Shown piece after piece: positions 1 through 61,248 of a stretch of DNA of 61,248 bases. This DNA comes from Siphonobacter sp. BAB-5405 (GTDB lineage Bacteria > Bacteroidota > Bacteroidia > Cytophagales > Spirosomataceae): NCBI RefSeq assembly GCF_002872335.1, contig NZ_NJAG01000030.1:234-61481 (forward strand), written 5' to 3'. The first letter of the stretch is position 1. Every line of letters starts with the position of its first letter. The notes beneath the pieces were generated by a model. The model was not told the DNA's origin, did no database searches, and was given only the letters and a program-made list of their open reading frames with translations. The position numbers and the translations under genes were made by a program.

Positions 1-351
1 TGTTGGGAATTGGCATACCATCATCAGAACCCGGCTATGGCTATACGCTCAAGAATCTTAATATAGTGATTACATGGAATAGGTTATTCCTTCGGATGGA
101 TCGTTTAGCTTTGGCACCCGTGACAAGACCTTTGCCCTTTCTAATCAAACGATTATGCGTGTATCCTTCGTAATCATCCCCAACCCACTTCCCCTTTTTT
201 TACTGTTCCTTTCGCTGGTTGATGTTTAGCATTGCCTTACCAGCTACGACCAGACGCTTCACAGATTCCACCGTTTGAATCCAGTGGGTGGATTTACTTT
301 CTTCTTGTCTACTTTTTTTATAGCAAGTTCAGGTACACGACACCTTTCCTT
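1..351. other. Left-edge region without a supported gene
   Basis: No convincing gene is seen before the transporter at 352. One plus-strand frame stays open from base 1 to a TAG at 64-66 and could be the last 21 codons of a gene outside the window. The other frames are short and resemble nothing I recognise. The long upstream extension of the transporter frame (from 232) is probably untranslated. Confidence 0.4.
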
Positions 352-1299
352 ATGCTTGCCCACTACTTCAACCCCAAAACCGAACAGGGCGTTCTTCGCC
401 TGTCCATCGTTGTTACGATTGTGTTGGGCGGTTTCGGTATAGCTTTTGGACTGCTGGCCAGTTCATCGGCCATTATCTTCGATGGCATTTATGATCTGAC
501 CGATGCCGGGATGACCTTCCTTGCTCTGCTAGTTTCCAAACTAATAGCGGCCTCTTCGACAGGTAATACCGTCAGGAGCAAACTAACCGAGCGTTTTACG
601 ATGGGATTCTGGCATCTGGAGCCCATTGTTTTAGGATTCAATGGCACCTTGCTACTGGGCTCTGCTCTGTACGCTTTGGTGAATGCGGTGGATAGCTTTC
701 TGGATGGGGGTCGAAGGCTGGAGCTTAATTATGCCATCATCTTCACGCTGATTTCGCTGGTATGCACGCTTAGTATGGCTCTTTTCGCCAGCAAAGCCAA
801 TCAGTTCATCCGCTCTGAACTTTTGGCCCTGGATGCCAAATCCTGGTTTATTTCCACCGCCCTCAGCATTGCCTGGTTAGTGGCATTTACGTTTGGTATG
901 ATCATTGAGGGTACGTATCTGGACTGGATGGTTCCTTACATTGACCCGGCTGTTCTGGCCATTGTTTGTCTCGTCGTTATTCCGCTTCCCATCAGTAATA
1001 TCCGGCAGGCGGTAGCTGATATTCTTCTAGTAACCCCCGCAGACCTGAAAAAACACGTGGATGAAGTGGCCCAGAAAGTAGTCGAACGCTATGGCTTCAT
1101 CGCATACCGAGCCTACGTAGCCCGGGTAGGTCGGGGTCGTCAGATCGAGCTTTACTTCATCGTTCCCATGAGCTGGCCCGCCAAACGCCTGGAAGAATGG
1201 GACGAACTCCGGGATCAGATCAGCGAAGCCATTGGTGAGGATACCCCCGACCGCTGGCTCACGATCGTCTTTACAACTGATTTGGAATGGGCGGAATAA
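352..1299 (+). CDS. CDF-family cation transporter
   Basis: This 315-residue integral membrane protein resembles cation diffusion facilitators, which export divalent metals (Zn, Fe, Mn or Co) across the inner membrane by proton antiport. The N-terminal half holds several hydrophobic segments. A CDF-like acidic motif (FDGIYDLTDAG) follows the first, where most members have ADAxHSLxD. A second conserved position reads LDAKSW instead of the usual HxxxD, so the metal site is not canonical. The soluble C-terminal part (about 250-315) fits the cytoplasmic CDF domain. The frame extends 40 codons upstream, but the ATG at 352 starts just before the first conserved block. It converges with the lipoprotein at 1420 across a shared terminator. 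The substrate cannot be assigned. Confidence 0.72.
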   Translation: MLAHYFNPKTEQGVLRLSIVVTIVLGGFGIAFGLLASSSAIIFDGIYDLTDAGMTFLALLVSKLIAASSTGNTVRSKLTERFTMGFWHLEPIVLGFNGTLLLGSALYALVNAVDSFLDGGRRLELNYAIIFTLISLVCTLSMALFASKANQFIRSELLALDAKSWFISTALSIAWLVAFTFGMIIEGTYLDWMVPYIDPAVLAIVCLVVIPLPISNIRQAVADILLVTPADLKKHVDEVAQKVVERYGFIAYRAYVARVGRGRQIELYFIVPMSWPAKRLEEWDELRDQISEAIGEDTPDRWLTIVFTTDLEWAE

Positions 1300-1357
1300 G
1301 GCTTGGTGACGGTTGTTGGTGACGCTATGCTAAACACCAACAACGGCGGGGAGTACT

Positions 1358-1408
1358 AACGAAATGAGCCCGCATTTGCCAAAAAGGCCAATACGGGCTC
1401 ATTTCGTT
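1358..1408. terminator. Bidirectional terminator between convergent genes
   Basis: A perfect 15-bp inverted repeat (AACGAAATGAGCCCG at 1358-1372 and its complement at 1394-1408) encloses a second, imperfect stem closed by GCC-AAAAA-GGC. It lies between the CDF stop codon and the stop codon of the convergent lipoprotein gene and can serve both strands. Confidence 0.75.
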
Positions 1409-1419
1409 AACGTATTTTA

Positions 1420-2226
1420 CTAAATCTCTTCTGTTACACTTTTCACACCCAGTTCCGTGAAAAACGTTTTCCAGTACTGCGTGATATTCGGATTGTTGAT
1501 TTTGGATGAAGTCGTCGGTTCGAAGGGTAATACCATGTGAACCGCCACACCCGTCAAATTCGGATACTGACTTTTCAAGCCCAGAGCGTCGGCCTTGGCC
1601 CATTCGTCAGCCTGAGCAGTTGTCTTGGGAGGAGTATGATGAAAATCCCGACGACTTTTCTGGGGCATGCTTTCCACCATGTCCGAAAAGTAATACACTT
1701 CCACCGGCTCTCCCTTGGACGCGACGGTCCCAATGGCCTGCAAGCTTGCCTGAATATCCGTTTGTTTGTTACTGCGGCTTTCGTTAGGCGTAGCCAGTTG
1801 TGAAAGAATTTGCTTGGTAAAGTTGAGCCGCTCTTTCTGTAAGGAAAAATCGTAGTTGGTCTGGGCCGCCTCTACATCGGTCTGACTCATTCCTTCAGTA
1901 GTTTCCAGGACCGTGCGGCTGGTAAGCTCCAGGGCTTTCCCTTTAGCGGTATTTTCGTGCATCAGCCATACTTCAATTTTATCACCTATTCCGTTAATAT
2001 CCTTCTGTACCAAATCCGTCAGCACTTTCGTGTATTTTTTTTCCACGTAAGCGGCATCCTCATTCACACTCAGGGATTTATCCAGAAAAACGAGGGTGTT
2101 TTTTGATTTTGAGGACGAAGTAGTTTCGCTCGCTCCGGTTTCCTGTTGGGTATTTTGTTCGGAATTATCGCCCCCGCAAGCCATCAACAGGCCCAGCAGA
2201 GCGAAGGTAAGCCAATAGATTTTCAT
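1420..2226 (-). CDS. Lipoprotein with VWA-like domain
   Basis: The 268-residue product starts with a lipoprotein signal (MKIYWLTFALLGLLMACGG, lipobox Cys17) and then a Ser/Thr/Gln-rich linker. The segment NTLVFLDKSLSVNED has the hydrophobic strand plus DxS-type start of a von Willebrand factor A-like fold. A later stretch EVYYFSDMVESM looks like another core strand with the Ser-Asp typical of the fold. It probably sits in the periplasm or on the outer membrane as a binding protein. I do not recognise a specific subfamily and no partner is adjacent. The ATG at 2226 gives an ideal signal peptide. Confidence 0.65.
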   Translation of the reverse strand: MKIYWLTFALLGLLMACGGDNSEQNTQQETGASETTSSSKSKNTLVFLDKSLSVNEDAAYVEKKYTKVLTDLVQKDINGIGDKIEVWLMHENTAKGKALELTSRTVLETTEGMSQTDVEAAQTNYDFSLQKERLNFTKQILSQLATPNESRSNKQTDIQASLQAIGTVASKGEPVEVYYFSDMVESMPQKSRRDFHHTPPKTTAQADEWAKADALGLKSQYPNLTGVAVHMVLPFEPTTSSKINNPNITQYWKTFFTELGVKSVTEEI

Positions 2227-2305
2227 GAATGAATCAATGTTTCGGCGAAGGTTTTCCTCCGCATGCTTCTTGAGGTATCTACGAAAAACCGGCGTCTTTG
2301 GCCCG

Positions 2306-2668
2306 TTACCTCAGCAGTACGATAATTAACGCGAGGGCTGCGGGAAGGGCCTGTACCAGCAGAATCGACCGTGAGGCGGTCCAGCCACCGTAGACCCCGG
2401 CTACGACTACACAGCTTAAAAAAAATAGAGCCACATTCCGCGACCATTCGCCGTCGCCAATGAGTAAGGACCAGAACAAACCCGCTGCCAGAAAACCGTT
2501 GTACAGGCCCTGATTGGCGGCTAGTCCTTTCGTAGGCTCAAACAGTTCGGGCGGTAAGGACTTAAAGGTGGCTTTACCACGCGTCGTCCACGCAAACATT
2601 TCCATCCATAAAATATAGACGTGTTCCAGAGCAACGACGGCGACAAGAATCTGGCTGAGAAGGTACAT
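2306..2668 (-). CDS. DUF1304 membrane protein
   Basis: This is a 120-residue protein with four predicted membrane helices. It carries the DUF1304 signature: the N-terminal helix ends in EHVYILWMEMFAW, followed by a soluble loop and the conserved GLAANQGLYNGFLAAGL segment. Family members are small bacterial inner-membrane proteins of unknown function. The length fits the family (about 115-125 residues). A TACCTTTG -7 element at 2694-2701 on the minus strand places the transcription start about 20 nt before the ATG, so it is probably transcribed alone. It is divergent from the sigma factor gene at 2788. Confidence 0.85.
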   Translation of the reverse strand: MYLLSQILVAVVALEHVYILWMEMFAWTTRGKATFKSLPPELFEPTKGLAANQGLYNGFLAAGLFWSLLIGDGEWSRNVALFFLSCVVVAGVYGGWTASRSILLVQALPAALALIIVLLR

Positions 2669-2693
2669 TTGGCTGGGGATTATGGGTTCGTGT

Positions 2694-2701
2694 CAAAGGT
2701 A
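2694..2701 (-). promoter_or_regulatory. TAnnTTTG -7 element of the DUF1304 gene
   Basis: The minus strand reads TACCTTTG, a match to the Bacteroidota -7 consensus TAnnTTTG, 25 bases before the ATG at 2668. No clear -33 TTTG was identified. Confidence 0.5.
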
Positions 2702-2787
2702 AACTTTTTCGGCATTTCATCATTTTTTCGACTTCAGGCAACCCTCCCCTACGGCTTTGCATATATCCCTTTGAAAACCTGTTCGTC

Positions 2788-3330
2788 GTGGAATTACTCG
2801 AAGCCTTACGTAAACAAAATCCTTTTGCCCAGAAACGGGTCTACGATCAGTACGTAGGACGGATGTTTCGCGTATGCCGCCGCTATGTACGCAACGACGA
2901 AGAAGCCCGCGACTTGCTGATGACTGGTTTCGTCAAGTTTTTTCAGCGAATACAAACCATTGAATGGCGGGAGGAGCAGGCTCTGGAGCCGTACCTGCGG
3001 AAACTCATGGTCAACGAATGTTTGCAACACTTACGGCGGCAGAAGATTTCGTACGTGGCCGTCGATGAGCTTTCCGAACACCAGCAGCCTTTCCAGCCCC
3101 CGGATGACCACTGGAGTAGTGAAGAAGTATACCGCCTGATTCTGGAACTACCCGATGGGTACCGCACCGTTTTTAATCTTTACGCCATCGAAGGGTATAC
3201 CCACCGGGAAATTGCCGAGCAGCTTCAAATCAGTGAAAATACGTCTAAAAGCCAGCTTCATAAAGCCCGGCAATTATTACAGGAAAAACTTAGAAAACGC
3301 GGATACGATTATGGAAAATCCCATGGATGA
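2788..3330 (+). CDS. ECF-type RNA polymerase sigma factor
   Basis: The 180-residue protein has the sigma-70 region 2 (about 10-80: QKRVYDQYVGRMFRVCRRYV, then EEARDLLMTGFVKFF) and region 4 (about 115-170, LPDGYRTVFNLYAIEGYTHR followed by EIAEQLQISENTSKSQLHKA, the helix-turn-helix). Length and the absence of region 3 fit the extracytoplasmic-function group. The next gene starts 20 bases before this stop codon and encodes a single-pass membrane protein, the usual arrangement of a sigma factor with its anti-sigma factor. The signal and regulon are unknown. Confidence 0.88.
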   Translation: MELLEALRKQNPFAQKRVYDQYVGRMFRVCRRYVRNDEEARDLLMTGFVKFFQRIQTIEWREEQALEPYLRKLMVNECLQHLRRQKISYVAVDELSEHQQPFQPPDDHWSSEEVYRLILELPDGYRTVFNLYAIEGYTHREIAEQLQISENTSKSQLHKARQLLQEKLRKRGYDYGKSHG

Positions 3331-3943
3331 CTGGTTTCGAAACCAGCTGGAGGATGTACCGGAAACGGTACCCTTTTCAACGGAATCACTCTGGAAAGAC
3401 ATTCAGACCGCACAAAAAACCAAACCCCTCCCCTACTACCGCTGGGTTGCGACCGCGTGCGTTGCCGTGTTGGTACTGGGAGGACTCGGTTGGTTGTTGA
3501 CTCAACCCGATCCCGTTGCGGCTACGCCTGAGCTGGCCCAGCGTTCGACTCCTCGTACCACCGCACCCGCCAAACCTGCGATGCCAACTCCCAAACAAGT
3601 CCTTCTGGTGCCGGTGCCGTCCACTCCAGTCGAAAGTCGTTTGGCAACGGTTACAAAAAAACCGGCTCCGCAAGTGACTGTACCCCGTGATTCAGCCGTG
3701 GATGTTCTCAGCGTTACACCAACGGAAATCATTGCGGTAGAAACCCCGGTCCTTCCGCTGCCTTCATCCGTGGCCACTCGCCCCGTCAAACGGTTCCGGG
3801 TCTTGCACGCCAATGATGTACAGGCTCAGCAGGACGCTCAACCTAGACTGTATCGCTCCGAAGGCTTTGTCCGGTTGGGGCCACCAGCGGCCGATTCGGC
3901 TCCGGTGCATACCCCTCACCTTTCTACGCATTCTCAACCCTAA
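3311..3943 (+). CDS. Putative membrane-anchored anti-sigma factor
   Basis: The 210-residue product has an N-terminal cytoplasmic segment (1-40), one membrane helix (RWVATACVAVLVLGGLGWLL, about 42-61) and a Pro/Thr/Ala-rich periplasmic part with little predicted fold. This is the typical plan of anti-sigma factors paired with ECF sigma factors, although no zinc-binding HxxxCxxC motif is present. The frame is open further upstream, but the ATG at 3311 overlaps the sigma gene by 20 bases and begins MENPMDDWFRNQLED, which resembles anti-sigma N termini in Cytophagales. The function is inferred from topology and position only. Confidence 0.6.
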   Translation: MENPMDDWFRNQLEDVPETVPFSTESLWKDIQTAQKTKPLPYYRWVATACVAVLVLGGLGWLLTQPDPVAATPELAQRSTPRTTAPAKPAMPTPKQVLLVPVPSTPVESRLATVTKKPAPQVTVPRDSAVDVLSVTPTEIIAVETPVLPLPSSVATRPVKRFRVLHANDVQAQQDAQPRLYRSEGFVRLGPPAADSAPVHTPHLSTHSQP

Positions 3944-3956
3944 ATTTCTCTTTCGT

Positions 3957-5021
3957 ATGCTACGTACCTGTTTGCTGAGCTTACTTCTCCTAAGTAAGCT
4001 GGGATCGCTATGGGCTCAATCCATTGATCAGACGTATAAAAGTCACATTACCCTTCGGCTAGCCAACAACCAGTCGGTACAGTTGGAATTCAATCAGTTT
4101 TCGGACCTGCTGGCACACCGAAACCTGGATTCCGTACTCCATCTGTTTGTAACGGATTACCAGAAAGTACGGGATACTTCCGAAGCCTTGACGGCTCATA
4201 CCATTCGTTTCCGCTTCGACGAAAACCGGCGACAACTTGATGTACGCTCCTACCCGCAAACGCAGCAGGCTTACCATTTCTCCAGTACGGAAGAACCCGC
4301 CCTACTCAAAACCCAAAGTGATACGCTTGAGCTACCCGCCTGGCAAGCTCCTGCTGCTGTAGGCTGGGGTTCGGGTTCGCCCCAATTCTGGGTACGATTC
4401 GTACTTAATGACCTGTCGTTTATTAAAACGCAACTGAAAAAAGGTGGTTTCAACCCCTTACTGGAAGAGGCCATTCAGTCGGTGTATCAGTACAAAAATC
4501 ATCATCTGACCTCGTCTAAGGTAACATTCGATTTAGTACAGGAGGGTAAGAAAGCGACGTTCAGTCAACTGAATTTCGTTCGGGCGGCCTTTATCTCTTT
4601 TCAGCCCCGGGCTGAAGTGGGTCTCATTCGGCATCGACTGGTACCCGCACTGGCGGCGGATGTCATGTGGGTACCCGACTCGTACCGGGGTATGGGCTTC
4701 TCGATAGGTTTGCAATCGCACTTCTTTTTTCGGGGTACGCCGGAAACGGGTTTTCATACCGATCGCAATGATTTCCTGAATCTGGGCGTCCACTTCTATA
4801 GCCGCCGTCCCAACGGTCAGAAAGCGGAGTTCAGTAAACTCCTGACGCACCTGAGTGTGGGCGTTCCGATTCGGCGAACGGGTGGGTACTTTCCCAAAAA
4901 TACAGTCCGACTGAGCGGGACAGTTTTTAGTCGCGGATTCATTAAACTTGAGCCCGAACTCTACATGACCGGTTTTTTCAGGAACGTCTATCCGGGGGTA
5001 CGCCTTCGTCTGGGGTTATAG
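3957..5021 (+). CDS. Exported protein of unknown function, third gene of sigma operon
   Basis: The 354-residue protein begins with a clear signal peptide (MLRTCLLSLLLLSKLGSLWA, cleavage before QSIDQ). The C-terminal third alternates polar and hydrophobic residues in the manner of outer-membrane beta strands and ends in an aromatic/Arg-rich strand (GVRLRLGL). It therefore may be a small barrel or an envelope-associated protein. No known domain is recognised. Its ATG lies 13 bases after the anti-sigma stop codon, so it is probably cotranscribed and could be the envelope component that the sigma/anti-sigma pair monitors or controls. The open frame begins earlier (3813), but the ATG at 3957 gives the signal peptide. 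Confidence 0.6.
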   Translation: MLRTCLLSLLLLSKLGSLWAQSIDQTYKSHITLRLANNQSVQLEFNQFSDLLAHRNLDSVLHLFVTDYQKVRDTSEALTAHTIRFRFDENRRQLDVRSYPQTQQAYHFSSTEEPALLKTQSDTLELPAWQAPAAVGWGSGSPQFWVRFVLNDLSFIKTQLKKGGFNPLLEEAIQSVYQYKNHHLTSSKVTFDLVQEGKKATFSQLNFVRAAFISFQPRAEVGLIRHRLVPALAADVMWVPDSYRGMGFSIGLQSHFFFRGTPETGFHTDRNDFLNLGVHFYSRRPNGQKAEFSKLLTHLSVGVPIRRTGGYFPKNTVRLSGTVFSRGFIKLEPELYMTGFFRNVYPGVRLRLGL

Positions 5022-5317
5022 TTTTTCCCGGGGTTTAGCAACAGATCGTCCCTGATTTCCGTATGTATTGCTGTACAGATGCCGGGCGGCTAAAACAATC
5101 AGGCTAATTGCTTGTTTATAAGATAATTACGCATCGCCCCCCGATTGAAGCGTCGCTCCGGACTCTTCCAGCCCTACGAGCAGGCTGGCTTGAAAGTTTT
5201 CAGCAGATCCAAAAGAATTCCATTTCTAGTTCCAACTATTTGGCTTTAAGCTGTGTCTGTAGTGTAATTTTGCCTGTACCACCGCTAAATGAACCAGAAC
5301 CTTATCGCTGATTTATA
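5022..5317. other. Intergenic region with a candidate glycosyltransferase promoter
   Basis: No gene is supported here; a 67-codon frame at 5108-5311 has no recognisable features. A TAATTTTG sequence at 5265-5272 matches the TAnnTTTG -7 consensus about 46 bases before the glycosyltransferase ATG. Confidence 0.45.
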
Positions 5318-6394
5318 ATGAGCCAACCCATCAAAAAAGCAGATATCATCTTCGACTGTGAACGGATGAAGCATGCTCATACGGGTCTTTATCACTTCTG
5401 TTTACAACTGGGTAATGCGTTACTTTTGAATCGAAAAAGTATGCAACACCGGTTGGGATTTTACCTACCTTCTTCGGAAAGCGATTTATTTGGCGATAAT
5501 CCGTTTAACAAACGGCAACATTCGCTGCATAAATATGCCATGCCCTTTGCCAATCAGTACAAAGTCTGGCATGGTACCTACCAGGACTCCAATTATTTTC
5601 CCTTACGGAGTTCGGCGAAGAAAGTACTGACGATTCACGATCTGAACTTTTTACACGAGAATAAACCCCCGGAAAAAGTTAAAAAGTACACGCAGAAATT
5701 ACAGGATAAAATCGATCGGGCGGATCGCATTGTGACCATCTCCAATTACGTAAAAAATGAGATTGAGTCTACGATGCACATGGGTGGGAAGGAAGTACAG
5801 GTCGTTTACAACGGCTGTAACATCAACGAACACATCAACCCGATTAAACCCCAGTTTTCAACGGATAATCCCTTTTTGTTCAGTATTGGTACGGTAGCTC
5901 CCAAGAAGAATTTTCACGTTTTGCCCGCCATGCTGCTTCAGAACGATCTGGATCTGATCATTGCCGGCACGACTACGCATAAAGAGTATTATCAGAAAGT
6001 ACTTAACGAATCCAAACGGCTCGGCGTACAGAACCGCGTTCACCTGACGGGACCGATTACTGAAGCCGAAAAATACTGGTTACTGAAAAACTGTGACCTG
6101 TTCTGCTTCCCCTCGCTGGCGGAAGGTTTTGGATTACCCGTTATTGAAGCCATGCATTTTGGCAAGAACGTAGTACTCTCCGATGCTACTTCCTTACCCG
6201 AAATCGGTGGACCTTACGCTCATTATTTCAACGGCTTTGATCCCGAACAAGTGAGTGATCTAACCACCCAGATTCTGGAACAAATCGATACCAAGTCCGA
6301 AAGTGAACTCATCAAGGAATGGTCACAGCAGTTTAACTGGCGGAATACGGCCAACGAATACTGGCGGATCTACGAAGAACTACTGAATGAATAA
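5318..6394 (+). CDS. Glycosyltransferase family 4 (GT-B fold)
   Basis: The 358-residue enzyme transfers a sugar from an activated donor to an acceptor. The C-terminal Rossmann half carries the GT4 hallmarks: a start strand FLFSIGTVAPKKNFHVL and the donor-binding E-x7-E motif in SLAEGFGLPVIEAMHFG, followed by the SDATSLPEIGG segment. The N-terminal half contains DRIVTISNYVKNEI, typical of mannosyl- or glucosyltransferases of this family. The protein has no signal peptide and is probably cytoplasmic. No other polysaccharide genes flank it, so donor and acceptor are unknown. It ends before a strong terminator. Confidence 0.85.
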   Translation: MSQPIKKADIIFDCERMKHAHTGLYHFCLQLGNALLLNRKSMQHRLGFYLPSSESDLFGDNPFNKRQHSLHKYAMPFANQYKVWHGTYQDSNYFPLRSSAKKVLTIHDLNFLHENKPPEKVKKYTQKLQDKIDRADRIVTISNYVKNEIESTMHMGGKEVQVVYNGCNINEHINPIKPQFSTDNPFLFSIGTVAPKKNFHVLPAMLLQNDLDLIIAGTTTHKEYYQKVLNESKRLGVQNRVHLTGPITEAEKYWLLKNCDLFCFPSLAEGFGLPVIEAMHFGKNVVLSDATSLPEIGGPYAHYFNGFDPEQVSDLTTQILEQIDTKSESELIKEWSQQFNWRNTANEYWRIYEELLNE

Positions 6395-6403
6395 ACGATA
6401 CTA

Positions 6404-6433
6404 AAAAAGGCCACCCGATGGGGTGGCCTTTTT
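6404..6433. terminator. Intrinsic terminator (bidirectional)
   Basis: The inverted repeat AAAAAGGCCACCC / GGGTGGCCTTTTT with a GATG loop follows the glycosyltransferase stop codon. Flanking A and T tracts allow it to terminate in both directions; the convergent cytochrome c gene ends at 6445. Confidence 0.9.
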
Positions 6434-6444
6434 CGTGACTATGC

Positions 6445-8394
6445 TTAAGGATTCGCTTTAGCCGGAGCATTTTTCAGCGAATTAATCCAGGCTGCGATTT
6501 TTAACGCATCCCCTTTCGGTACCTGCGGCATGGGGGGCATTTCCGTCGCGTAACCCGGCCAGTTTTGCGGCTTAGGATTATAGATCAGATCCACAATTTT
6601 CTCGTTGGAGTAATTGCGTTTGGCCACGTCCCGGTACGCCGGTCCTACCTGACGCTTGTCGGCGTTGTGACAGGCCAGACAGGTATATTTCGAAAGTAGC
6701 GGCTTCACTTCTTCGTACGAAGGCACTTTCGCAACGGCAGTTTTGCCGTTTTTCGCTACGGTTTCTTTCGTTGTTGTGGGCTTCTTCACCGTACTCGCTA
6801 CTGCCGAAGTTTTCGTACTGGCTTCCGAAAGACTCAGTTTTTCACCCGCCGGGATATTATTCAGCGTGTAGTAGGCATTGGGGTGTACCAGACTGAACTT
6901 CGTACTTTTTTCGCGAATGCCATCGAGCGTCAACTGGTGGATGTAGTACTGACGCAGGTTATCCACGATGATACGGGCCTTGAGACCATCACTGGATACT
7001 TTCACGCCTTTCACCGCATTTTCCACTTCATTGATCGTGGGGCTACCATAGGTGGAGTGGTACTTGTAGATAAAGCTCTTCACCTTGTAGCTGGCCAGAT
7101 CTTCGGCACTGGCCGCATCAATCGGTTGCGTAAACTCGACTTCGAAGCCGTCCGGCATGGCCCGTACCGCCTTCATTTCGAAGGGTGTTTTACCGGTCCA
7201 TACGAGTCGTTGCAAGCCTTCGTTGGCTTCGCCAGCAGAACCCCAGCCCCGGTTGGTTTCACCCACGAACAGCGAATGATCTTTACCGAAAGCCATCCGC
7301 AGTACACCCGACTGGAAGCCGGAACGGAAGTCGAAAGCCACACCCTGGTATTCACCGTTTACTTGTTCCATGAACACTCGCATGATTTTCGACTGTCCCT
7401 GATCACCAATCAGCATTTGTCCGGCGAAAGGTCCGAATGCTCCCTGCGTATCATCACTGATGATCTCCGAGTTCGAAATGCCCAGTACGCCATGGGGTAA
7501 CCATACGGCGGGCAACTGAATTTCGGGGAACTTCTTTTTGGCTTCAAACAACAACAGCGGATTCTTCTCCGACGCATCGTTTTCGGGTTTGATGGCCCGG
7601 CCATTGTTGTCGCGGCGACGGCGTTCGTCGTACGTCTTGTAGAATTCTTCCTGCGAAAGTTTCACGGGTGAGTTCGGCAGCGACGTCCAGCGTAAACCTG
7701 CCGGATGCCCTACGAACGCTCCTTTTTTCACGTGCCATACGCCCCCTGAACCCATCCAGTCACCCTGGTTGTCGGTATAGAACAGATCGCCGTTGATCAT
7801 ACCCAATCCGCACGGCGAACGCATCCCGGTTGCCCAGGGCTCCATTTTTCCGTCGGGAGAAATTTTCATGATCCAGCCGCGGTAGGGTACTTTACTTTCC
7901 CCCCGCCACCATTCTTCGTCCCCGAAGGCCACGTTGGCACTTACGAAGAAGCTGCCATCGGGAGCCACTTTCGGCCCGAAGCTGTACTCGTGGTAGTGAC
8001 CAGAAATTGGCCAGGCGTATACCGTCTGGTACTTGTCGGCTTTTCCGTCCCCGTTGGTATCAGTCAGTCGGGTCAATTCACCGCGTTGAGCACAGTAGAA
8101 TGAACCGTCCTTGTACACCAAACCCAGGATTTCGTGCAGACCGCTGGCAAACTTGCGGAAGAAAGGTCGTGGGCTGCTGGGGTTTTCAATGACCCATACG
8201 TCTCCCCGACGCGTGGATACTGCCACATCGCCGTTGGGCATACTGGTTACGCCACCAATTTCGAGCACAATGCCTTCGGGCGTACTCACTTTAACAATTT
8301 TGTAGAGATCGCTTTCGGCCGGAGAACTGTCCTGAGCCAGGGCCGCCGTAGTCAGGCCCAGTCCGAGAAGCGTCGTATGAAGAATCCGTTTCAT
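6445..8394 (-). CDS. Exported PQQ-type propeller dehydrogenase with cytochrome c domain
   Basis: The 649-residue protein has a signal peptide (MKRILHTTLLGLGLTTAALA). A large beta-propeller region of the sugar-dehydrogenase/membrane-bound dehydrogenase type follows (about 30-420, with repeats such as GLGMINGDLFYTDNQGDW and LPHGVLGISNSEII), then an Ig-like segment (about 425-520) and a Thr/Lys linker. The C-terminal monohaem cytochrome c has CLACH at 572-576 with candidate axial Met619/Met622 (MPPM). Such fusions oxidise a sugar or alcohol in the periplasm and pass electrons to the respiratory chain; the substrate is unknown. It is the last gene of a minus-strand set, 52 bases after the DUF1080/PA14 gene. 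Confidence 0.78.
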   Translation of the reverse strand: MKRILHTTLLGLGLTTAALAQDSSPAESDLYKIVKVSTPEGIVLEIGGVTSMPNGDVAVSTRRGDVWVIENPSSPRPFFRKFASGLHEILGLVYKDGSFYCAQRGELTRLTDTNGDGKADKYQTVYAWPISGHYHEYSFGPKVAPDGSFFVSANVAFGDEEWWRGESKVPYRGWIMKISPDGKMEPWATGMRSPCGLGMINGDLFYTDNQGDWMGSGGVWHVKKGAFVGHPAGLRWTSLPNSPVKLSQEEFYKTYDERRRRDNNGRAIKPENDASEKNPLLLFEAKKKFPEIQLPAVWLPHGVLGISNSEIISDDTQGAFGPFAGQMLIGDQGQSKIMRVFMEQVNGEYQGVAFDFRSGFQSGVLRMAFGKDHSLFVGETNRGWGSAGEANEGLQRLVWTGKTPFEMKAVRAMPDGFEVEFTQPIDAASAEDLASYKVKSFIYKYHSTYGSPTINEVENAVKGVKVSSDGLKARIIVDNLRQYYIHQLTLDGIREKSTKFSLVHPNAYYTLNNIPAGEKLSLSEASTKTSAVASTVKKPTTTKETVAKNGKTAVAKVPSYEEVKPLLSKYTCLACHNADKRQVGPAYRDVAKRNYSNEKIVDLIYNPKPQNWPGYATEMPPMPQVPKGDALKIAAWINSLKNAPAKANP

Positions 8395-8411
8395 GCGTAT
8401 ATGCTTGTAAA

Positions 8412-8438
8412 GTAGCTGCTTCGCTTAAAGTCAGCTAC
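8412..8438 (-). repeat. Intercistronic hairpin
   Basis: GTAGCTG (8412-8418) and CAGCTAC (8432-8438) form a 7-bp stem in the 52-base gap between the DUF1080/PA14 gene and the cytochrome c gene. There is no T tract. It could stabilise or process the operon mRNA. Confidence 0.35.
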
Positions 8439-8446
8439 GGATCTTA

Positions 8447-10297
8447 TTAAAACAGAATTTCGTATTTGATCGCGTTGGTACTCACCGGCATCAGCAGCTC
8501 CTGACGATTGCCGGATTTGCGTAAGGTTGCACCCGTCACGCGGACGTAATACGACTTGCCGTCAATGGCATACAGACCGGGCTGTACCTCTACGATGTCG
8601 CTACCCGTGGCTACGAGGTGGTACAGATTGGCCGTCGGATTTTTCACTGTGATTTCGCGGACGAGGTATTTATTACCTTCGGCCGGACGGATTTTATCCG
8701 AGACTTCGCTACCGAAATAGGTATAGTTGAAGGTCGGCAGACCCGCTTCATCCACGTCATAACCCAAGGGCTTGTACGTGCCGCCTTCTTCGGGCAGATT
8801 CTCCGTCCAGGCTTTGGAAGAAGAACTTAACACGGCAAAATCAGGAAAATCATTGAAAGAAGCCAGTACACCCCGGGGCCGCGAGGAACCATCCCCCCGG
8901 TCGTGCCACATCGGTGTAGCATCCAAGAAATCGCCTTTCCAGGCCTGTACCAACGCTCCGTTGTCGAGATCAAAGGTGTAATGCAGACCATCGGCAGAAC
9001 CTACCTGTACGGCGTGTACAATCCGCTTGCGTTTGCCATCGGGGTAAATGTCCATGAAGCTACGGGTAATCGTATTTTCACGAGCATCAATCAAAATGGG
9101 GTCCGTCGATGGATTGGTCAGCAGGGAAGCAGGAGCCGTCAGGCTCGTATGCCGCACACCGGGGCCTTCCACTTCGAGGGCTAAGCCGGGGCGTACCCAT
9201 TCGTCGCGTTTTACGTAGGCAATTTCTACGTTCGCCGTACCAGCGGGCAGTTTAATGGTCCCCGCATTGTACTGACCGGGTTGCAGAAATCCTTCTTTCA
9301 CAACGACCTGATTGTTGACTTTCAAACGAGCCGTACCCCCCGCGGAAAGGAAGAATTTGTATTCACCCGCCGTAGGAACCGTAAGCTTACCCGTGTAAAG
9401 CAGACCAAAGTTGTTCGTCTGATTGGTGACGTCCCAGTTTACTTCCGAAGGCGTACCCGTACTGGTCGATTTCAGTTTGGAGAAATCGGGAATCTGGGCG
9501 AAAGAATCGTTATTGGAAGGCTCGTAGGCTTTGAACTGCGTACCCGTCAATTGCAATTTTTCGTCACCGTAGCTGCGGTAACGAAGATTACGGAAGGCAA
9601 TCGCCCCGTGATCCCCCTGAATCATGATGGGTCCTTTGGCGGCTTCTTCTTCCGAGATCGGGCCACCCGTCGGTCCGGAAAGTTCTACGTTTTCCTGAAT
9701 GGTAATGCCGTTCAGCGAAATTTTCAACACCTTGGCGTTGGCAATTTTCTTACCGGAAGCGTCAAAACGAGGAGCCTGGAATGAGATTTCCATGTGTTGC
9801 CACAGACCAGGAGCCTTACCGGCATTGATCCGGGGAGCGTGTCCTTCGTACATACGGCCCGAAGGCAGTTCCCGGCGTTTGTAAATTCCGCCCACGTCGC
9901 TGTCTGAAGGAGCTTTCACGCCCCAGCTGTCGAGCAATTGAATTTCGTACCGACCTTGCAGGTAGAATCCGGAGTTCGAATGCGAAGCCATCATGAAGTC
10001 AAACTCCAGATCAGCATCCCCGTGTTCGAACGTCGTCAGCAGATTCGCCCGGTTGTTGGCATCGGGCTGGTTGACCAGCACGCCCGAACCGGCTTTGGTG
10101 GTAAGTACTTCTTTTTGCTGCAAATCGGCCGCTACCTCACCGACAATTTTCCAATTGCCCGCTTTCGTAGGACGAAACGCACTCATATCGGTCAGTGAAA
10201 GGGTCTGGGGAACCGTACCAAACTGAGCGAAAGCCGCCGCGTTTAGTCCGGCCACAAGCCACCCGGCAGCCCACAGCCGAAGAAGAGGTCTTTTCAT
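8447..10297 (-). CDS. Exported DUF1080 (3-keto-disaccharide hydrolase-like) and PA14 protein
   Basis: The 616-residue protein starts with a signal peptide (MKRPLLRLWAAGWLVAGLNAAAFA). A DUF1080 / 3-keto-disaccharide hydrolase domain (about 35-240) follows. Its markers are LTTFEHGDADLEFDFMMA, the strand SGFYLQGRYEIQLLDSWG and the closing GPIMIQGDHGAIAFRNLRYR. A PA14-like carbohydrate-binding segment (about 265-385; GLLYTGKLTVPTAGEYKFFL) comes next, and then a C-terminal part found with haem or propeller dehydrogenases. It probably acts on sugars in the periplasm together with the downstream propeller/cytochrome c protein. The ATG at 10297 is preferred over an earlier in-frame start because it begins the signal peptide. 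Confidence 0.78.
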   Translation of the reverse strand: MKRPLLRLWAAGWLVAGLNAAAFAQFGTVPQTLSLTDMSAFRPTKAGNWKIVGEVAADLQQKEVLTTKAGSGVLVNQPDANNRANLLTTFEHGDADLEFDFMMASHSNSGFYLQGRYEIQLLDSWGVKAPSDSDVGGIYKRRELPSGRMYEGHAPRINAGKAPGLWQHMEISFQAPRFDASGKKIANAKVLKISLNGITIQENVELSGPTGGPISEEEAAKGPIMIQGDHGAIAFRNLRYRSYGDEKLQLTGTQFKAYEPSNNDSFAQIPDFSKLKSTSTGTPSEVNWDVTNQTNNFGLLYTGKLTVPTAGEYKFFLSAGGTARLKVNNQVVVKEGFLQPGQYNAGTIKLPAGTANVEIAYVKRDEWVRPGLALEVEGPGVRHTSLTAPASLLTNPSTDPILIDARENTITRSFMDIYPDGKRKRIVHAVQVGSADGLHYTFDLDNGALVQAWKGDFLDATPMWHDRGDGSSRPRGVLASFNDFPDFAVLSSSSKAWTENLPEEGGTYKPLGYDVDEAGLPTFNYTYFGSEVSDKIRPAEGNKYLVREITVKNPTANLYHLVATGSDIVEVQPGLYAIDGKSYYVRVTGATLRKSGNRQELLMPVSTNAIKYEILF

Positions 10298-10397
10298 AGT
10301 ACTGTTGAAATGTTGGTTAGCAATGAACTTGCAAATCAAAGCAGTGAAGCCCACATTCCAACTATACTGATACCCACTTAACAATAAATAATCGTAT

Positions 10398-11444
10398 CTA
10401 ACCTACTTTAATTAAAATACGACTGGTTTCCGCTAAAGCCGTACAAGTTAAAATCTCGCCTTGGGCCAGCTCCCGTTCGGTCAGTACATCGTTGATGGTC
10501 ATTTTCACCCGACCTTCCAGACACTGGGCCACACAGGTACTACAACGCCCACCCCGGCAACTATACGGTAACAAAATGCCCGCTTTGAGAGCTGCCGTCA
10601 GCAGGTACGTTCCAGCCGGGACTGCGAGCGTATACCGCTGGTTCTGGTACTCGATTTCAACCTGACTCGCGACGCCAAAGCCCTCGGGAATGGCGGGCGT
10701 TTGCGGAGGAATGACAAAGTTTTCCTTACGAATCGATTCGGCTGGGAAACCCAGAAACAGCAGTACAATCCGGACGAGTCGCATGAAATCTTCCGGGCCA
10801 CAGAGGTAGAAAGCAGGCTGATTACGTGTGGGATCCAGATGCCGGGCCAGCAACTTTTCAAAAAGGGTATTGTTGAGGCGGCGGGCCCGTTCATCCGCGG
10901 GCGGATTGCTATACAGATACTCGATGGTCAGTCGCTCCGGAAATTGCTGCGTGAGGGCATCCAGCTCGTCTTTGAAAATCGTACTGCTTCGACTGGTATT
11001 ACTATAAAAAAGTACGATCCGACGCTGCGGCTGCTGATACAAAGCCGCTTTGATCAGCGAATAAATGGGTGTGATGCCGCTACCTGCCGCTACAAGGAGC
11101 AGATCCGTATCCGCCTGCGAATCCAGTGTAAACCGGCCAGCGGGCGGCAGGCTTCGTAGCGTATCGCCCACTTGCAGGTTTTGTAAAAGCCAGCGGGACA
11201 CTTCACCATTAACGACCCGCTTGATTGTCAGACTGAAGCTTGTATCTACTTCCGGCGTGGAGCTGATGGAATACGAACGCCGTAGCTTGTGTCCTTCGTG
11301 CTGCAACAATAGCGTCAGAAACTGGCCTGCCCGATACGGTACTGGCAAGCCATCGACTGGCTCGAGCACATACGTTTTACAATCGGCCGTCTCGGGGCGT
11401 ATGGCCGTTACTTTCCATTCAATCCATTCAACCTTTGAATCCAT
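10398..11444 (-). CDS. Ferredoxin-NADP reductase-like flavoprotein with C-terminal 2Fe-2S domain
   Basis: The 348-residue soluble enzyme resembles PaaE and other reductase components. The order is an FAD-binding barrel (about 5-105, motif RRSYSIS), an NAD(P)-binding domain (about 110-235, AAGSGITPIYSLIKA and the YLCGPEDFM motif) and a plant-type 2Fe-2S ferredoxin domain at the C terminus with ligands Cys296, Cys301, Cys304 and Cys334 (CRGGRCSTC). It passes electrons from NAD(P)H to an oxygenase or other acceptor. No oxygenase is nearby, so the partner is unknown. It is 100 bases upstream of the DUF1080/PA14 gene on the same strand and may or may not be cotranscribed. Confidence 0.85.
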   Translation of the reverse strand: MDSKVEWIEWKVTAIRPETADCKTYVLEPVDGLPVPYRAGQFLTLLLQHEGHKLRRSYSISSTPEVDTSFSLTIKRVVNGEVSRWLLQNLQVGDTLRSLPPAGRFTLDSQADTDLLLVAAGSGITPIYSLIKAALYQQPQRRIVLFYSNTSRSSTIFKDELDALTQQFPERLTIEYLYSNPPADERARRLNNTLFEKLLARHLDPTRNQPAFYLCGPEDFMRLVRIVLLFLGFPAESIRKENFVIPPQTPAIPEGFGVASQVEIEYQNQRYTLAVPAGTYLLTAALKAGILLPYSCRGGRCSTCVAQCLEGRVKMTINDVLTERELAQGEILTCTALAETSRILIKVG

Positions 11445-12106
11445 TGTTTATCTTACGTTAATTTCTGGGCAAAACCCAACCTATCGGGCAAACGCTGTGT
11501 CTTAAAGGCGATTAGATATTTCAAGACAATTGAGTCCGCTTTTCCAGCGATTGATCTGATTTTTACAGCAATTCATTCGCTAGCTTTTTATCATTTTTTT
11601 TAACATCAGCCAATTTTGTTCCAGACTATGGGTTTCAGAAGCGTCCGTTTACCAGATTGTACTAAAAAATTTTAAGACTCGTGGGGGTAAATCGCTTTCT
11701 GACTGTCCTACTGACGATGTTCAGCTTATACACGGTCTTTAACTTCAGGTAAAACAATCCACCCCATGAAAAGGATAAAAAACGGTTCGCTTGAGAAGAC
11801 ACTCCACCAACGTATAACTATCTGTTCCATAGCGGTACTCCAGCACCTTCATGAAACCGTACCTCCTTTATACTTCTGTTATTTTCCAGACCTGGCAGAT
11901 TAACTGTTACATGCCCCGGTCTGTTTGGATGATGAGGTGCTTCTAACCCTCCTTTTCTGTCAATCGTTTCCTACGGATTCATCCAATTTTTACAGAGCGT
12001 TTCTAACCGGCTGTTCATCACCAGGTCTTTAGTAAACGTCCTGCTCCCAACGCGTTCATTACCCCAAGAACTCTATCCATTACCGATCCCGTTGTCCACA
12101 CCTGCC
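11445..12106. other. Long intergenic region between divergent genes
   Basis: About 660 bases separate the reductase (minus) from the DUF5686 gene (plus). I find no RNA gene, long open frame, clear promoter match or strong hairpin. A 45-codon frame beginning at 11765 (MKRIKNGSLEKTL) has no recognisable features and is not called. Confidence 0.4.
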
Positions 12107-14614
12107 ATGTATCATTTCCCTAAACTTCCTTTTTCCTGGATACTACTCTGCTCATTGAGTGTACTGCTGAGTTTTACGCTGGCAGGCCAGTCTCCTACGC
12201 ACGAGGTTTCCGGTCAGATTACTGATCAGAAAACGGGCCTGGGTATTCCCTTTGCTTCGGTGGGTGTACTGGGAAAACCCAACGGCACCGTCGCCAACGA
12301 AGAAGGTCGTTATCAGCTTCGCTCCAGTCAGCCCCTTGATTCACTACTTATTTCAGCGGTGGGTTACCAGACGACCCGGGTAGCCGTCACGGGGTCTTCG
12401 CTTTCGATTTCCCTGCTCCCCATGGCGGCAACGCTGGGTGAAGTAGTCATTCGGGCGGGTGAAAACCCGGCTTTTCGGCTATTGCGGGAAGTGGCAACCC
12501 GCCGTTCACAACACGATTTTCAGCAACAGCCCGCCTATACCTATCAGGCGTACAGTCAGCTTACGGTAGGAATCAACAAGATCGATGAGCATTTTCAGCA
12601 ACGAAAACCCGTTCAAACCATTCTACAGGCCTTACCTAAATCCGAACGGCAGTCGGGCAACCTTCCGGTATTTACTTCCGAAACGCTGTCGAAAATCTAC
12701 GCTCGTCACCAACCGAACCTGAGCAAGGAAGAGATTCTAAAGACCAACATCAACAGCGTCGGAATTACGGACGACAGCTTTATTGCTCTCTTCACCGGAG
12801 CGGGTTTTAATACCCTCAACTTTTACGAAAATCAGGTCAGCCTGTTTCGGAAAGAATTCATGTCGCCCCTCTCCTCCCACGGACGGCAGGCCTATACCTA
12901 CTTTCTGGCCGATACCACACAACTGGAAGGCCGCTCCTGCTACGTCGTTGAATTCGACCCCAAGCGTAAACACGACCTGGTTTTTGAAGGTCGCCTGTTT
13001 GTGGACACCCTCACGTATGCCCTGGCGGGCATTGAGGCTCGTCTGGGGCCCGAAGCAACTATTAATTACATCGAAGGAATGGACCTTTCCATTACGTATG
13101 AACCCACTTCAACGGGTGTCTGGGTGCCAACGCTCACGCAGGTAACGGTTCAGGCAGGTGAGGTAGTCAAACACACGTTCGGAGCGATGGTCGCCTACGC
13201 CATGGCGTTAACTGATTTCAGCGTGGAAGAGCCCCGTAGCATTCGATTTTTCGATACGGAAGTAGAACTGGCCACCGATCGGCAGCAGGATAGCGAAGCC
13301 TTCTGGCAACAGCACCGGGAGCGAATTCCTTTCAGTGAACTGGAGAAAAATCGCCAGCTCGTGGATACCATTCGGAATGTTCCCCTGATTAAGGCCGCCA
13401 CGCAGGCCGGTGAATTTGTGTACAAGGGAGGTTACGTGCCCATAGCCAAAGGTCTGGAACTGGGTTCCGTATTTTCAACCTGGGCCTACAACCGCCTGGA
13501 AGGTCACCGGCTTCGGCTCGGCTTGCAGACGAATGCCCGCTTTAGTAAAACCTGGCAATTTCTGGGCTACATGGCCTATGGCTCCCACGATAAAGTCTGG
13601 AAACGAGGTGGAGAAATCCGGTTTATTCCCAGGCGTTCGCCGCTGACCCTTTTTACCCTCCGGCATACGTACGATCTGGAACGACTGGGGCTTCGCCTGG
13701 AGCAACTCGCAGATGACCCCATGTTGAGAATTATCAACCGATTCGGCCATTTCAAAAAAGCGTATTACCTGCGAGAAAACGTCCTGACCGCCCAGCAGGA
13801 TTTAGGACCCAATTTCACGCAGACAGTGGGCGTTCGTCAGCAATGCATGGATTTCCGCTTTCCCATCTTTGTCCCGCTGACCGATCAGTCGATAGCCAGA
13901 CTAGGCAAACTCTGGAGTCGGGAAGTTTTTCTGGAAACGCGTTACGCACCAGGTCGTTTGCCCAACCGACGGGTGACCAGCCGACGCGTCCGGCAGCGTC
14001 CGACGGAAACGGCTCCTGTTGTTACGCTTCGCTATCAGTATGGTACGTTGTATCAGCCCAAAGGATTGGCTACGCCCTATGAGGCTACGTCTTACCAAAA
14101 ATGGCAGTTGCAACTTGATCATGCCATTCGCTGGGGCATTTGGGGACGAACCCATTACACCCTGCAAGCGGGCTATACCCCTTCAACGTTACCCTATCCT
14201 TTGCTGGAAGTGCATCAGGGCAATTCTACGCCCTTTTACAATCGTAATGCTTTCAATCTTATGAACTACGCCGAATTTGTGAGTGATCGGTACGTGTCGC
14301 TGGCCGTGGAGCATAAATTTGAAGGACTGTTTACGAATCGCATTCCCGTCGTTCGTGACTGGGGCTTACGAAATTTTATCACCGCAAAAATCCTCTACGG
14401 TCAGCTTAGCACTGCCAACCAGCGACTCTTACTGGACCTGGAACGAAAGCCGGTTATTCATACCCTCCAAACCTTGCCCTACGTAGAAGTAGGGTATGGT
14501 TTCTCGAACGTATTTCGGGTAGCCCGCATCGAAGCGATGCACCGCCTAACCTATCGAGATAACCCACGTATTCAGCGTTTTGGGGTAAAAGTCTCGTTTC
14601 AGTTGAGTTTATAG
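12107..14614 (+). CDS. DUF5686 outer-membrane protein with carboxypeptidase-like domain
   Basis: The 835-residue protein has a signal peptide, then a CarboxypepD_reg-like beta-sandwich (about 25-110; VSGQITDQKTGLGIPFASVG and the GYQTTRVAV strand) and a long DUF5686 region running to the C terminus. The C-terminal half is rich in alternating aromatic strands and ends in FGVKVSFQLSL, an outer-membrane barrel end with a final hydrophobic residue. Family members are widespread in Bacteroidota and are related to TonB-linked receptors, but have no assigned substrate. The frame opens at a TTG (12092); the ATG at 12107 is preferred. It stands alone between two long intergenic regions. Confidence 0.82.
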   Translation: MYHFPKLPFSWILLCSLSVLLSFTLAGQSPTHEVSGQITDQKTGLGIPFASVGVLGKPNGTVANEEGRYQLRSSQPLDSLLISAVGYQTTRVAVTGSSLSISLLPMAATLGEVVIRAGENPAFRLLREVATRRSQHDFQQQPAYTYQAYSQLTVGINKIDEHFQQRKPVQTILQALPKSERQSGNLPVFTSETLSKIYARHQPNLSKEEILKTNINSVGITDDSFIALFTGAGFNTLNFYENQVSLFRKEFMSPLSSHGRQAYTYFLADTTQLEGRSCYVVEFDPKRKHDLVFEGRLFVDTLTYALAGIEARLGPEATINYIEGMDLSITYEPTSTGVWVPTLTQVTVQAGEVVKHTFGAMVAYAMALTDFSVEEPRSIRFFDTEVELATDRQQDSEAFWQQHRERIPFSELEKNRQLVDTIRNVPLIKAATQAGEFVYKGGYVPIAKGLELGSVFSTWAYNRLEGHRLRLGLQTNARFSKTWQFLGYMAYGSHDKVWKRGGEIRFIPRRSPLTLFTLRHTYDLERLGLRLEQLADDPMLRIINRFGHFKKAYYLRENVLTAQQDLGPNFTQTVGVRQQCMDFRFPIFVPLTDQSIARLGKLWSREVFLETRYAPGRLPNRRVTSRRVRQRPTETAPVVTLRYQYGTLYQPKGLATPYEATSYQKWQLQLDHAIRWGIWGRTHYTLQAGYTPSTLPYPLLEVHQGNSTPFYNRNAFNLMNYAEFVSDRYVSLAVEHKFEGLFTNRIPVVRDWGLRNFITAKILYGQLSTANQRLLLDLERKPVIHTLQTLPYVEVGYGFSNVFRVARIEAMHRLTYRDNPRIQRFGVKVSFQLSL

Positions 14615-15082
14615 CCCGTCTATTTCCCTTTCAACGATTTTCTGCTTTCGTCATAACGGAACATTTAACGTTGTGTAAGAGCCTGAGCCGCTATTCCACT
14701 ATTTAACCTTTCAGCCAGACTCGCTCCGGTAGCCAGCCTGACTGAGATGTATAAGCATTCGGAAAACACCTGCTCATCCCTGACCTGGTCAGAGTCGGGT
14801 AAATAGCCTGTCGTATAGCGATGGGGTAGGCGAAAATTAGCCGGATTCAGTAAAAAATAAATGCTCCTGCTGACATAGGGTTGTCAATACCCGGTCTTAG
14901 GTTTGCTTCAGAAAATTTACAGCATACCTGTGTCAGGCTGGGGTTTCGTACGGTCCGGTAGTTCATCATGAAAATTCGTCCCTCTATCCTAAAAGTATAG
15001 GTTGGTAAAGCCACCCGTCTGACTTTTGAAGTCTCATCCTTAACGCTATGATCCCATGATTGTTATGCAGCGTCTGCTTCGG

Positions 15083-15112
15083 CGAAGTTTTCTCATCCTG
15101 GAAAAAACTTCG
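15083..15112. promoter_or_regulatory. Operator-like inverted repeat upstream of the RND operon
   Basis: CGAAGTTTT (15083-15091) and AAAACTTCG (15104-15112) form perfect 9-base arms with a 12-base spacer. The right arm abuts the -7 element, so a bound dimeric regulator would block RNA polymerase. Many RND operons are controlled by TetR- or MarR-type repressors at such sites, but no regulator gene is adjacent here. Confidence 0.5.
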
Positions 15113-15120
15113 TAGCTTTG
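15113..15120 (+). promoter_or_regulatory. TAnnTTTG -7 element of the TolC-MFP-RND operon
   Basis: TAGCTTTG matches the Bacteroidota -7 consensus. It lies 225 bases before the tolC-type ATG and directly after the inverted repeat. No clear -33 element is visible; the region at the expected distance lies within the repeat spacer. Confidence 0.5.
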
Positions 15121-15299
15121 ATCGGTTCCTGTTCGGCCTATTCTTAACCAATCAACGATTCCTTTCACTACGAGTATGAGCTTGTAAAAACTCGGGGGCC
15201 AGGCACCTATGGCCCCTATCCGGCTTCATCCCCGGACCCATCATCTTCGGAGTACGTATTCATCCAACGAATCCTTCAACGGGATTCAACGCTTAAGCC

Positions 15300-15324
15300 G
15301 CATTTCGCTTCATAACCGAAATGC
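15300..15324. repeat. Palindrome in the RND operon leader
   Basis: GCATTTCG (15300-15307) and CGAAATGC (15317-15324) are perfect 8-base arms around a 9-base spacer, ending 20 bases before the ATG at 15345. As RNA it would form a hairpin near the ribosome site; as DNA it could bind a regulator. Confidence 0.4.
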
Positions 15325-15344
15325 GTTCAACACAACCATATCCC

Positions 15345-16715
15345 ATGAAACCACTCATTCTGATCCGATGGGGCACACTTTGGTGTAGCTTCATTGTCAG
15401 TTTTACGGGTTTGTGCCAGCAAACCTTCACCCTCAAAGAGGCTGTTGATTACGGGGTCAAAAACAATCGCAATGTTTCCAATACCCAACTGGATGTAGCG
15501 ATCGCCCAGGCTCGTATCGGCGAAATCAAAGCCACGGGTCTACCCCAGGCCAGCGTAGCACTCGGGCTTTCGCATACCATCAAACCCCAGCCTTTCTTTA
15601 TGCCACCCGGTATGAGTTTCATTCCCGGTGAGCCCGCTCTGCCGGGCGACGAAGAACTGGCCCTGGCGTTAGGTGGCGTTCGTTACAATTCCAATGCAGT
15701 CGCTAATCTGAACTGGCTGTTATTCAGCAGTTCGTATCTGCTAGGTCTGAAAGCCGCCAAGGTGTATACCGAGCTGGCGAACAAAAACCTGACGGCCAGC
15801 AAGATTACCATTGCTGAAAACGTAACAAAAGCGTACTACTCCGTACTCGTCAACGAAGAACGGCTGAGTTTGCTGGAAGTAAACGTGCACCGGCTGGATA
15901 CCCTATTGCGAGATACGCGGGCTTCGAACGTGGAAGGCCTCGTTGAAAAAATCGACGTACAACGAATTGAGGTCCAGCGAAATAACCTTGTTACGGAACA
16001 GCAGAATGTACAGCGATTACAGGATCTCGCCTACCTGCTACTCAAGTACCAAATGGGTTACCCACTGGATCAACCGATGGCCTTAAGTGAAAAGCTGGCC
16101 AAAACGGAATTCAGCGAAGCGATGATTCAGCAGGTCAAGAAACCCTTTCAATACGCGGACCGCATTGAGTATTCAACCTTGGAAACGCAACGCCAGCTAC
16201 AGGTACTTGACGTCAAGAATGTCAGCCGCAGTTTATGGCCTACGCTTTCGCTGACGGGGAATTATGGCTTTTATAACGGTCGGCAAACCATTGCCCGCTT
16301 TGTTACCCGCCCCTGGCTGGACGCTGGCTCGATTGGCTTCGCCATCAACATACCGGTGTTCGATGGGTTTACGCGACGGTACAAGCTTTCCCAGTCCCGT
16401 AGTAACCTCCTCAAGATTGATAACAGCATGAAACTTCTTGAGCAGAGCATCGACTTGCAACTCAGTCAGTCGGAAGTACAGCTTCGTAACTACTGGTTTA
16501 CCCTAGGCGAGCAACAAAAGAACCTCGATCTGGCTCAGGAAGTCCTGCGAGTTACGCAAATCAAGTACCGGGAGGGTGTAGGTTCCAACATTGAAGTCAT
16601 CAACGCCGAAGCCAGCTTCCGGGAGTCTCAGACCAATTACTACACTGCCCTGTACAATGCTTTGGTCGCCAAAGTTGACCTGGACAAAGCCGCGGGTAAA
16701 CTGTACACCGAATAA
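15345..16715 (+). CDS. TolC-family outer-membrane efflux channel
   Basis: The 456-residue protein has a signal peptide, then two OEP repeats made of long coiled helices: the first begins FTLKEAVDYGVKNNRNVSNT, the second contains PTLSLTGNYGFYNGRQ and DAGSIGFAINIPVFDGF, both typical strand regions of TolC proteins. It forms the trimeric channel through the outer membrane and periplasm. It is the first gene of a three-gene efflux operon, 39 bases before the MFP gene. An in-frame ATG at 15321 is less likely because the ATG at 15345 begins the signal sequence (MKPLILIRWGTLW). Confidence 0.9.
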   Translation: MKPLILIRWGTLWCSFIVSFTGLCQQTFTLKEAVDYGVKNNRNVSNTQLDVAIAQARIGEIKATGLPQASVALGLSHTIKPQPFFMPPGMSFIPGEPALPGDEELALALGGVRYNSNAVANLNWLLFSSSYLLGLKAAKVYTELANKNLTASKITIAENVTKAYYSVLVNEERLSLLEVNVHRLDTLLRDTRASNVEGLVEKIDVQRIEVQRNNLVTEQQNVQRLQDLAYLLLKYQMGYPLDQPMALSEKLAKTEFSEAMIQQVKKPFQYADRIEYSTLETQRQLQVLDVKNVSRSLWPTLSLTGNYGFYNGRQTIARFVTRPWLDAGSIGFAINIPVFDGFTRRYKLSQSRSNLLKIDNSMKLLEQSIDLQLSQSEVQLRNYWFTLGEQQKNLDLAQEVLRVTQIKYREGVGSNIEVINAEASFRESQTNYYTALYNALVAKVDLDKAAGKLYTE

Positions 16716-16754
16716 CGGACTTAACCAATCTCTTCACACACGGAAACGATTCTC

Positions 16755-17879
16755 ATGAAAGTCACATACCTACTTGCTATTTCCCTCTTCGTAGTTGCCT
16801 GTTCCCAGAAAAAAGAAGGGCTGGAAGGCAAAAGAGCCGAACTGGCTGAATTAAAGAAACAACAGGCCGAGCTAACGGGCCAGATTAAAACGCTGGAAGG
16901 TGAAATCGCCAAGCTTGATCCTAAAAAAGCGGAAGAAACCAAAGTGAAGGCCGTCTCCGTAACGCCGCTGCAACCCAGTACCTTCGAACACTTGATTGAG
17001 GTGCAGGGTACAGTGGATGCGAAAAACAACGTACAGGTGAGTCCGCAGGCTTCGGGTGTGATCAAAGCCATTTACGTCAAGGAAGGCGATGCGGTGGGCG
17101 TGGGTACCCCGCTGGCTAAAATTGACGATGCCATTCTGCGGGAATCCGTGGAGGAAACCAAGAATCAGCTTTCCCTGGCCAGTACCCTGTACGAAAAACA
17201 GAAACGCCTCTGGGATCAGCAGATCGGTACGGAGATTCAGTATCTCCAGGCTAAAAACAACAAGGAAGCTCTGGAAAAACGGATTGCGACGCTGCAAGTG
17301 CAACTGAATCAGTCGAAGGTTACTTCTCCCATCGCCGGTACGGTCGATCAAGTCGATGGTAAAGTGGGCATGATGGCGACGCCGGGGGTAAGCATCCTTC
17401 GCGTCGTCAATTTGAGCAGTCTGAAAGTAATGGCGAAAGTAGCCGACACCTACGCTGCCAACATTCGCCGGGGCGACGCCGTGACCATCAAGCTTCCGGA
17501 TCTGAAAAAAGAAATGAAAGCGAAACTCAGCTTCGTTGCCACTACGGTAGATCCGCTCTCGCGGACCTTCACCATTGAAGCGACCCTGCCTCCCAGCAAA
17601 GACCTCAAACCCAATATGCTGGCTCAGGTACTCATCAATGATGTCACGAAAACCAATGCACTGGTAATTGACCAGAACCTGATTCAGAATACGGAAAACG
17701 GTCAGATTGTGTACGTTGCCGCTACTGAAGGCAACAAGAAAGTAGCCAAAGCCCGCCCCGTGAAAACCGGCCTGAGCTACAGCGGCAAGATCGAAATTAC
17801 GGAAGGCCTGCAAGCCGGTGATGCCCTCATTACGGTGGGTTACCAGGAGTTAACGGACGGACAAGCGGTTAGTTACTAA
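16755..17879 (+). CDS. RND efflux periplasmic adaptor (MFP), lipoprotein
   Basis: The 374-residue protein carries a lipoprotein signal with lipobox Cys16 (LFVVACSQ), a Lys/Glu-rich coiled coil (about 20-57) that is longer than usual, a lipoyl-like half (VEVQGTVDAKNNVQVSPQAS-type strand), a second helical hairpin (about 125-185), the second lipoyl half (SPIAGTVDQVDGKVGMM) and a beta-barrel domain. It bridges the inner-membrane pump and the TolC channel. The neighbours on both sides are the matching channel and pump. The extra N-terminal coiled coil is a feature seen in Cytophagales adaptors. Confidence 0.9.
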   Translation: MKVTYLLAISLFVVACSQKKEGLEGKRAELAELKKQQAELTGQIKTLEGEIAKLDPKKAEETKVKAVSVTPLQPSTFEHLIEVQGTVDAKNNVQVSPQASGVIKAIYVKEGDAVGVGTPLAKIDDAILRESVEETKNQLSLASTLYEKQKRLWDQQIGTEIQYLQAKNNKEALEKRIATLQVQLNQSKVTSPIAGTVDQVDGKVGMMATPGVSILRVVNLSSLKVMAKVADTYAANIRRGDAVTIKLPDLKKEMKAKLSFVATTVDPLSRTFTIEATLPPSKDLKPNMLAQVLINDVTKTNALVIDQNLIQNTENGQIVYVAATEGNKKVAKARPVKTGLSYSGKIEITEGLQAGDALITVGYQELTDGQAVSY

Positions 17880-17923
17880 CGAAACGCGGGGCCTGTCTCC
17901 GCGTTCTCTCAACCATCCAAGCA

Positions 17924-20900
17924 ATGAAATTTGAAGAATACAAAACCCTCGGTTTTACCAACTGGTGCGTAGAAAACCGAACGACCGTATACATCTTCAC
18001 GGTCATCATTACGCTGGCGGGGTTTCTGGTGTACACGAACCTGCCCAAGGAGCAGTTCCCGGACATCAAGGTCCCGCAGGTGTACATCAATACGGTCTAC
18101 TTCGGTACGGCTCCGGCGGATATTGAAAACCTGATTAATAAACCCATCGAAAAGCAGTTGAAGTCGCTTTCGGGGGTGAAGTCGGTCAAGTCGAATGCCT
18201 TGAATGATGTGTCGGTCATTCTGGTGGAATTTTTGCCGGAAGTGAACTCGGAAGTCGCCCTCCAACGCGTACGCGACGCCATCGACAAATCGAAACAGGA
18301 TTTACCCGCCGAACTCGACGCCGGGCCGACGGCTCAAAATGTCGAGTTTTCGGAGTTCCCGATTATGAACGTCAACCTGGCGGGCAATTTCCCCTTACAG
18401 AAACTCAAGGATTACGCCGAGGATTTGCAGGATGCCATGGAAGGGCTGCCCGAAATCAGCCGCGTGGATATTGTCGGAGCCTTGGAGCGGGAAATTCAGA
18501 TCAATGTGGACTTGCCCCGCATGCGATCCACGGGATTAAGCTTTTACGACATTCAGCAGGCCGTTCAGGGTGAAAACATCAACATTTCGGGCGGCGAGTT
18601 GAATGTGGATAACGTGCGGCGTACGCTTCGCGTCAAAGGTGAGTTTACCGACGTAGCCCAAATGCGGGAGTTACAGATTCGCACGTCTACGGGGGCAACG
18701 GTTCGTTTGGGCGACGTAGCCGACGTACAGGACAGCTACGAAGAACGGCAGGATTTCGCTCGTCTGGACAACAAGGCAGTCGTTACGCTGAACGTCATTA
18801 AACGGGCCGGAACTAACCTGATCTCTGCCTCTGAAGGCATCGAAAAGATCATCGAAGAGTACAAACAGGATCGTTTTCCGGCGGGTTTGAAGGTACAGAT
18901 TACCGCGGACCAGTCCGAGCGAACCAAAGCCGACATCCACGATCTGATCAATACCGTAATCCTCGGTTTCATTTTCGTGGTACTGGTTCTGATGTTCTTC
19001 ATGGGCGTTCGGGATGCCATTTTTGTGGGACTTTCGGTACCGCTGTCGACGCTGGTTGCGTTTGTTTGCTTCCCGCTCGTAGGGCCGCTGATTGGCTCGG
19101 CGTTTACGCTGAATACGCTTGTACTCTTCGCCTTTCTACTCGGCTTAGGGATCGTGGTGGATGACGCCATCGTAGTGATCGAAAACACCCACCGCCTCTT
19201 CAATCAGCACAAGGACTGGGACATCAAGCAGGCCGTAAAAGCCGCCGCTGGTGAAGTATTCGTGCCGGTACTTTCGGGTACCCTCACGACGATTGCTCCC
19301 TTCTTCCCGCTGTTATTCTGGCCGGGCATTGTGGGTGAATTCATGAAATTCCTGCCCATCACGCTCATCATTACGCTGTTTGCTTCGCTGTTCGTTGCCT
19401 ACGTCATGAACCCCGTTTTTGCGGTAAGCTTCATGACCCGGCACGACGACGAACACGGCGAACACGTACAGAAACAACACTGGCAACAGCTCCGCAAACC
19501 CACGTTTGCCATGCTGGCACTAGCACTGGTAGGCTATTTGATTAACCGGGGTGTGGGTAACTTTTTCGTGTTCCTGCTGCTGCTGTACTACTTCAACCAT
19601 TTCATCCTGACGCCGCGAATTCTGGTTCCTTTCCAGGAAAACACGCTACCGAAACTGCAACACGGCTATCGGCGACTGGTCAGTTGGGTAATTCAGGGCT
19701 GGCGTCCCGTAATGGCCGTTGTCGCGGCCTTCAGCTTGTTGATTGTAGCAATCGTCGCTACGGCGATTCGGCAACCTAAAGTGGTCTTTTTCCCCAGCGG
19801 CGAGCCCGATTACATCTACATTTATAACGTGATGCCGGTCGGTACGGATGCCGTCGTTACCGATAGCGTCACGAAGGAAATCGAGCGGCGGGTCTTCAAG
19901 ATTCTGGCGGATAATCAGGCTACGAAAGCCGTCAACTCCGTTATTTCTAACGTGGGTAAGAATGCGGGAGATCCCTTCAACCCCGACCGCTCGGATACGC
20001 CGCACAAATCGAAAGTGACCGTTGCCTTTGTGAAAAGTACCGACCGCGGAGATATTTCTTCACAAGCCATTCTGGAAAAAGTACGCAACGCCATGCAGGG
20101 CATTCCGGGTACGGAAATCTCGGTGGAACGCGAGCAGAACGGGCCGCAAACGGGGAAACCCATCCAGGTGGAAATTGCGGGGGATGAATTCGAGCCGCTG
20201 ATGAAGATTGAAAAGGAATTTCGGCAGAAGCTCAAGGAATCGGGCATTACGGGGATCGATCAGCTGAAATCCGACCTGATTACGAACAAACCCGAAATCA
20301 TCGTACAGATCGACCGGACCAAGGCCCAACGCGAAGGCATCAGTTCCCAGCAGATTGCCGGAGCCATTCGTACGGCTTTATTCGGCTTAGAAATCAGTAA
20401 ATTCCGGGATGCGAAAGATGAATATCCGATCATGCTTCGTCTGAAGCCCGACGACCGCAGTCAGATTGAACGCTTGCTGAGTCAGGACGTGGTGTACCGC
20501 GATATGAATCTGGGCGGGCAACTGCGGCAGGTACCGCTATCGTCGGTAGCCAACATCAGCTATTCGACCACGTTCAGCCAGATTAACCGGAAAAATCAGG
20601 AGCGGGTCATTACGCTGAGTTCGGACGTAGTTCCCGGAGCTAACGCCAACGAAATCAACGTTCAGCTCCAACAGGTGATTAACCAGATGGAATTGCCCAA
20701 CGGCTATACGATGGCTCTGGGCGGTGAACAGGAAGCTCAGGCCGAAACCTCCAACTTCCTGGGCGGTGCGTTTCTGGGAGCCATTCTGCTGATTTATCTA
20801 GTCCTGGCCACGCAGTTCAACTCGGCCGTTAAGCCCGTCATCATTTTCAGTACCATTCTGCTCTCGCTGATTGGGGTACTGCTGGGCTTTACGATTTTCA

Positions 20901-21367
20901 ACCAGACGTTTTCGGTGATCATGTCGGGCGTAGGGATTTTCGCTCTGGCGGGGATCGTAATTAAAAACGGTATCCTGCTGATTGAATTTACCGAAGAATT
21001 GCGACAACGGGGCTTCCCGCTCCGGCAGGCGATTATTGAAGCCGGTGGGATTCGGATGACGCCTGTACTGCTCACGGCTTCGGCGGTAATTCTGGGTCTG
21101 ATTCCGCTGGCCATTGGTCTGACGGTAGATTTTGCCAGCTTCTTTAGCGATTTCAACCCGCATATTGTGATCGGTGGCGATAGTGCCGTATTCTGGAATA
21201 TCCTCGCCTGGACGATCATCTACGGGGTTATTTTCTCGACGGTACTGACGCTGATCGTGGTGCCCTGTCTGTACTACATCAACGAACGAGTACGGATGAA
21301 GTGGTTCGGAAAAGTGGACCCGGCCGAGGGAAAACCCTTACCGGAATCCGCTGAGATGGCGATTTAA
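17924..21367 (+). CDS. RND efflux pump, hydrophobe/HAE-like
   Basis: The 1147-residue inner-membrane antiporter has the RND plan: N-terminal helix, a porter domain with the PDIKVPQVYINTVYFGTAP segment, a helix bundle with the proton-relay motif GIVVDDAIVVIENTHR, an insert of extra hydrophobic residues around 510-560, a second porter domain, and the final six helices with the conserved GIVIKNGILLIEF segment. The double Asp (VDD) is the drug/hydrophobe-type signature and differs from the metal-type DFG...D...E of the second pump at 41638. It is about 100 residues longer than AcrB. It exports unknown lipophilic compounds as the third gene of the operon. Confidence 0.9.
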   Translation: MKFEEYKTLGFTNWCVENRTTVYIFTVIITLAGFLVYTNLPKEQFPDIKVPQVYINTVYFGTAPADIENLINKPIEKQLKSLSGVKSVKSNALNDVSVILVEFLPEVNSEVALQRVRDAIDKSKQDLPAELDAGPTAQNVEFSEFPIMNVNLAGNFPLQKLKDYAEDLQDAMEGLPEISRVDIVGALEREIQINVDLPRMRSTGLSFYDIQQAVQGENINISGGELNVDNVRRTLRVKGEFTDVAQMRELQIRTSTGATVRLGDVADVQDSYEERQDFARLDNKAVVTLNVIKRAGTNLISASEGIEKIIEEYKQDRFPAGLKVQITADQSERTKADIHDLINTVILGFIFVVLVLMFFMGVRDAIFVGLSVPLSTLVAFVCFPLVGPLIGSAFTLNTLVLFAFLLGLGIVVDDAIVVIENTHRLFNQHKDWDIKQAVKAAAGEVFVPVLSGTLTTIAPFFPLLFWPGIVGEFMKFLPITLIITLFASLFVAYVMNPVFAVSFMTRHDDEHGEHVQKQHWQQLRKPTFAMLALALVGYLINRGVGNFFVFLLLLYYFNHFILTPRILVPFQENTLPKLQHGYRRLVSWVIQGWRPVMAVVAAFSLLIVAIVATAIRQPKVVFFPSGEPDYIYIYNVMPVGTDAVVTDSVTKEIERRVFKILADNQATKAVNSVISNVGKNAGDPFNPDRSDTPHKSKVTVAFVKSTDRGDISSQAILEKVRNAMQGIPGTEISVEREQNGPQTGKPIQVEIAGDEFEPLMKIEKEFRQKLKESGITGIDQLKSDLITNKPEIIVQIDRTKAQREGISSQQIAGAIRTALFGLEISKFRDAKDEYPIMLRLKPDDRSQIERLLSQDVVYRDMNLGGQLRQVPLSSVANISYSTTFSQINRKNQERVITLSSDVVPGANANEINVQLQQVINQMELPNGYTMALGGEQEAQAETSNFLGGAFLGAILLIYLVLATQFNSAVKPVIIFSTILLSLIGVLLGFTIFNQTFSVIMSGVGIFALAGIVIKNGILLIEFTEELRQRGFPLRQAIIEAGGIRMTPVLLTASAVILGLIPLAIGLTVDFASFFSDFNPHIVIGGDSAVFWNILAWTIIYGVIFSTVLTLIVVPCLYYINERVRMKWFGKVDPAEGKPLPESAEMAI

Positions 21368-21374
21368 TTTTTCC

Positions 21375-21614
21375 TTACAATCCCCGGCCAAGTAGCCGGG
21401 GATTTTTCTTTTGCTGCTGAACGTAGGCCCACGCGGCCGGAATGGCAATCGCCAGGGTTTTACTGATTCCGGCATACGAAGCCCAGGCCTCCGACCAGGA
21501 ATGGCCTTTCAGCCAGGGATACACGACTTCCATACCTACGCCAATGCCCTGCATTATTAGAGCATAGCCTAAGAAGTAAACGAAATAGCGTTGGAGCGAA
21601 CGACCTCTTTTCAT
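21375..21614 (-). CDS. Small two-helix membrane protein
   Basis: The 79-residue protein has two hydrophobic segments (YFVYFLGYALIMQGIGVGM and a second one around ISKTLAIAIPAAWAYV) and a basic C-terminal tail. No known family is recognised. It lies 7 bases from the CPBP protease gene stop region on the same strand and may be cotranscribed with it and with the 81-residue protein further upstream. Its last codons are read from the hairpin that also terminates the convergent RND operon, so the C-terminal sequence NPRLLGRGL is fixed by that hairpin. Confidence 0.55.
   Translation of the reverse strand: MKRGRSLQRYFVYFLGYALIMQGIGVGMEVVYPWLKGHSWSEAWASYAGISKTLAIAIPAAWAYVQQQKKNPRLLGRGL
21381..21407 (+). 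terminator. Terminator of the RND operon, inside the 3' end of the opposite gene
   Basis: TCCCCGGC (21381-21388) pairs with GCCGGGGA (21395-21402), followed by a T-rich tract (TTTTTC). It sits 14 bases after the RND stop codon at 21367 and overlaps the last codons of the minus-strand 79-residue gene. Confidence 0.85.
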
Positions 21615-21621
21615 ACGCCTA

Positions 21622-22401
21622 TTACTGAAACAGGAACATGACTAGAATACAAACCAGGTTATGTAAGCCATGCTGTCCTACACCATACCAGAATCCGTAC
21701 CGCATCCGGGTGTAGCCCAGTAAACAACCGCTGATCAATTGGGGTAAGGTGACCAGCGGGTACAGCAACAGCGGAACGTGTGTATAGTTACTCACGTGAA
21801 CGAAGCCAAACATCAGTACCGAACCGTAAAATAGCAGGGGAAAGATTCGGGAAAAGAAGGGATACAAAGCCGCATCGAGTCGATGGATTCGCGTCCGGCC
21901 CAGTCCTTCGATCAGGATTCCGATTACTAAATACCCCAGCCAGAAATAAAGCACCGGCATGGTCCATACCGGTTGCAGGACGACAAACAAGCCATAGAGT
22001 GGCAAGGCACTCAGCACATACAAGGCCTGGTGGGGACTGCGTAACCAGCTCCGAAATAGAAATTCTTCCAGCAGCGGAGCAATCCCTACGCCCGCCAGCA
22101 GGGCCATCGGCAGATGCTCAAATAACTTCCTGTATTCCGGACTCAGCTCGGTTTCTTCCAGCATGCCCTGCTGTCGCAGAAAGGTCAGCAGCAGACCCAC
22201 AACCGCCGCCAGGAAGAAATTCGCAACCGTCAGTAACCCCACCTGACGCACCCGGATAGCCAGCGATGAATCAGACGAAGCCCGTACCTTGGGGTGGCGG
22301 AGAAATCGCAGTACATCTTTGAAGAGGGCTTTCGGTGAAAAAGAACGGTGACCCGCGTAGGTCGTTTTGAAGGTGTACGAGGAAAGTAGCAGCGTTTTCA
22401 T
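21622..22401 (-). CDS. CPBP-family intramembrane glutamic protease
   Basis: The 259-residue membrane protein belongs to the CPBP/Abi family (CAAX prenyl protease 2-related). The conserved motif EExxxR is present as Glu112-Glu113-FLF-Arg117 (LLEEFLFRSWLR), with a later FxxxH-type motif (FGFVHVSNY) and another conserved segment near the C terminus (GVGQHGLHNL). The active site is formed inside the membrane by the Glu and His residues. Members act in peptide maturation, immunity or regulated proteolysis; the substrate here is unknown. It precedes the 79-residue membrane protein by 7 bases in the direction of transcription. Confidence 0.82.
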   Translation of the reverse strand: MKTLLLSSYTFKTTYAGHRSFSPKALFKDVLRFLRHPKVRASSDSSLAIRVRQVGLLTVANFFLAAVVGLLLTFLRQQGMLEETELSPEYRKLFEHLPMALLAGVGIAPLLEEFLFRSWLRSPHQALYVLSALPLYGLFVVLQPVWTMPVLYFWLGYLVIGILIEGLGRTRIHRLDAALYPFFSRIFPLLFYGSVLMFGFVHVSNYTHVPLLLYPLVTLPQLISGCLLGYTRMRYGFWYGVGQHGLHNLVCILVMFLFQ

Positions 22402-22416
22402 GCGTAGGTCTTGGGT

Positions 22417-22662
22417 TTAGAGGATCGTGGATTTACGGAAGGCCTGTACCAGTGTTGTCACCAGTACGAACAGCAAAAGGGCCGGGAGAATGATATTCAG
22501 AACGCTGGTTGCTCCCCAGTACCCGAGGTTGTACCAGATGGACTTATCCGTACATTTTCCGAAGTCCATGGTAGCTAGTTTCTGGCTACCCTGAACCAGT
22601 TTTACCAAGATTTGAAGGGTCAGTACAGCCGTGGCTAATCTCAGACGAATGGCAGTGTTCAT
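22417..22662 (-). CDS. Small membrane protein of unknown function
   Basis: The 81-residue product has two hydrophobic stretches (RLRLATAVLTLQILVKLV and TSVLNIILPALLLFVLVTTL) separated by a polar loop with one Cys. No family is recognised. It lies 15 bases before the CPBP gene on the same strand, so the three minus-strand genes 22662-21375 probably form one operon. The frame is open upstream, but the ATG at 22662 gives the natural N terminus (MNTAIRLR). It is divergent from the histidine kinase gene. Confidence 0.5.
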   Translation of the reverse strand: MNTAIRLRLATAVLTLQILVKLVQGSQKLATMDFGKCTDKSIWYNLGYWGATSVLNIILPALLLFVLVTTLVQAFRKSTIL

Positions 22663-22933
22663 GATTTTTGGATGGTTTGTGTGTGATTGATGATCCAAAA
22701 TTGGCCGCTCTCCGGGGCTTAGAAAAGTTAAGATGACCAAGCCCGCCTACGCCGTGACGAAGCCGGGTTACACCGGGTAAAAGGCTTCGTACCGCCGAAT
22801 CGGGGATTCGTCCATTCCAGTAGGGTTCGTACAAAGGCTACGGGTATTCATCCACCCGGACGGGGGATTGATCATACAAACCCGTCGACCATTTCTTTTC
22901 TGCGTACTTTTGATTTTCTCTGAACTCCTGCGT

Positions 22934-24532
22934 ATGCCCCTGTTTATAAAAGCGTTGCCGAAGTGGTTGGGACTAGTCGTGGCGTTTGGCCTGTACGGGC
23001 TGGTGTTTTACGGATTGATCGTTGCCGACGGAGCTACGTATTTACGGAACTACGCTCTGGTTTTTATCAGCTCGGGTGTATTGTTGTTTGTCAGTCAGTA
23101 TTACGTCTGCCTCCCCTACTGGCAGCAAAGCAAACGGGCGGAGTTTCTGCTGGCTACGCTCCTGCTACTCGGAGTCTGGACCGCGTTCCGTTCCTGGTTC
23201 CTGTTGCAGTATACCCCGGTCGATCGACTCCTTTCGACGAATTCCGATGCCCAGCGGGGCTTCAGGGATGGGTTGATGGAAAGCAAACCGGCCTTTGCTC
23301 CCGTGTTACCTCAGATCGTCGGGATCCTGCTGAATCTAGGCTTCACCCTACTGGAAGGACTGATTTTTACAGTATTAATTCTTTGGTATCAACGGGGCAG
23401 GCAGCCCTTACCCCTCTTTTCCAAACGGCTGGAACAGTGGATACAACCGTCAAAAACCAGCAGTCTGGTCTTAGGTCACCTGCTGGGCTGGGTAGCGTAT
23501 CTGCTCCTTTCCAACCTGTTTGATTTCTTTCGAAAAACGTTTTATCTGCCCATGGAACTGCTCCTGCTGGTTCCTACGGTAGCGGCCTTTTACCTTTGTC
23601 TACGCAGCAGTTTCCGTTTTTTATCCCAGAACCGGTTGATTGTGGCCGTGGTGAGTGCCTTAGGTATTGGGGTGATTTCGGCGATCCTGAAAGGAATTCT
23701 CTTCGGTATCGCCGTGAAAGCAGGCTGGCCGCCGTACCTGGATGGCATCGACGTGTTGGCGAACCACGCGAACTTCCATACGATTTCCGTGGCTAAGCTT
23801 ACCGGCTATGGCATGGCCCGTACCTTGTCGAGCGAAGCGTATCCCATTCTGATCAGCTTTATTTATGGCTATGCCCTACAGGCCGTACGGGATCAGCAGA
23901 AGCTCCGTCTCTTGAGTGAAGAACGGCAAAGGGAAATCCAACGCCAGCAACAACTCGAAAATGAAGTCACCGCGGCGAAACTTCAAACCCTCCGCTATCA
24001 GATCAACCCGCACTTCCTCTTCAACAGTCTCAACTTTCTGTACGCCCAGGCTCTGCCTTTATCCGAAAATCTATCCCGGGCGACGTTGCTGCTTTCGGAA
24101 ATCATGCGGTATGGCCTGCAGGAATCCGAAACGAAAGTACCGCTGGAACAGGAAGTACGACATCTACAGAATTTTGTGGATTTCAATCAGTTGCGGTTCG
24201 CCAATCGCCTACAGGTACAGTTTACGATGGAAGGCAGTCCCGCCTTTCGTCGTATCATGCCCCTGCTTTTGATCACTTTTGTAGAAAATGCGTTTAAATA
24301 CGGCGAGTTACACGACCCTGGTTTCCCTTTACAGATTAACTTACGGGTTGATTCCGAAAGGCTTTCCTTCTTCGTTCGTAATAAAAAACGGCAGGGACCG
24401 AAGGAAGAATCGACGGGTATTGGGCTGGATAATATTCGCAGGCGACTCGAACTGGCTTACCCTTCCCGCTATACGCTGAATTTACACGATCAGCTCCAGG
24501 AGTATACCGCTGAACTTCAGATCCAACTCTAA
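22934..24532 (+). CDS. LytS-type sensor histidine kinase
   Basis: The 532-residue membrane kinase has an N-terminal region of about eight hydrophobic helices (1-320) with a long periplasmic or cytoplasmic loop, then the His_kinase domain (PF06580) with the phospho-accepting His360 in QINPHFLFNSLNFL, and the HATPase segment (ITFVENAFKYGE, then GIGLDNIRRRLELAY). A coiled stretch of Gln/Glu precedes the kinase domain (320-350). The ATG at 22934 is used because the earlier opening codons are TTG. It overlaps the response regulator gene by one base (TAATG), so the two are translationally coupled. The signal is unknown. Confidence 0.9.
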   Translation: MPLFIKALPKWLGLVVAFGLYGLVFYGLIVADGATYLRNYALVFISSGVLLFVSQYYVCLPYWQQSKRAEFLLATLLLLGVWTAFRSWFLLQYTPVDRLLSTNSDAQRGFRDGLMESKPAFAPVLPQIVGILLNLGFTLLEGLIFTVLILWYQRGRQPLPLFSKRLEQWIQPSKTSSLVLGHLLGWVAYLLLSNLFDFFRKTFYLPMELLLLVPTVAAFYLCLRSSFRFLSQNRLIVAVVSALGIGVISAILKGILFGIAVKAGWPPYLDGIDVLANHANFHTISVAKLTGYGMARTLSSEAYPILISFIYGYALQAVRDQQKLRLLSEERQREIQRQQQLENEVTAAKLQTLRYQINPHFLFNSLNFLYAQALPLSENLSRATLLLSEIMRYGLQESETKVPLEQEVRHLQNFVDFNQLRFANRLQVQFTMEGSPAFRRIMPLLLITFVENAFKYGELHDPGFPLQINLRVDSERLSFFVRNKKRQGPKEESTGIGLDNIRRRLELAYPSRYTLNLHDQLQEYTAELQIQL

Positions 24533-25266
24533 TGCATCCATTGAACTGCCTGCTGGTCGACGACGAGCCCGCTGCTCTCGACATTCTGACGCACTACGTC
24601 AATCAGACGCCTTTCCTGAAACTGGCGGGGCGTTGCCTGGGACCGATTGAAGCCCTGCAAAAAGTATATAGTGAACCCATTGACCTGATTTTTATCGACA
24701 TTCACATGCCCGAGCTTTCGGGGCTGGATTTTATCAAGGTACTCAACGGCCGGGCCAAAGTAATTCTGACCACAGCTTATAGTCAGTACGCTCTGGAGGG
24801 GTACGAATACAACGTAGTCGATTACCTGCTCAAGCCCGTAGCGTTTGACCGGTTCCTCAAAGCCGCCCAGAAAGCTCTGGACCAGCGTTCACCCCTAACG
24901 CCACCCAACCCTACCGTACCTCCGCAACCCGCCGAGGAAGATTACATTTTCGTCAAAGCCGACAACCGTACCCAGCGGATTACGCTTTCCGACATTCAGT
25001 ACGTGGAAGGGCTGGGCAACTACGTGAGCATCTATACGGATCAGGGCCGCGTAGTCACCTTACTGACGATGAAAGAAGTGGAAGAACGCCTGCCCGAACG
25101 CCGCTTCATGCGGATTCACCGGAGCTATCTGATCGCTCTGGATCGTCTCCAGTACATTGAAGGCAATGAAGTATTCCTGGATAAAAAAACGGCGATTCCT
25201 TTGGGTGAAACGTACCGGGAAAAGTTTTTCAAAGCCCTGGAGTCTAAGACGTTAAACAAACGCTAA
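24532..25266 (+). CDS. LytTR-family response regulator
   Basis: The 244-residue regulator has a receiver domain (1-120) with acidic pocket Asp10/Asp11, phosphorylation site Asp56 (FIDIHMP) and Lys101 (YLLKPV), a Pro-rich linker (about 120-140) and a LytTR DNA-binding domain (about 145-240; FVKADNRTQRITLSDIQYVE, RIHRSYLI). It is the cognate partner of the LytS-type kinase upstream, with which it overlaps by one base. LytTR regulators bind direct repeats; the adjacent membrane-protein operon (22662-21375) is a possible target, but I could not identify a confident pair of repeats. Confidence 0.92.
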   Translation: MHPLNCLLVDDEPAALDILTHYVNQTPFLKLAGRCLGPIEALQKVYSEPIDLIFIDIHMPELSGLDFIKVLNGRAKVILTTAYSQYALEGYEYNVVDYLLKPVAFDRFLKAAQKALDQRSPLTPPNPTVPPQPAEEDYIFVKADNRTQRITLSDIQYVEGLGNYVSIYTDQGRVVTLLTMKEVEERLPERRFMRIHRSYLIALDRLQYIEGNEVFLDKKTAIPLGETYREKFFKALESKTLNKR

Positions 25267-25323
25267 CGTAGACCGTTGCGGATAAAGCCCTGGCGAAACT
25301 GGAGAGATAACTCCTAAAACCAG

Positions 25324-25360
25324 GCAGACCACCCGCCCTAAAGGAGCGTGGGTGGTCTGC
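25324..25360. terminator. Hairpin between convergent genes (terminator-like)
   Basis: GCAGACCACCC (25324-25334) pairs with GGGTGGTCTGC (25350-25360), a perfect 11-bp stem with a 15-base loop. It lies between the response regulator and the convergent susD-type gene. No T tract follows on either side, so it may block elongation only weakly. Confidence 0.6.
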
Positions 25361-25410
25361 GAGCAATCCTTCACTGTCTTACGAAATGGCGGCGTAACGA
25401 ACGACCTTCC

Positions 25411-27162
25411 TTACCAGCCGGGGTTTTGAATCATCGCCTGATTTTTATCCACTTCACTTTGGGGAATGGGCCACCAGTAGTGCTTATTTTCAAAAACTCT
25501 GGTTTCAAAAACGGTTCGTTTGAAGAAACTTTCGTCGGTTGCACTGGAGCCTAAATCAACGGACATGCCCTCAAAACTTCCCTTTAAATCCGAGGCCTGT
25601 TTCCAGCGACGTAAATCGAAATAGCGTAACTGTTCGCTGGCCAGTTCAATCGCCCGCTCATGCTGAATTTTTTTACGAAACTCGGTTTGCGAAAGACCGG
25701 AGGCTAGAGCCGGAAGCCCCGCTCTTGAACGGATTTTATTCACGTACCCAATGGCATCAGCGGTTGGTCCTTCCAGTTCATTAGAAGCCTCGGCGTACAT
25801 CAAATAAATATCAGCGAGTCGAATGTAGGGGAATAGTTTCGCCCGGTTCCGGTTGGCGATCGGATCACTGACAGGGTCTATGAATTTACGCAGCAGATAA
25901 CCCGTCCGGGAATGATCATCCCGGCCCACTTCCTTGCCGTCTTTTCCTTTGTAAAAGAATTCCGCTTTGGTATTGTCCCACCAGGGTGCTCCGGAGTAGT
26001 TGACCGTTACGTAGAAACGAGGCTCACGGCCCACGTACATGTTCCAGGTTCCTTTGGGGGCGTAAGTCGTAGCCTGTTGGGAGAAACCCGTTTCCACGTA
26101 GCCCGAGCCCGACTCCGTGATGGCTTTTCCATTCGCCATTTCATATTCATCAACTGATTTCTGTGTAACTGCTACGCCATTCCATCCGCCTTTGCTGCGT
26201 AACATACAGTGTCGATCCAGCACCAGGGAATTACCCCCGTCCAGATTCCGTCCCCAGATCATTTCTTCATTGGCGTACTGGCTAATAAACAATCCCTTGT
26301 AGGAAGCCATGGGATTGACGGCTCCTTTATCATCCAGTACGGTATACAGATTATAGATACCCAAATCAATCACGGCCTTACTGGCTGCCTTGGCCAATTG
26401 CCACCGCTCTTTACTGTAAGCCGTAGGAAATAATGCTTTTCCATCGCGGTTCACCAGTCCAGCCAGGTCAGGATTTCCGTTGACTAATGGGCTGGCAGCC
26501 CAGAGCAGGATGCGGGCTTTCATCGCCAAAGCCGTTCCTTTGGTAGGTTTCCCAGCCCAGATGTTCTCATGTTTCAGGGGCAAATCGGTGGCCGCCTCGT
26601 CGAGGTCTTTCAAAATTTGGGTCAGGCACTCGTCGAACGTATTACGAGGAATATTGAAGGTACTGGCTTCAAAGGATACCTGATCCAGAATCAGCGGAAC
26701 CGGCCCGTACAATTGAACCAGATTCATGTAATAATAGGCTCTCAAGAATTTGGCTTCAGCCTTGTAGAGCGTCTTGTTTTGCGTAGAAATCGGGGCTTTA
26801 TCGACATTATCCAGGAAAATTGCAATTTGCCGGAACGACTGATAGTAATTTTTCCAAAGGTTCGTCACCAGACCCGTGGTTGGATTCCAGTTACCTAAAT
26901 TCATATCGTAGCTAGGGTAATTACTGCGATTCCAGGTAATGTCTGTATCATCGGCCAAGCCATTATACGGGAGATCCGTCCAGAAGTTATAGCTGGGTAA
27001 ATACGCGTAAATGCGATACAGGAAGTTCTCCGTATACTGACGATTGGCGAACGTAACTTCCAGCGATAGAAGCTCATCGGGGGCTTTATCCAGGTACTTT
27101 TCGCAGGAAGTAAACAGGCTAACGGTAACCAGAATCAGGAATCGTACTACTATCTTTTTCAT
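25411..27162 (-). CDS. SusD/RagB-family outer-membrane lipoprotein
   Basis: The 583-residue protein begins with a lipoprotein signal (lipobox Cys20, LFTSCEKYLDKAPDE, a typical SusD start). It contains the SusD helical scaffold: an N-terminal domain with the AEAKFLRAYYYMNLVQLYG segment and the C-terminal RagB domain with IRLADIYLMYAEASNE and the closing DLRRWKQ motif. It sits on the cell surface as the substrate-binding lid of the SusC transporter encoded 13 bases upstream. The ligand (usually a glycan) cannot be inferred, because no enzyme genes accompany the pair. Confidence 0.93.
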   Translation of the reverse strand: MKKIVVRFLILVTVSLFTSCEKYLDKAPDELLSLEVTFANRQYTENFLYRIYAYLPSYNFWTDLPYNGLADDTDITWNRSNYPSYDMNLGNWNPTTGLVTNLWKNYYQSFRQIAIFLDNVDKAPISTQNKTLYKAEAKFLRAYYYMNLVQLYGPVPLILDQVSFEASTFNIPRNTFDECLTQILKDLDEAATDLPLKHENIWAGKPTKGTALAMKARILLWAASPLVNGNPDLAGLVNRDGKALFPTAYSKERWQLAKAASKAVIDLGIYNLYTVLDDKGAVNPMASYKGLFISQYANEEMIWGRNLDGGNSLVLDRHCMLRSKGGWNGVAVTQKSVDEYEMANGKAITESGSGYVETGFSQQATTYAPKGTWNMYVGREPRFYVTVNYSGAPWWDNTKAEFFYKGKDGKEVGRDDHSRTGYLLRKFIDPVSDPIANRNRAKLFPYIRLADIYLMYAEASNELEGPTADAIGYVNKIRSRAGLPALASGLSQTEFRKKIQHERAIELASEQLRYFDLRRWKQASDLKGSFEGMSVDLGSSATDESFFKRTVFETRVFENKHYWWPIPQSEVDKNQAMIQNPGW

Positions 27163-27175
27163 ACATTTAATAGTC

Positions 27176-30100
27176 TTAGAAGTTCACATTGAGGCCCATG
27201 TTGATAACGCGTGACGGCGGATATTTTCCAGCACCGTCGCCGCTCTCCGGGTCATAGAGTTTGATCCGATCCCACAGCAGTAAGTTCAGGCCATTCACAT
27301 ACAGCCGGATATTGTCAGCCTTGATCCGTTGAGCCCAGAGTTTCGGAATTGTATAGCCGAGCTGGGCGTTTTTCAGGCGTAAATAATTACCATTGATTTG
27401 CCAGAAGGTACTGTTGCGATAGTTGTTGTCATTGTTCCCAGGATACAGTCTCGGGAAAGAAGCGTTAGGATTGGGATTTTCCGTGGTCCAGCGGTCTAAA
27501 GCTACCTGCAGGACATTCCCAAACTGGCCCTGAGCAAAAGGAATATAGCCCTCGTAGTTGCGGAACACGGATACGTTACCTACGCCCTGGAATAGAAAAG
27601 ACAAGTCAAATCCTTGATACGTGAAGGTTCCTCCAAAGCCGTAAACCATTTCGGGAATGTTAGAAAACCCAATGGGCTTTTCATCATAGATATCTATCGT
27701 TCCGTCGTTATTCGTATCCCGGTACTTGACATCACCCGGAACCACCGTCGAGTTAAAAACCTGTTTGGGGCTGTTGTTGATTTCTTCCTGACTGCTAAAG
27801 ATCCCCATAGCTTCCAGACCAAAAGGCTGACCAATTCGCTGGCCTGTCCGACGTAAATAATCGTATCGGCGTGAAGGTTCGTCGTTATGAATAATGCGAT
27901 TACGGGCAAACGTATACGTTCCTTTCAGATCCATTCGGACGGGTCCAATGGACGTTCGATACGTCAGGGTCGCATCAATGCCTTTATTGTCTACGATTCC
28001 GATATTTGCATAGGGCAGCGACTGAATTCCTAAAAGGTCGGGTACCGTTCCTCGTTGGGTAAGAATATTGGTGCGGTGCTCCCGAAAAAAGTCAAGTATC
28101 AGGGAAATTCGATCTTTCATCGCACGCAGTTCCATGCCCACATTCGACTTGCGAGAAGTCTCCCAGGTAATGTTGGCATTACCAATGGCATCTTCCATAA
28201 TGCCTCCGATTCCATTATTGAACTCGGTTCCAAACAGGTATCCATCGGTTGTTTTTAGGGTAGTCAGGTACATAAACCGCTGGTTGTTGATCTGGTCATT
28301 CCCTACAATCCCGTAAGAACCTTTCAGTTTCAGGAGCGAAATAAAAGGCACGTTATTCTTGAAGAAAGGTTCATCCGAAACGACCCATCCGCCGGAGAAA
28401 GCAGGAAACAAGCCAAATCGCTTACCCCGTGGAAAGTTTTCTGAACCATTATAGCCAAAGTTAATTTCGGCAAAATACCGCTCTTTCCAGCCGTAGGTAG
28501 CTCTTCCGACCAGGCCCATCCGTCGGTAAGGTAACGACCCGATGGCTGAACCAGCCGTAGCCTGCCGGCCACCCTGATTGTAGAGAAGCATCCCGCCAAT
28601 GTCATGCCTGCCAAAACTGCGACTATAATTCAGGCTTGCTTCCAGGTAACTGCGGCTTTCACCCCAGGTATCAATACCGTAGCCTAAAAACTTGTCCCCT
28701 TCAGCCGTCAGATTGTAGATCGGCTCGCTGGTAGTGGGGTCATTCTCAGCAGAAACCAGCCACGTTTCAAAGTTTTTCTTACGAGCGATATTACTACTAC
28801 TATAGCTATCAAAAGCAAAACGCCCCATCGCACTCAAGCCTTTCGTTAATCGGCCGAGATTATACTTCAGTCCAAAGGTTCCCTGCGTCGTTCCTCTGAA
28901 CTCGGTGGCGTAGCCGGTTTGCGTCAGCCGACCGTACGGATTTTGCTGGGCAGAAGCAACGGTGCCAGGTATACGTCCATTCGGATACACCATCGGATAC
29001 AGAATCGGGGTTGCTTTGTTCATCAGGTTGAAAATCTCCTGAGTCCCGGTTCCGGGGAAATTCCGGTTTTCCGTAATGCCCGTAATGCCAATGCTCAACT
29101 CCAGATCTTTACTGAGATTGATATCGACATTGGTTCTTAAATTGAAGCGACGGCGACCCAGATTGGTTGAATAGGCGTTGCGGGGATCTTCAATAAAAAA
29201 ACCTTTATCATGAAAATAGGACGTAGAGACGAAATACCGTACCGTTGTATTTCCACCCGAAATGTTGAGGTTTACGTGTTCCTGACCCGCCGAACGCTTC
29301 ATTAGCTTCATCCAGTCTACGTTAGGGTATCGAAGAGGATCACTCTGGTCTTTAATTTTCTGTAATACCTCGTCGGTAAAAGGCAGGGGTAAGTCAGCAT
29401 TCCGGTTCGCTTCATTATACAGCGTAGCGTAGGTGTATCCATCTACATATTCGGGCAAACGAGTCGGACTTAAAAATCCTTTTTCTACGGTAAGAGATAC
29501 CTTGGGTTTACCCCCGGTTCCTTTACGCGTGTTTACCAATACCACGCCATTGGCCCCTCGTACCCCAAACACGGCTGTAGCAGAGGCATCTTTGAGAATG
29601 GTAAAGCTCTCGACTTCGTGTGGGTCGATGTTGTTGAAATCCCGTTCTACCCCATCCACGAGTACTAAAGGCGACTGGTTTGAGCCGAAAGTACCCAGGC
29701 CCCGAATCCAAATGTTGGCCCCATCGTAACCGGGCTCCCCCGAACGCTGCACCGTAACCAACCCCGCCATACGCCCGCCCAGGGCATTACTCAGCAGAGC
29801 CGTTGGGCTTTGCTTCAATTCACGGGTTGTGATGATGGACTCGGATCCGGTGAAGCTTACCTTCTTTTGTTCGCCATACCCCACGACTACCACCTCCTGT
29901 AAAGCTTTTTCATCGGGTTTCAGCTGTACGTTCACCAGCGTTTGACTGCCCAGGGGAATTTCCTGTTTGAGATAGCCAATGGAGGTTATTACTAAAATGG
30001 CGGATGAACCCTCTGGTACCGACAACTGGTAGTTCCCATCGTTATTGGTATTGACGCCCACGTTTGTCCCTTTCACCATGACATTGACGCCGGGCAACGC

Positions 30101-30595
30101 CTCGCCCGTTTCAGAGGTAATCTGTCCACGAACGATCCGATCCGGCAGGGGTTGAAGCTCTACGGATGGCAAAGGAGACCCTCTTTCCTGCAACGACATA
30201 GCGAGGGCCGAAGCGGGTGTGCTTACGGTTGAGGACATTACCCGACTCAGTACAATGTTTCCATTGATGATTTCATACTTGATCTGCAAGGGTATAAGCA
30301 AACGATCCAGAATGTTTTTTACCTTTTCACGTTTGCTGACCAGGTTCACTTTCTGATCCAGTGCAATAACATTTTGACTATAGACAAAATGCAACGAAGC
30401 CCTTTTTTCCAGCGATTGAATCGCTTGTTTCAGGGTAACATTGGACCAGTTTACGGAAATTATTTTTTCAATTTCAGGCTGAGCATGGGTTACTTCTGCT
30501 TTCCCGATGCTGACCAGAAGTAAGAAGAAAAGCTGCATGCGTGCGATCCGCATAATTTTTCCAACGAATGGTGAAATAAGGAGATTTTGCTTCAT
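27176..30595 (-). CDS. SusC/RagA TonB-dependent transporter with STN signalling domain
   Basis: The 1139-residue protein starts with a signal peptide, then a secretin/TonB N-terminal (STN) domain (about 40-118, SVNWSNVTLKQAIQSLEK), a CarboxypepD_reg-like domain (about 155-240, RGQITSETGEALPGVNVMVK), a TonB box/plug (PLVLVDGVERDFNNIDPHEV followed by the ATAVFGVRGANGVVLV motif) and a 22-strand barrel ending in NMGLNVNF. The STN domain lets substrate binding signal to the FecR protein and thus to the sigma factor encoded upstream. It imports a large substrate, probably an oligosaccharide, with the SusD protein. Confidence 0.93.
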   Translation of the reverse strand: MKQNLLISPFVGKIMRIARMQLFFLLLVSIGKAEVTHAQPEIEKIISVNWSNVTLKQAIQSLEKRASLHFVYSQNVIALDQKVNLVSKREKVKNILDRLLIPLQIKYEIINGNIVLSRVMSSTVSTPASALAMSLQERGSPLPSVELQPLPDRIVRGQITSETGEALPGVNVMVKGTNVGVNTNNDGNYQLSVPEGSSAILVITSIGYLKQEIPLGSQTLVNVQLKPDEKALQEVVVVGYGEQKKVSFTGSESIITTRELKQSPTALLSNALGGRMAGLVTVQRSGEPGYDGANIWIRGLGTFGSNQSPLVLVDGVERDFNNIDPHEVESFTILKDASATAVFGVRGANGVVLVNTRKGTGGKPKVSLTVEKGFLSPTRLPEYVDGYTYATLYNEANRNADLPLPFTDEVLQKIKDQSDPLRYPNVDWMKLMKRSAGQEHVNLNISGGNTTVRYFVSTSYFHDKGFFIEDPRNAYSTNLGRRRFNLRTNVDINLSKDLELSIGITGITENRNFPGTGTQEIFNLMNKATPILYPMVYPNGRIPGTVASAQQNPYGRLTQTGYATEFRGTTQGTFGLKYNLGRLTKGLSAMGRFAFDSYSSSNIARKKNFETWLVSAENDPTTSEPIYNLTAEGDKFLGYGIDTWGESRSYLEASLNYSRSFGRHDIGGMLLYNQGGRQATAGSAIGSLPYRRMGLVGRATYGWKERYFAEINFGYNGSENFPRGKRFGLFPAFSGGWVVSDEPFFKNNVPFISLLKLKGSYGIVGNDQINNQRFMYLTTLKTTDGYLFGTEFNNGIGGIMEDAIGNANITWETSRKSNVGMELRAMKDRISLILDFFREHRTNILTQRGTVPDLLGIQSLPYANIGIVDNKGIDATLTYRTSIGPVRMDLKGTYTFARNRIIHNDEPSRRYDYLRRTGQRIGQPFGLEAMGIFSSQEEINNSPKQVFNSTVVPGDVKYRDTNNDGTIDIYDEKPIGFSNIPEMVYGFGGTFTYQGFDLSFLFQGVGNVSVFRNYEGYIPFAQGQFGNVLQVALDRWTTENPNPNASFPRLYPGNNDNNYRNSTFWQINGNYLRLKNAQLGYTIPKLWAQRIKADNIRLYVNGLNLLLWDRIKLYDPESGDGAGKYPPSRVINMGLNVNF

Positions 30596-30659
30596 AGATT
30601 TAGGGTGAATTGAGTCAATAAGCTCCCTGTCACTCGGTTAGAGTGATGCCGGAGGTGAG

Positions 30660-30682
30660 GAAGGGTGCTGGTACCACCCTTC
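30660..30682 (-). repeat. Hairpin between fecR-type and susC-type genes
   Basis: GAAGGGTG (30660-30667) pairs with CACCCTTC (30675-30682), an 8-bp stem with a 7-base loop in the 134-base gap between the FecR gene and the SusC gene. On the minus strand no T tract follows. It may set different mRNA levels for the signalling and transport genes. Confidence 0.4.
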
Positions 30683-30729
30683 TTCTTTTTAGAAAATAGC
30701 GTATACGAATTGAAAAGAGGGTTCTGTTG

Positions 30730-31692
30730 CTATAGGGAACAACCCTGACCTTTAACGATGACTCGGTTCTGGTTAAGCTCGTATGAAATGTTTAGTGATT
30801 TACTGATCATTTCCAGGATATCAGGTAAATTTTGATTAGTGAAATGAGCAGAGAGCTGGCACTGATAAATTTTTTCGTCTTCTATCTCGAATACAACGCC
30901 AAATCGCTGGGTTAAAGCCTCCGTAATAGACGTTAAGGGCGTATCTACAAATACGAAATCGCCTTTCTCCCAGACCTTCGAAGGATCTCGCTCTGACGTT
31001 TCATATACTTTGGTCTCTTCCCCCTTTTGATAGTATGCTTTCTGTTTAGGTAACAGCACGATATAGTTTTTCGACTGTTCCTCTTTCACCCGTACTTTCC
31101 CCGTAAGCACCGAAACCTCTACCCTACGCGAAGTCGGATTTGCATCAATCAGAAAGCTGGTTCCCAGCACCTGCGTTACCAGTCCTTTGCTATGAATGAT
31201 AAAAGGGCGACGCTCATCACGCTTGACCTGAAAGAAGGCAATCCCTGTTAAGGTTAAGGAGCGGGTATCATCGCCAAAATCTTTGTCTAAGTTGACACGT
31301 GCACCAGGATACAGACATAGTTGGGATTGGTCAGGCAACGTGAGTCGCTTCAGTTCTTTGGTTGGATTCTCGTAAACCATCTGTTGCGAGCCCGTCATTT
31401 CTCGCTTCCAGACATAGAAACCTAAGGATAGAACCAGGACAATTCCAGAAGCGATAGCAATGGCTCGTTTCCAGTCGAACAGGGAACGCTGCCTGGGAAG
31501 GCCGACTTGTTCTGTAATTTTACTGTATAGCTCCTTTTTTATTTCTTCCCGTTCGGGTGCACGCCAGGAGTCGGATAAATCTTTATCGGACTCGAAGGAC
31601 TTGTACCATCGTTCTACCTGCTCCCGTTCCTCGGGAGAAGCGTTTCCAGCTGTATATTTTTCTAGTAACTCAACGGGTAAGAGTGGCTTCAT
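30730..31692 (-). CDS. FecR-family anti-sigma factor with DUF4974 domain
   Basis: The 320-residue protein has a cytoplasmic N-terminal part (1-85), one membrane helix (AIAIASGIVLVLSLGFYVW), a periplasmic FecR domain (about 110-215; LPDQSQLCLYPGARVNLDKD, RRPFIIHSKGLVTQVLGTSF) and a C-terminal DUF4974 domain (about 245-318). Such proteins hold a sigma factor inactive until the STN domain of the partner transporter contacts the periplasmic part. The sigma gene lies directly upstream and the STN-bearing SusC gene downstream. The ATG at 31692 is chosen because the residues before it look unlike a protein N terminus. Confidence 0.92.
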   Translation of the reverse strand: MKPLLPVELLEKYTAGNASPEEREQVERWYKSFESDKDLSDSWRAPEREEIKKELYSKITEQVGLPRQRSLFDWKRAIAIASGIVLVLSLGFYVWKREMTGSQQMVYENPTKELKRLTLPDQSQLCLYPGARVNLDKDFGDDTRSLTLTGIAFFQVKRDERRPFIIHSKGLVTQVLGTSFLIDANPTSRRVEVSVLTGKVRVKEEQSKNYIVLLPKQKAYYQKGEETKVYETSERDPSKVWEKGDFVFVDTPLTSITEALTQRFGVVFEIEDEKIYQCQLSAHFTNQNLPDILEMISKSLNISYELNQNRVIVKGQGCSL

Positions 31693-31785
31693 ACCTAGAC
31701 AGCGAAAGTACACATTGATCTTCTATGTACCAAGTGTGGCAACGCAGGGTTTACCCCCAAGCCTGTCACCGAAAAATTTAAAATT

Positions 31786-32367
31786 TTATGAGAAAATAAA
31801 CAAAACGAAGACGCTGACGTATTCTCGCAGGGAGCTACGTAAGGCTCTGATAGCTCTACCTAAGTGATTTTCAGCGGTTTTCTCGGAAATATTTAACTGC
31901 TGAGCAATTTCTGGAATCGTCAGGTGATGCTGTCGGCTCAGCTCATAGACTCTTTTACTTTGCGGAGGTAAGTACGCAACGTGTTGCTGTAAGACATTTT
32001 CTAACTCATTGAAGGCCAATTCTTCTTCCGTACAGGAAGTCTCTGGATCGTTATTCTGTTCGTAATAGGCTAAGTACCGATGGCGAACTTCTTCCCGCTG
32101 GAAATAGTTGATAACCAGATATTTTACTGCCGTTCTTAAATACGCTTCGAGGGAAGAAGTAATCCGTAAGTCGGCTCGTCTTTCCCACAAATCGGCGAAT
32201 AACTCCTGGATGACTTCTTCTGTACTATCTCTAAATTTTAAGCGTTTATAGGCCTGACTATAGAGTTTCGACCAATAACGGTTGTAAATTTCTTCAAACG
32301 CTTGAGCGTTGCTCTGACGAAGTAACAGCAGCAGGTTTTCATCAGTATGAAGAAGCCGTCTTTTCAT
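31786..32367 (-). CDS. ECF sigma factor of the Bacteroidetes FecR-linked family
   Basis: The 193-residue sigma factor has region 2 (about 20-90; SNAQAFEEIYNRYWSKLYSQ, DSTEEVIQELFADLW) and region 4 (about 125-180; LPPQSKRVYELSRQHHLTIP with the helix-turn-helix EIAQQLNISEKTAENHLGRA). It ends in a short hydrophobic tail (SVFVLFIFS), which is not rare in this family. It is first in the order sigma, FecR, SusC, SusD and should direct RNA polymerase to the susC promoter when released by the FecR protein. Confidence 0.92.
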   Translation of the reverse strand: MKRRLLHTDENLLLLLRQSNAQAFEEIYNRYWSKLYSQAYKRLKFRDSTEEVIQELFADLWERRADLRITSSLEAYLRTAVKYLVINYFQREEVRHRYLAYYEQNNDPETSCTEEELAFNELENVLQQHVAYLPPQSKRVYELSRQHHLTIPEIAQQLNISEKTAENHLGRAIRALRSSLREYVSVFVLFIFS

Positions 32368-32665
32368 TGCTAAGCATGGTCTAGGGTATATCGGAACAAA
32401 CTATTACAAAAATCATAAAAAAGGTACAAATAATTCAAAACTTATTCAATTACATTTAGTGGAAATGGTACCTTGTGCAGCGTTATTCGCTTTTTGAGCG
32501 TATACGTTCAAGGTTGGACTTGACCAAGGCTCTTAAGTGTCGTCTTACCTAGAAATGGCATTTTGGATAAAAGCTTCCCATGCGTTTCTCTGGCAAAGAC
32601 GGGTAGCTTTTTCCCCAAAGGAATACTTTTTTAATGTATTGTAAGCAGAAGTAAAGCGAATCCTT
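32368..32665. other. Intergenic region between divergent sigma and small-protein genes
   Basis: Just under 300 bases are AT-rich near the sigma gene and contain no supported gene or strong hairpin. Both promoters should lie here, but no exact TAnnTTTG match was identified. Confidence 0.35.
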
Positions 32666-32848
32666 ATGAACTCAACAAATCTCTGGAGTAATTCGGCTAC
32701 TCCTGACCCTCAGCCCAAAGATAATCAAGAAGGTAATGATGAAGAACCTTCCAGTACTAGTGTTCGTGAAGACGCAGATTTTCCAAATACGGAATCCAAA
32801 ATACTGGAAAAACTAATAGAAGAACTGGAAGGAGGTTCTAAAAAGTAA
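32666..32848 (+). CDS. Small acidic protein of unknown function
   Basis: The 60-codon frame encodes a very hydrophilic protein rich in Asp, Glu, Asn and Ser, with a short possible helix at the end (ESKILEKLIEELEG). It has no signal peptide or known domain. Support comes from the ATG start and a strong terminator 15 bases after the stop codon, with no competing frame. It may be a short regulator or simply a disordered protein; coding status is probable, not certain. Confidence 0.5.
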   Translation: MNSTNLWSNSATPDPQPKDNQEGNDEEPSSTSVREDADFPNTESKILEKLIEELEGGSKK

Positions 32849-32863
32849 TTACTTCCACCTAGT

Positions 32864-32900
32864 GAAAAAGCCGCCCACGGTATCCACGGGCGGCTTTTTC
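32864..32900. terminator. Bidirectional intrinsic terminator
   Basis: GAAAAAGCCGCCC (32864-32876) pairs with GGGCGGCTTTTTC (32888-32900) as a perfect 13-bp stem flanked by A and T tracts. It separates the small plus-strand gene from the convergent EnvC-like gene. Confidence 0.93.
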
Positions 32901-32921
32901 TATGCATTACAGTTAACCAAA

Positions 32922-34496
32922 CTATTTACCGGCTAGCCAGCTTTCCGGGTTCATCTTTCCGCGACCTTTCCAGATCTGGAAGTTGATTTCCGCTCCACCG
33001 TTTCGATCTGACAACGCTGTTCCAATAGCTTCACGAGCTTTTACCCGATGCCCCTCGGATACCGAGGCACTGGCCAGCTTGGCGTAAATAGTAAAATATT
33101 CGCCATGCTGTATGGTAATTACAGTTCCCATGCCCGGTACGGACATGACGTTCCGCACGATGCCTTCGTACACAGCCCGAACGGGCTCACCTATATTGGT
33201 AGCAATATCCACACCCAGGTTCCGGGTCGTAATTCCCGGCAAGGGAGAGTTCAGTCCAAAATGTTCGGAAATATACCCTGAACGAACCGGCCAGGGCAAC
33301 CGTCCCCGGGAAGAGCCAAACGAAGCCCCAGCTTCGGCCTCAGGAGCCGCTCCAATATTGGCCCGAACGGGTTCGGCTGGCCGCACTTCGGGGGTCTTCG
33401 CGACTTCTTCCTCGGCTTCTTTAATAATTTCTTTCGCTTTTTCGGGCGTTTCGGCTTTCGCTGCTTTGGCAGCAGCATCCGCCCGGGCTTTAGCAATGGC
33501 TTCGGCTCGGGCTTTGGCGGCAGCTTCCTGCCGCTCGGCCTGCTCGCGGGCAATACGTTCCCGCCGGAGTCGCTCCTCCCGCTCTCGGGCAGCCCGCTGA
33601 ATTTCACGCTCAATCACATTCGCGATGGCATTATCCAGTCGGTTGACAGCTTTGGTCCGTTCGCCCAGTTCTCCTTTCAGGGTAGTTTCCTGTTTGCTTA
33701 GTTCACTGGCTACGGCAGCTTGCCGTTCTTTAGTAACCTCCAGCGTCTTGGTTTCCGTTACCTGAGCCTGTAAGACGTCGGTTTTTCGAACCTGCTTGTA
33801 CTTGATCGTTTGCTGCTTGGTGGCGAGTTCGCCGCGTACTTGCTCAATGTGCCGGGCCTGCGTTTCGCGGGCTTCCGTGTACTGACGCAGGTATTGGTAC
33901 CGCATCACCAGGGAATTGAAGCTGTTGGCTGAGAAGAGAAAACTCAGCTTATTGTACGTGTTGGCCGTTTTGGAAGCCGCGTACACCATGGAGGCATATT
34001 CCCGCTTCAGGTTTTTCAGATCACGGGCCAGTTTGCCGGACTGTACGGCCAACCCCCGCATTTCCTGATTCAACAGGTTCAAATCCTGGGAAAGCAGATC
34101 AATCTGCTTGGACTTGGTTTCGATTTTACTGTTAAGGGCCTTGAGTTCGGTCAGCGTAGCCGTTTTTTTGCTGGCAGTCTGGTTGAGTACCCGGTTGATC
34201 TCCGTAATACGTTCCTGATTTCGGCGTTTTTCGGCTTCGAGCTGCTGACGGCTTTGTCGTAAGGAGACTTCGGTATCCTCCGTTTCGGCTCGCGAGGTAC
34301 GCCGGGACGTGGGCCTTTGCGACGTTGTTTTTTTCGGAGCTGGCTGGGGTTTCGTCGGTTTTTTAGCCTTCGCGGGAGCCTGTTTCGCTTTTGCTTTTCC
34401 AGCAGCAGACTGCTGACGCGTAGGCGTTTTCTTTTTTCCCCGCTGGGCCAGTACGGGCTGAAGACCTACCAGAAAAAGTAAAATGCCCAGCCCCAT
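32922..34496 (-). CDS. EnvC-like murein hydrolase activator with degenerate LytM domain
   Basis: The roughly 524-residue exported protein has a signal sequence, a Lys/Ala/Pro/Thr-rich stretch, two long coiled-coil regions (about 80-370) with many Arg, Glu and Ala, a linker, and a C-terminal LytM/M23 fold (about 400-520; GVDIATNIGEPVRAVYEGIV). The catalytic zinc site is broken: the first His of HxxxD is Leu (NLGVDI) and the HxH position reads YAKLA. This is the pattern of EnvC/NlpD, which activate amidases at the division site and do not cut peptidoglycan themselves. The start is uncertain: the frame is open to a GTG at 34577, and upstream TTG codons would give a better basic N terminus than the ATG at 34496. 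Confidence 0.85.
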   Translation of the reverse strand: MGLGILLFLVGLQPVLAQRGKKKTPTRQQSAAGKAKAKQAPAKAKKPTKPQPAPKKTTSQRPTSRRTSRAETEDTEVSLRQSRQQLEAEKRRNQERITEINRVLNQTASKKTATLTELKALNSKIETKSKQIDLLSQDLNLLNQEMRGLAVQSGKLARDLKNLKREYASMVYAASKTANTYNKLSFLFSANSFNSLVMRYQYLRQYTEARETQARHIEQVRGELATKQQTIKYKQVRKTDVLQAQVTETKTLEVTKERQAAVASELSKQETTLKGELGERTKAVNRLDNAIANVIEREIQRAAREREERLRRERIAREQAERQEAAAKARAEAIAKARADAAAKAAKAETPEKAKEIIKEAEEEVAKTPEVRPAEPVRANIGAAPEAEAGASFGSSRGRLPWPVRSGYISEHFGLNSPLPGITTRNLGVDIATNIGEPVRAVYEGIVRNVMSVPGMGTVITIQHGEYFTIYAKLASASVSEGHRVKAREAIGTALSDRNGGAEINFQIWKGRGKMNPESWLAGK

Positions 34497-34601
34497 CAGC
34501 TTTGGCTGTACGATTCGCTTTACCAAAGACAAGGTTGGGAAAATACGCAAAATGTGAAAAGGCAAAAGTTGAACCACTACTATGAATAAATTACGACTTG
34601 G

Positions 34602-35423
34602 CTAGTTACGGGTGTACCGCGAGGGAATACTGAACGGAAAGGTTTGTACCTGATTGGTCAGCTCCACTTTGCGGTGCCGGAGTTCCACGACGGTTTGCTG
34701 CGGCGTTCCCGTTCCGGTCTTTCCTGCCAGGGTCAGGGTACTACTCAGCGGAAACAGGAAACGTTCAATGGTTGTGAAATCCTGGAATGACAAAAGTAAG
34801 TGACGGGAGCCTTCCGAAGCTTCTACCTGCACAATTTTACGAGTAGCTGGATTGAGATAACTGGCAATCTGTACGGGTCCCGAACGCTGACGAAGGATAT
34901 AGGTACTGCTATCTTTTTGAATTTGCTCGATCTGGGTTTTCCAGGGCATGCTGCCAATGATAATGGATTGTAACAGATCATAACTGACTTCAATACCCAG
35001 GCGGGCACTCAATTGCGGGAAGCTCAGTTGCGTATAACTCCGATGCAGCACATCGACGATCGTGACCGAATCACGCGTGATACGTCCCCGGGCTCCGGTA
35101 ATGCCAAACTGACCAGCCGTGAACCAGATGAGGCTGTCTTTTTTCATTCGGAGTGTTAAATCGGCATTGTCAATACCATCTGCTTTCGAACGGAAAGACA
35201 CTTTAGAACGAGCCACCAGATACGTGAAATCGACCTCATCAATGGCTACTTTCTCGCTGGTTCCTTCCGGTGTCCGGATCGTAGGTAGCTTCGTAACTTC
35301 TGTAGGGCCGCTGGCCGAATCGACGCGGGCCATCGGAGCTGATTTACGCGTTTTCTGCCGCTTACAACTTACCGTCGTACTCAGAACTATTCCTAAAAAA
35401 AGATATACAAACCAATGCTTCAT
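34602..35423 (-). CDS. DUF4292 lipoprotein
   Basis: The 273-residue protein has a lipoprotein signal (MKHWFVYLFLGIVLSTTVSC, lipobox Cys20) and the DUF4292 fold, a LolA/LolB-like beta-sheet domain (RSKVSFRSKADGIDNADLTL, DSLIWFTAGQFGITGARG). DUF4292 proteins are common in Bacteroidota next to EnvC/M23 and TPR genes, as here, and may carry lipids or lipoproteins to the outer membrane. It is followed by the EnvC-like gene (gap 24-105 bases, depending on that start). Confidence 0.85.
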   Translation of the reverse strand: MKHWFVYLFLGIVLSTTVSCKRQKTRKSAPMARVDSASGPTEVTKLPTIRTPEGTSEKVAIDEVDFTYLVARSKVSFRSKADGIDNADLTLRMKKDSLIWFTAGQFGITGARGRITRDSVTIVDVLHRSYTQLSFPQLSARLGIEVSYDLLQSIIIGSMPWKTQIEQIQKDSSTYILRQRSGPVQIASYLNPATRKIVQVEASEGSRHLLLSFQDFTTIERFLFPLSSTLTLAGKTGTGTPQQTVVELRHRKVELTNQVQTFPFSIPSRYTRN

Positions 35424-35486
35424 GGTCAATCGTTACAAGTGCGGTCTTTTCCTCGCTCACCCGGTACTGTAAATGCGTTCACTACC

Positions 35487-37184
35487 TTACAGCGATCCGG
35501 TGGATATTTTCTTCTCAATTCGCTCCGAAGCTACGCCCAGGCTTTTTGCTTTTTTCCACTGTTCCAGGGCTTTCTCTTTCTCGTTTAACTGAAAGAGTAC
35601 GTCACCGTAATGTTCCCAGATGGTTCCATTCGAAGCGTCGAGTTTGACGGCTTTTTCCAGGAACGTACGGGCCATGGCATACTCACCCCGAGCAAAATAC
35701 ACCCAGGCATGGGTATCCAGATACGTGGCGTTCTGCGGGAACAGTTTCACAAGGCGGCTCGTCATTTCGGTAGCCTTATCAAGTTTAACCTTACGCAGAG
35801 ACAAAAAATAACCGTAATTGTTTAAGACATGCTCATTATTGGCATCAATTTTCAGGGCGTCTTCGTAGGCTCCGTCCGAAGCTTCGAACTTACCCATTGC
35901 ATTGTACGCATCCCCTAACTGGGCATGAATGAACGTTAGCAATTTCGTATCGCTCGAAAGACGTCGGGCTTCTTCCAGAGCATCCGCTGCTTTTTTATAC
36001 TGCTTTTTTGCCAGATTGGCCGAGCCACTAGCGTACCAGAATACGGCCTGGTTGGGAAATACTTCCAGAGCCTGTTCGGCATGCGTGACGACGCTGTCCA
36101 TCTGGTTAAGATCGCCGTCGAGTTGAATGACCCGTTGCCAGACTTCGTTGAGCGAACCATCCAGCCGGACCGCTTTCGCGTAACTATCCCGGGCGGCGGC
36201 TTTATCATTTCGCTGAGCCAGTAAATCACCGAGAATGACGTGTCCCTGGGACTGCTCCGGATGACTTTGCACCAGACTGCGGGCGAAGGTAAGTACATCC
36301 TCGTTCTGACTCTCCTGCGGCAACATGGCCATGTAGCTCGTCAGTACGCGGGCTTTCGTCGTGGCATCGAGTGAAGGGTCGGCAAAGGCTTTGCCTAATT
36401 CTTCATTACAGCGTTTCAGATCGCCTTTCTTGCGGTAAAGTTCCGCCAGCATGATATGGGCCTGAGCGTTGTCGGAGCGAAGCTGGAGGATTTTTTCGAG
36501 GACTGGAATAGCCTGTTCCGAGCGGTCGTGCGTCATGAGCAGTTCGGCCTGATCCACCAGGTATTCTACTTCCGAAGGATCGGAATTGATGAGTCGTTCG
36601 CCTTCCTTGATCGCTTCGTTTACTTTGCCCTGCTTAAGCAGTACCATTTGCTTCTGCTGGGTAATTTCCTCCGAAAGTCCCAGCGTTTTTTCCACTTTGT
36701 CGTACGCTTTCAGAGCTTCAGCGTACTGATCCTGCTGTAAGTACAGCGAGGCTAATTCAATGGCGTATTCCGTATTTTCGGGGTACCGCGTCGCCAGCAG
36801 TTGATACAGCTTGGCGGCCTCGGCAAACTTGTGTTTTTTCTCGTAAATATCGGCCAGTAAGGTGGTTGCGAATTTATTCTCGGGGCTGAGCAGAAAGGCC
36901 TTTTCGGCGTGCGGCATGGCCTTGTCTGTATCTCCTTTTTTATCGTAGGCTTTGGCCAGGGAATAACTAACCCCGGCGTTTTCCGGGGACATTTCCAGGG
37001 ACTTCTGGAAGGCAGGAATAGCCTGATCGAAATCATCCTGCACAAAGAACTTCATCCCTTCCGCAAATACGCGTTCTGCCTCGGCGATTTGCTCTGCCGT
37101 AGGTGCTTCTTTTTTCTTTTTTTGCTGGGCAATCGTAGGCCCGGCCAAAAAAGCCATCAATACGGCTAGGGCAACTGCTTTCAT
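35487..37184 (-). CDS. Exported tetratricopeptide-repeat protein
   Basis: The 565-residue protein has a signal peptide (MKAVALAVLMAFLAGPTIA), then a Lys-rich segment and about 12-14 TPR units running to the C terminus (for example AIPAFQKSLEMSPENAGVSY, GDAYNAMGKFEASDGAYEDA). It probably works as a periplasmic or outer-membrane scaffold. The order nucleotidyltransferase, TPR protein, DUF4292, EnvC-like is a recurrent arrangement in Bacteroidota and suggests a shared role in building the envelope. The spacing to the DUF4292 gene is 63 bases, which is compatible with one operon. Confidence 0.88.
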   Translation of the reverse strand: MKAVALAVLMAFLAGPTIAQQKKKKEAPTAEQIAEAERVFAEGMKFFVQDDFDQAIPAFQKSLEMSPENAGVSYSLAKAYDKKGDTDKAMPHAEKAFLLSPENKFATTLLADIYEKKHKFAEAAKLYQLLATRYPENTEYAIELASLYLQQDQYAEALKAYDKVEKTLGLSEEITQQKQMVLLKQGKVNEAIKEGERLINSDPSEVEYLVDQAELLMTHDRSEQAIPVLEKILQLRSDNAQAHIMLAELYRKKGDLKRCNEELGKAFADPSLDATTKARVLTSYMAMLPQESQNEDVLTFARSLVQSHPEQSQGHVILGDLLAQRNDKAAARDSYAKAVRLDGSLNEVWQRVIQLDGDLNQMDSVVTHAEQALEVFPNQAVFWYASGSANLAKKQYKKAADALEEARRLSSDTKLLTFIHAQLGDAYNAMGKFEASDGAYEDALKIDANNEHVLNNYGYFLSLRKVKLDKATEMTSRLVKLFPQNATYLDTHAWVYFARGEYAMARTFLEKAVKLDASNGTIWEHYGDVLFQLNEKEKALEQWKKAKSLGVASERIEKKISTGSL

Positions 37185-37281
37185 AGAGGCTGTCAGTGGG
37201 CTCTGGATTGCGAAAAAATAACCTTCGGAGCTTTTTACTTTTACAATTTACTGTATTTCAACGAATTGAAAGCAAAAATTA

Positions 37282-37327
37282 ATACTTTCAATACCCACAA
37301 AAAAACGCCTGTGGGTACTGAAAGTAT
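37282..37327 (-). terminator. Long-stem terminator after the nucleotidyltransferase gene
   Basis: The arms at 37282-37299 and 37310-37327 pair over 18 positions with a single mismatch that becomes a G-U pair in minus-strand RNA. The loop is rich in U on that strand, and the sequence TTAATTTTT follows. It lies between the nucleotidyltransferase and TPR genes, so the two may be separate transcripts. Confidence 0.7.
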
Positions 37328-37396
37328 ACAAACACGGGCTCGCTCTAAAGCTACGCCCGTCATTTCTAAGCAGATACGAACGGCTGCGTGGTTTGC

Positions 37397-38401
37397 TTAA
37401 ACCGTAATCGAGTTATAATCGCCGACACTCAAATCCGCAGCTTTACTGGTCAGGTGAACGAAGTTGCCCACCATGGAATTCTCCAGGTTGACACTTTCGA
37501 TCACCGTATTTTCCTGCACGATGGAATTGCGGATTACGGAATCCTTCACGCTGGTCTTCTTACCCACGGAAACGTGCGGCCCGAGTACTGTATTTTCAAT
37601 GACGGCATTTTCGCCCACAAATACGGGGGGAATGACCACCGAGTTGATCAGCTTTACGGATTCGTGAATGAGGTTCTGATCGCGGACGAATTCCAGGTAA
37701 CGGCGGTTGGTTTCTACCGTAGCCTGTTTATTGCCGCAATCCAGCCATTCCTGTACCTGACCCGGTACAAACTTCAGGCCTTTCCGACGCATATTTTCAA
37801 TAGCATCCGTCAGCTGATACTCACCCGAAACTTTGATATTGTTATCCACCAGATACTGCAATTCCTTCCGCAGGTTTTCACCGTCTTTGAAATAGTAGAT
37901 ACCGATGATCGCCAGATCCGATACGAAGGTTTGCGGTTTCTCCACAAAACCGATGATTTCGCCCGCTTCGTTTACCTGAGCTACGCCAAACGCACTCGGA
38001 TCTTCCACCGCCTGTACCCAGATGATGGCGTCCTGATCCGTCTCCAGTTTAAAATCTGCCCGGAACAGGGTATCGGCATACGCAACAATAACATTTCCGT
38101 CCAGGCTTTCAGCCCCGCACAAAATGGCGTGAGCCGTTCCGAGGGGTTCGTTCTGGTAGCAAATCCGTCCTTTCGCTCCGACTGACTCGGCAATGGCCAG
38201 CAGTCGTTGTTCTACTTCCTGACCAAAATCACCAATGACAAAAGCTATTTCATCAATGGGGGTGCCACATACCTGGGCGATGTCTTCTACTAACCGCTGT
38301 ACAATGGGTTTTCCGGCGATGGGAATCAGGGGTTTAGGGATACTAAGGGTGTGAGGCCGCATCCGCTTACCCATCCCTGCCATGGGAATAATAATGTTCA
38401 T
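37397..38401 (-). CDS. Sugar-phosphate nucleotidyltransferase with left-handed beta-helix
   Basis: The 334-residue enzyme activates a sugar 1-phosphate with NTP. The N-terminal domain shows the nucleotide-binding signature IIPMAGMGKRMRPHTLSIPK and the metal-binding aspartate segment NVIVAYADTLF. The C-terminal part (about 250-330) consists of hexapeptide-type repeats (GENAVIENTVLGPHVSVGKK), the trimer-forming left-handed beta-helix. Length fits glucose-1-phosphate thymidylyl- or mannose-1-phosphate guanylyltransferase-like enzymes, but the exact sugar and nucleotide cannot be told apart here. It is the first gene of the minus-strand envelope cluster. Confidence 0.88.
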   Translation of the reverse strand: MNIIIPMAGMGKRMRPHTLSIPKPLIPIAGKPIVQRLVEDIAQVCGTPIDEIAFVIGDFGQEVEQRLLAIAESVGAKGRICYQNEPLGTAHAILCGAESLDGNVIVAYADTLFRADFKLETDQDAIIWVQAVEDPSAFGVAQVNEAGEIIGFVEKPQTFVSDLAIIGIYYFKDGENLRKELQYLVDNNIKVSGEYQLTDAIENMRRKGLKFVPGQVQEWLDCGNKQATVETNRRYLEFVRDQNLIHESVKLINSVVIPPVFVGENAVIENTVLGPHVSVGKKTSVKDSVIRNSIVQENTVIESVNLENSMVGNFVHLTSKAADLSVGDYNSITV

Positions 38402-38618
38402 GACTAAATTTTCTTCGATTCGTTACGTAGCACTAGGTGGTTGAATAGAATTCAGGTATAGCGGTGATTGATTGTCGGCGTTACCAGTACTGGCTACAAA
38501 CATAAGCCGATAGTTCTGCTTCAGCAAGTTTTAAATTTGTGAAGCCAAACGGGTGATCCACAGGCTTTTTCGCATTCGTTTGGATTTTTTTTTAAAAAAT
38601 ATTGCTTCAGGTATTGCT

Positions 38619-38644
38619 TTTGGCTGTTTATGCTACTACTTTTG
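38619..38644 (+). promoter_or_regulatory. tRNA-Phe promoter
   Basis: A TTTG (-33 type) at 38619-38622 and TACTTTTG (-7 type, consensus TAnnTTTG) at 38637-38644 are separated by 14 bases. The mature tRNA begins 36 bases further on. This is a textbook Bacteroidota sigma-A promoter. Confidence 0.7.
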
Positions 38645-38680
38645 CAGTCCCAAAACACACGTAGTAGCGGGACAAAAAAT

Positions 38681-38753
<73 letters not shown>

Positions 38754-38763
38754 CCCTTTTTAG

Positions 38764-38797
38764 AAGCACGTTAGTCTTTGGCTAACGTGCTTTTTTT
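38764..38797 (+). terminator. Terminator of the tRNA-Phe transcript
   Basis: AAGCACGTTAG (38764-38774) pairs with CTAACGTGCTT (38782-38792) followed by TTTTT, beginning 11 bases after the tRNA. Confidence 0.93.
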
Positions 38798-39034
38798 ATG
38801 CCCTTTGCCGAAGAATCATTTTCTGCTTCCCGAATGATTCAATCCTTTCCTGCATGAAACCATTGGTTTTTTCCTGAGTCGTCGACATTTTCCAGCAAAA
38901 AATCTATTTTCCTTCCGCGATTTGACTTCGTGGCCCCGATTGCGTCCAATACGGGCTATGGCCATTCTGTTCACCTGGGGGGCACGGATGAGCTAATCAA
39001 ATCCGATGAGCCAACTCCTAATTCAATACATTTT

Positions 39035-40273
39035 ATGATGCGAATGACGCTGGCCCTGGGGCTGGTACTCGTGACGTGCTTTTACGGTTACGGTCAACAG
39101 GTGTATTCATTCCGCCAAACCCTGAAACGGGTACGGGAAGCCAACCCTACGTTGCAGTTACAGACGCTGGACGTAGCCGCCAGCCGCTCGGATGAAATTA
39201 CGGCGGGCCTTCGAAGCAATCCTATCCTCAATAATCAAACCCTCCTTCAGCTTTCGTCGAAACGCCTTCCCGCCGACGCAGGTTACCTGAGCCGACAGAA
39301 TCGGCAGTTCTGGTTGCAGTTAACCAAGGAGTTTGATCTCTACGGAAAACGAAACCGTCGGGTAGCCTTTGCTCAGGGCCTGACGCAGGTTTCAGAAGCG
39401 AATCTGAAAGAAAATACCCGTCAGATGCTACGCGATGTAGCCCTTAGCTGGCTGGATGCCTGGTATGCGTCGGTGAAACTGGATTTATTGCAACAAACCC
39501 AGGCTAACCTGGATAGCCTGGTGGCCGTCAATCGGGTGCGTCTTCGGAATCAGGTCGTGAGCACATCGGATCTGACCCGGACGGAAGTGTTCTCCGAACG
39601 CAATGCCGTACTGATTCTGACGGCCCGACAAGCGTTCGCCAACCAGCTCATGATGCTACAGGTTCAGCTGGGTCAAACCGATAGTGTACAAATTGATTTG
39701 AAAGATCCCGTTCTGTCACAGGTACAGTTTGATAGTCTGCTAAACTACGCACTTCAGCAACGCTCCGACGTGCAACTGGCCCGAAGTGGTATGGTGGCTG
39801 CCCAACGAAATGTGGAATTGCAACGTGTACTGGCGAAACCCGGCAACGAACTCGGAGCCATCTGGAACCCACAGAATGCCGTACCGTATCTGGGCGTGTT
39901 TCTGACCTTCGAGCTGCCCGTTTTCAGTCGTAATCAGGGCGAAATTCAGAAGTCAAAAATTTTACAGCAGCAGGCTCAGGATCAGCGTACGTTTCTGGAA
40001 AAGCGAATCAGCGTAGAGCTTCAGACCGCTGTCAACACCTTTCGTAATCACCAGCGGTCCATTCAGCGGTTCGAACAGTTGCTTCGCCAATCTGATCAGG
40101 TGCTCAATGCCGTACGCTACACCTACGTGAAAGGAGCAACGACACTGGTCGATTACCTGGAGGCCCAGCGGGCCTGGTACGAAACCCGACAAAGCTACTT
40201 TGACGCCTTGTACGATTACCGGAAAAGCTTCGTAGACGTGCTGTATACTTCCGGTCTAATTTCTGAATGGTAA
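39035..40273 (+). CDS. TolC-family outer-membrane protein of metal efflux operon
   Basis: The 412-residue protein has a signal peptide (MMRMTLALGLVLVTCFYGYG) and two OEP repeats of long helices (FRQTLKRVREANPTLQLQTL, and VPYLGVFLTFELPVFSRNQG). The first conserved segment resembles CusC/CzcC rather than TolC itself. It forms the outer-membrane exit duct for the CzcA-type pump encoded later in the operon. The ATG at 39035 or 39038 is more plausible than the earlier frame opening because it starts the signal peptide. The adaptor gene follows after 12 bases. Confidence 0.87.
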   Translation: MMRMTLALGLVLVTCFYGYGQQVYSFRQTLKRVREANPTLQLQTLDVAASRSDEITAGLRSNPILNNQTLLQLSSKRLPADAGYLSRQNRQFWLQLTKEFDLYGKRNRRVAFAQGLTQVSEANLKENTRQMLRDVALSWLDAWYASVKLDLLQQTQANLDSLVAVNRVRLRNQVVSTSDLTRTEVFSERNAVLILTARQAFANQLMMLQVQLGQTDSVQIDLKDPVLSQVQFDSLLNYALQQRSDVQLARSGMVAAQRNVELQRVLAKPGNELGAIWNPQNAVPYLGVFLTFELPVFSRNQGEIQKSKILQQQAQDQRTFLEKRISVELQTAVNTFRNHQRSIQRFEQLLRQSDQVLNAVRYTYVKGATTLVDYLEAQRAWYETRQSYFDALYDYRKSFVDVLYTSGLISEW

Positions 40274-40285
40274 CCCCTCACTTGA

Positions 40286-41245
40286 ATGAACGTACGTATC
40301 TACACCTGCCTACTTCTGCTGGGACTTCTGGCCTGTCAGAAAACCGAGAAAAAAGCTCCCCCCGAACTACTCCGCCCAACCATCACTCCGGATGGCCAAC
40401 TGATTACCATGCCAACGGATACAATGGCGGCCGATTTCAAAACCATCGTTACGCAACCCGGTAATCTGCGGTCCGATTTTGAAGCTCCGGCTCAGGTAGC
40501 TGCCACCGTGATTCCCTCGCAGGAGAACCCCTCGCAAAATCTGGTACTTTTCAACGATGCAGAACTGGCTTCGGAATATACCCAGCTACTCCAGCACCGG
40601 ATCAACATTCGTACGCTGAAGGTAAATGTGGCCCGGGCGAAAGATCTGGCCAATAACGGAGCCGGTACGGGACGCGACGTACTGGAAGCCGAAACGCAAC
40701 TGGAGAACGAAAAGGCCGCGTTGATCGAGCACGAAGCCCGGCTGCAAATGGGCGGTTTTCCGGCGGATTTACTGATGAAAGCCCGTACCCGGACGGCCTG
40801 GGTGGTGTGCGAAGTCCCCGAAAGCCAGCTTACCCGCGTGAAACAGGGCCAAAGCTGTCAGCTCAGTTTTACGGCTTATCCCGGCGAAATGTTCCGGGGC
40901 ACCTTACAGGCCATCAACGAAATTGCGGACGTGCAAACCCGTATGATCAAATTGCGGATTCTGGTCGCCAATGCCGGTAGTCGCCTCAAGGCGGGGATGT
41001 TCGCTACGGTTCGTTTTGGTAGCAACGAAGGAAATTTCCTGTCGGTACCACAGTCGGCAGTTGTAACCATTCAGGGAAAAGACTATGTGTTTGTCCAAAC
41101 CCAGCCCCGCAGTTTCGTTCGCCGGCCGGTCACCACGGGTTCTCAAACGGGTTCGTCCATCATCATTCTCTCGGGCCTGAAAGCGGGTGAAGCCGTAGTC
41201 TCCGAAAACACCATGCAGCTCAAGGGGCTGAGTTTTGGATTTTAA
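40286..41245 (+). CDS. Periplasmic adaptor (MFP) of metal RND pump, lipoprotein
   Basis: The 319-residue protein carries a lipoprotein signal (lipobox Cys17, LLACQK) and the adaptor domains: a lipoyl/barrel-sandwich part with a short helical hairpin (NIRTLKVNVARAKDLANNGA), a beta-barrel (TAWVVCEVPESQLTRVKQGQ, SCQLSFTAYPGE) and a C-terminal membrane-proximal domain. It is shorter than the adaptor at 16755, as is usual for CusB/CzcB relatives in Bacteroidota. No metal-binding N-terminal His or Met cluster is seen. It couples the outer-membrane protein and the pump in this operon. Confidence 0.88.
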   Translation: MNVRIYTCLLLLGLLACQKTEKKAPPELLRPTITPDGQLITMPTDTMAADFKTIVTQPGNLRSDFEAPAQVAATVIPSQENPSQNLVLFNDAELASEYTQLLQHRINIRTLKVNVARAKDLANNGAGTGRDVLEAETQLENEKAALIEHEARLQMGGFPADLLMKARTRTAWVVCEVPESQLTRVKQGQSCQLSFTAYPGEMFRGTLQAINEIADVQTRMIKLRILVANAGSRLKAGMFATVRFGSNEGNFLSVPQSAVVTIQGKDYVFVQTQPRSFVRRPVTTGSQTGSSIIILSGLKAGEAVVSENTMQLKGLSFGF

Positions 41246-41285
41246 CCTGTCCATCGATTCCATACGCTGTTAACTGAAAATACCC

Positions 41286-41588
41286 ATGCTCCTTCAGGCT
41301 CAGATTATTCTCAACAAGGACGAAATGGATGACCAGGGCCATCCGCTGTACCTTACGATTCTGCAATGGATGGTTCAGCAACACCTGCCTTCGGCCCGGG
41401 TTCTGGAAGGCATCAGCGGCATTGGACAACAGCGGATTATCCATCCCGGAGCCCTGTTTTCTTTCGATGAACCACCCATTCTGATTCTCTTTGAAGCCGA
41501 AGCCGAGCGGGTACGGCATGCCCTCCGGGAGATTCGCCAGTTTTCGCCCACGGCTTTGATGCTGGCTTACGAAGTCGAATTATTCTAA
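41286..41588 (+). CDS. DUF190 (PII-like) protein in metal efflux operon
   Basis: The 100-residue protein matches DUF190, a family with a PII-like ferredoxin fold: it has the LYLTILQWMVQQHLPSARVL helix followed by the conserved GISGIG loop and the DEPPILILFEAEAE strand. PII-like proteins form trimers and bind small ligands such as nucleotides. It lies between the adaptor and pump genes with gaps of 40 and 49 bases, which suggests that it senses a cytoplasmic signal and controls the pump. The role is inferred from position only. Confidence 0.8.
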   Translation: MLLQAQIILNKDEMDDQGHPLYLTILQWMVQQHLPSARVLEGISGIGQQRIIHPGALFSFDEPPILILFEAEAERVRHALREIRQFSPTALMLAYEVELF

Positions 41589-41637
41589 TCCCCCCGCTCG
41601 GTACCCTGGTATCGAGTGACGTCCTACTACTTTTTCC

Positions 41638-44600
41638 ATGATTCGCAGTCTTCTATTGTTCTCCCTCAAGAACCGATGGGTGGTCGTGGCCCTGGCGGCA
41701 GCCCTGATGGGCGTGGGATACGCGTGTTTCCGTACGCTCAAAATTGAGGCTTACCCGGATATTGCCGATACCAATGTAATCGTCATTGCCAAGTACGACG
41801 GGCGGGCCGCCGAGGAAGTCGAACAGCAGGTAACCATTCCTATCGAACGGGCTCTGAATAATACGCCCCACGTAACGGACCGCCGTTCGCGTACCATTTT
41901 TGGTTTGTCGGTAGTACAGCTCAATTTTGACGAAACCGTTACGGATTATTTTGCCCGTCAGCAGGTACTCGAACGCATTGCGGACGCCGAATTGCCCGAT
42001 GGTGTTACGACCGAACTGGCTCCGCTGACGACGGCCGTGGGTGAGATTTTTCGTTACGTGGTGGAAGCTCCGCCGACGTACACGCCCATGCAACTCCGCG
42101 ATTTGCAGGATTGGCGAATTGTACCGCAACTCTTACAGGTGCCGGGTATTGCCGATGTGGTTACGTTCGGAGGACCTCTGAAAGAATTCCATATTCTAAC
42201 CGATCCGGCCAAGTTGCGGAAGTACAACCTGAGCCTGCCCCAGGTGATGGAGGCCGTTAGTAAAAACAACCAGAATACGGGCGGAAATCTGATTGATCGG
42301 GGCGGACAGGGCTTTGCCGTACGCGGACTGGGTGTACTGAAAACGCCCAAAGACATTGAGAACATCGTACTAACGGCGGTGGACGGCGTACCCGTTTTCC
42401 TTTCCGACGTAGCTCGCGTGGAAATTTCGCCGCCTGCTCCGTCGGGTATCCTGGGCTACACCGTACGCGATGCGAAGGTCGATGTAACGGGTTCTACTGA
42501 AGGCATTGTCGTACTCCGACGCGGTGAAAACCCCAGTGAAGCCCTGGAAGCGTTGAAAGCGAAAATGGCCGAACTCGAAGCCCGCGAGTTGCCCAAGGGC
42601 GTACGGCTACGGGTGCTGTACGATCGAAGTTTCCTGATTGATCATTCGCTGGAAACCGTTGCTCACACCCTTTTCGAAGGCATTTCCATTGTCATCATTC
42701 TGCTGGTATTGTTTCTGGGAAGCTTTCGGGCGGCCCTGGTTGTTACGGTTACCATTCCTTTTGCCCTGCTCTTTGCCTTTATGCTGATGAAACTGGCAGG
42801 CATACCGGCCAACCTGCTTTCGCTGGGAGCCATTGATTTTGGGATCATCGTAGACGGAGCCTGCGTGATGGTTGAGCACCTGGTGCGGCGGTATCGATCG
42901 GCCACGGCTGAAGAAAAACGCCGGGGAATTGTCCCGCTCACCTTATCGGCGGCTCAGGAAGTAGGCCGGGAGATTTTCTTTTCCGTAACCATTATCATTC
43001 TGGCGTATTTGCCCATTCTGCTCATGCAGCGGGTAGAAGGCAAACTATTCCGCCCCATGGCCCTCACGCTGGCGTTTGCGGTGGTTGGTTCCATGCTGGC
43101 CGCTCTGACCTTCATTCCGGTACTGGTTTCCTTCGCTTTCAAGAAAGCCCTCGATCCAAACGCCAAGCCTTTAAAAGAGCACCGAAACATCTTTTTACTG
43201 CCCTTCGAAAAGGGGTACGCCTGGCTGCTGACCCGCCTGCTCAAAGGCCCTAAACTGGTACTGACCCTGGGCTTTGCGGTGGTTCTGCTGCTGATTGGTA
43301 TGGGTGCCCGGCTGGGTACGGAGTTTCTTCCGGAACTGGATGAAGGCTCCATCTTCCTACGGTCGTTTATGCCATCGGGCGTAACCATTCAGGAGAACGC
43401 CAAGATTGCTCCGAAAATCAGGTCGATTATCGCGAAGAATTATCCGGTCGATTTCGTGATTACCCAGACCGGACGCAACGATACGGGTACCGACCCTTTC
43501 CCGCCCAACCGAACAGAAATTCTGGTGGGTTTGAAGGATTACTCAACCTGGACGGATAGCCTCCGCAAAAAAGACCTTGTCGCCCGCATCCAGACCGAGT
43601 TACAAAATGCTTTTCCCGGCTCCTTCTTTTCTTCGGGACAACCCATCATCGATCAGGTAATGGAGATCGTCACGGGCTCGGCGGCGGATCTGGCCATTTC
43701 AGTCGTCGGAAACGACCTGGATTTATTACGGGAAAAAGCCAATCGGATTTCGAAGATTGTCCAGCAAACAGCGGGAGCTTCGGCCACCAATATCGAACAG
43801 GAAGGTCCGCAGGATCAGCTTTCCATTCAGGTCAACCGACAGGCTGCCGCCCGCTATGGTGTGAACGTAAGCGACGTGGAAACCATGGTTGAAGCCGCCG
43901 TAGGTGGCAAAGATGTCGGTACGATTTACGACGAAGACCGTCGCTACGATCTCGTGATCCGGTTCACACCCGAGAGCCGGAACTCCATCGATGTCATCCG
44001 GCAGTTGCAGGTACCGGCCGCCTCGGGGGCACTGGTTCCCATGAGCGAACTGGCCGACATCAAGTACGTACAGGGCCAGACCAACATCTACCGCATTGAC
44101 AGCAAACGGATGGTTACGGTGCGTACCAATATTCGGGGTCGCGATCAGGGGGGCTTTGTGCAGGAAGTCCAGCAGAAAATTCAGCAGCAGGTCCAGATTC
44201 CCGAAGGGTATCAGGTCATCTACGGCGGGCAGTACGAAAACCTCGAACGGGCCGGCGGACAACTGTTACTGACCATTCCGCTGACGGTGCTCGTCGTGTT
44301 TCTGTTCCTGTACATTCTCTTCCGGAATTTCCAGGATACCTTACTCACGCTTACCTGTATCCTGTTTGCCCTGGGCGGCGGTATTGTGGCTTTGCTGATG
44401 CGGGGTTATAATTTCAACGTGTCGGCAGGCGTGGGCTTCGTTTCAATTTTCGGCATTTCCGTGATGGCGGGTGTACTGCTGGTTTCGGCCCTTAACCGGG
44501 CGACGATTGAAGGCAGAGAGCTATTCACCACCGTTTACGACATATCCCGCGAACAACTGCGGGCCATCATGGCGATTATGCTGGTCGCCATCATTGGTCT

Positions 44601-44790
44601 GGTACCGGCGGCGACGTCCTCGGGCATTGGCTCGGATGTGCAGCGACCGCTGGCGACGGTAATTATTGGTGGACTTACGTCTACGCTGATCTTTGCTCCT
44701 TTATTGATTCCGCCCCTGTTTCTACTGCTGGCTCAGCGGGCCGCTCGTCGTCCCAAACGCGTTTCCAGCGAATCAACCGAAGAACTTTAG
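41638..44790 (+). CDS. CzcA/CusA-type heavy-metal RND efflux pump
   Basis: The 1050-residue inner-membrane pump has the HME-RND plan: N-terminal helix, first porter domain (EAYPDIADTNVIVIAKYDGR), helices 2-6 with the metal-type relay Asp400, Asp406 and Glu413 (DFGIIVDGACVMVEH, corresponding to Asp402/Asp408/Glu415 of CzcA), second porter domain and helices 8-12. This distinguishes it from the VDD-type pump at 17924. It should export divalent (Zn, Co, Ni, Cd) or monovalent (Cu, Ag) cations; the sequence does not settle which. It is the last gene of the operon TolC, MFP, DUF190, pump. Confidence 0.9.
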   Translation: MIRSLLLFSLKNRWVVVALAAALMGVGYACFRTLKIEAYPDIADTNVIVIAKYDGRAAEEVEQQVTIPIERALNNTPHVTDRRSRTIFGLSVVQLNFDETVTDYFARQQVLERIADAELPDGVTTELAPLTTAVGEIFRYVVEAPPTYTPMQLRDLQDWRIVPQLLQVPGIADVVTFGGPLKEFHILTDPAKLRKYNLSLPQVMEAVSKNNQNTGGNLIDRGGQGFAVRGLGVLKTPKDIENIVLTAVDGVPVFLSDVARVEISPPAPSGILGYTVRDAKVDVTGSTEGIVVLRRGENPSEALEALKAKMAELEARELPKGVRLRVLYDRSFLIDHSLETVAHTLFEGISIVIILLVLFLGSFRAALVVTVTIPFALLFAFMLMKLAGIPANLLSLGAIDFGIIVDGACVMVEHLVRRYRSATAEEKRRGIVPLTLSAAQEVGREIFFSVTIIILAYLPILLMQRVEGKLFRPMALTLAFAVVGSMLAALTFIPVLVSFAFKKALDPNAKPLKEHRNIFLLPFEKGYAWLLTRLLKGPKLVLTLGFAVVLLLIGMGARLGTEFLPELDEGSIFLRSFMPSGVTIQENAKIAPKIRSIIAKNYPVDFVITQTGRNDTGTDPFPPNRTEILVGLKDYSTWTDSLRKKDLVARIQTELQNAFPGSFFSSGQPIIDQVMEIVTGSAADLAISVVGNDLDLLREKANRISKIVQQTAGASATNIEQEGPQDQLSIQVNRQAAARYGVNVSDVETMVEAAVGGKDVGTIYDEDRRYDLVIRFTPESRNSIDVIRQLQVPAASGALVPMSELADIKYVQGQTNIYRIDSKRMVTVRTNIRGRDQGGFVQEVQQKIQQQVQIPEGYQVIYGGQYENLERAGGQLLLTIPLTVLVVFLFLYILFRNFQDTLLTLTCILFALGGGIVALLMRGYNFNVSAGVGFVSIFGISVMAGVLLVSALNRATIEGRELFTTVYDISREQLRAIMAIMLVAIIGLVPAATSSGIGSDVQRPLATVIIGGLTSTLIFAPLLIPPLFLLLAQRAARRPKRVSSESTEEL

Positions 44791-44856
44791 TTTTTTAAAG
44801 ATGACGTATAACCTTCGGGTAGCTTAGACGGTTTTGAGTGATAGACTACCGTTTTC

Positions 44857-44898
44857 AAACGGATTCTGGTTTCGAAGCCATAGAATCCGTTTATTTTG
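44857..44898 (+). terminator. Terminator of the metal efflux operon
   Basis: AAACGGATTCT (44857-44867) pairs with AGAATCCGTTT (44882-44892), and the inner GGTT/AGCC pairs extend the stem around a TCGA loop. ATTTTGT follows. It lies 66 bases after the pump stop codon and 33 bases before the next ATG. Confidence 0.75.
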
Positions 44899-44925
44899 TG
44901 CTTTCAATCCGATGAACTGCCCGTA

Positions 44926-46437
44926 ATGTGTACACGCTTCCTCTTTTTCGTTCTGGTTTTTTGTGGTTGTCAGGCGTTTGCTCAGCAGATTTCGCCCAAG
45001 CGGGAGCTTCGGGCCGTATGGATTGCTACCGTCGATAATATCGACTGGCCGCGTCCGGGTGACTATAATCCCGCTTCTCAGCAACAATCGTTTCGACAAA
45101 TACTCGATAATCACCGCCAGTCGGGAATGAACGCCATTTTCGTGCAGGTGCGTGATGCGGCCGATGCGTACTACGCCAAAGGAGCTATCGAACCCTGGTC
45201 GGAATGGTTGACGGGTCGTCAGGGAAGGGCTCCCGAGCCTTTTTATGATCCGCTGGACTTTATGATTGCCGAATCGCACCAGCGGAATCTGGAATTTCAC
45301 GCCTGGCTTAACCTGAACCGGGCCGTATTCAAAGGACATCCGAACGTAACGCCTGATCACGTAAGTCGCCAGCACCCGGACTGGATGCTAACGTATGACG
45401 GGACTAAATTTTTCAACGTCGGTGTCCCCGAAGTTCGGAACTACATTACCACCATCGTCACGAACCTGATCCGAAATTATGACGTAGATGGCATTCACTT
45501 TGACGACTATTTTTATCCGTACAAGGTGGTCGGGCAGATCCTGAATGATCAGGTTACGTTTTATAAATACGGAGCGGGTTACGCAAACATCCACGACTGG
45601 CGGCGGGACAATATTGACCAGCTCATACACCAGATTTCGGATTCGGTGAAAGCCGTTAAGCCTTACGTAAAATTTGGAATCAGTCCCTTTGGCATCTGGC
45701 GAAATCGCAGTTCGCTGGCCCCGGATGGCTCCGAAACCCGTGGTTTGAGTTCCTACGACGATCTGTACGCCGATACGCGGAAGTGGCTGCAAATGGGCTG
45801 GATCGATTACATTGCTCCGCAGGTTTATTTTCACCGGGGGCATAAACGGGTACCCTATCAGCCTCTGGTGGACTGGTGGCGGAAAAACTGCTTTGGACGA
45901 CATCTGTACATCGGCCAGGGAGCCTATCGGATGAATGGCGAAAGTGGCTGGGATAGTCCCGATGAAATGCCCATTCAGATTCGTTTCAATCGGCAGCATC
46001 CGGAAATTCAGGGGAGTATCTACTTCAGTTCGCGGTCCTTACTGAACAACTACAAGGGGTTCCAGGATACGCTTCGCCGGGATTTATACCGACTGCCGGC
46101 TCTGGTACCTACGATGCCCTGGAAAGATCATACGCCGCCCCTCCCACCCCAGGAATTTGAACTCAAACGTACCCAGACGCAGGTATTGATGCGTTGGCAA
46201 ATGCCCCCCGCCGCCGTAGATGGTGAAGTACCCCGTCGTTTTGTAGTGTACCGATTCCGGGAAAATGAGCCGATTGTGCTGAATAATACTTCTAAAATTC
46301 TGGCGATTCTTCCGGCTCCACAAACGTACTACGCCGATACCCCACCCACGCGGGGCAGTTACCGATACGTCGTCACGGCCCTGGATCGCCTACAGAATGA
46401 AAGTTACGGCGTAATGACCGATGTGGAGGTGCAATGA
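44926..46437 (+). CDS. GHL10-type glycoside hydrolase-like protein
   Basis: The 503-residue exported protein has a signal peptide (MCTRFLFFVLVFCGCQAFA) followed by a TIM-barrel of the DUF187/GHL10 family (about 24-350; RELRAVWIATVDNIDWP, NAIFVQVRDAADAYY, LEFHAWLNLNRAVF, DVDGIHFDDYFYP). A fibronectin-like segment follows (about 400-503). Related bacterial proteins act on cell-wall or other glycans; the substrate is not known. The ATG at 44926 begins the signal peptide, although the frame opens earlier. It is transcribed alone; no glycan transport genes lie nearby. Confidence 0.85.
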   Translation: MCTRFLFFVLVFCGCQAFAQQISPKRELRAVWIATVDNIDWPRPGDYNPASQQQSFRQILDNHRQSGMNAIFVQVRDAADAYYAKGAIEPWSEWLTGRQGRAPEPFYDPLDFMIAESHQRNLEFHAWLNLNRAVFKGHPNVTPDHVSRQHPDWMLTYDGTKFFNVGVPEVRNYITTIVTNLIRNYDVDGIHFDDYFYPYKVVGQILNDQVTFYKYGAGYANIHDWRRDNIDQLIHQISDSVKAVKPYVKFGISPFGIWRNRSSLAPDGSETRGLSSYDDLYADTRKWLQMGWIDYIAPQVYFHRGHKRVPYQPLVDWWRKNCFGRHLYIGQGAYRMNGESGWDSPDEMPIQIRFNRQHPEIQGSIYFSSRSLLNNYKGFQDTLRRDLYRLPALVPTMPWKDHTPPLPPQEFELKRTQTQVLMRWQMPPAAVDGEVPRRFVVYRFRENEPIVLNNTSKILAILPAPQTYYADTPPTRGSYRYVVTALDRLQNESYGVMTDVEVQ

Positions 46438-46495
46438 AGAAATGAATCAGATTCATTCGATTCTTCACTCATTCTATCATTCCTTCATTGAACTC

Positions 46496-46930
46496 CTAGC
46501 CCGTGATATTCAGGTAAATCGTATCCAGAATACGAACCAGATCGTCGAAATCCTGATCGGAGAGATTGGCCCAGCCGATTTTGCGTACTTCCGCTACTAC
46601 CGGGAATGCTATGTGGTACTTGTCCGTACCCGCGGTCGTTAAGTGAAGATTAAACTTGCGACGGTCTTCTTCGGCCATCCGGCGTTCGATGAGTCCTTTT
46701 TTCACCAGAATATCCAGGATCCGCGTAACAGTAGGATTGTCTTTGGCCGTTTTCTCGGCCAGAGCATTCTGACTGATACCCGGAAAATGAAAAACGTGGT
46801 CGAGCAAAACCCACTGATCTACCGTTAGTTCCATTCCCGCCTCATCCAGGCGTTTCTGAAATACGTAACGGACCTTTTTAATGGTTGTATCAATTTTGAA
46901 GAAATAAGCCCGTTGATCAGAAGCCGTCAT
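46496..46930 (-). CDS. MarR-family transcriptional regulator
   Basis: The 144-residue protein has the MarR winged helix (about 35-110): LTVDQWVLLDHVFHFPGISQ, recognition helix NALAEKTAKDNPTVTRILDI, wing RRMAEEDRRKFNLHLT. It forms a dimer that binds palindromic DNA and responds to small phenolic or oxidative signals in many relatives. The frame is open to a TTG at 46978, but the ATG at 46930 fits the family start. It is convergent with the GHL10 gene and divergent from the RDD gene. An inverted repeat at 47077-47107 is a possible operator. Confidence 0.88.
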   Translation of the reverse strand: MTASDQRAYFFKIDTTIKKVRYVFQKRLDEAGMELTVDQWVLLDHVFHFPGISQNALAEKTAKDNPTVTRILDILVKKGLIERRMAEEDRRKFNLHLTTAGTDKYHIAFPVVAEVRKIGWANLSDQDFDDLVRILDTIYLNITG

Positions 46931-47076
46931 GTGTACTGGAATGTTAGGAGTCGAACTAATTTCAAAGATAGACTTCAAACGATAGAATCCTGCTTTTACT
47001 AAATACGAGGGATGGAATCTGAACCCGTCACGGTTCCTGAATGCTGAAGAAGCGAGCGAAGCAGATCGTCCGGTAG

Positions 47077-47107
47077 GTACTGGGCCTACAACTTACCGGC
47101 CCAGTAC
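47077..47107. promoter_or_regulatory. Inverted repeat in the MarR/RDD intergenic region
   Basis: GTACTGGGCC (47077-47086) and GGCCCAGTAC (47098-47107) are perfect 10-base arms with an 11-base spacer. It may be an operator for the MarR protein, or a hairpin. No T tract follows. Confidence 0.5.
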
Positions 47108-47242
47108 GACCCGAACTAGTGTTGATGAAGTATAAGGAATAATTAGCAAAGCAATTATTCGTATACAAATAGAATACAAGAAAAAAGAAAAGTCAACTCT
47201 ATACGTATAATTTTATTTCCGGCTGAAATCGTTTTTATACCG

Positions 47243-47271
47243 TTGACAAGCAAAAGAAGGCCTTACTTTTG
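47243..47271 (+). promoter_or_regulatory. Promoter of the RDD-pbpC genes
   Basis: TTGACA (47243-47248) and TACTTTTG (47264-47271) resemble the -33 and -7 elements. The start codon at 47293 lies 21 bases after the -7 element. Confidence 0.6.
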
Positions 47272-47292
47272 CACGTTGATTTTCCTGTTTAT

Positions 47293-47748
47293 ATGCAAAA
47301 GACCGAAGAGTTGGTGCTGGCCAGTGTAGGGAATCGGTTCCTGGCCCATTTGATTGATTATCTGCTGATTAATATCGCAACCCTGTTGATTGCCTACCTG
47401 GTAGGTATACCGATTTTTAAGCTTGACTGGCAGTATCTGAATACCCATCCCGAAGCCTTGTCGGCTCTGTATACGCAGTTATTGATGGTCATTGTACCCA
47501 CGAGTTTCTTCTACCGATTTTTTCAGGAAAGTTCTCGTTATCAGGCTACTTTCGGCAAGCGTATCCTGAAATTACGTGTTGTGAAAGTAACGGGAGAACC
47601 GCTCAGCTATAAGGATGCCTTTATCCGCAATGCCGCCAAGGAACTCAGCGGTTATTTTTATCTGGTGTACATTTTCGGGCTTTTCAGCCGTTTTCACCAG
47701 TGTTTACACGACCTGGCGGCTCGTACCTACGTAGTCGATAACGTGTAA
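47293..47748 (+). CDS. RDD-family membrane protein
   Basis: The 151-residue protein has three to four hydrophobic helices and the RDD hallmark Arg and Asp residues in GNRFLAHLIDYLLINIAT and TFGKRILKLRVVKVTGEPLS. RDD proteins are inner-membrane proteins often involved in ion or osmotic stress, but most are uncharacterised. The C-terminal part ends in HQCLHDLAARTYVV, a family-typical motif. The pbpC ATG lies 21 bases downstream, so they are probably cotranscribed. The ATG at 47293 is preferred to earlier in-frame codons. Confidence 0.85.
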   Translation: MQKTEELVLASVGNRFLAHLIDYLLINIATLLIAYLVGIPIFKLDWQYLNTHPEALSALYTQLLMVIVPTSFFYRFFQESSRYQATFGKRILKLRVVKVTGEPLSYKDAFIRNAAKELSGYFYLVYIFGLFSRFHQCLHDLAARTYVVDNV

Positions 47749-47769
47749 GCCCACTGCGTTTTGCTGGCT

Positions 47770-50061
47770 ATGCGTGCACGATTCTGGATTTGGGGCGTCT
47801 GTATCAGTCTGGGGCTTGGGGTGCTCCTCGATTGCCTGTTTCCTTTCCGGGTACAACCCCGCTATTCTGCCCTGGTTGAAGCCGCAGACGGATCTATGTT
47901 GCACGCCTTTCTCAATGAAGAAGACAAGTGGCGACTTTATACCGAGCTGGATGAAATTAGTCCTACCCTCCACAAAACACTGATTTTCAAAGAAGATCGC
48001 TGGTTTTACTGGCACCCCGGCGTAAATCCGGTGGCCGTCGTACGGGCTCTTTTCAACAATACGACTACTGGACGACGTACTTCCGGAGCATCGACCATTA
48101 CCATGCAGGTGGTTCGTTTGCTGGAGCCCCGTCCGCGAACCTATGCCAATAAGGTAGTGGAGATTCTGCGGGCCTTTCAACTGGAAGCCCATTTTTCCAA
48201 GGATGAAATTTTGCAGTTGTACCTCAATCTCGTTCCCTACGGATCGAACATTGAAGGGATCAAATCGGCTTCCTGGCTGTACTTTCAGAAACCACCACAA
48301 ATTCTGAGTCTGGCAGAAGTCACGGCCCTGACGATCATCCCCAACCGTCCGAACAGTTTACAACCTGGCCGTAGCAATGCCTATTTGATACAGGAACGCA
48401 ACCGCTGGCTTCGGCGATTTCAGGAAGAACACTTGTTTGACCAAGCTATAGTAGCCGATGCCCTTACCGAACCCCTACAGGCTCGTCGAAGTAACGCCCC
48501 ACAGGCGGCTCCGCATCTGGCCCTTCGCCTGAAAAAAGAATTTCCCGGCCAGCCTATCCTCCGAACAACGCTTGTACCGGCCCGGCAATCGGCTCTGGAA
48601 CGGCTGGTTAAAAATTACGTCAGCCGACTGAAAGTCAATCGCATTCAGAATGCCGCCGTATTGGTGATCAACAATCGAACGATGGCCGTAGAAGCCTACG
48701 TAGGTTCGGCAGATTTTCGGGACGCTTCGGACGGTGGGCAGGTGGATGGCATTCGGGCAGTACGCTCACCGGGCAGTACGCTGAAACCGCTGTTGTACGC
48801 CACTGCTTTCGATCAGGGCCTGCTAACGCCCAAATCAGTGGTATATGACGTGCCGAGTAACTTCATGGGCTTTGAACCCGAAAACTTTGACCGTCAGTTT
48901 CACGGCAAAGTCACCATTGAATACGCCCTGGCCAATTCCCTGAACGTACCCGCCGTGCAGGTGTTGCAGCAGATGGGAGCTTCTGCGTTGGTTGAAAAAC
49001 TTAAAAAGGCCCAGTTTCAAACCATTCAGAAACAATCCGGGAAATTAGGTTTATCGATGATTTTGGGCGGCTGTGGCGTTACGCTTGAGGAACTGACTAC
49101 GCTGTTTGCCAGCTTCGCCAATCAGGGGCAGTTTAACAAAGCCTACTTTCTGAAAAATCCGGATTTTCATAATGCCACGGAATTAGTTAGCGAAGAAGCC
49201 AGCTTTCTCATTACGCAGATTCTGACGCAGGTGGCCCGCCCGGATTTACCCAATAATTACGCTTATACGTATCGATTGCCGCGAATTGCCTGGAAAACAG
49301 GGACTTCGTTTGGGAAGAAAGATGCCTGGAGTATTGGGTACAACGCTCACTATACCGTCGGCGTCTGGGTGGGTAATTTCTCGGGTGAAGGCGTCCCCGA
49401 ACTCAACGGAGCCAACACGGCTACGCCCCTGCTTTTCGAAATTTTCAATACGATTGATTACAACGCGGCGGCTCAGTGGTTTAGTCCACCCGACGGGCTG
49501 GCTACGCGGCAGGTCTGTGCCGAAACGGGTTTGTTACCCGATGAATTCTGCACGCACACGTTACCGGATTATTACCTGCCCGGCGTGTCTTCAACCCGAC
49601 GCTGTATGCACAAAAAACGCGTATGGCTGGACCTGAAACGGCAAATGAGTTACTGCCCCTACTGCAAGCCCGATGAAGGAAGCGTAAAAACCTGGGTAGC
49701 GAATGATCCGCCGGAACTGATTCACTGGTACGAAACCCGACACATTGCGTACGAACGCATCCCGCCGCATAATCCGGCCTGTACGCAGGTGGCGGGAACA
49801 ACGCATCGGCTAAACATTACGTTTCCGGTGGATGGGGCAAGCTATCGCCTCAGTCGGCAGGAAAAGAACCAGCTATCGCTCAATGTTCAGGTGGGAAATG
49901 ACGTAAAGAAGGTTTACTGGTATCTGAACGATCAGCTCATTCAAACGGCCGACCCGACGCAGGCGGTATTCTGTCAGCCCCCCGCTGGAACCGTAAAAAT
50001 TTCCTGTGCGGATGATCAGGGCAGGCATACGGACATTCGGGTGAAGGTGAGTTATGAGTAA
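47770..50061 (+). CDS. pbpC: Penicillin-binding protein 1C
   Basis: The 763-residue bifunctional class A PBP has a short N-terminal membrane anchor, a GT51 glycosyltransferase domain (about 50-215; catalytic Glu75 in EDRWFYWHPG, SGASTITMQVVRLLEP), a transpeptidase domain with Ser336-T-L-Lys339 (SPGSTLKP), Ser390-L-Asn392 and Lys509-T-G-T, and a C-terminal BiPBP_C region (about 670-763). A Cys-rich stretch between them (CAETGLLPDEFC, MSYCPYC) is typical of PBP1C. It polymerises and cross-links peptidoglycan. In many bacteria pbpC lies next to an alpha-2-macroglobulin gene; none is seen here. Confidence 0.92.
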   Translation: MRARFWIWGVCISLGLGVLLDCLFPFRVQPRYSALVEAADGSMLHAFLNEEDKWRLYTELDEISPTLHKTLIFKEDRWFYWHPGVNPVAVVRALFNNTTTGRRTSGASTITMQVVRLLEPRPRTYANKVVEILRAFQLEAHFSKDEILQLYLNLVPYGSNIEGIKSASWLYFQKPPQILSLAEVTALTIIPNRPNSLQPGRSNAYLIQERNRWLRRFQEEHLFDQAIVADALTEPLQARRSNAPQAAPHLALRLKKEFPGQPILRTTLVPARQSALERLVKNYVSRLKVNRIQNAAVLVINNRTMAVEAYVGSADFRDASDGGQVDGIRAVRSPGSTLKPLLYATAFDQGLLTPKSVVYDVPSNFMGFEPENFDRQFHGKVTIEYALANSLNVPAVQVLQQMGASALVEKLKKAQFQTIQKQSGKLGLSMILGGCGVTLEELTTLFASFANQGQFNKAYFLKNPDFHNATELVSEEASFLITQILTQVARPDLPNNYAYTYRLPRIAWKTGTSFGKKDAWSIGYNAHYTVGVWVGNFSGEGVPELNGANTATPLLFEIFNTIDYNAAAQWFSPPDGLATRQVCAETGLLPDEFCTHTLPDYYLPGVSSTRRCMHKKRVWLDLKRQMSYCPYCKPDEGSVKTWVANDPPELIHWYETRHIAYERIPPHNPACTQVAGTTHRLNITFPVDGASYRLSRQEKNQLSLNVQVGNDVKKVYWYLNDQLIQTADPTQAVFCQPPAGTVKISCADDQGRHTDIRVKVSYE

Positions 50062-50147
50062 GTTAGGCAGTTGGAAACTGTCGGCTGGAGGGTACAGGTT
50101 TGGAAACTGCATCAGTAATGGTTAGGAGGTCTATACCTTCTTCATGA

Positions 50148-50214
50148 AAATACCGAGTCCCTCTGCATCAGGCACAGCATGTACTGTACAAAAATGCGGA
50201 GGGACTCGGTATTT
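50148..50214. terminator. Very long hairpin between convergent genes
   Basis: The arms at 50148-50168 and 50194-50214 pair over 21 positions with one G-U pair. The loop has 25 bases and contains a smaller inverted repeat (TGTAC T GTACA). It lies between pbpC and the convergent YvlD-like gene and can terminate both, although its stem is longer than most terminators. Confidence 0.7.
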
Positions 50215-50255
50215 CTTTCACTGGTACAAGCTTTCCAGCTTATCCCGGCGAGGTA

Positions 50256-50594
50256 TTAGTCATCGCTGGCCGCTCCCAGAGCACCGGAAACGAGCGAAAC
50301 GATAAAGCTAAATATCAGGGCGATCAGCCAGTTATCAACGGCAAACCCGTCAACGAGGTAATCGGTCATTTTGATAATCAAAACGTTGATTACCAGCAGG
50401 AACAAGCCTAGCGTCAGAATCGTAATCGGCAGGCTGAGAATTTGTAAAATCGGCTTGACAAACGTGTTCAGTAAAGCCAGTACTACGGCTACGATCAGAG
50501 CCGTGGTGAAACCATCGACCGAAACCCCGGGCAGAAAACTGGCCACCAGGTACACGACAACGGCATTAATCAATAAACGGACAATAAGGCCCAT
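50256..50594 (-). CDS. YvlD-like (phage holin 4 superfamily) membrane protein
   Basis: The 112-residue protein has four hydrophobic helices and matches the YvlD/phage-holin-4 family: MGLIVRLLINAVVVYLVASF, then the conserved ALLNTFVKPILQILSLPITI and TLGLFLLVINVLI segments. Despite the family name these are chromosomal membrane proteins of unknown function. The length is typical. It has no phage neighbours. It converges on pbpC across a long hairpin. Confidence 0.85.
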   Translation of the reverse strand: MGLIVRLLINAVVVYLVASFLPGVSVDGFTTALIVAVVLALLNTFVKPILQILSLPITILTLGLFLLVINVLIIKMTDYLVDGFAVDNWLIALIFSFIVSLVSGALGAASDD

Positions 50595-50663
50595 AAGAAG
50601 AAGGTGTTAGTACAAAGGCTGAACATGCAAAATTTTGTACCAAAAACCTAAGTCTCCTAGTGA

Positions 50664-50957
50664 TTATTGCCGCTCGCGGTGACGATCTTCGAGAATGGCA
50701 ATGACCTCGTCAAGATCGATATTGCGGTCTTCGAGCAGGATCAGGTAGTGAAACAGCAGATCTGCTGCTTCGTTTTTGAACAGCTGGTCATCGTTGGACA
50801 TGGCTTCGATGACCAATTCAACGGCTTCTTCACCCACTTTCTGGGCAATTTTATGCGTACCACGGGCGAACAATTTAGCCGTATACGAACCTTCACTGGC
50901 GGATTGTTTCCGCTCCCGGATAATAGCTTTTAACTGATCTAAGAATTCAACGGCCAT
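50664..50957 (-). CDS. hisE: Phosphoribosyl-ATP pyrophosphatase
   Basis: The 97-residue all-helical enzyme hydrolyses PR-ATP to PR-AMP and pyrophosphate, the second step of histidine synthesis. The MazG-like motif is seen in KVGEEAVELVIEA followed by NEAADLLFHYLILLEDRNID, with the conserved acidic residues that bind Mg2+. The length fits standalone HisE. It is the last gene of the his operon, 60 bases after hisI, and is not fused to it. No clear terminator follows. Confidence 0.94.
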   Translation of the reverse strand: MAVEFLDQLKAIIRERKQSASEGSYTAKLFARGTHKIAQKVGEEAVELVIEAMSNDDQLFKNEAADLLFHYLILLEDRNIDLDEVIAILEDRHRERQ

Positions 50958-51017
50958 ACAGAATGGGCAAGGTTGCCTTTAAAATGGGATAAAGTAGGAC
51001 GGAAGAAGCAAACGCTC

Positions 51018-51332
51018 CTACCGGGGATTTTCTTCAAAAAAACAGGTATCCGCTCCCGTATGACACACGGGGCCCACGGGTTCTACCTTAATCAACAGCG
51101 TATCCTGATCGCAGTCGATACGGATTTCCCTGACGTGCAGAAAATGGCCGGAGGTTTCGCCCTTGGTCCACAGCCGATTTTTGGTACGGCTGAAAAAGGT
51201 TACTATCTGGTCGGACTCCGTTTTGGCGTAGGCTTCTTCGTTCATAAAGCCCAGCATGAGCACTTTATTCGTCTGAACGTCCTGGATGATGGCCGGAATC
51301 AGACCGCCGGCTTTTTCAAAATTCAGTTTCAT
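51018..51332 (-). CDS. hisI: Phosphoribosyl-AMP cyclohydrolase
   Basis: The 104-residue Zn/Mg enzyme opens the purine ring of PR-AMP in the third step of histidine synthesis. The marker sequences are LMLGFMNEEAY, TKGETSGHFLHV, the metal-binding aspartates RIDCDQDTLL and the zinc ligands PVCHTGADTCF. The protein is a little shorter than many HisI homologues at its N terminus but has all motifs. It lies 9 bases after hisF and is followed by a separate hisE. Confidence 0.95.
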   Translation of the reverse strand: MKLNFEKAGGLIPAIIQDVQTNKVLMLGFMNEEAYAKTESDQIVTFFSRTKNRLWTKGETSGHFLHVREIRIDCDQDTLLIKVEPVGPVCHTGADTCFFEENPR

Positions 51333-51341
51333 AAGACTTGA

Positions 51342-52184
51342 TTACAGTCGCATCGTGACGCCCTTTTCCTGGAGGTACATTTTCAAAGGCTGAATACCAA
51401 TTTCCCGGAAGTGGAAAATACTGGCAGCCAGTCCGGCATCGGCTTTTCCGGTCGTGAATACTTCGTGGAAATGTTCCATTAACCCCGCTCCACCCGAAGC
51501 AATCACGGGAATACTGAGTTGTCCGGAAACCGCCGCCGTTAGCTCCAGAGCAAACCCGGCTTTGGTACCGTCGGCGTCCATGGAAGTCAGCAGTATTTCA
51601 CCCGCTCCACGTTCCTGAGCTTCTTTCGCCCAGGGCAAGGTACGCAGCTCGGTAGCCTTACGGCCCCCATGCGTGTGTACGACGTGCTCGGTCGTCAGGC
51701 GAATTTCGTGGGTACTGACACGTTCGTTACCAAAACGGCTGGTCGTGGTTTCCTGATGGCTCACCACATCGCTGGGTACGGAAATCTCCCGCGTATCAAT
51801 CGCTACGATGATACACTGCGAACCGAACTGCAAAGCCAGTTCGTCGATGAGTTCAGGCCGACGGACGGCCGAAGAATTGATTGAAATTTTATCGGCTCCG
51901 GCGTTAAGTAAGGCCGATACATCGGCTACGGAACTGATACCGCCGCCAACGGTAAAAGGAATATTCACGTGACGAGCTACATTACGAACCAGCTCTACGA
52001 GTGTTTTCCGATTATCGACGGTTGCCGTAATGTCGAGAAATACCAGTTCGTCGGCTCCCTGTTCGGCGTACAAAGCCCCCAGTTCTACCGGATCTCCGGC
52101 ATCCCGCAGGTTCACGAAATTCGTTCCTTTGACCGTACGTCCGTCCTTGATGTCCAGGCACGGAATGATGCGTTTGGTTAACAT
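51342..52184 (-). CDS. hisF: Imidazole glycerol phosphate synthase, cyclase subunit
   Basis: The 280-residue TIM-barrel uses ammonia from HisH to turn PRFAR into imidazole glycerol phosphate and AICAR. The catalytic aspartates are Asp11 (CLDIKDG) and Asp130 (IIVAIDTR), at the same numbers as in Thermotoga HisF. Normal HisF has about 250-258 residues. The extra length is an insertion of about 27 residues between Asp130 and the conserved THGGRK at 171-176, rich in Ser, Thr, Glu and Arg ([19 protein letters not shown]). The loop may alter contact with HisH or the substrate. Spacing to hisA is 6 bases. Confidence 0.94.
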
Positions 52185-52190
52185 AGTGGC

Positions 52191-52913
52191 CTAGTTTTCA
52201 ACGAAGGTACTTAAATCTTTCAGGGAAACCCGGCCTTCGTAAATGGCCTTCCCAACAATCACGCCGTATACGTTCATTTCTGCCAGCTTCTCCAGATCGG
52301 CTAGCGAACTCACACCACCCGAGGCAATCACCCGCAGGGCTGGCGACTGCTGCTGAAGCTTCTCGTACAGATCAAAGCTGGGGCCCTGTAAAAGGCCGTC
52401 TTTGGCGACGTCGGTCGAAATGATGTACTGAATGCCTTTTTCTTCCCACTGCTTCACGAAATCATACACCCACAACTGCGTTCCTTCTTCCCAGCCACTC
52501 ACGGCGATGCGTTCGTTTTTGGCGTCGGCTCCGAGAATCATTTTCTCCCCGCCGTACTGACTGAGCCAGCTGGCAAACAAATCGGGATTTTTTACGGCAA
52601 TGCTCCCGCCCGTCACCTGCGTTGCTCCGCTTTCGAAGACGATTTTCAGATCCTCGTCCGATTGTACCCCACCACCAAAATCAACCTGCAAACGCGTCTG
52701 TGTAGTGATGGTTTCGAGTACTTTCCAGTTAATGACTTTCTTAGCTTTTGCTCCATCGAGGTCCACCAGATGCAGACGTGTCAGCCCGGCTCCTTCAAAC
52801 TCCTTGGCTACTTCCAGCGGATGGGCGTTGTAGACGGTTTTCTGCGAATAATCGCCCTGCGTCAATCGAACGGCTTTGCCTTCAATCAAGTCGATGGCGG
52901 GAATAATAAACAT
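52191..52913 (-). CDS. hisA: ProFAR isomerase
   Basis: The 240-residue TIM-barrel isomerises ProFAR to PRFAR. The catalytic aspartates Asp8 (IIPAIDLIEGKAVRL) and Asp130 (ILGADAKNERIAV) are present, as are the two half-barrel phosphate sites (GGGVQSDEDLK, ASGGVSSLADL). The length is normal. It sits between hisH and hisF with gaps of 6 bases on each side, so the genes are tightly coupled. Confidence 0.96.
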   Translation of the reverse strand: MFIIPAIDLIEGKAVRLTQGDYSQKTVYNAHPLEVAKEFEGAGLTRLHLVDLDGAKAKKVINWKVLETITTQTRLQVDFGGGVQSDEDLKIVFESGATQVTGGSIAVKNPDLFASWLSQYGGEKMILGADAKNERIAVSGWEEGTQLWVYDFVKQWEEKGIQYIISTDVAKDGLLQGPSFDLYEKLQQQSPALRVIASGGVSSLADLEKLAEMNVYGVIVGKAIYEGRVSLKDLSTFVEN

Positions 52914-52919
52914 AGCTAC

Positions 52920-53504
52920 TTAGAGTTTCAGGAAGTTTTCAAGAATGAGCTGCCCTTCTTTTCCGCTGATTTCAGCGTGAAACTGAGCGGCGTAGAAATT
53001 GTCTTTGTGCAGCATCGCCGAAAAGGGCACGACGTAATCGCAACTGGCTACCGTGTACTCGCATACCGGAGCCGCGTAACTGTGGACAAAGTACACGTAC
53101 GGATGGGGCGTCATCCCCTCCGTCAGCGGCGACTTCAAATCGTACAGGTTATTCCAGCCCACGTGCGGTACCTTGAGTTCACCCGCCGGAAAACGTCTGA
53201 CGTCCACCGGAAAAATGCCCAGTGCCTGCGTCTGGTTTTCCTCCGAATACTGGCACATCAACTGCATACCCACGCAGGTGCCCAGTACGGGTTGCTGGAG
53301 CGTAGGAATAACGCGGTCAAGGCCCTTTTCCCGCAGGTACGCCATGGCGGTTGAGGCTTCGCCAACGCCCGGAAAAATGACTTTATCGGCGGTACGGATC
53401 TCGGCCTCATCGTCCGTCCAGAGGTACGATGCCCCGATGCGTTCGAGAGCATACATGACGCTCTGTACATTGCCGGCGTTGTATTTGATAATGACGGTTT
53501 TCAT
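52920..53504 (-). CDS. hisH: Imidazole glycerol phosphate synthase, glutaminase subunit
   Basis: The 194-residue class I glutamine amidotransferase delivers ammonia to HisF. The nucleophile is Cys77 (LGTCVGMQLM), with His176 and Glu178 completing the triad (QFHAEIS, where most homologues have FHPE). It is the first gene after the attenuator: its ATG is 27 bases from the end of the terminator T tract, so it is directly exposed to attenuation control. hisG, hisD, hisC and hisB are not in the window. Confidence 0.95.
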   Translation of the reverse strand: MKTVIIKYNAGNVQSVMYALERIGASYLWTDDEAEIRTADKVIFPGVGEASTAMAYLREKGLDRVIPTLQQPVLGTCVGMQLMCQYSEENQTQALGIFPVDVRRFPAGELKVPHVGWNNLYDLKSPLTEGMTPHPYVYFVHSYAAPVCEYTVASCDYVVPFSAMLHKDNFYAAQFHAEISGKEGQLILENFLKL

Positions 53505-53530
53505 AACCTTCAGCGATTACGTTCGATCAT

Positions 53531-53563
53531 AAAAAAACGCCCGATTCGGTGAATCAGGCGTTT
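53531..53563 (-). terminator. Attenuator terminator of the his operon
   Basis: On the minus strand AAACGCCTGATTC (53563-53551) pairs with GAATCGGGCGTTT (53547-53535) around an ACC loop, 13 bp with one G-U, and seven T residues follow (53537-53531). It lies between the leader peptide and hisH. Its 5' arm also pairs with the segment at 53620-53612 (TGAACAGGC), and the two foldings exclude each other. Confidence 0.9.
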
Positions 53564-53611
53564 GTATCTGTTATTCGGTGTTTGCTAGACCATAAAACCG
53601 GAATCACATCA

Positions 53612-53620
53612 GCCTGTTCA
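53612..53620 (-). promoter_or_regulatory. Antiterminator arm of the his attenuator
   Basis: TGAACAGGC (minus strand, 53620-53612) overlaps the leader stop codon. It can pair with GCCTG-A-TTCA (53559-53550), 9 bp with one bulged A, and this takes the 5' arm of the terminator. A ribosome at the stop codon would cover it, while one stalled on the His codons would leave it free. Confidence 0.75.
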
Positions 53621-53665
53621 GCGGAGCCATACATGGGAATGATGATGAAATACGGTGCAATTCAT
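53618..53665 (-). CDS. His operon leader peptide
   Basis: The 15-residue frame reads MNCTVFHHHSHVWLR, with four His (codons 7, 8, 9 and 11), all CAT. The His run together with the following terminator/antiterminator is the classical plan of attenuation: a shortage of charged tRNA-His stalls the ribosome on the His codons and allows read-through into hisH-hisA-hisF-hisI-hisE. The start codon lies 5 bases after the -7 element, so the mRNA may begin at or next to the ATG. Function is inferred from sequence; no direct evidence is available. Confidence 0.85.
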   Translation of the reverse strand: MNCTVFHHHSHVWLR

Positions 53666-53669
53666 ACGG

Positions 53670-53677
53670 CAAAAGTA
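53670..53677 (-). promoter_or_regulatory. TAnnTTTG -7 element of the his leader
   Basis: The minus strand reads TACTTTTG, identical to the tRNA-Phe and RDD -7 elements. A TTTC at 53694-53691 stands in the -33 position with a 13-base spacer. The ATG of the leader peptide is at 53665, only 5 bases downstream. Confidence 0.65.
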
Positions 53678-53694
53678 GAAGAATTTTCCAGAAA

Positions 53695-53708
53695 TCGCAT
53701 TTCTGCGA
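53695..53708. repeat. Small palindrome next to the his promoter
   Basis: TCGCA (53695-53699) and TGCGA (53704-53708) are separated by TTTC. It overlaps the -33 region and may be a weak hairpin after the DUF72 gene or an operator. Confidence 0.3.
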
Positions 53709-53729
53709 AAGGGATACATCCGCTTTTCT

Positions 53730-54644
53730 TTAAAACAGACTCATCTGATCGACTTTCGGTAAAAACTTAGGTAGCTTCAGTGCCAAGCCCAGATGCGTAT
53801 TCAATTCCTGAATCCAGTAGTTGGACAACTCGGGAGCACACTCACTCTGTCCACAGTGAATGAACGCGTAGAGTTCCTCCAGACCCTCCTGCTGCCATTT
53901 TTTAAGGCGTTGAATCCATTCGTCGGTACGGGTATAATCCGTGAAATGCAGTTCATTGCCCACAAAACGGATCACAGCTTTGGGAACCGTCAGCGTCTGA
54001 TGCAGCACATCCCGGCGGCCCGACACATCGGTAATCACCGCCGCGTGCCCCGCCTCCCGCAGGATTTCACAGGTACGGGCCCAGATGCGGGGATTGGCAA
54101 ACCAGTCCGGATGCCGGAATTCCACGGCAATCGTCATTCCTTCCGGAATGAGTTTCAGGAATTCCACCAAGCCTTTGCCTTTTTGCGGCGTATAAGCCGG
54201 CCCCAGTTGCAGAAACGGAATGCCTAAATGATCGCCCAGTTTCAGTAACTGCCGACAGAAAAATTGCGTCGCGTCTTCTACACCAAGCAGTTCCTTTTCG
54301 TGACTGATGGCTTTGGGAAATTTGGGACAGTATTTGAAACCCGGCGTAGCCTCTTCCAGCCAACGCTCGATGGTTTCGTCGTTGGGCATCTGGTAATGGG
54401 TACCGTTGAGTTCGATGGTATTGAACTGCTGGGTGTAGTGAGCCAGTGCTTCTTTATCCTTCATGGCCGAAGGATAGATTTTGCCCAGCCAGCTTTTTTC
54501 CATCCAGACGGGGCAACCCACATACGCGGGCAAGGGATGAGCCACCGGCTGGCCCGACAATACCTGCATATTCAGGGGCGAGTCGGCGGGAAGCGTAAAA
54601 TTGATGGTATTGATTTGACCGGGTGAAACTTTACCAAAGTCCAT
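53730..54644 (-). CDS. DUF72 (YecE-like) protein
   Basis: The 304-residue protein has the DUF72 TIM-barrel-like fold: YVGCPVWMEKSWLGKIYPSA at the start, the conserved NTIELNGTHYQMP, the EFRHPDWFANP segment and the end motif HCGQSECAPELSNYW. Members of the family are widespread but have no proven activity. The length is within the normal range. The his promoter overlaps the region just behind its stop codon. It is preceded on the same strand by recX after 47 bases. Confidence 0.9.
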   Translation of the reverse strand: MDFGKVSPGQINTINFTLPADSPLNMQVLSGQPVAHPLPAYVGCPVWMEKSWLGKIYPSAMKDKEALAHYTQQFNTIELNGTHYQMPNDETIERWLEEATPGFKYCPKFPKAISHEKELLGVEDATQFFCRQLLKLGDHLGIPFLQLGPAYTPQKGKGLVEFLKLIPEGMTIAVEFRHPDWFANPRIWARTCEILREAGHAAVITDVSGRRDVLHQTLTVPKAVIRFVGNELHFTDYTRTDEWIQRLKKWQQEGLEELYAFIHCGQSECAPELSNYWIQELNTHLGLALKLPKFLPKVDQMSLF

Positions 54645-54691
54645 GATACGTGCAAATTAGGTGGCATCCGTGATGAAAAAGTCAGGCCACC

Positions 54692-55144
54692 TTAGTCCCA
54701 GTCCTCGCCCAGTACTTTCCAGACCAGGCCCGATTCGTAGCCTTTGCTCAGGGCGTACCGAACCAGTTTCTGTTTCCGTACCCGTGGGTCGGTATCTTTC
54801 AGGGAAGCGTCTTTCTTCGCCAGTAAGCTTTTCAACGAGTCGTGGTATTCCGTCTGGTCAATTTCTTCCAGAGCGTTTTTGCGGTCGGTTTCGCCGAGGC
54901 CTTTCCGCCGCATTTCCATTTCGATTTTGATTTTTCCCCAGTGGCGGGTTCTGAATTTTCCCCGGGAAAAACTTTTGGCAAAGCGTTCTTCGCTGAGGTA
55001 CCCGTCCTGAATTAATCGGGCCAGGATAGCTTCCGTATCTTCTTCGGATACATCCCAGGCGTTGAGTTTCTGACGGACTTCCTGCACCGTTCGTTCCTGG
55101 TAGGCACAAAACGAAGCGGCCTGTCGTAGGGCATCTGCATTCAT
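54692..55144 (-). CDS. recX: RecX-family regulator of RecA
   Basis: The 150-residue protein has the three-helix repeats of RecX (FCAYQERTVQEVRQKLNAWD, ILARLIQDGYLSEERFAKSF and the last repeat around VRYALSKGYESGLVWKVL). RecX binds RecA filaments in the cytoplasm and limits recombination and SOS induction. recA is not adjacent. A single ATG at 55144 begins the protein (MNADALRQAASF). Confidence 0.92.
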   Translation of the reverse strand: MNADALRQAASFCAYQERTVQEVRQKLNAWDVSEEDTEAILARLIQDGYLSEERFAKSFSRGKFRTRHWGKIKIEMEMRRKGLGETDRKNALEEIDQTEYHDSLKSLLAKKDASLKDTDPRVRKQKLVRYALSKGYESGLVWKVLGEDWD

Positions 55145-55236
55145 GGCAAAAAGGGCTTAATTCTTAAAATTACGAATTTTTTAGCGAATTTGGAAGGCTT
55201 CATTCCTTTCTTTCTCGGGAGAAAACAGGGAATGCT

Positions 55237-55244
55237 TACCTTTG
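55237..55244 (+). promoter_or_regulatory. TAnnTTTG -7 element of the MFS gene
   Basis: TACCTTTG matches the -7 consensus 42 bases before the ATG at 55287. No clear -33 element is proposed. Confidence 0.5.
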
Positions 55245-55286
55245 ATTTTCTTACACTAGTTTATTCTTCTTCCCCCCACTCTACCC

Positions 55287-56477
55287 ATGATTTTACAACT
55301 CTATCGATCCGCCTATAGCGGGCTTTCGCGATCTATATGGTTGCTGGCTCTGGTCATGTTTATCAATCGTTGTGGCACCATGGTCATTCCCTTTTTGGGC
55401 GTTTACCTGACGGAGTCGCTGCACCTGAGTATTGACCAGTCTGGCGTAATTATGGCTCTGTTTGGGGTTGGTTCCATTGGCGGCACCCTGCTCGGCGGAC
55501 GACTTACCGACCGCCTCGGAGCCTACCGGGTTATGTGGGTCTGCCTGGGACTGGGTGGCCTAATGTTCCTGGTAGTAGGCCAGCTTAAAACGTTCGAAAG
55601 CTTATGCCTGGGCACCTTTGTACTGGGACTGGTTGCCGAGGGGTTCCGTCCCGCCGTTACGGCCGCAGTAGCCTTGTACAGCACACCCGAAAACCGAACC
55701 CGTTCGTACTCGCTGAACCGCCTGGCCCTGAATCTGGGCTGGTCGGTAGGGCCAGCGGTAGGTGGCTGGCTGGCATCCATTGATTACTCGCTACTGTTTT
55801 GGGCGGACGGCTGCACCTGTCTGGCCGCGACGCTTCTGCTGGTACTAATTCTACCTCAATCTTCCGTTTCACATGAAAGTCAAACCGTTCAGCAATCCCG
55901 TCAGGATTCGGCCTATCGGGATACGCATTTCATGATTTTCATGGTTTTTGTTACTCTATTTGCCATCACTTTTTTTCAGTTGTTCTCAACGGTTCCGCTG
56001 TATTACAAGCAAGTGTATCACCTACCCGAAAATCAGATTGGTACATTGATGGCACTAAACGGGGTATTAATTGTAGCTGTCGAAATGGTGCTGGTACATC
56101 AACTGGAAAATCGTTTTGTCCATTTACGGCTCATGGCTATTGGGACGTTACTGGTCGGTATATCCTACCTCATTTTTAATGTATTCTTTGGCGTCATCTG
56201 GTTAGTACTAGCCATGATTCTGGCTACGCTGGCCGAAATGTTGGCCATGCCTTTTATGAACTCGTACGCCATTGCCCGTTCCAAACCGCATAATCGAGGA
56301 CAGTACACGGCAGCCTACACAGCCTCGTGGTCCATTGCTCAAATTTCAGCTCCTCTGCTCGGTACACAGTTTATCAGTCGCGTCGGCTTTGCATCGGCTT
56401 GGTGGTTAATGATCAGCTTTTCGATAGTAGCCACCATCGGTTTTTTAAGCCTTTCGTACCGTTCCGAAAAAAGTTGA
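55287..56477 (+). CDS. MFS transporter (multidrug-type)
   Basis: The 396-residue inner-membrane protein has about 12 helices. The MFS signature between helices 2 and 3 is present (LLGGRLTDRLGAYRVM), and helix 5 contains LNLGWSVGPAVGGWLA, a drug/proton antiporter-like motif. The protein resembles MdtH-type exporters in length and order. The substrate is unknown. It is monocistronic, with its own -7 element and terminator. Confidence 0.9.
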   Translation: MILQLYRSAYSGLSRSIWLLALVMFINRCGTMVIPFLGVYLTESLHLSIDQSGVIMALFGVGSIGGTLLGGRLTDRLGAYRVMWVCLGLGGLMFLVVGQLKTFESLCLGTFVLGLVAEGFRPAVTAAVALYSTPENRTRSYSLNRLALNLGWSVGPAVGGWLASIDYSLLFWADGCTCLAATLLLVLILPQSSVSHESQTVQQSRQDSAYRDTHFMIFMVFVTLFAITFFQLFSTVPLYYKQVYHLPENQIGTLMALNGVLIVAVEMVLVHQLENRFVHLRLMAIGTLLVGISYLIFNVFFGVIWLVLAMILATLAEMLAMPFMNSYAIARSKPHNRGQYTAAYTASWSIAQISAPLLGTQFISRVGFASAWWLMISFSIVATIGFLSLSYRSEKS

Positions 56478-56568
56478 AGTTTTCATAAAAAATTATGAGA
56501 TTATTTTTCAACCCTGAAACTTTCTGATAGGGTTCGCCGTTTTACCTACAATTGCGACTAAAACGTGT

Positions 56569-56602
56569 AAAAGACCCGACTACTCAATTAGCCGGGTCTT
56601 TT
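56569..56602. terminator. Bidirectional terminator
   Basis: AAAAGACCCG (56569-56578) pairs with CGGGTCTTTT (56593-56602). It lies between the MFS gene and the convergent DUF2383 gene. Confidence 0.88.
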
Positions 56603-56622
56603 GTTTTTCCTTCATTTGTAGC

Positions 56623-57093
56623 TTACAATTTCAGCTTTAGGTGACTCGCTTCATCCTGAGTCAGCGTCTTCAGTTTTTCAAGCGAGTGTTTTAGCTCGTC
56701 CCTATGATGGCTGATCAAGGCCTGCACCCGATCCTCCCCACTTTGGTTATTCTGCCACTCCTGTTGGTACTTCTCCAGATTTGCCTCTTCGGCACAGCAC
56801 AACGCATCCAGAATAGCCTTGGAATCATGACCGGACAGTTTCGAGCGGAAGTCAATCCATAAATTGTGTAAATCTCCGGAAAGGGTACTTTGCTCTTCCC
56901 ATTCCAGATTCAATTCCTGCGAGAGTGTTCGGATTTCTTCCATCATCTTTCTGCTTTCCCGTTCTCCATTACCAAACATCTCTTTCAAATGAGATTCGTT
57001 CGCTTCTTCCCGAGCGTTCTGGTACTGCTCATGGCGATCACTGCAGACTGCATACAGAAAATTTAATATTTGCCTTTGTTCACTTACATCCAT
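56623..57093 (-). CDS. DUF2383 (PA2169-family) four-helix-bundle protein
   Basis: The 156-residue cytoplasmic protein resembles the PA2169/DUF2383 family: a helical bundle with GDLHNLWIDFRSKLSGHDSK in the middle and the AILDALCCAEEANLEKYQQE helix. The family is ferritin-like and of unknown function, often found in stress-related clusters. No full set of iron ligands is apparent. It is divergent from the transglutaminase-like gene. Confidence 0.82.
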   Translation of the reverse strand: MDVSEQRQILNFLYAVCSDRHEQYQNAREEANESHLKEMFGNGERESRKMMEEIRTLSQELNLEWEEQSTLSGDLHNLWIDFRSKLSGHDSKAILDALCCAEEANLEKYQQEWQNNQSGEDRVQALISHHRDELKHSLEKLKTLTQDEASHLKLKL

Positions 57094-57292
57094 AGCGATT
57101 GCTCTTCGAAAGAGTGGTTTATTGCTGAGAAAGAAAGGTCCATCGTTGTATTACCTCGAAAACAACATCCGCTTGAAACCGAAAATGTAGTGCCACTTCC
57201 CTAGTCCAGAGAATCTGGCTTATCTTTCGAAAAGTTACCTGATCTGGACTACCTTTTTATTGACTTTTACCGCCCCTTACTACTTTATTCCC

Positions 57293-58102
57293 ATGCTTAT
57301 TCAAGCCAGTTGTCAGATTGAACTAGAAGCTATAGGACACGTTCCTGCCGTTTTCATGCTTCGCCCCCGCAGTGGAGCCAGCCAGTTTATTGTTAAAGAA
57401 GAATACATTGTAGATCCCCTGGTCCAGATCACTGAATACACGGATTCGTACGGAAATCTTTGTCAACGGCTAATGATCCCACCGGGTCCTTTCCGGCTGG
57501 AGTCACGTGTAACCGCTGATTGTGCCGATCAAATTGATGTCCATACGCAGGCAGACTGGGTACCGGTATCGAATGTACCCGATGAAGTCATGCAATTTTT
57601 GTTGCAGAGTCGCTATTGTGAAGCCGATAAGCTGGGTGGACTCGCCGCAGAAATCATTCAGGGCTATCCTTTGGGATACGCTCAGGTAGAGGCCATTCGA
57701 CAATGGATTTACAATAACATCCGGTACGAATACGGCGTGACAAATTCTTCTACGTCGGCGATGGACATCACGCTGAATCGCGTGGGCGTCTGTCGTGATT
57801 TTGCACACCTGGGCATTGCCTTATGTCGTAGTTGTAACATTCCGGCCCGTATGGTAGTAGGGTATCTGTATGAGCTTGATCCGATGGATCTACACGCCTG
57901 GTTTGAAGCCTACATTGGGGATCGCTGGTATACATTTGATCCGACCCAGCCACAACCCCGGGGGAACCGCATTGCCGTCGCTTATGGTCGCGATGCTGCT
58001 GACGTAGCCTTTGCTTCTTACTTTGGTGGCGTCAACTTCAAAAGTTTACACGTACAAGTAGAAGCTGCTCAACCGCTCCCTATTTCACCCAGCTTTTCAT
58101 AA
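57293..58102 (+). CDS. Transglutaminase-like cysteine protease-fold protein
   Basis: The 269-residue protein has an N-terminal beta domain (1-95) and a transglutaminase core with the triad Cys167 (GVCRDFAHLG), His201 (DLHAWFEAY) and Asp216 (TFDPTQP). Such bacterial proteins act as proteases, amidases or cross-linkers on peptides. There is no signal peptide, so it should be cytoplasmic. The frame opens at a TTG (57260); the ATG at 57293 is the probable start. Confidence 0.88.
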   Translation: MLIQASCQIELEAIGHVPAVFMLRPRSGASQFIVKEEYIVDPLVQITEYTDSYGNLCQRLMIPPGPFRLESRVTADCADQIDVHTQADWVPVSNVPDEVMQFLLQSRYCEADKLGGLAAEIIQGYPLGYAQVEAIRQWIYNNIRYEYGVTNSSTSAMDITLNRVGVCRDFAHLGIALCRSCNIPARMVVGYLYELDPMDLHAWFEAYIGDRWYTFDPTQPQPRGNRIAVAYGRDAADVAFASYFGGVNFKSLHVQVEAAQPLPISPSFS

Positions 58103-58307
58103 AGTTTGAGAACGAAAACTTTTCTTTAAGGGTATTTTTTTCTACATATTTTCTGCAATTGCTCTACATAAGTAATCGTCTTCGCTACTTACTGTTGTAT
58201 TACGCCAAGCCATTGGTGTGAAAAGAAGTGGTTTTAAAACTTAGGTACATTTCTTTGATTATTAGCTTGTCTTTAGTTACGTCTCAATACTTAAACAAAA
58301 ACAAATT

Positions 58308-58799
58308 ATGAAAAAACAAGCTATGTACTGGTTGGGGATGGGCCTGCTGAGTTGCTCACTTTTAATCAATTGTACTGCAAAGGATAAACATCAGGCTGCT
58401 GAAGATGCCCAGGAAGCTCAGGATAAGGTAGAGCGTGCAACCGACCGAGCGGCAGACAAGACCAAAAAAGCTTTCGACGATGTAGCTACGGATGTTAAAG
58501 ACGCGGGTCAGGAAACGAAAGAAGACTGGCAACGCGAGCGTTCGGAATTATCCGTGAAAGTAGAAGACCAGAAACTAGCCTTGCAGAAAGAGATTGACCG
58601 GGTAGATGGTAAAATTAAAGTAGCGAAAGACAAAGAAAAGATTCGTTGGCAAGAGCGGAAAGCGAAGCTGGAAGTAAAACGTGATGAACTGGACGCATCC
58701 CTGAAAAAGATTCAAAACAACGCTAAAGAAGACTGGAAAGAATTCAAACGGGATCTTAATCGCAAGGTTGACGAAGCTCAAAAGAGTTTACAGGACTAA
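58308..58799 (+). CDS. Charged coiled-coil lipoprotein
   Basis: The 163-residue lipoprotein has a signal ending in a lipobox (SLLINC, Cys22), followed by a Lys/Glu/Asp-rich helical region that should form long coiled coils (AEDAQEAQDKVERATDRAAD, VDGKIKVAKDKEKIRWQERK). No named domain is recognised. It is similar in style to apolipoprotein-like stress proteins. It lies between the transglutaminase-like gene and the response regulator gene. Confidence 0.75.
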   Translation: MKKQAMYWLGMGLLSCSLLINCTAKDKHQAAEDAQEAQDKVERATDRAADKTKKAFDDVATDVKDAGQETKEDWQRERSELSVKVEDQKLALQKEIDRVDGKIKVAKDKEKIRWQERKAKLEVKRDELDASLKKIQNNAKEDWKEFKRDLNRKVDEAQKSLQD

Positions 58800-58960
58800 G
58801 TACAAATACCGTGTAGCCCGAAATCCCCCATATTCCTCAAGGTTCTGGACGTCTCCTTCCAGTCGGTTCCCTACTCTATACGTTAGAGGCAATTTGGATC
58901 AATCAGTCAAGTCTTCTCTGCTTTTTTAACAAATAATATATCTCCTGTAATTGCTAAAAC

Positions 58961-58998
58961 TAATAAGGCTCCGATCAGTAATGACCGGAGCCTTATTA
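58961..58998. terminator. Bidirectional terminator
   Basis: TAATAAGGCTCCG (58961-58973) pairs with CGGAGCCTTATTA (58986-58998), a perfect 13-bp stem with a 12-base loop. It separates the lipoprotein gene from the convergent response regulator gene. Confidence 0.85.
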
Positions 58999-59020
58999 AG
59001 GCAATAAATAAGTTTTTCCC

Positions 59021-59356
59021 CTAATCCAGAACTGACTCTACCAATCTGAAGCTCAAAGGTTTTTCTAAGAAAGCATCGGCACCGCTGGCGAGAGCTCTTT
59101 CACGTAGATTGCTCATCGCACTAATCATTACAATGCGGCTCTCCGGATACAATTGTCGCCAGCTGGGTAAGGCCTCAAGGCCAGTACCATCGGGTAAATT
59201 ATTATCAAGAAAAACAACGTCTGGATTGACATGGTGCAACTGCTCCAAGCCGTTGCGAAGATTATTAGCGTAGCTCACTTCTGCCTTTTTTCTACGAAGA
59301 AAACTTCCTAGCAGCATACATAAATCTTCTTCATCATCTACGATCAAAACCTTCAT
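59021..59356 (-). CDS. Single-domain response regulator
   Basis: The 111-residue protein is a lone receiver domain: acidic pair Asp7/Asp8 (VDDEED), phosphorylation site Asp51 (VVFLDNNLPDG) and Lys99 (FLEKPLS). It has no output domain, so it may work by protein contact or as a phosphate sink. No kinase is adjacent. The frame opens 12 codons earlier, but the ATG at 59356 gives the usual start (MKVLIVDDEED). Confidence 0.88.
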   Translation of the reverse strand: MKVLIVDDEEDLCMLLGSFLRRKKAEVSYANNLRNGLEQLHHVNPDVVFLDNNLPDGTGLEALPSWRQLYPESRIVMISAMSNLRERALASGADAFLEKPLSFRLVESVLD

Positions 59357-59464
59357 ATTGTCTCCGTATATACTCGGAAGATACGTGGGCATATCTTATA
59401 CAGTTTATAGCCAAGACTTAACAAGTCTATCATAATTCTTTATGTATGAACCAATTAAGTTAAA

Positions 59465-59500
59465 AAAAAGATTGGGCAAATCCGGTGGACTTGCCCAATG
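59465..59500 (-). terminator. Intrinsic terminator on the minus strand upstream of the response regulator
   Basis: On the minus strand ATTGGGCAA (59500-59492) pairs with TTGCCCAAT (59481-59473), and an inner 3-bp stem continues it. A run of eight T follows (about 59471-59464). No known minus-strand gene ends here; it could be the attenuator of the response regulator gene or the end of a small RNA. Confidence 0.75.
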
Positions 59501-59794
59501 CCGATCTTCCACCTAACCTAAAACACCTGTACGGTGCGGTATCCAGGGTAATAGTTTTTAAAATAATATACCAAAGCGTTTTTGAGAGTTTTTTTCCCCA
59601 CTTTGAGTCATCTGTTAATCTTTTCGAAAAAATGGATGATTTTTCATATTTCTTGATTTTCCCCGAAATTTTGATACCATTTGATAATTTATACTTAATA
59701 TCTATCAGTGTGCGAAAAAATCCCTCTTATTTTTGATTTGCTGGCACGGCTGTTTTTTCAATGTTCCCCGAATCAAAAGTTTCACTATTTAAAC

Positions 59795-59800
59795 AGGAGG
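59795..59800 (+). promoter_or_regulatory. Strong Shine-Dalgarno sequence of the YtxH gene
   Basis: AGGAGG stands 5 bases before the ATG at 59806 and decides the start. Such a perfect site is unusual in Bacteroidota and in this window. Confidence 0.7.
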
Positions 59801-59805
59801 ATGTC

Positions 59806-60120
59806 ATGTCTAATAATGGAAAAATCTTTTTAGGAATTGTTACTGCAGCTGCTGCTGGAGCAGTAATCGGTCTGTTGTTCGCTCCCGACAAAGGAGAGGA
59901 TACGCGTGGTAAGATGAAAAAGCAAGTGGGTGATCTGGCCGATGAAGTACTGAAAGCGATTCAGAAAGGTAAAATCTCTTTGGAAGATCTGAAGAGCCAG
60001 GCTGTATCGAAAGCCGGTGACTTAAAAGATAAAGCACGTTCAAAATTCGAAGACCTGCAGGATCAGGCTGACGAAGCCAAGCAAACTGCGAAGCAAAAAG
60101 TGAACGAGCAACTCGGTTAA
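59806..60120 (+). CDS. YtxH-domain protein
   Basis: The 104-residue protein starts with one hydrophobic helix (KIFLGIVTAAAAGAVIGLLF), followed by the YtxH motif APDKGEDTRGKM and a long amphipathic Lys/Asp/Ala helix region (about 35-104). YtxH proteins are associated with general stress in Firmicutes and occur in many bacteria; the molecular role is not known. The start is fixed by the perfect AGGAGG site. It is probably a membrane-anchored coiled protein and the first gene of a plus-strand set with the holin-3_6 and unknown genes. Confidence 0.88.
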   Translation: MSNNGKIFLGIVTAAAAGAVIGLLFAPDKGEDTRGKMKKQVGDLADEVLKAIQKGKISLEDLKSQAVSKAGDLKDKARSKFEDLQDQADEAKQTAKQKVNEQLG

Positions 60121-60272
60121 TTTTGATGACTGATTAGTCAAAGATTAGTCGATCATAAACGGGGGGCTCACGTTTGAGTTCCCCGTTTGTTATTAATTAC
60201 AGGTTAGCATCCTCCAACTGATGTAATTCTTTTGATTTAAATCTACTTTTTTATTCATCGCTCTCAACCCTT

Positions 60273-60644
60273 ATGGAATCAATAAAGGACCTTCGCGAAT
60301 CAGCCGAAGATTTGTTTGCACGTGTTACCGACTATATAGAGGCCCGCTGGAATATGGCGGTGCTACAAACGGCCGACAAAACGGCTGATATCGTCTCGTC
60401 CGTTGTTGCCGCTTTGATTGTTAGTGTATTTGGTGGACTCGTTTTACTGTTTGGCAGTATTGCCCTGGCCTGGTGGATTGGTGAATCGGTTGGTAGTGTG
60501 GCGGCAGGATTTGGCTACGTAGCTCTTGGTTATGCCTTACTGACTCTGATTTTATTCCTGATTCGTGATAAATTTATTAAGATCCCGCTCCTTAATACCT
60601 TCATCAAACGCTTCTACTACGAAAAAGACGCACCGAAAAAGTAG
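60273..60644 (+). CDS. Phage_holin_3_6 (DUF1469) membrane protein
   Basis: The 123-residue protein has an N-terminal amphipathic segment (DLRESAEDLFARVTDYIEAR) and two membrane helices, with a basic tail (KFIKIPLLNTFIKRFYYEK). It fits the holin superfamily III / DUF1469 group, whose chromosomal members are common next to YtxH genes and are not lysis proteins. The gap to the next gene is 24 bases. Confidence 0.85.
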   Translation: MESIKDLRESAEDLFARVTDYIEARWNMAVLQTADKTADIVSSVVAALIVSVFGGLVLLFGSIALAWWIGESVGSVAAGFGYVALGYALLTLILFLIRDKFIKIPLLNTFIKRFYYEKDAPKK

Positions 60645-60668
60645 TCTTTACTTTCGACTTATTTGATC

Positions 60669-61217
60669 ATGACCATGAACAATAGAATAGAAAACTTATC
60701 CGATTTACAGGCTGAACGAGCCCGTTTGAAAAATCAGATTGAAACGTCAAGGGTAGGAATCCGGCGGCAGTTTGATGACATCAAAGAAGATATAAATCCC
60801 GCCCGGCAGATTGTTCAGACTTTTACTCATTTGATGAGTAAGCCCAAAAATAACGCCCTGCAAATGGGGGTGGTACGAGGCATCGACATGGCGATCTCCT
60901 ACTCGCCCATTGGTCGAATGGCTTGGCCTTTGCGGTTCATCATTCGTTTTCTTCTGAAACGGGCTACGGCTAATTACTTATCGTCCAATCAAAATCATTT
61001 GCTTCAGAAATCGCTAAACTGGGTAAAAGACGTATCTGACGACGACCCACAACCGAAGCTGATTCATATTACGGATGTGAAGCCGAAGAAAAACTGGAAG
61101 GAAAAATTCTTCCGCTGGTTGAAAGACGCTACTGCCGAAGATGATATTCCGAGAGCTCATGTCGTAGAGTCGTTACCCCTGGTGCAACCGGAACGACCCA
61201 TTCGAACACCTCTATAA
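60669..61217 (+). CDS. Unknown protein linked to YtxH and holin-3_6 genes
   Basis: The 182-residue protein begins with a helical segment (NNRIENLSDLQAERARLKNQ), then a moderately hydrophobic middle region (about 75-115, including GRMAWPLRFIIRFLLKRATA) that may touch the membrane, and a charged C-terminal part rich in Lys and Asp. No domain is recognised. An in-frame ATG at 60675 is also possible. The gene follows the holin-3_6 gene by 24 bases and probably belongs to the same operon. It ends 31 bases before the window edge. Confidence 0.7.
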   Translation: MTMNNRIENLSDLQAERARLKNQIETSRVGIRRQFDDIKEDINPARQIVQTFTHLMSKPKNNALQMGVVRGIDMAISYSPIGRMAWPLRFIIRFLLKRATANYLSSNQNHLLQKSLNWVKDVSDDDPQPKLIHITDVKPKKNWKEKFFRWLKDATAEDDIPRAHVVESLPLVQPERPIRTPL

Positions 61218-61248
61218 GTTTGTGTATTCAACAAAAAAGCGATTCTTC

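Follow-up and report, generated by a model that had tools for sequence, protein, structure and literature searches.

The region before hisH in Siphonobacter sp. BAB-5405 very likely holds a ribosome-mediated transcription attenuator of the hisHAFIE genes, whose leader peptide would be read from a leaderless RNA. The region belongs to a stretch of DNA of 61,248 nucleotides (the window) that was analysed together with the corresponding upstream regions of related genomes. An earlier note on this DNA had proposed a his-operon attenuator made up of a -7 promoter element, a 15-codon frame with four His codons, an antiterminator arm at the stop codon, a 13-bp terminator and seven T. All these elements have been found again at their places, and the attenuator remains the best reading in view of the recurrence of His-rich leaders in relatives and of the pairing that changes in concert across genera.

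Elements before hisH and the genes behind them

On the minus strand, read 5' to 3', the element TACTTTTG is followed by four bases, a 15-codon open reading frame for the peptide MNCTVFHHHSHVWLR, an antiterminator arm, a terminator, seven T and hisH. The features are as follows:

53670..53677, minus strand: -7 promoter element TACTTTTG, of the TAnnTTTG type, read in the sequence
53665, minus strand: predicted transcription start on the A of the leader AUG, from the 4-nt gap, the spacing in F. johnsoniae and the pyrimidine at -1
53618..53665, minus strand: leader peptide reading frame MNCTVFHHHSHVWLR with its stop codon (ATG at 53665, TGA at 53620-53618)
53633..53647, minus strand: putative sensor His codons 7, 8, 9 and 11 (codon 10 is Ser), read in the sequence
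53640..53648, minus strand: segment 1, His codons, predicted to pair with 53604-53611 (MFE fold; extended duplex -10.2 kcal/mol)
53612..53620, minus strand: segment 2, predicted antiterminator arm TGAACAGGC, overlapping the stop codon (duplex; cross-genus co-change)
53604..53611, minus strand: TGATGTGA, predicted partner of the His codons in a protector stem (MFE fold, duplex energy)
53550..53559, minus strand: segment 3, GCCTGATTCA, common to antiterminator and terminator (duplex prediction)
53535..53563, minus strand: terminator hairpin, segments 3:4, 13 bp with a 3-nt loop (-17.6 kcal/mol; covariation in alignment A1)
53531..53537, minus strand: seven-T tract, read in the sequence, into which the terminator runs
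52920..53504, minus strand: hisH, first gene of the presumably controlled operon (NCBIfam TIGR01855, 188 bits, over the cut-off)
50664..52913, minus strand: hisA, hisF, hisI and hisE, which follow hisH (each with an NCBIfam match over the cut-off)

The antiterminator, TGAACAGGC with GCCTGATTCA, comprises 9 bp with one bulged A (duplex -12.2 kcal/mol), and it is mutually exclusive with the terminator, since positions 53559-53550 are common to both helices. This is the same 9-bp pairing, competing for one segment, that the earlier note had drawn, and its figure of 12 nt from His codon 11 to the antiterminator arm is also correct. The protector stem, formed by the His codons and TGATGTGA, which follows the antiterminator arm, is present in the MFE fold of the window sequence. 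The fold of the 160-nt leader by itself is unremarkable (z -0.57). Between the end of the seven-T tract (53531) and the hisH ATG (53504) there are 26 nt.

The gene order behind the attenuator is hisH-A-F-I-E, with hisG elsewhere in the window's genome. As regards the products, HisF (51342-52184, minus strand) has 280 aa and its 254-position model was matched end to end, which implies an insertion of about 25 residues. HisI (51018-51332, minus strand) and HisE (50664-50957, minus strand) are encoded by separate genes, matching the first and the second half, respectively, of the fused HisIE model, both below its cut-off.

Recurrence of the leader and its distance from the promoter

In the family Spirosomaceae (Cytophagales), hisH is present in 147 of 150 genomes, and 110 of the upstream regions were taken (30 loci plus 80 fetched). 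A leader with at least two His codons, starting 0-11 nt behind TAnnTTTG, was found in 72 of these 110 upstreams, belonging to 20 genera; this is not a random share, because the 37 hisH loci left out are the least similar ones (HisH identity 56-68%, a range into which a few fetched loci also fall). The earlier note had made its reading depend on the His run being kept in relatives and, on the whole, it is kept. The 72 leaders encode 64 distinct peptides, all starting with ATG and carrying two to five His each, at least three in 63 of them, and the first His is codon 7 or 8 in 51. Among the named relatives Siphonobacter is closest by HisH, the others including Spirosoma, Dyadobacter, Larkinella, Flectobacillus, Arcicella, Fibrisoma and Rudanella. 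When the gap was left free between 0 and 30 nt, 70 of the 80 named loci had a leader (at 4 nt in 67, at 3 in two and at 5 in one); these are mostly the same species as in the set of 110, so the count is a check of the method and not independent evidence.

The 36 genera are divided into 20 with the leader, eight examined and without it (g7, g8, g13, g27, g30 and g31, plus g10 and g33, which were represented by shortened contigs only), six outside the sample (g15, g20, g21, g22, g34 and g35) and two without a hisH match (g14 and g25). By the exact rule, 38 of the 110 upstreams lack a leader: three have less than 150 nt upstream, 13 come from genus g31, two have a leader whose motif deviates at one position and 20 have none. 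In the 13 loci of g31, hisH probably lies inside an operon, since a long open frame ends within 81 nt. In one genome (locus L033, genus g3, G067) the leader is absent and TATCTTTG almost adjoins the terminator before hisH, the absence being due either to a deletion or to an assembly error in an incomplete genome (completeness 71). Two loci, L066 (G038) and L081 (G082), have no leader within 450 nt of hisH and carry there, instead, a coding frame and REP-like inverted repeats. We take this frame to resemble a REP-associated transposase.

The strictest feature of these leaders, overlooked by the earlier note, is the fixed 4-nt spacing between promoter and AUG. The gap from TAnnTTTG to ATG is 4 nt in 67 of the 72 leaders, with 37 different spacer sequences, the exceptions being four Dyadobacter genomes with 3 nt and one doubtful case with 5 nt. 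Transcription starts generally have a pyrimidine at -1 and a purine at +1. In fact, a pyrimidine stands at -1 of the ATG in 70 of the 72 leaders (in 46, 38 and 66 at -2, -3 and -4, respectively), as expected for a transcription start on the A of the AUG. The TAnnTTTG motif has been described as the -7 box of the housekeeping sigma factor; this element ends at -5 in F. johnsoniae, where sequences were counted as promoters if 4-5 nt separated it from the start site (PMC6847099). Combined with this spacing, the 4-nt gap would put the 5' end of the RNA on the A of the AUG, which implies that the his leader peptide would be read from a leaderless transcript, starting on the leader AUG.

The gap was also determined for 492 open reading frames of at least 150 aa in the window and the 80 named loci. 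TAHHTTTG is present within 100 nt of 29 of them, and in none of these 29 is the gap shorter than 16 nt, in a control that is unbiased but small. In a larger control with 62 motif-bearing frames, the gap was at most 5 nt in five, four of which come from loci fetched by the gap-4 pattern, L373 (gap 2) being the exception. In Bacteroidota, leaderless mRNAs make up a small minority: in B. thetaiotaomicron 3.7% of the 5' UTRs are shorter than 10 nt (PMC7366714), in F. psychrophilum 5.5% are leaderless (PMC9723704) and in F. johnsoniae the leader exceeds 10 nt in 87% of the transcripts, so that short leaders are not vanishingly rare (PMC6847099). Nevertheless, judging from the sequences, in much of the family (20 of 36 genera sampled) the his attenuator is probably strictly leaderless, with its start codon locked to +1.

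In this context, the trp leaders of the same family are of importance. The trpE upstreams of 30 genomes from 29 genera (L321-L350) contain a short reading frame with WW or WWW in 29 cases, and a terminator-like hairpin of at least 7 bp belongs to 25 of these 29 leaders, the window's genome being among the four without one in the scan. The 4-nt geometry is found in only six of the 29; in 12, TAnnTTTG stands only at other distances (among them the window's genome, with a gap of 21, and L350, where the motif also lies 2 nt before a more distant ATG), and in 11 there is none within 70 nt. The 4-nt rule thus holds for the his leader but not for the attenuators of the family in general. A trp pattern fixed at gap 4, which had matched 34 of 61 genomes, was biased by design and was replaced by this survey of trpE upstreams.

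Since most trp leaders lack the 4-nt geometry, attenuators that are not leaderless are possible in this family, and the his leader could likewise have a longer 5' UTR and be transcribed from another, unrecognised promoter, the TAnnTTTG spacing being then the by-product of a conserved DNA element. Such an arrangement is unlikely, however, because the 37 distinct spacers share one length in 67 of the 72 leaders, the housekeeping sigma factor uses this motif as its -7 box (PMC6847099) and the pyrimidine at -1 is nearly constant. A start on the leader AUG is the preferred reading.

Moreover, two explanations that do without a translated His leader were considered and dropped, the comparative data, the shuffles and the Rfam scan being against them. 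Control by a T-box, a riboswitch or an RNA-binding protein could also use a terminator with an alternative pairing, but it would be very surprising here, given that all 72 leaders open with ATG and keep at least two in-frame His codons. Rfam holds a His_leader family (RF00514), which we take to be the enterobacterial his operon attenuator (E. coli/Salmonella hisL). No Rfam family reached its gathering score in the window leader, in eight leader-bearing relatives or in two hisG loci, the His_leader model and those of T-boxes or other riboregulators remaining below threshold in these leaders. That the hairpin is merely the terminator of the upstream gene (53730-54644), which is on the same strand as hisH and whose transcripts it would end too, next to a His-rich frame arisen by chance, is hardly credible in the face of 64 different His-rich leaders behind a promoter at near-constant distance and of 60 dinucleotide shuffles of the window, none of which contained a His-rich frame with the promoter and hence none with promoter and terminator. 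In these counts, ATG frames of 6-35 codons with at least four His within six codons were scored: the window has two such starts in one frame, one of them also with TAnnTTTG at 3-5 nt and a terminator behind, and the shuffles had a mean of 0.07 such frames and a maximum of two.

Alternative pairing across genera and the proposed switch

The 5' arm of the terminator is of the type GCCTGATTC in Siphonobacter, Flectobacillus and Arcicella, of the type CCCGGTTCTG in Spirosoma, Larkinella, Rudanella and Fibrisoma, and of the type GCCCGATT in most Dyadobacter. The segment just behind the leader stop varies with this arm, GGCAGAAC occurring with GTTCTGCC and AGGAAAGGCT with AGCCTGATTCCT. In terms of energy, segment 2 pairs with the arm of its own genus at a mean of -14.9 kcal/mol, compared with -12.3 kcal/mol over all combinations. 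When the arms were swapped among 13 genera, five of 20,000 permutations were as good as the own pairing (p 0.00025), and three other choices of the segment windows gave 4-6 of 20,000 for 13 genera and 2-4 of 20,000 for 19 genera.

The earlier note had proposed covarying stems in related Cytophagales as a check. Arm and antiterminator do change together across genera, whereas neither the genus of the window nor the Dyadobacter group shows this by itself. In fact, the own pairing of Siphonobacter (g1) ranks 11th of 13 and 12th of 19, no better than with foreign arms, and in the six-genus Dyadobacter group there is no signal of co-change, 7,549-7,606 of 20,000 permutations being as good. In the latter group the antiterminator arm may lie inside the leader reading frame, in the codons of the conserved tail FGRLG, and the alignment of the group contains an 11-pair 1:2 stem formed by codons 5-9, two of them His codons, with GGGTGATGTG and the bases that follow. 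RNAalifold, applied to an alignment (A1) of 33 of the 49 distinct non-Dyadobacter leaders, returned the terminator with nine pairs, four of them changed on both sides, and neither the antiterminator nor the protector stem. The z-scores of the antiterminator in single sequences are modest (mean -1.06, below -2 in 17 of 72 leaders); folding of single sequences thus gives weak support, and it is the comparison among relatives that carries the argument.

A nearly invariant stretch, TGTAATAAGGTTGAATACATAGTAYCCC, lies between leader and terminator in the six genera of the Dyadobacter group, the peptides of which differ (L042, L080, L020, L084, L053, L013 and 13 more leaders of the group; alignment A2, columns 90-119). 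It is outside the terminator and could possibly be a pause site or take part in an alternative pairing with TTGGGTGATGTG.

The elements described can be arranged in the classical three-stem scheme (1:2, 2:3 and 3:4). RNA polymerase would begin with the A of the leader's start codon, and this 5'-terminal AUG would be the loading site of a ribosome. With charged tRNA-His plentiful, the ribosome would reach the stop codon and cover segment 2, leaving segment 3 free to form the terminator (3:4). With uncharged tRNA-His it would stall on the His codons, so that segment 2 could pair with segment 3 and hisH would be transcribed. If no translation took place, the protector stem of the His codons with TGATGTGA, which follows segment 2, and the terminator would both form.

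The position of the antiterminator arm has been compared with this scheme in 51 non-Dyadobacter leaders. In 34 of them the arm of the best duplex starts 16-20 nt from where the last His codon begins, and in 35 it starts 2-6 nt past the stop. Such starts suit the switch: a ribosome stalled on His would leave them uncovered, and one at the stop would cover them. The window's leader is outside these classes: its extended duplex opens 4 nt ahead of the stop, at a distance of 11 nt from His codon 11, and its core arm at the stop itself, 15 nt from that codon. Furthermore, a crude ribosome model was applied, in which 13 nt were covered and at least five bases of the terminator arm paired upstream were scored. 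The 49 distinct non-Dyadobacter leaders were all predicted to be paired with the ribosome stalled, and 25 of the 49 still with the ribosome at the stop, while of 19 leaders in the Dyadobacter group 12 were paired in the first state and nine in the second; longer free RNA favours the stalled state.

Known systems and further amino-acid leaders

Attenuation as such is known, also in Bacteroidota, and Vitreschak et al. 2004 reportedly list Bacteroidetes/Chlorobi. What is apparently new here, as far as sequences can tell, is a leaderless his leader with fixed spacing. The framing of the earlier note, by which his attenuation would be new for a genome of the Bacteroidota type, is thus too strong, attenuators having been reported for the phylum: a study of F. 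psychrophilum found strong indications of leader-peptide attenuators ahead of amino-acid operons (PMC9723704), and Bacteroid-trp (RF01692) is tabulated as a cis-regulatory motif (PMC2864571). These are amino-acid attenuators of the same phylum, for which the relevant parts of the two sources name neither a his leader nor a leaderless geometry (PMC9723704, PMC2864571). Neither a leaderless his attenuator nor a fixed promoter-AUG spacing in Bacteroidota attenuators was found described in the mainly open-access literature searched.

The textbook his attenuator consists of a short reading frame with a run of His codons and alternative terminator and antiterminator structures before the operon (PMC3896937). 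The leader described here is like the enterobacterial hisL in having a short His frame and alternative structures before his genes. It differs in that hisL has seven His in a row, whereas here there are four in 15 codons, apparently on a leaderless RNA; in its place before hisH-A-F-I-E with hisG elsewhere; in its type of promoter; and in having no Rfam match. A leader peptide on a leaderless RNA has a precedent in the trpL (rnTrpL) of S. meliloti, whose RNA begins directly with the ATG of the leader frame (PMC7298713), although that system responds to tryptophan in an Alphaproteobacterium and its start corresponds to one that is only predicted here. In mycobacteria, Cys-rich uORFs upstream of amino-acid genes have been proposed as attenuators (PMC4633059). 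They resemble the his leader as small reading frames ahead of amino-acid genes and differ in the residue, cysteine, and in that leaderless mRNAs are common in mycobacteria (PMC4633059), in contrast to Bacteroidota.

Attenuation needs a ribosome close behind RNA polymerase, and how initiation proceeds without Shine-Dalgarno sequences in Bacteroidota is still being worked out. If the leaderless start is true, loading on a 5'-AUG would bring the ribosome up right behind RNA polymerase with no need of a ribosome-binding site, and the switch would depend both on the charging of tRNA-His and on the capacity of the cell to initiate on leaderless RNAs. A conserved switch with the AUG at +1 would then be a natural and easily measured test of leaderless initiation and of the coupling of transcription and translation in Bacteroidota, a test sharpened by the contrast with the trp leaders of the family, mostly without the 4-nt geometry.

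Leaders were also searched for before other genes and in other groups. A phylum-wide pattern scan matched 172 of 296 genomes, by estimate mostly by chance, and was discarded; among the matches listed, a small number of His leaders could be read, their gaps being 7-10 nt. Upstream of hisG in other Cytophagales families, His leaders occur with gaps of 3-17 nt (12 loci, uncurated, several with multiple starts). A 500-nt scan before hisG of the window's own genome (L221) gave no His leader. Among nine genomes of the family examined at hisG, two Spirosoma (L223, G004; L228, G039) have a second His leader, beginning MISQRATHSPFRHRRHH, before this gene with a gap of 4; both his operons appear to be controlled in these two genomes, since leaders precede both hisH and hisG.

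As regards leucine, a terminator-like hairpin with CCCTTTC was present within about 140 nt upstream of leuA in nine of 30 loci (L351, L355, L357, L358, L359, L363, L366, L376 and that of the window's genome, L371). In L371 a Leu-rich frame ending TLNLSLLILGRTL precedes the hairpin, which makes a leu attenuator likely in the window's genome.
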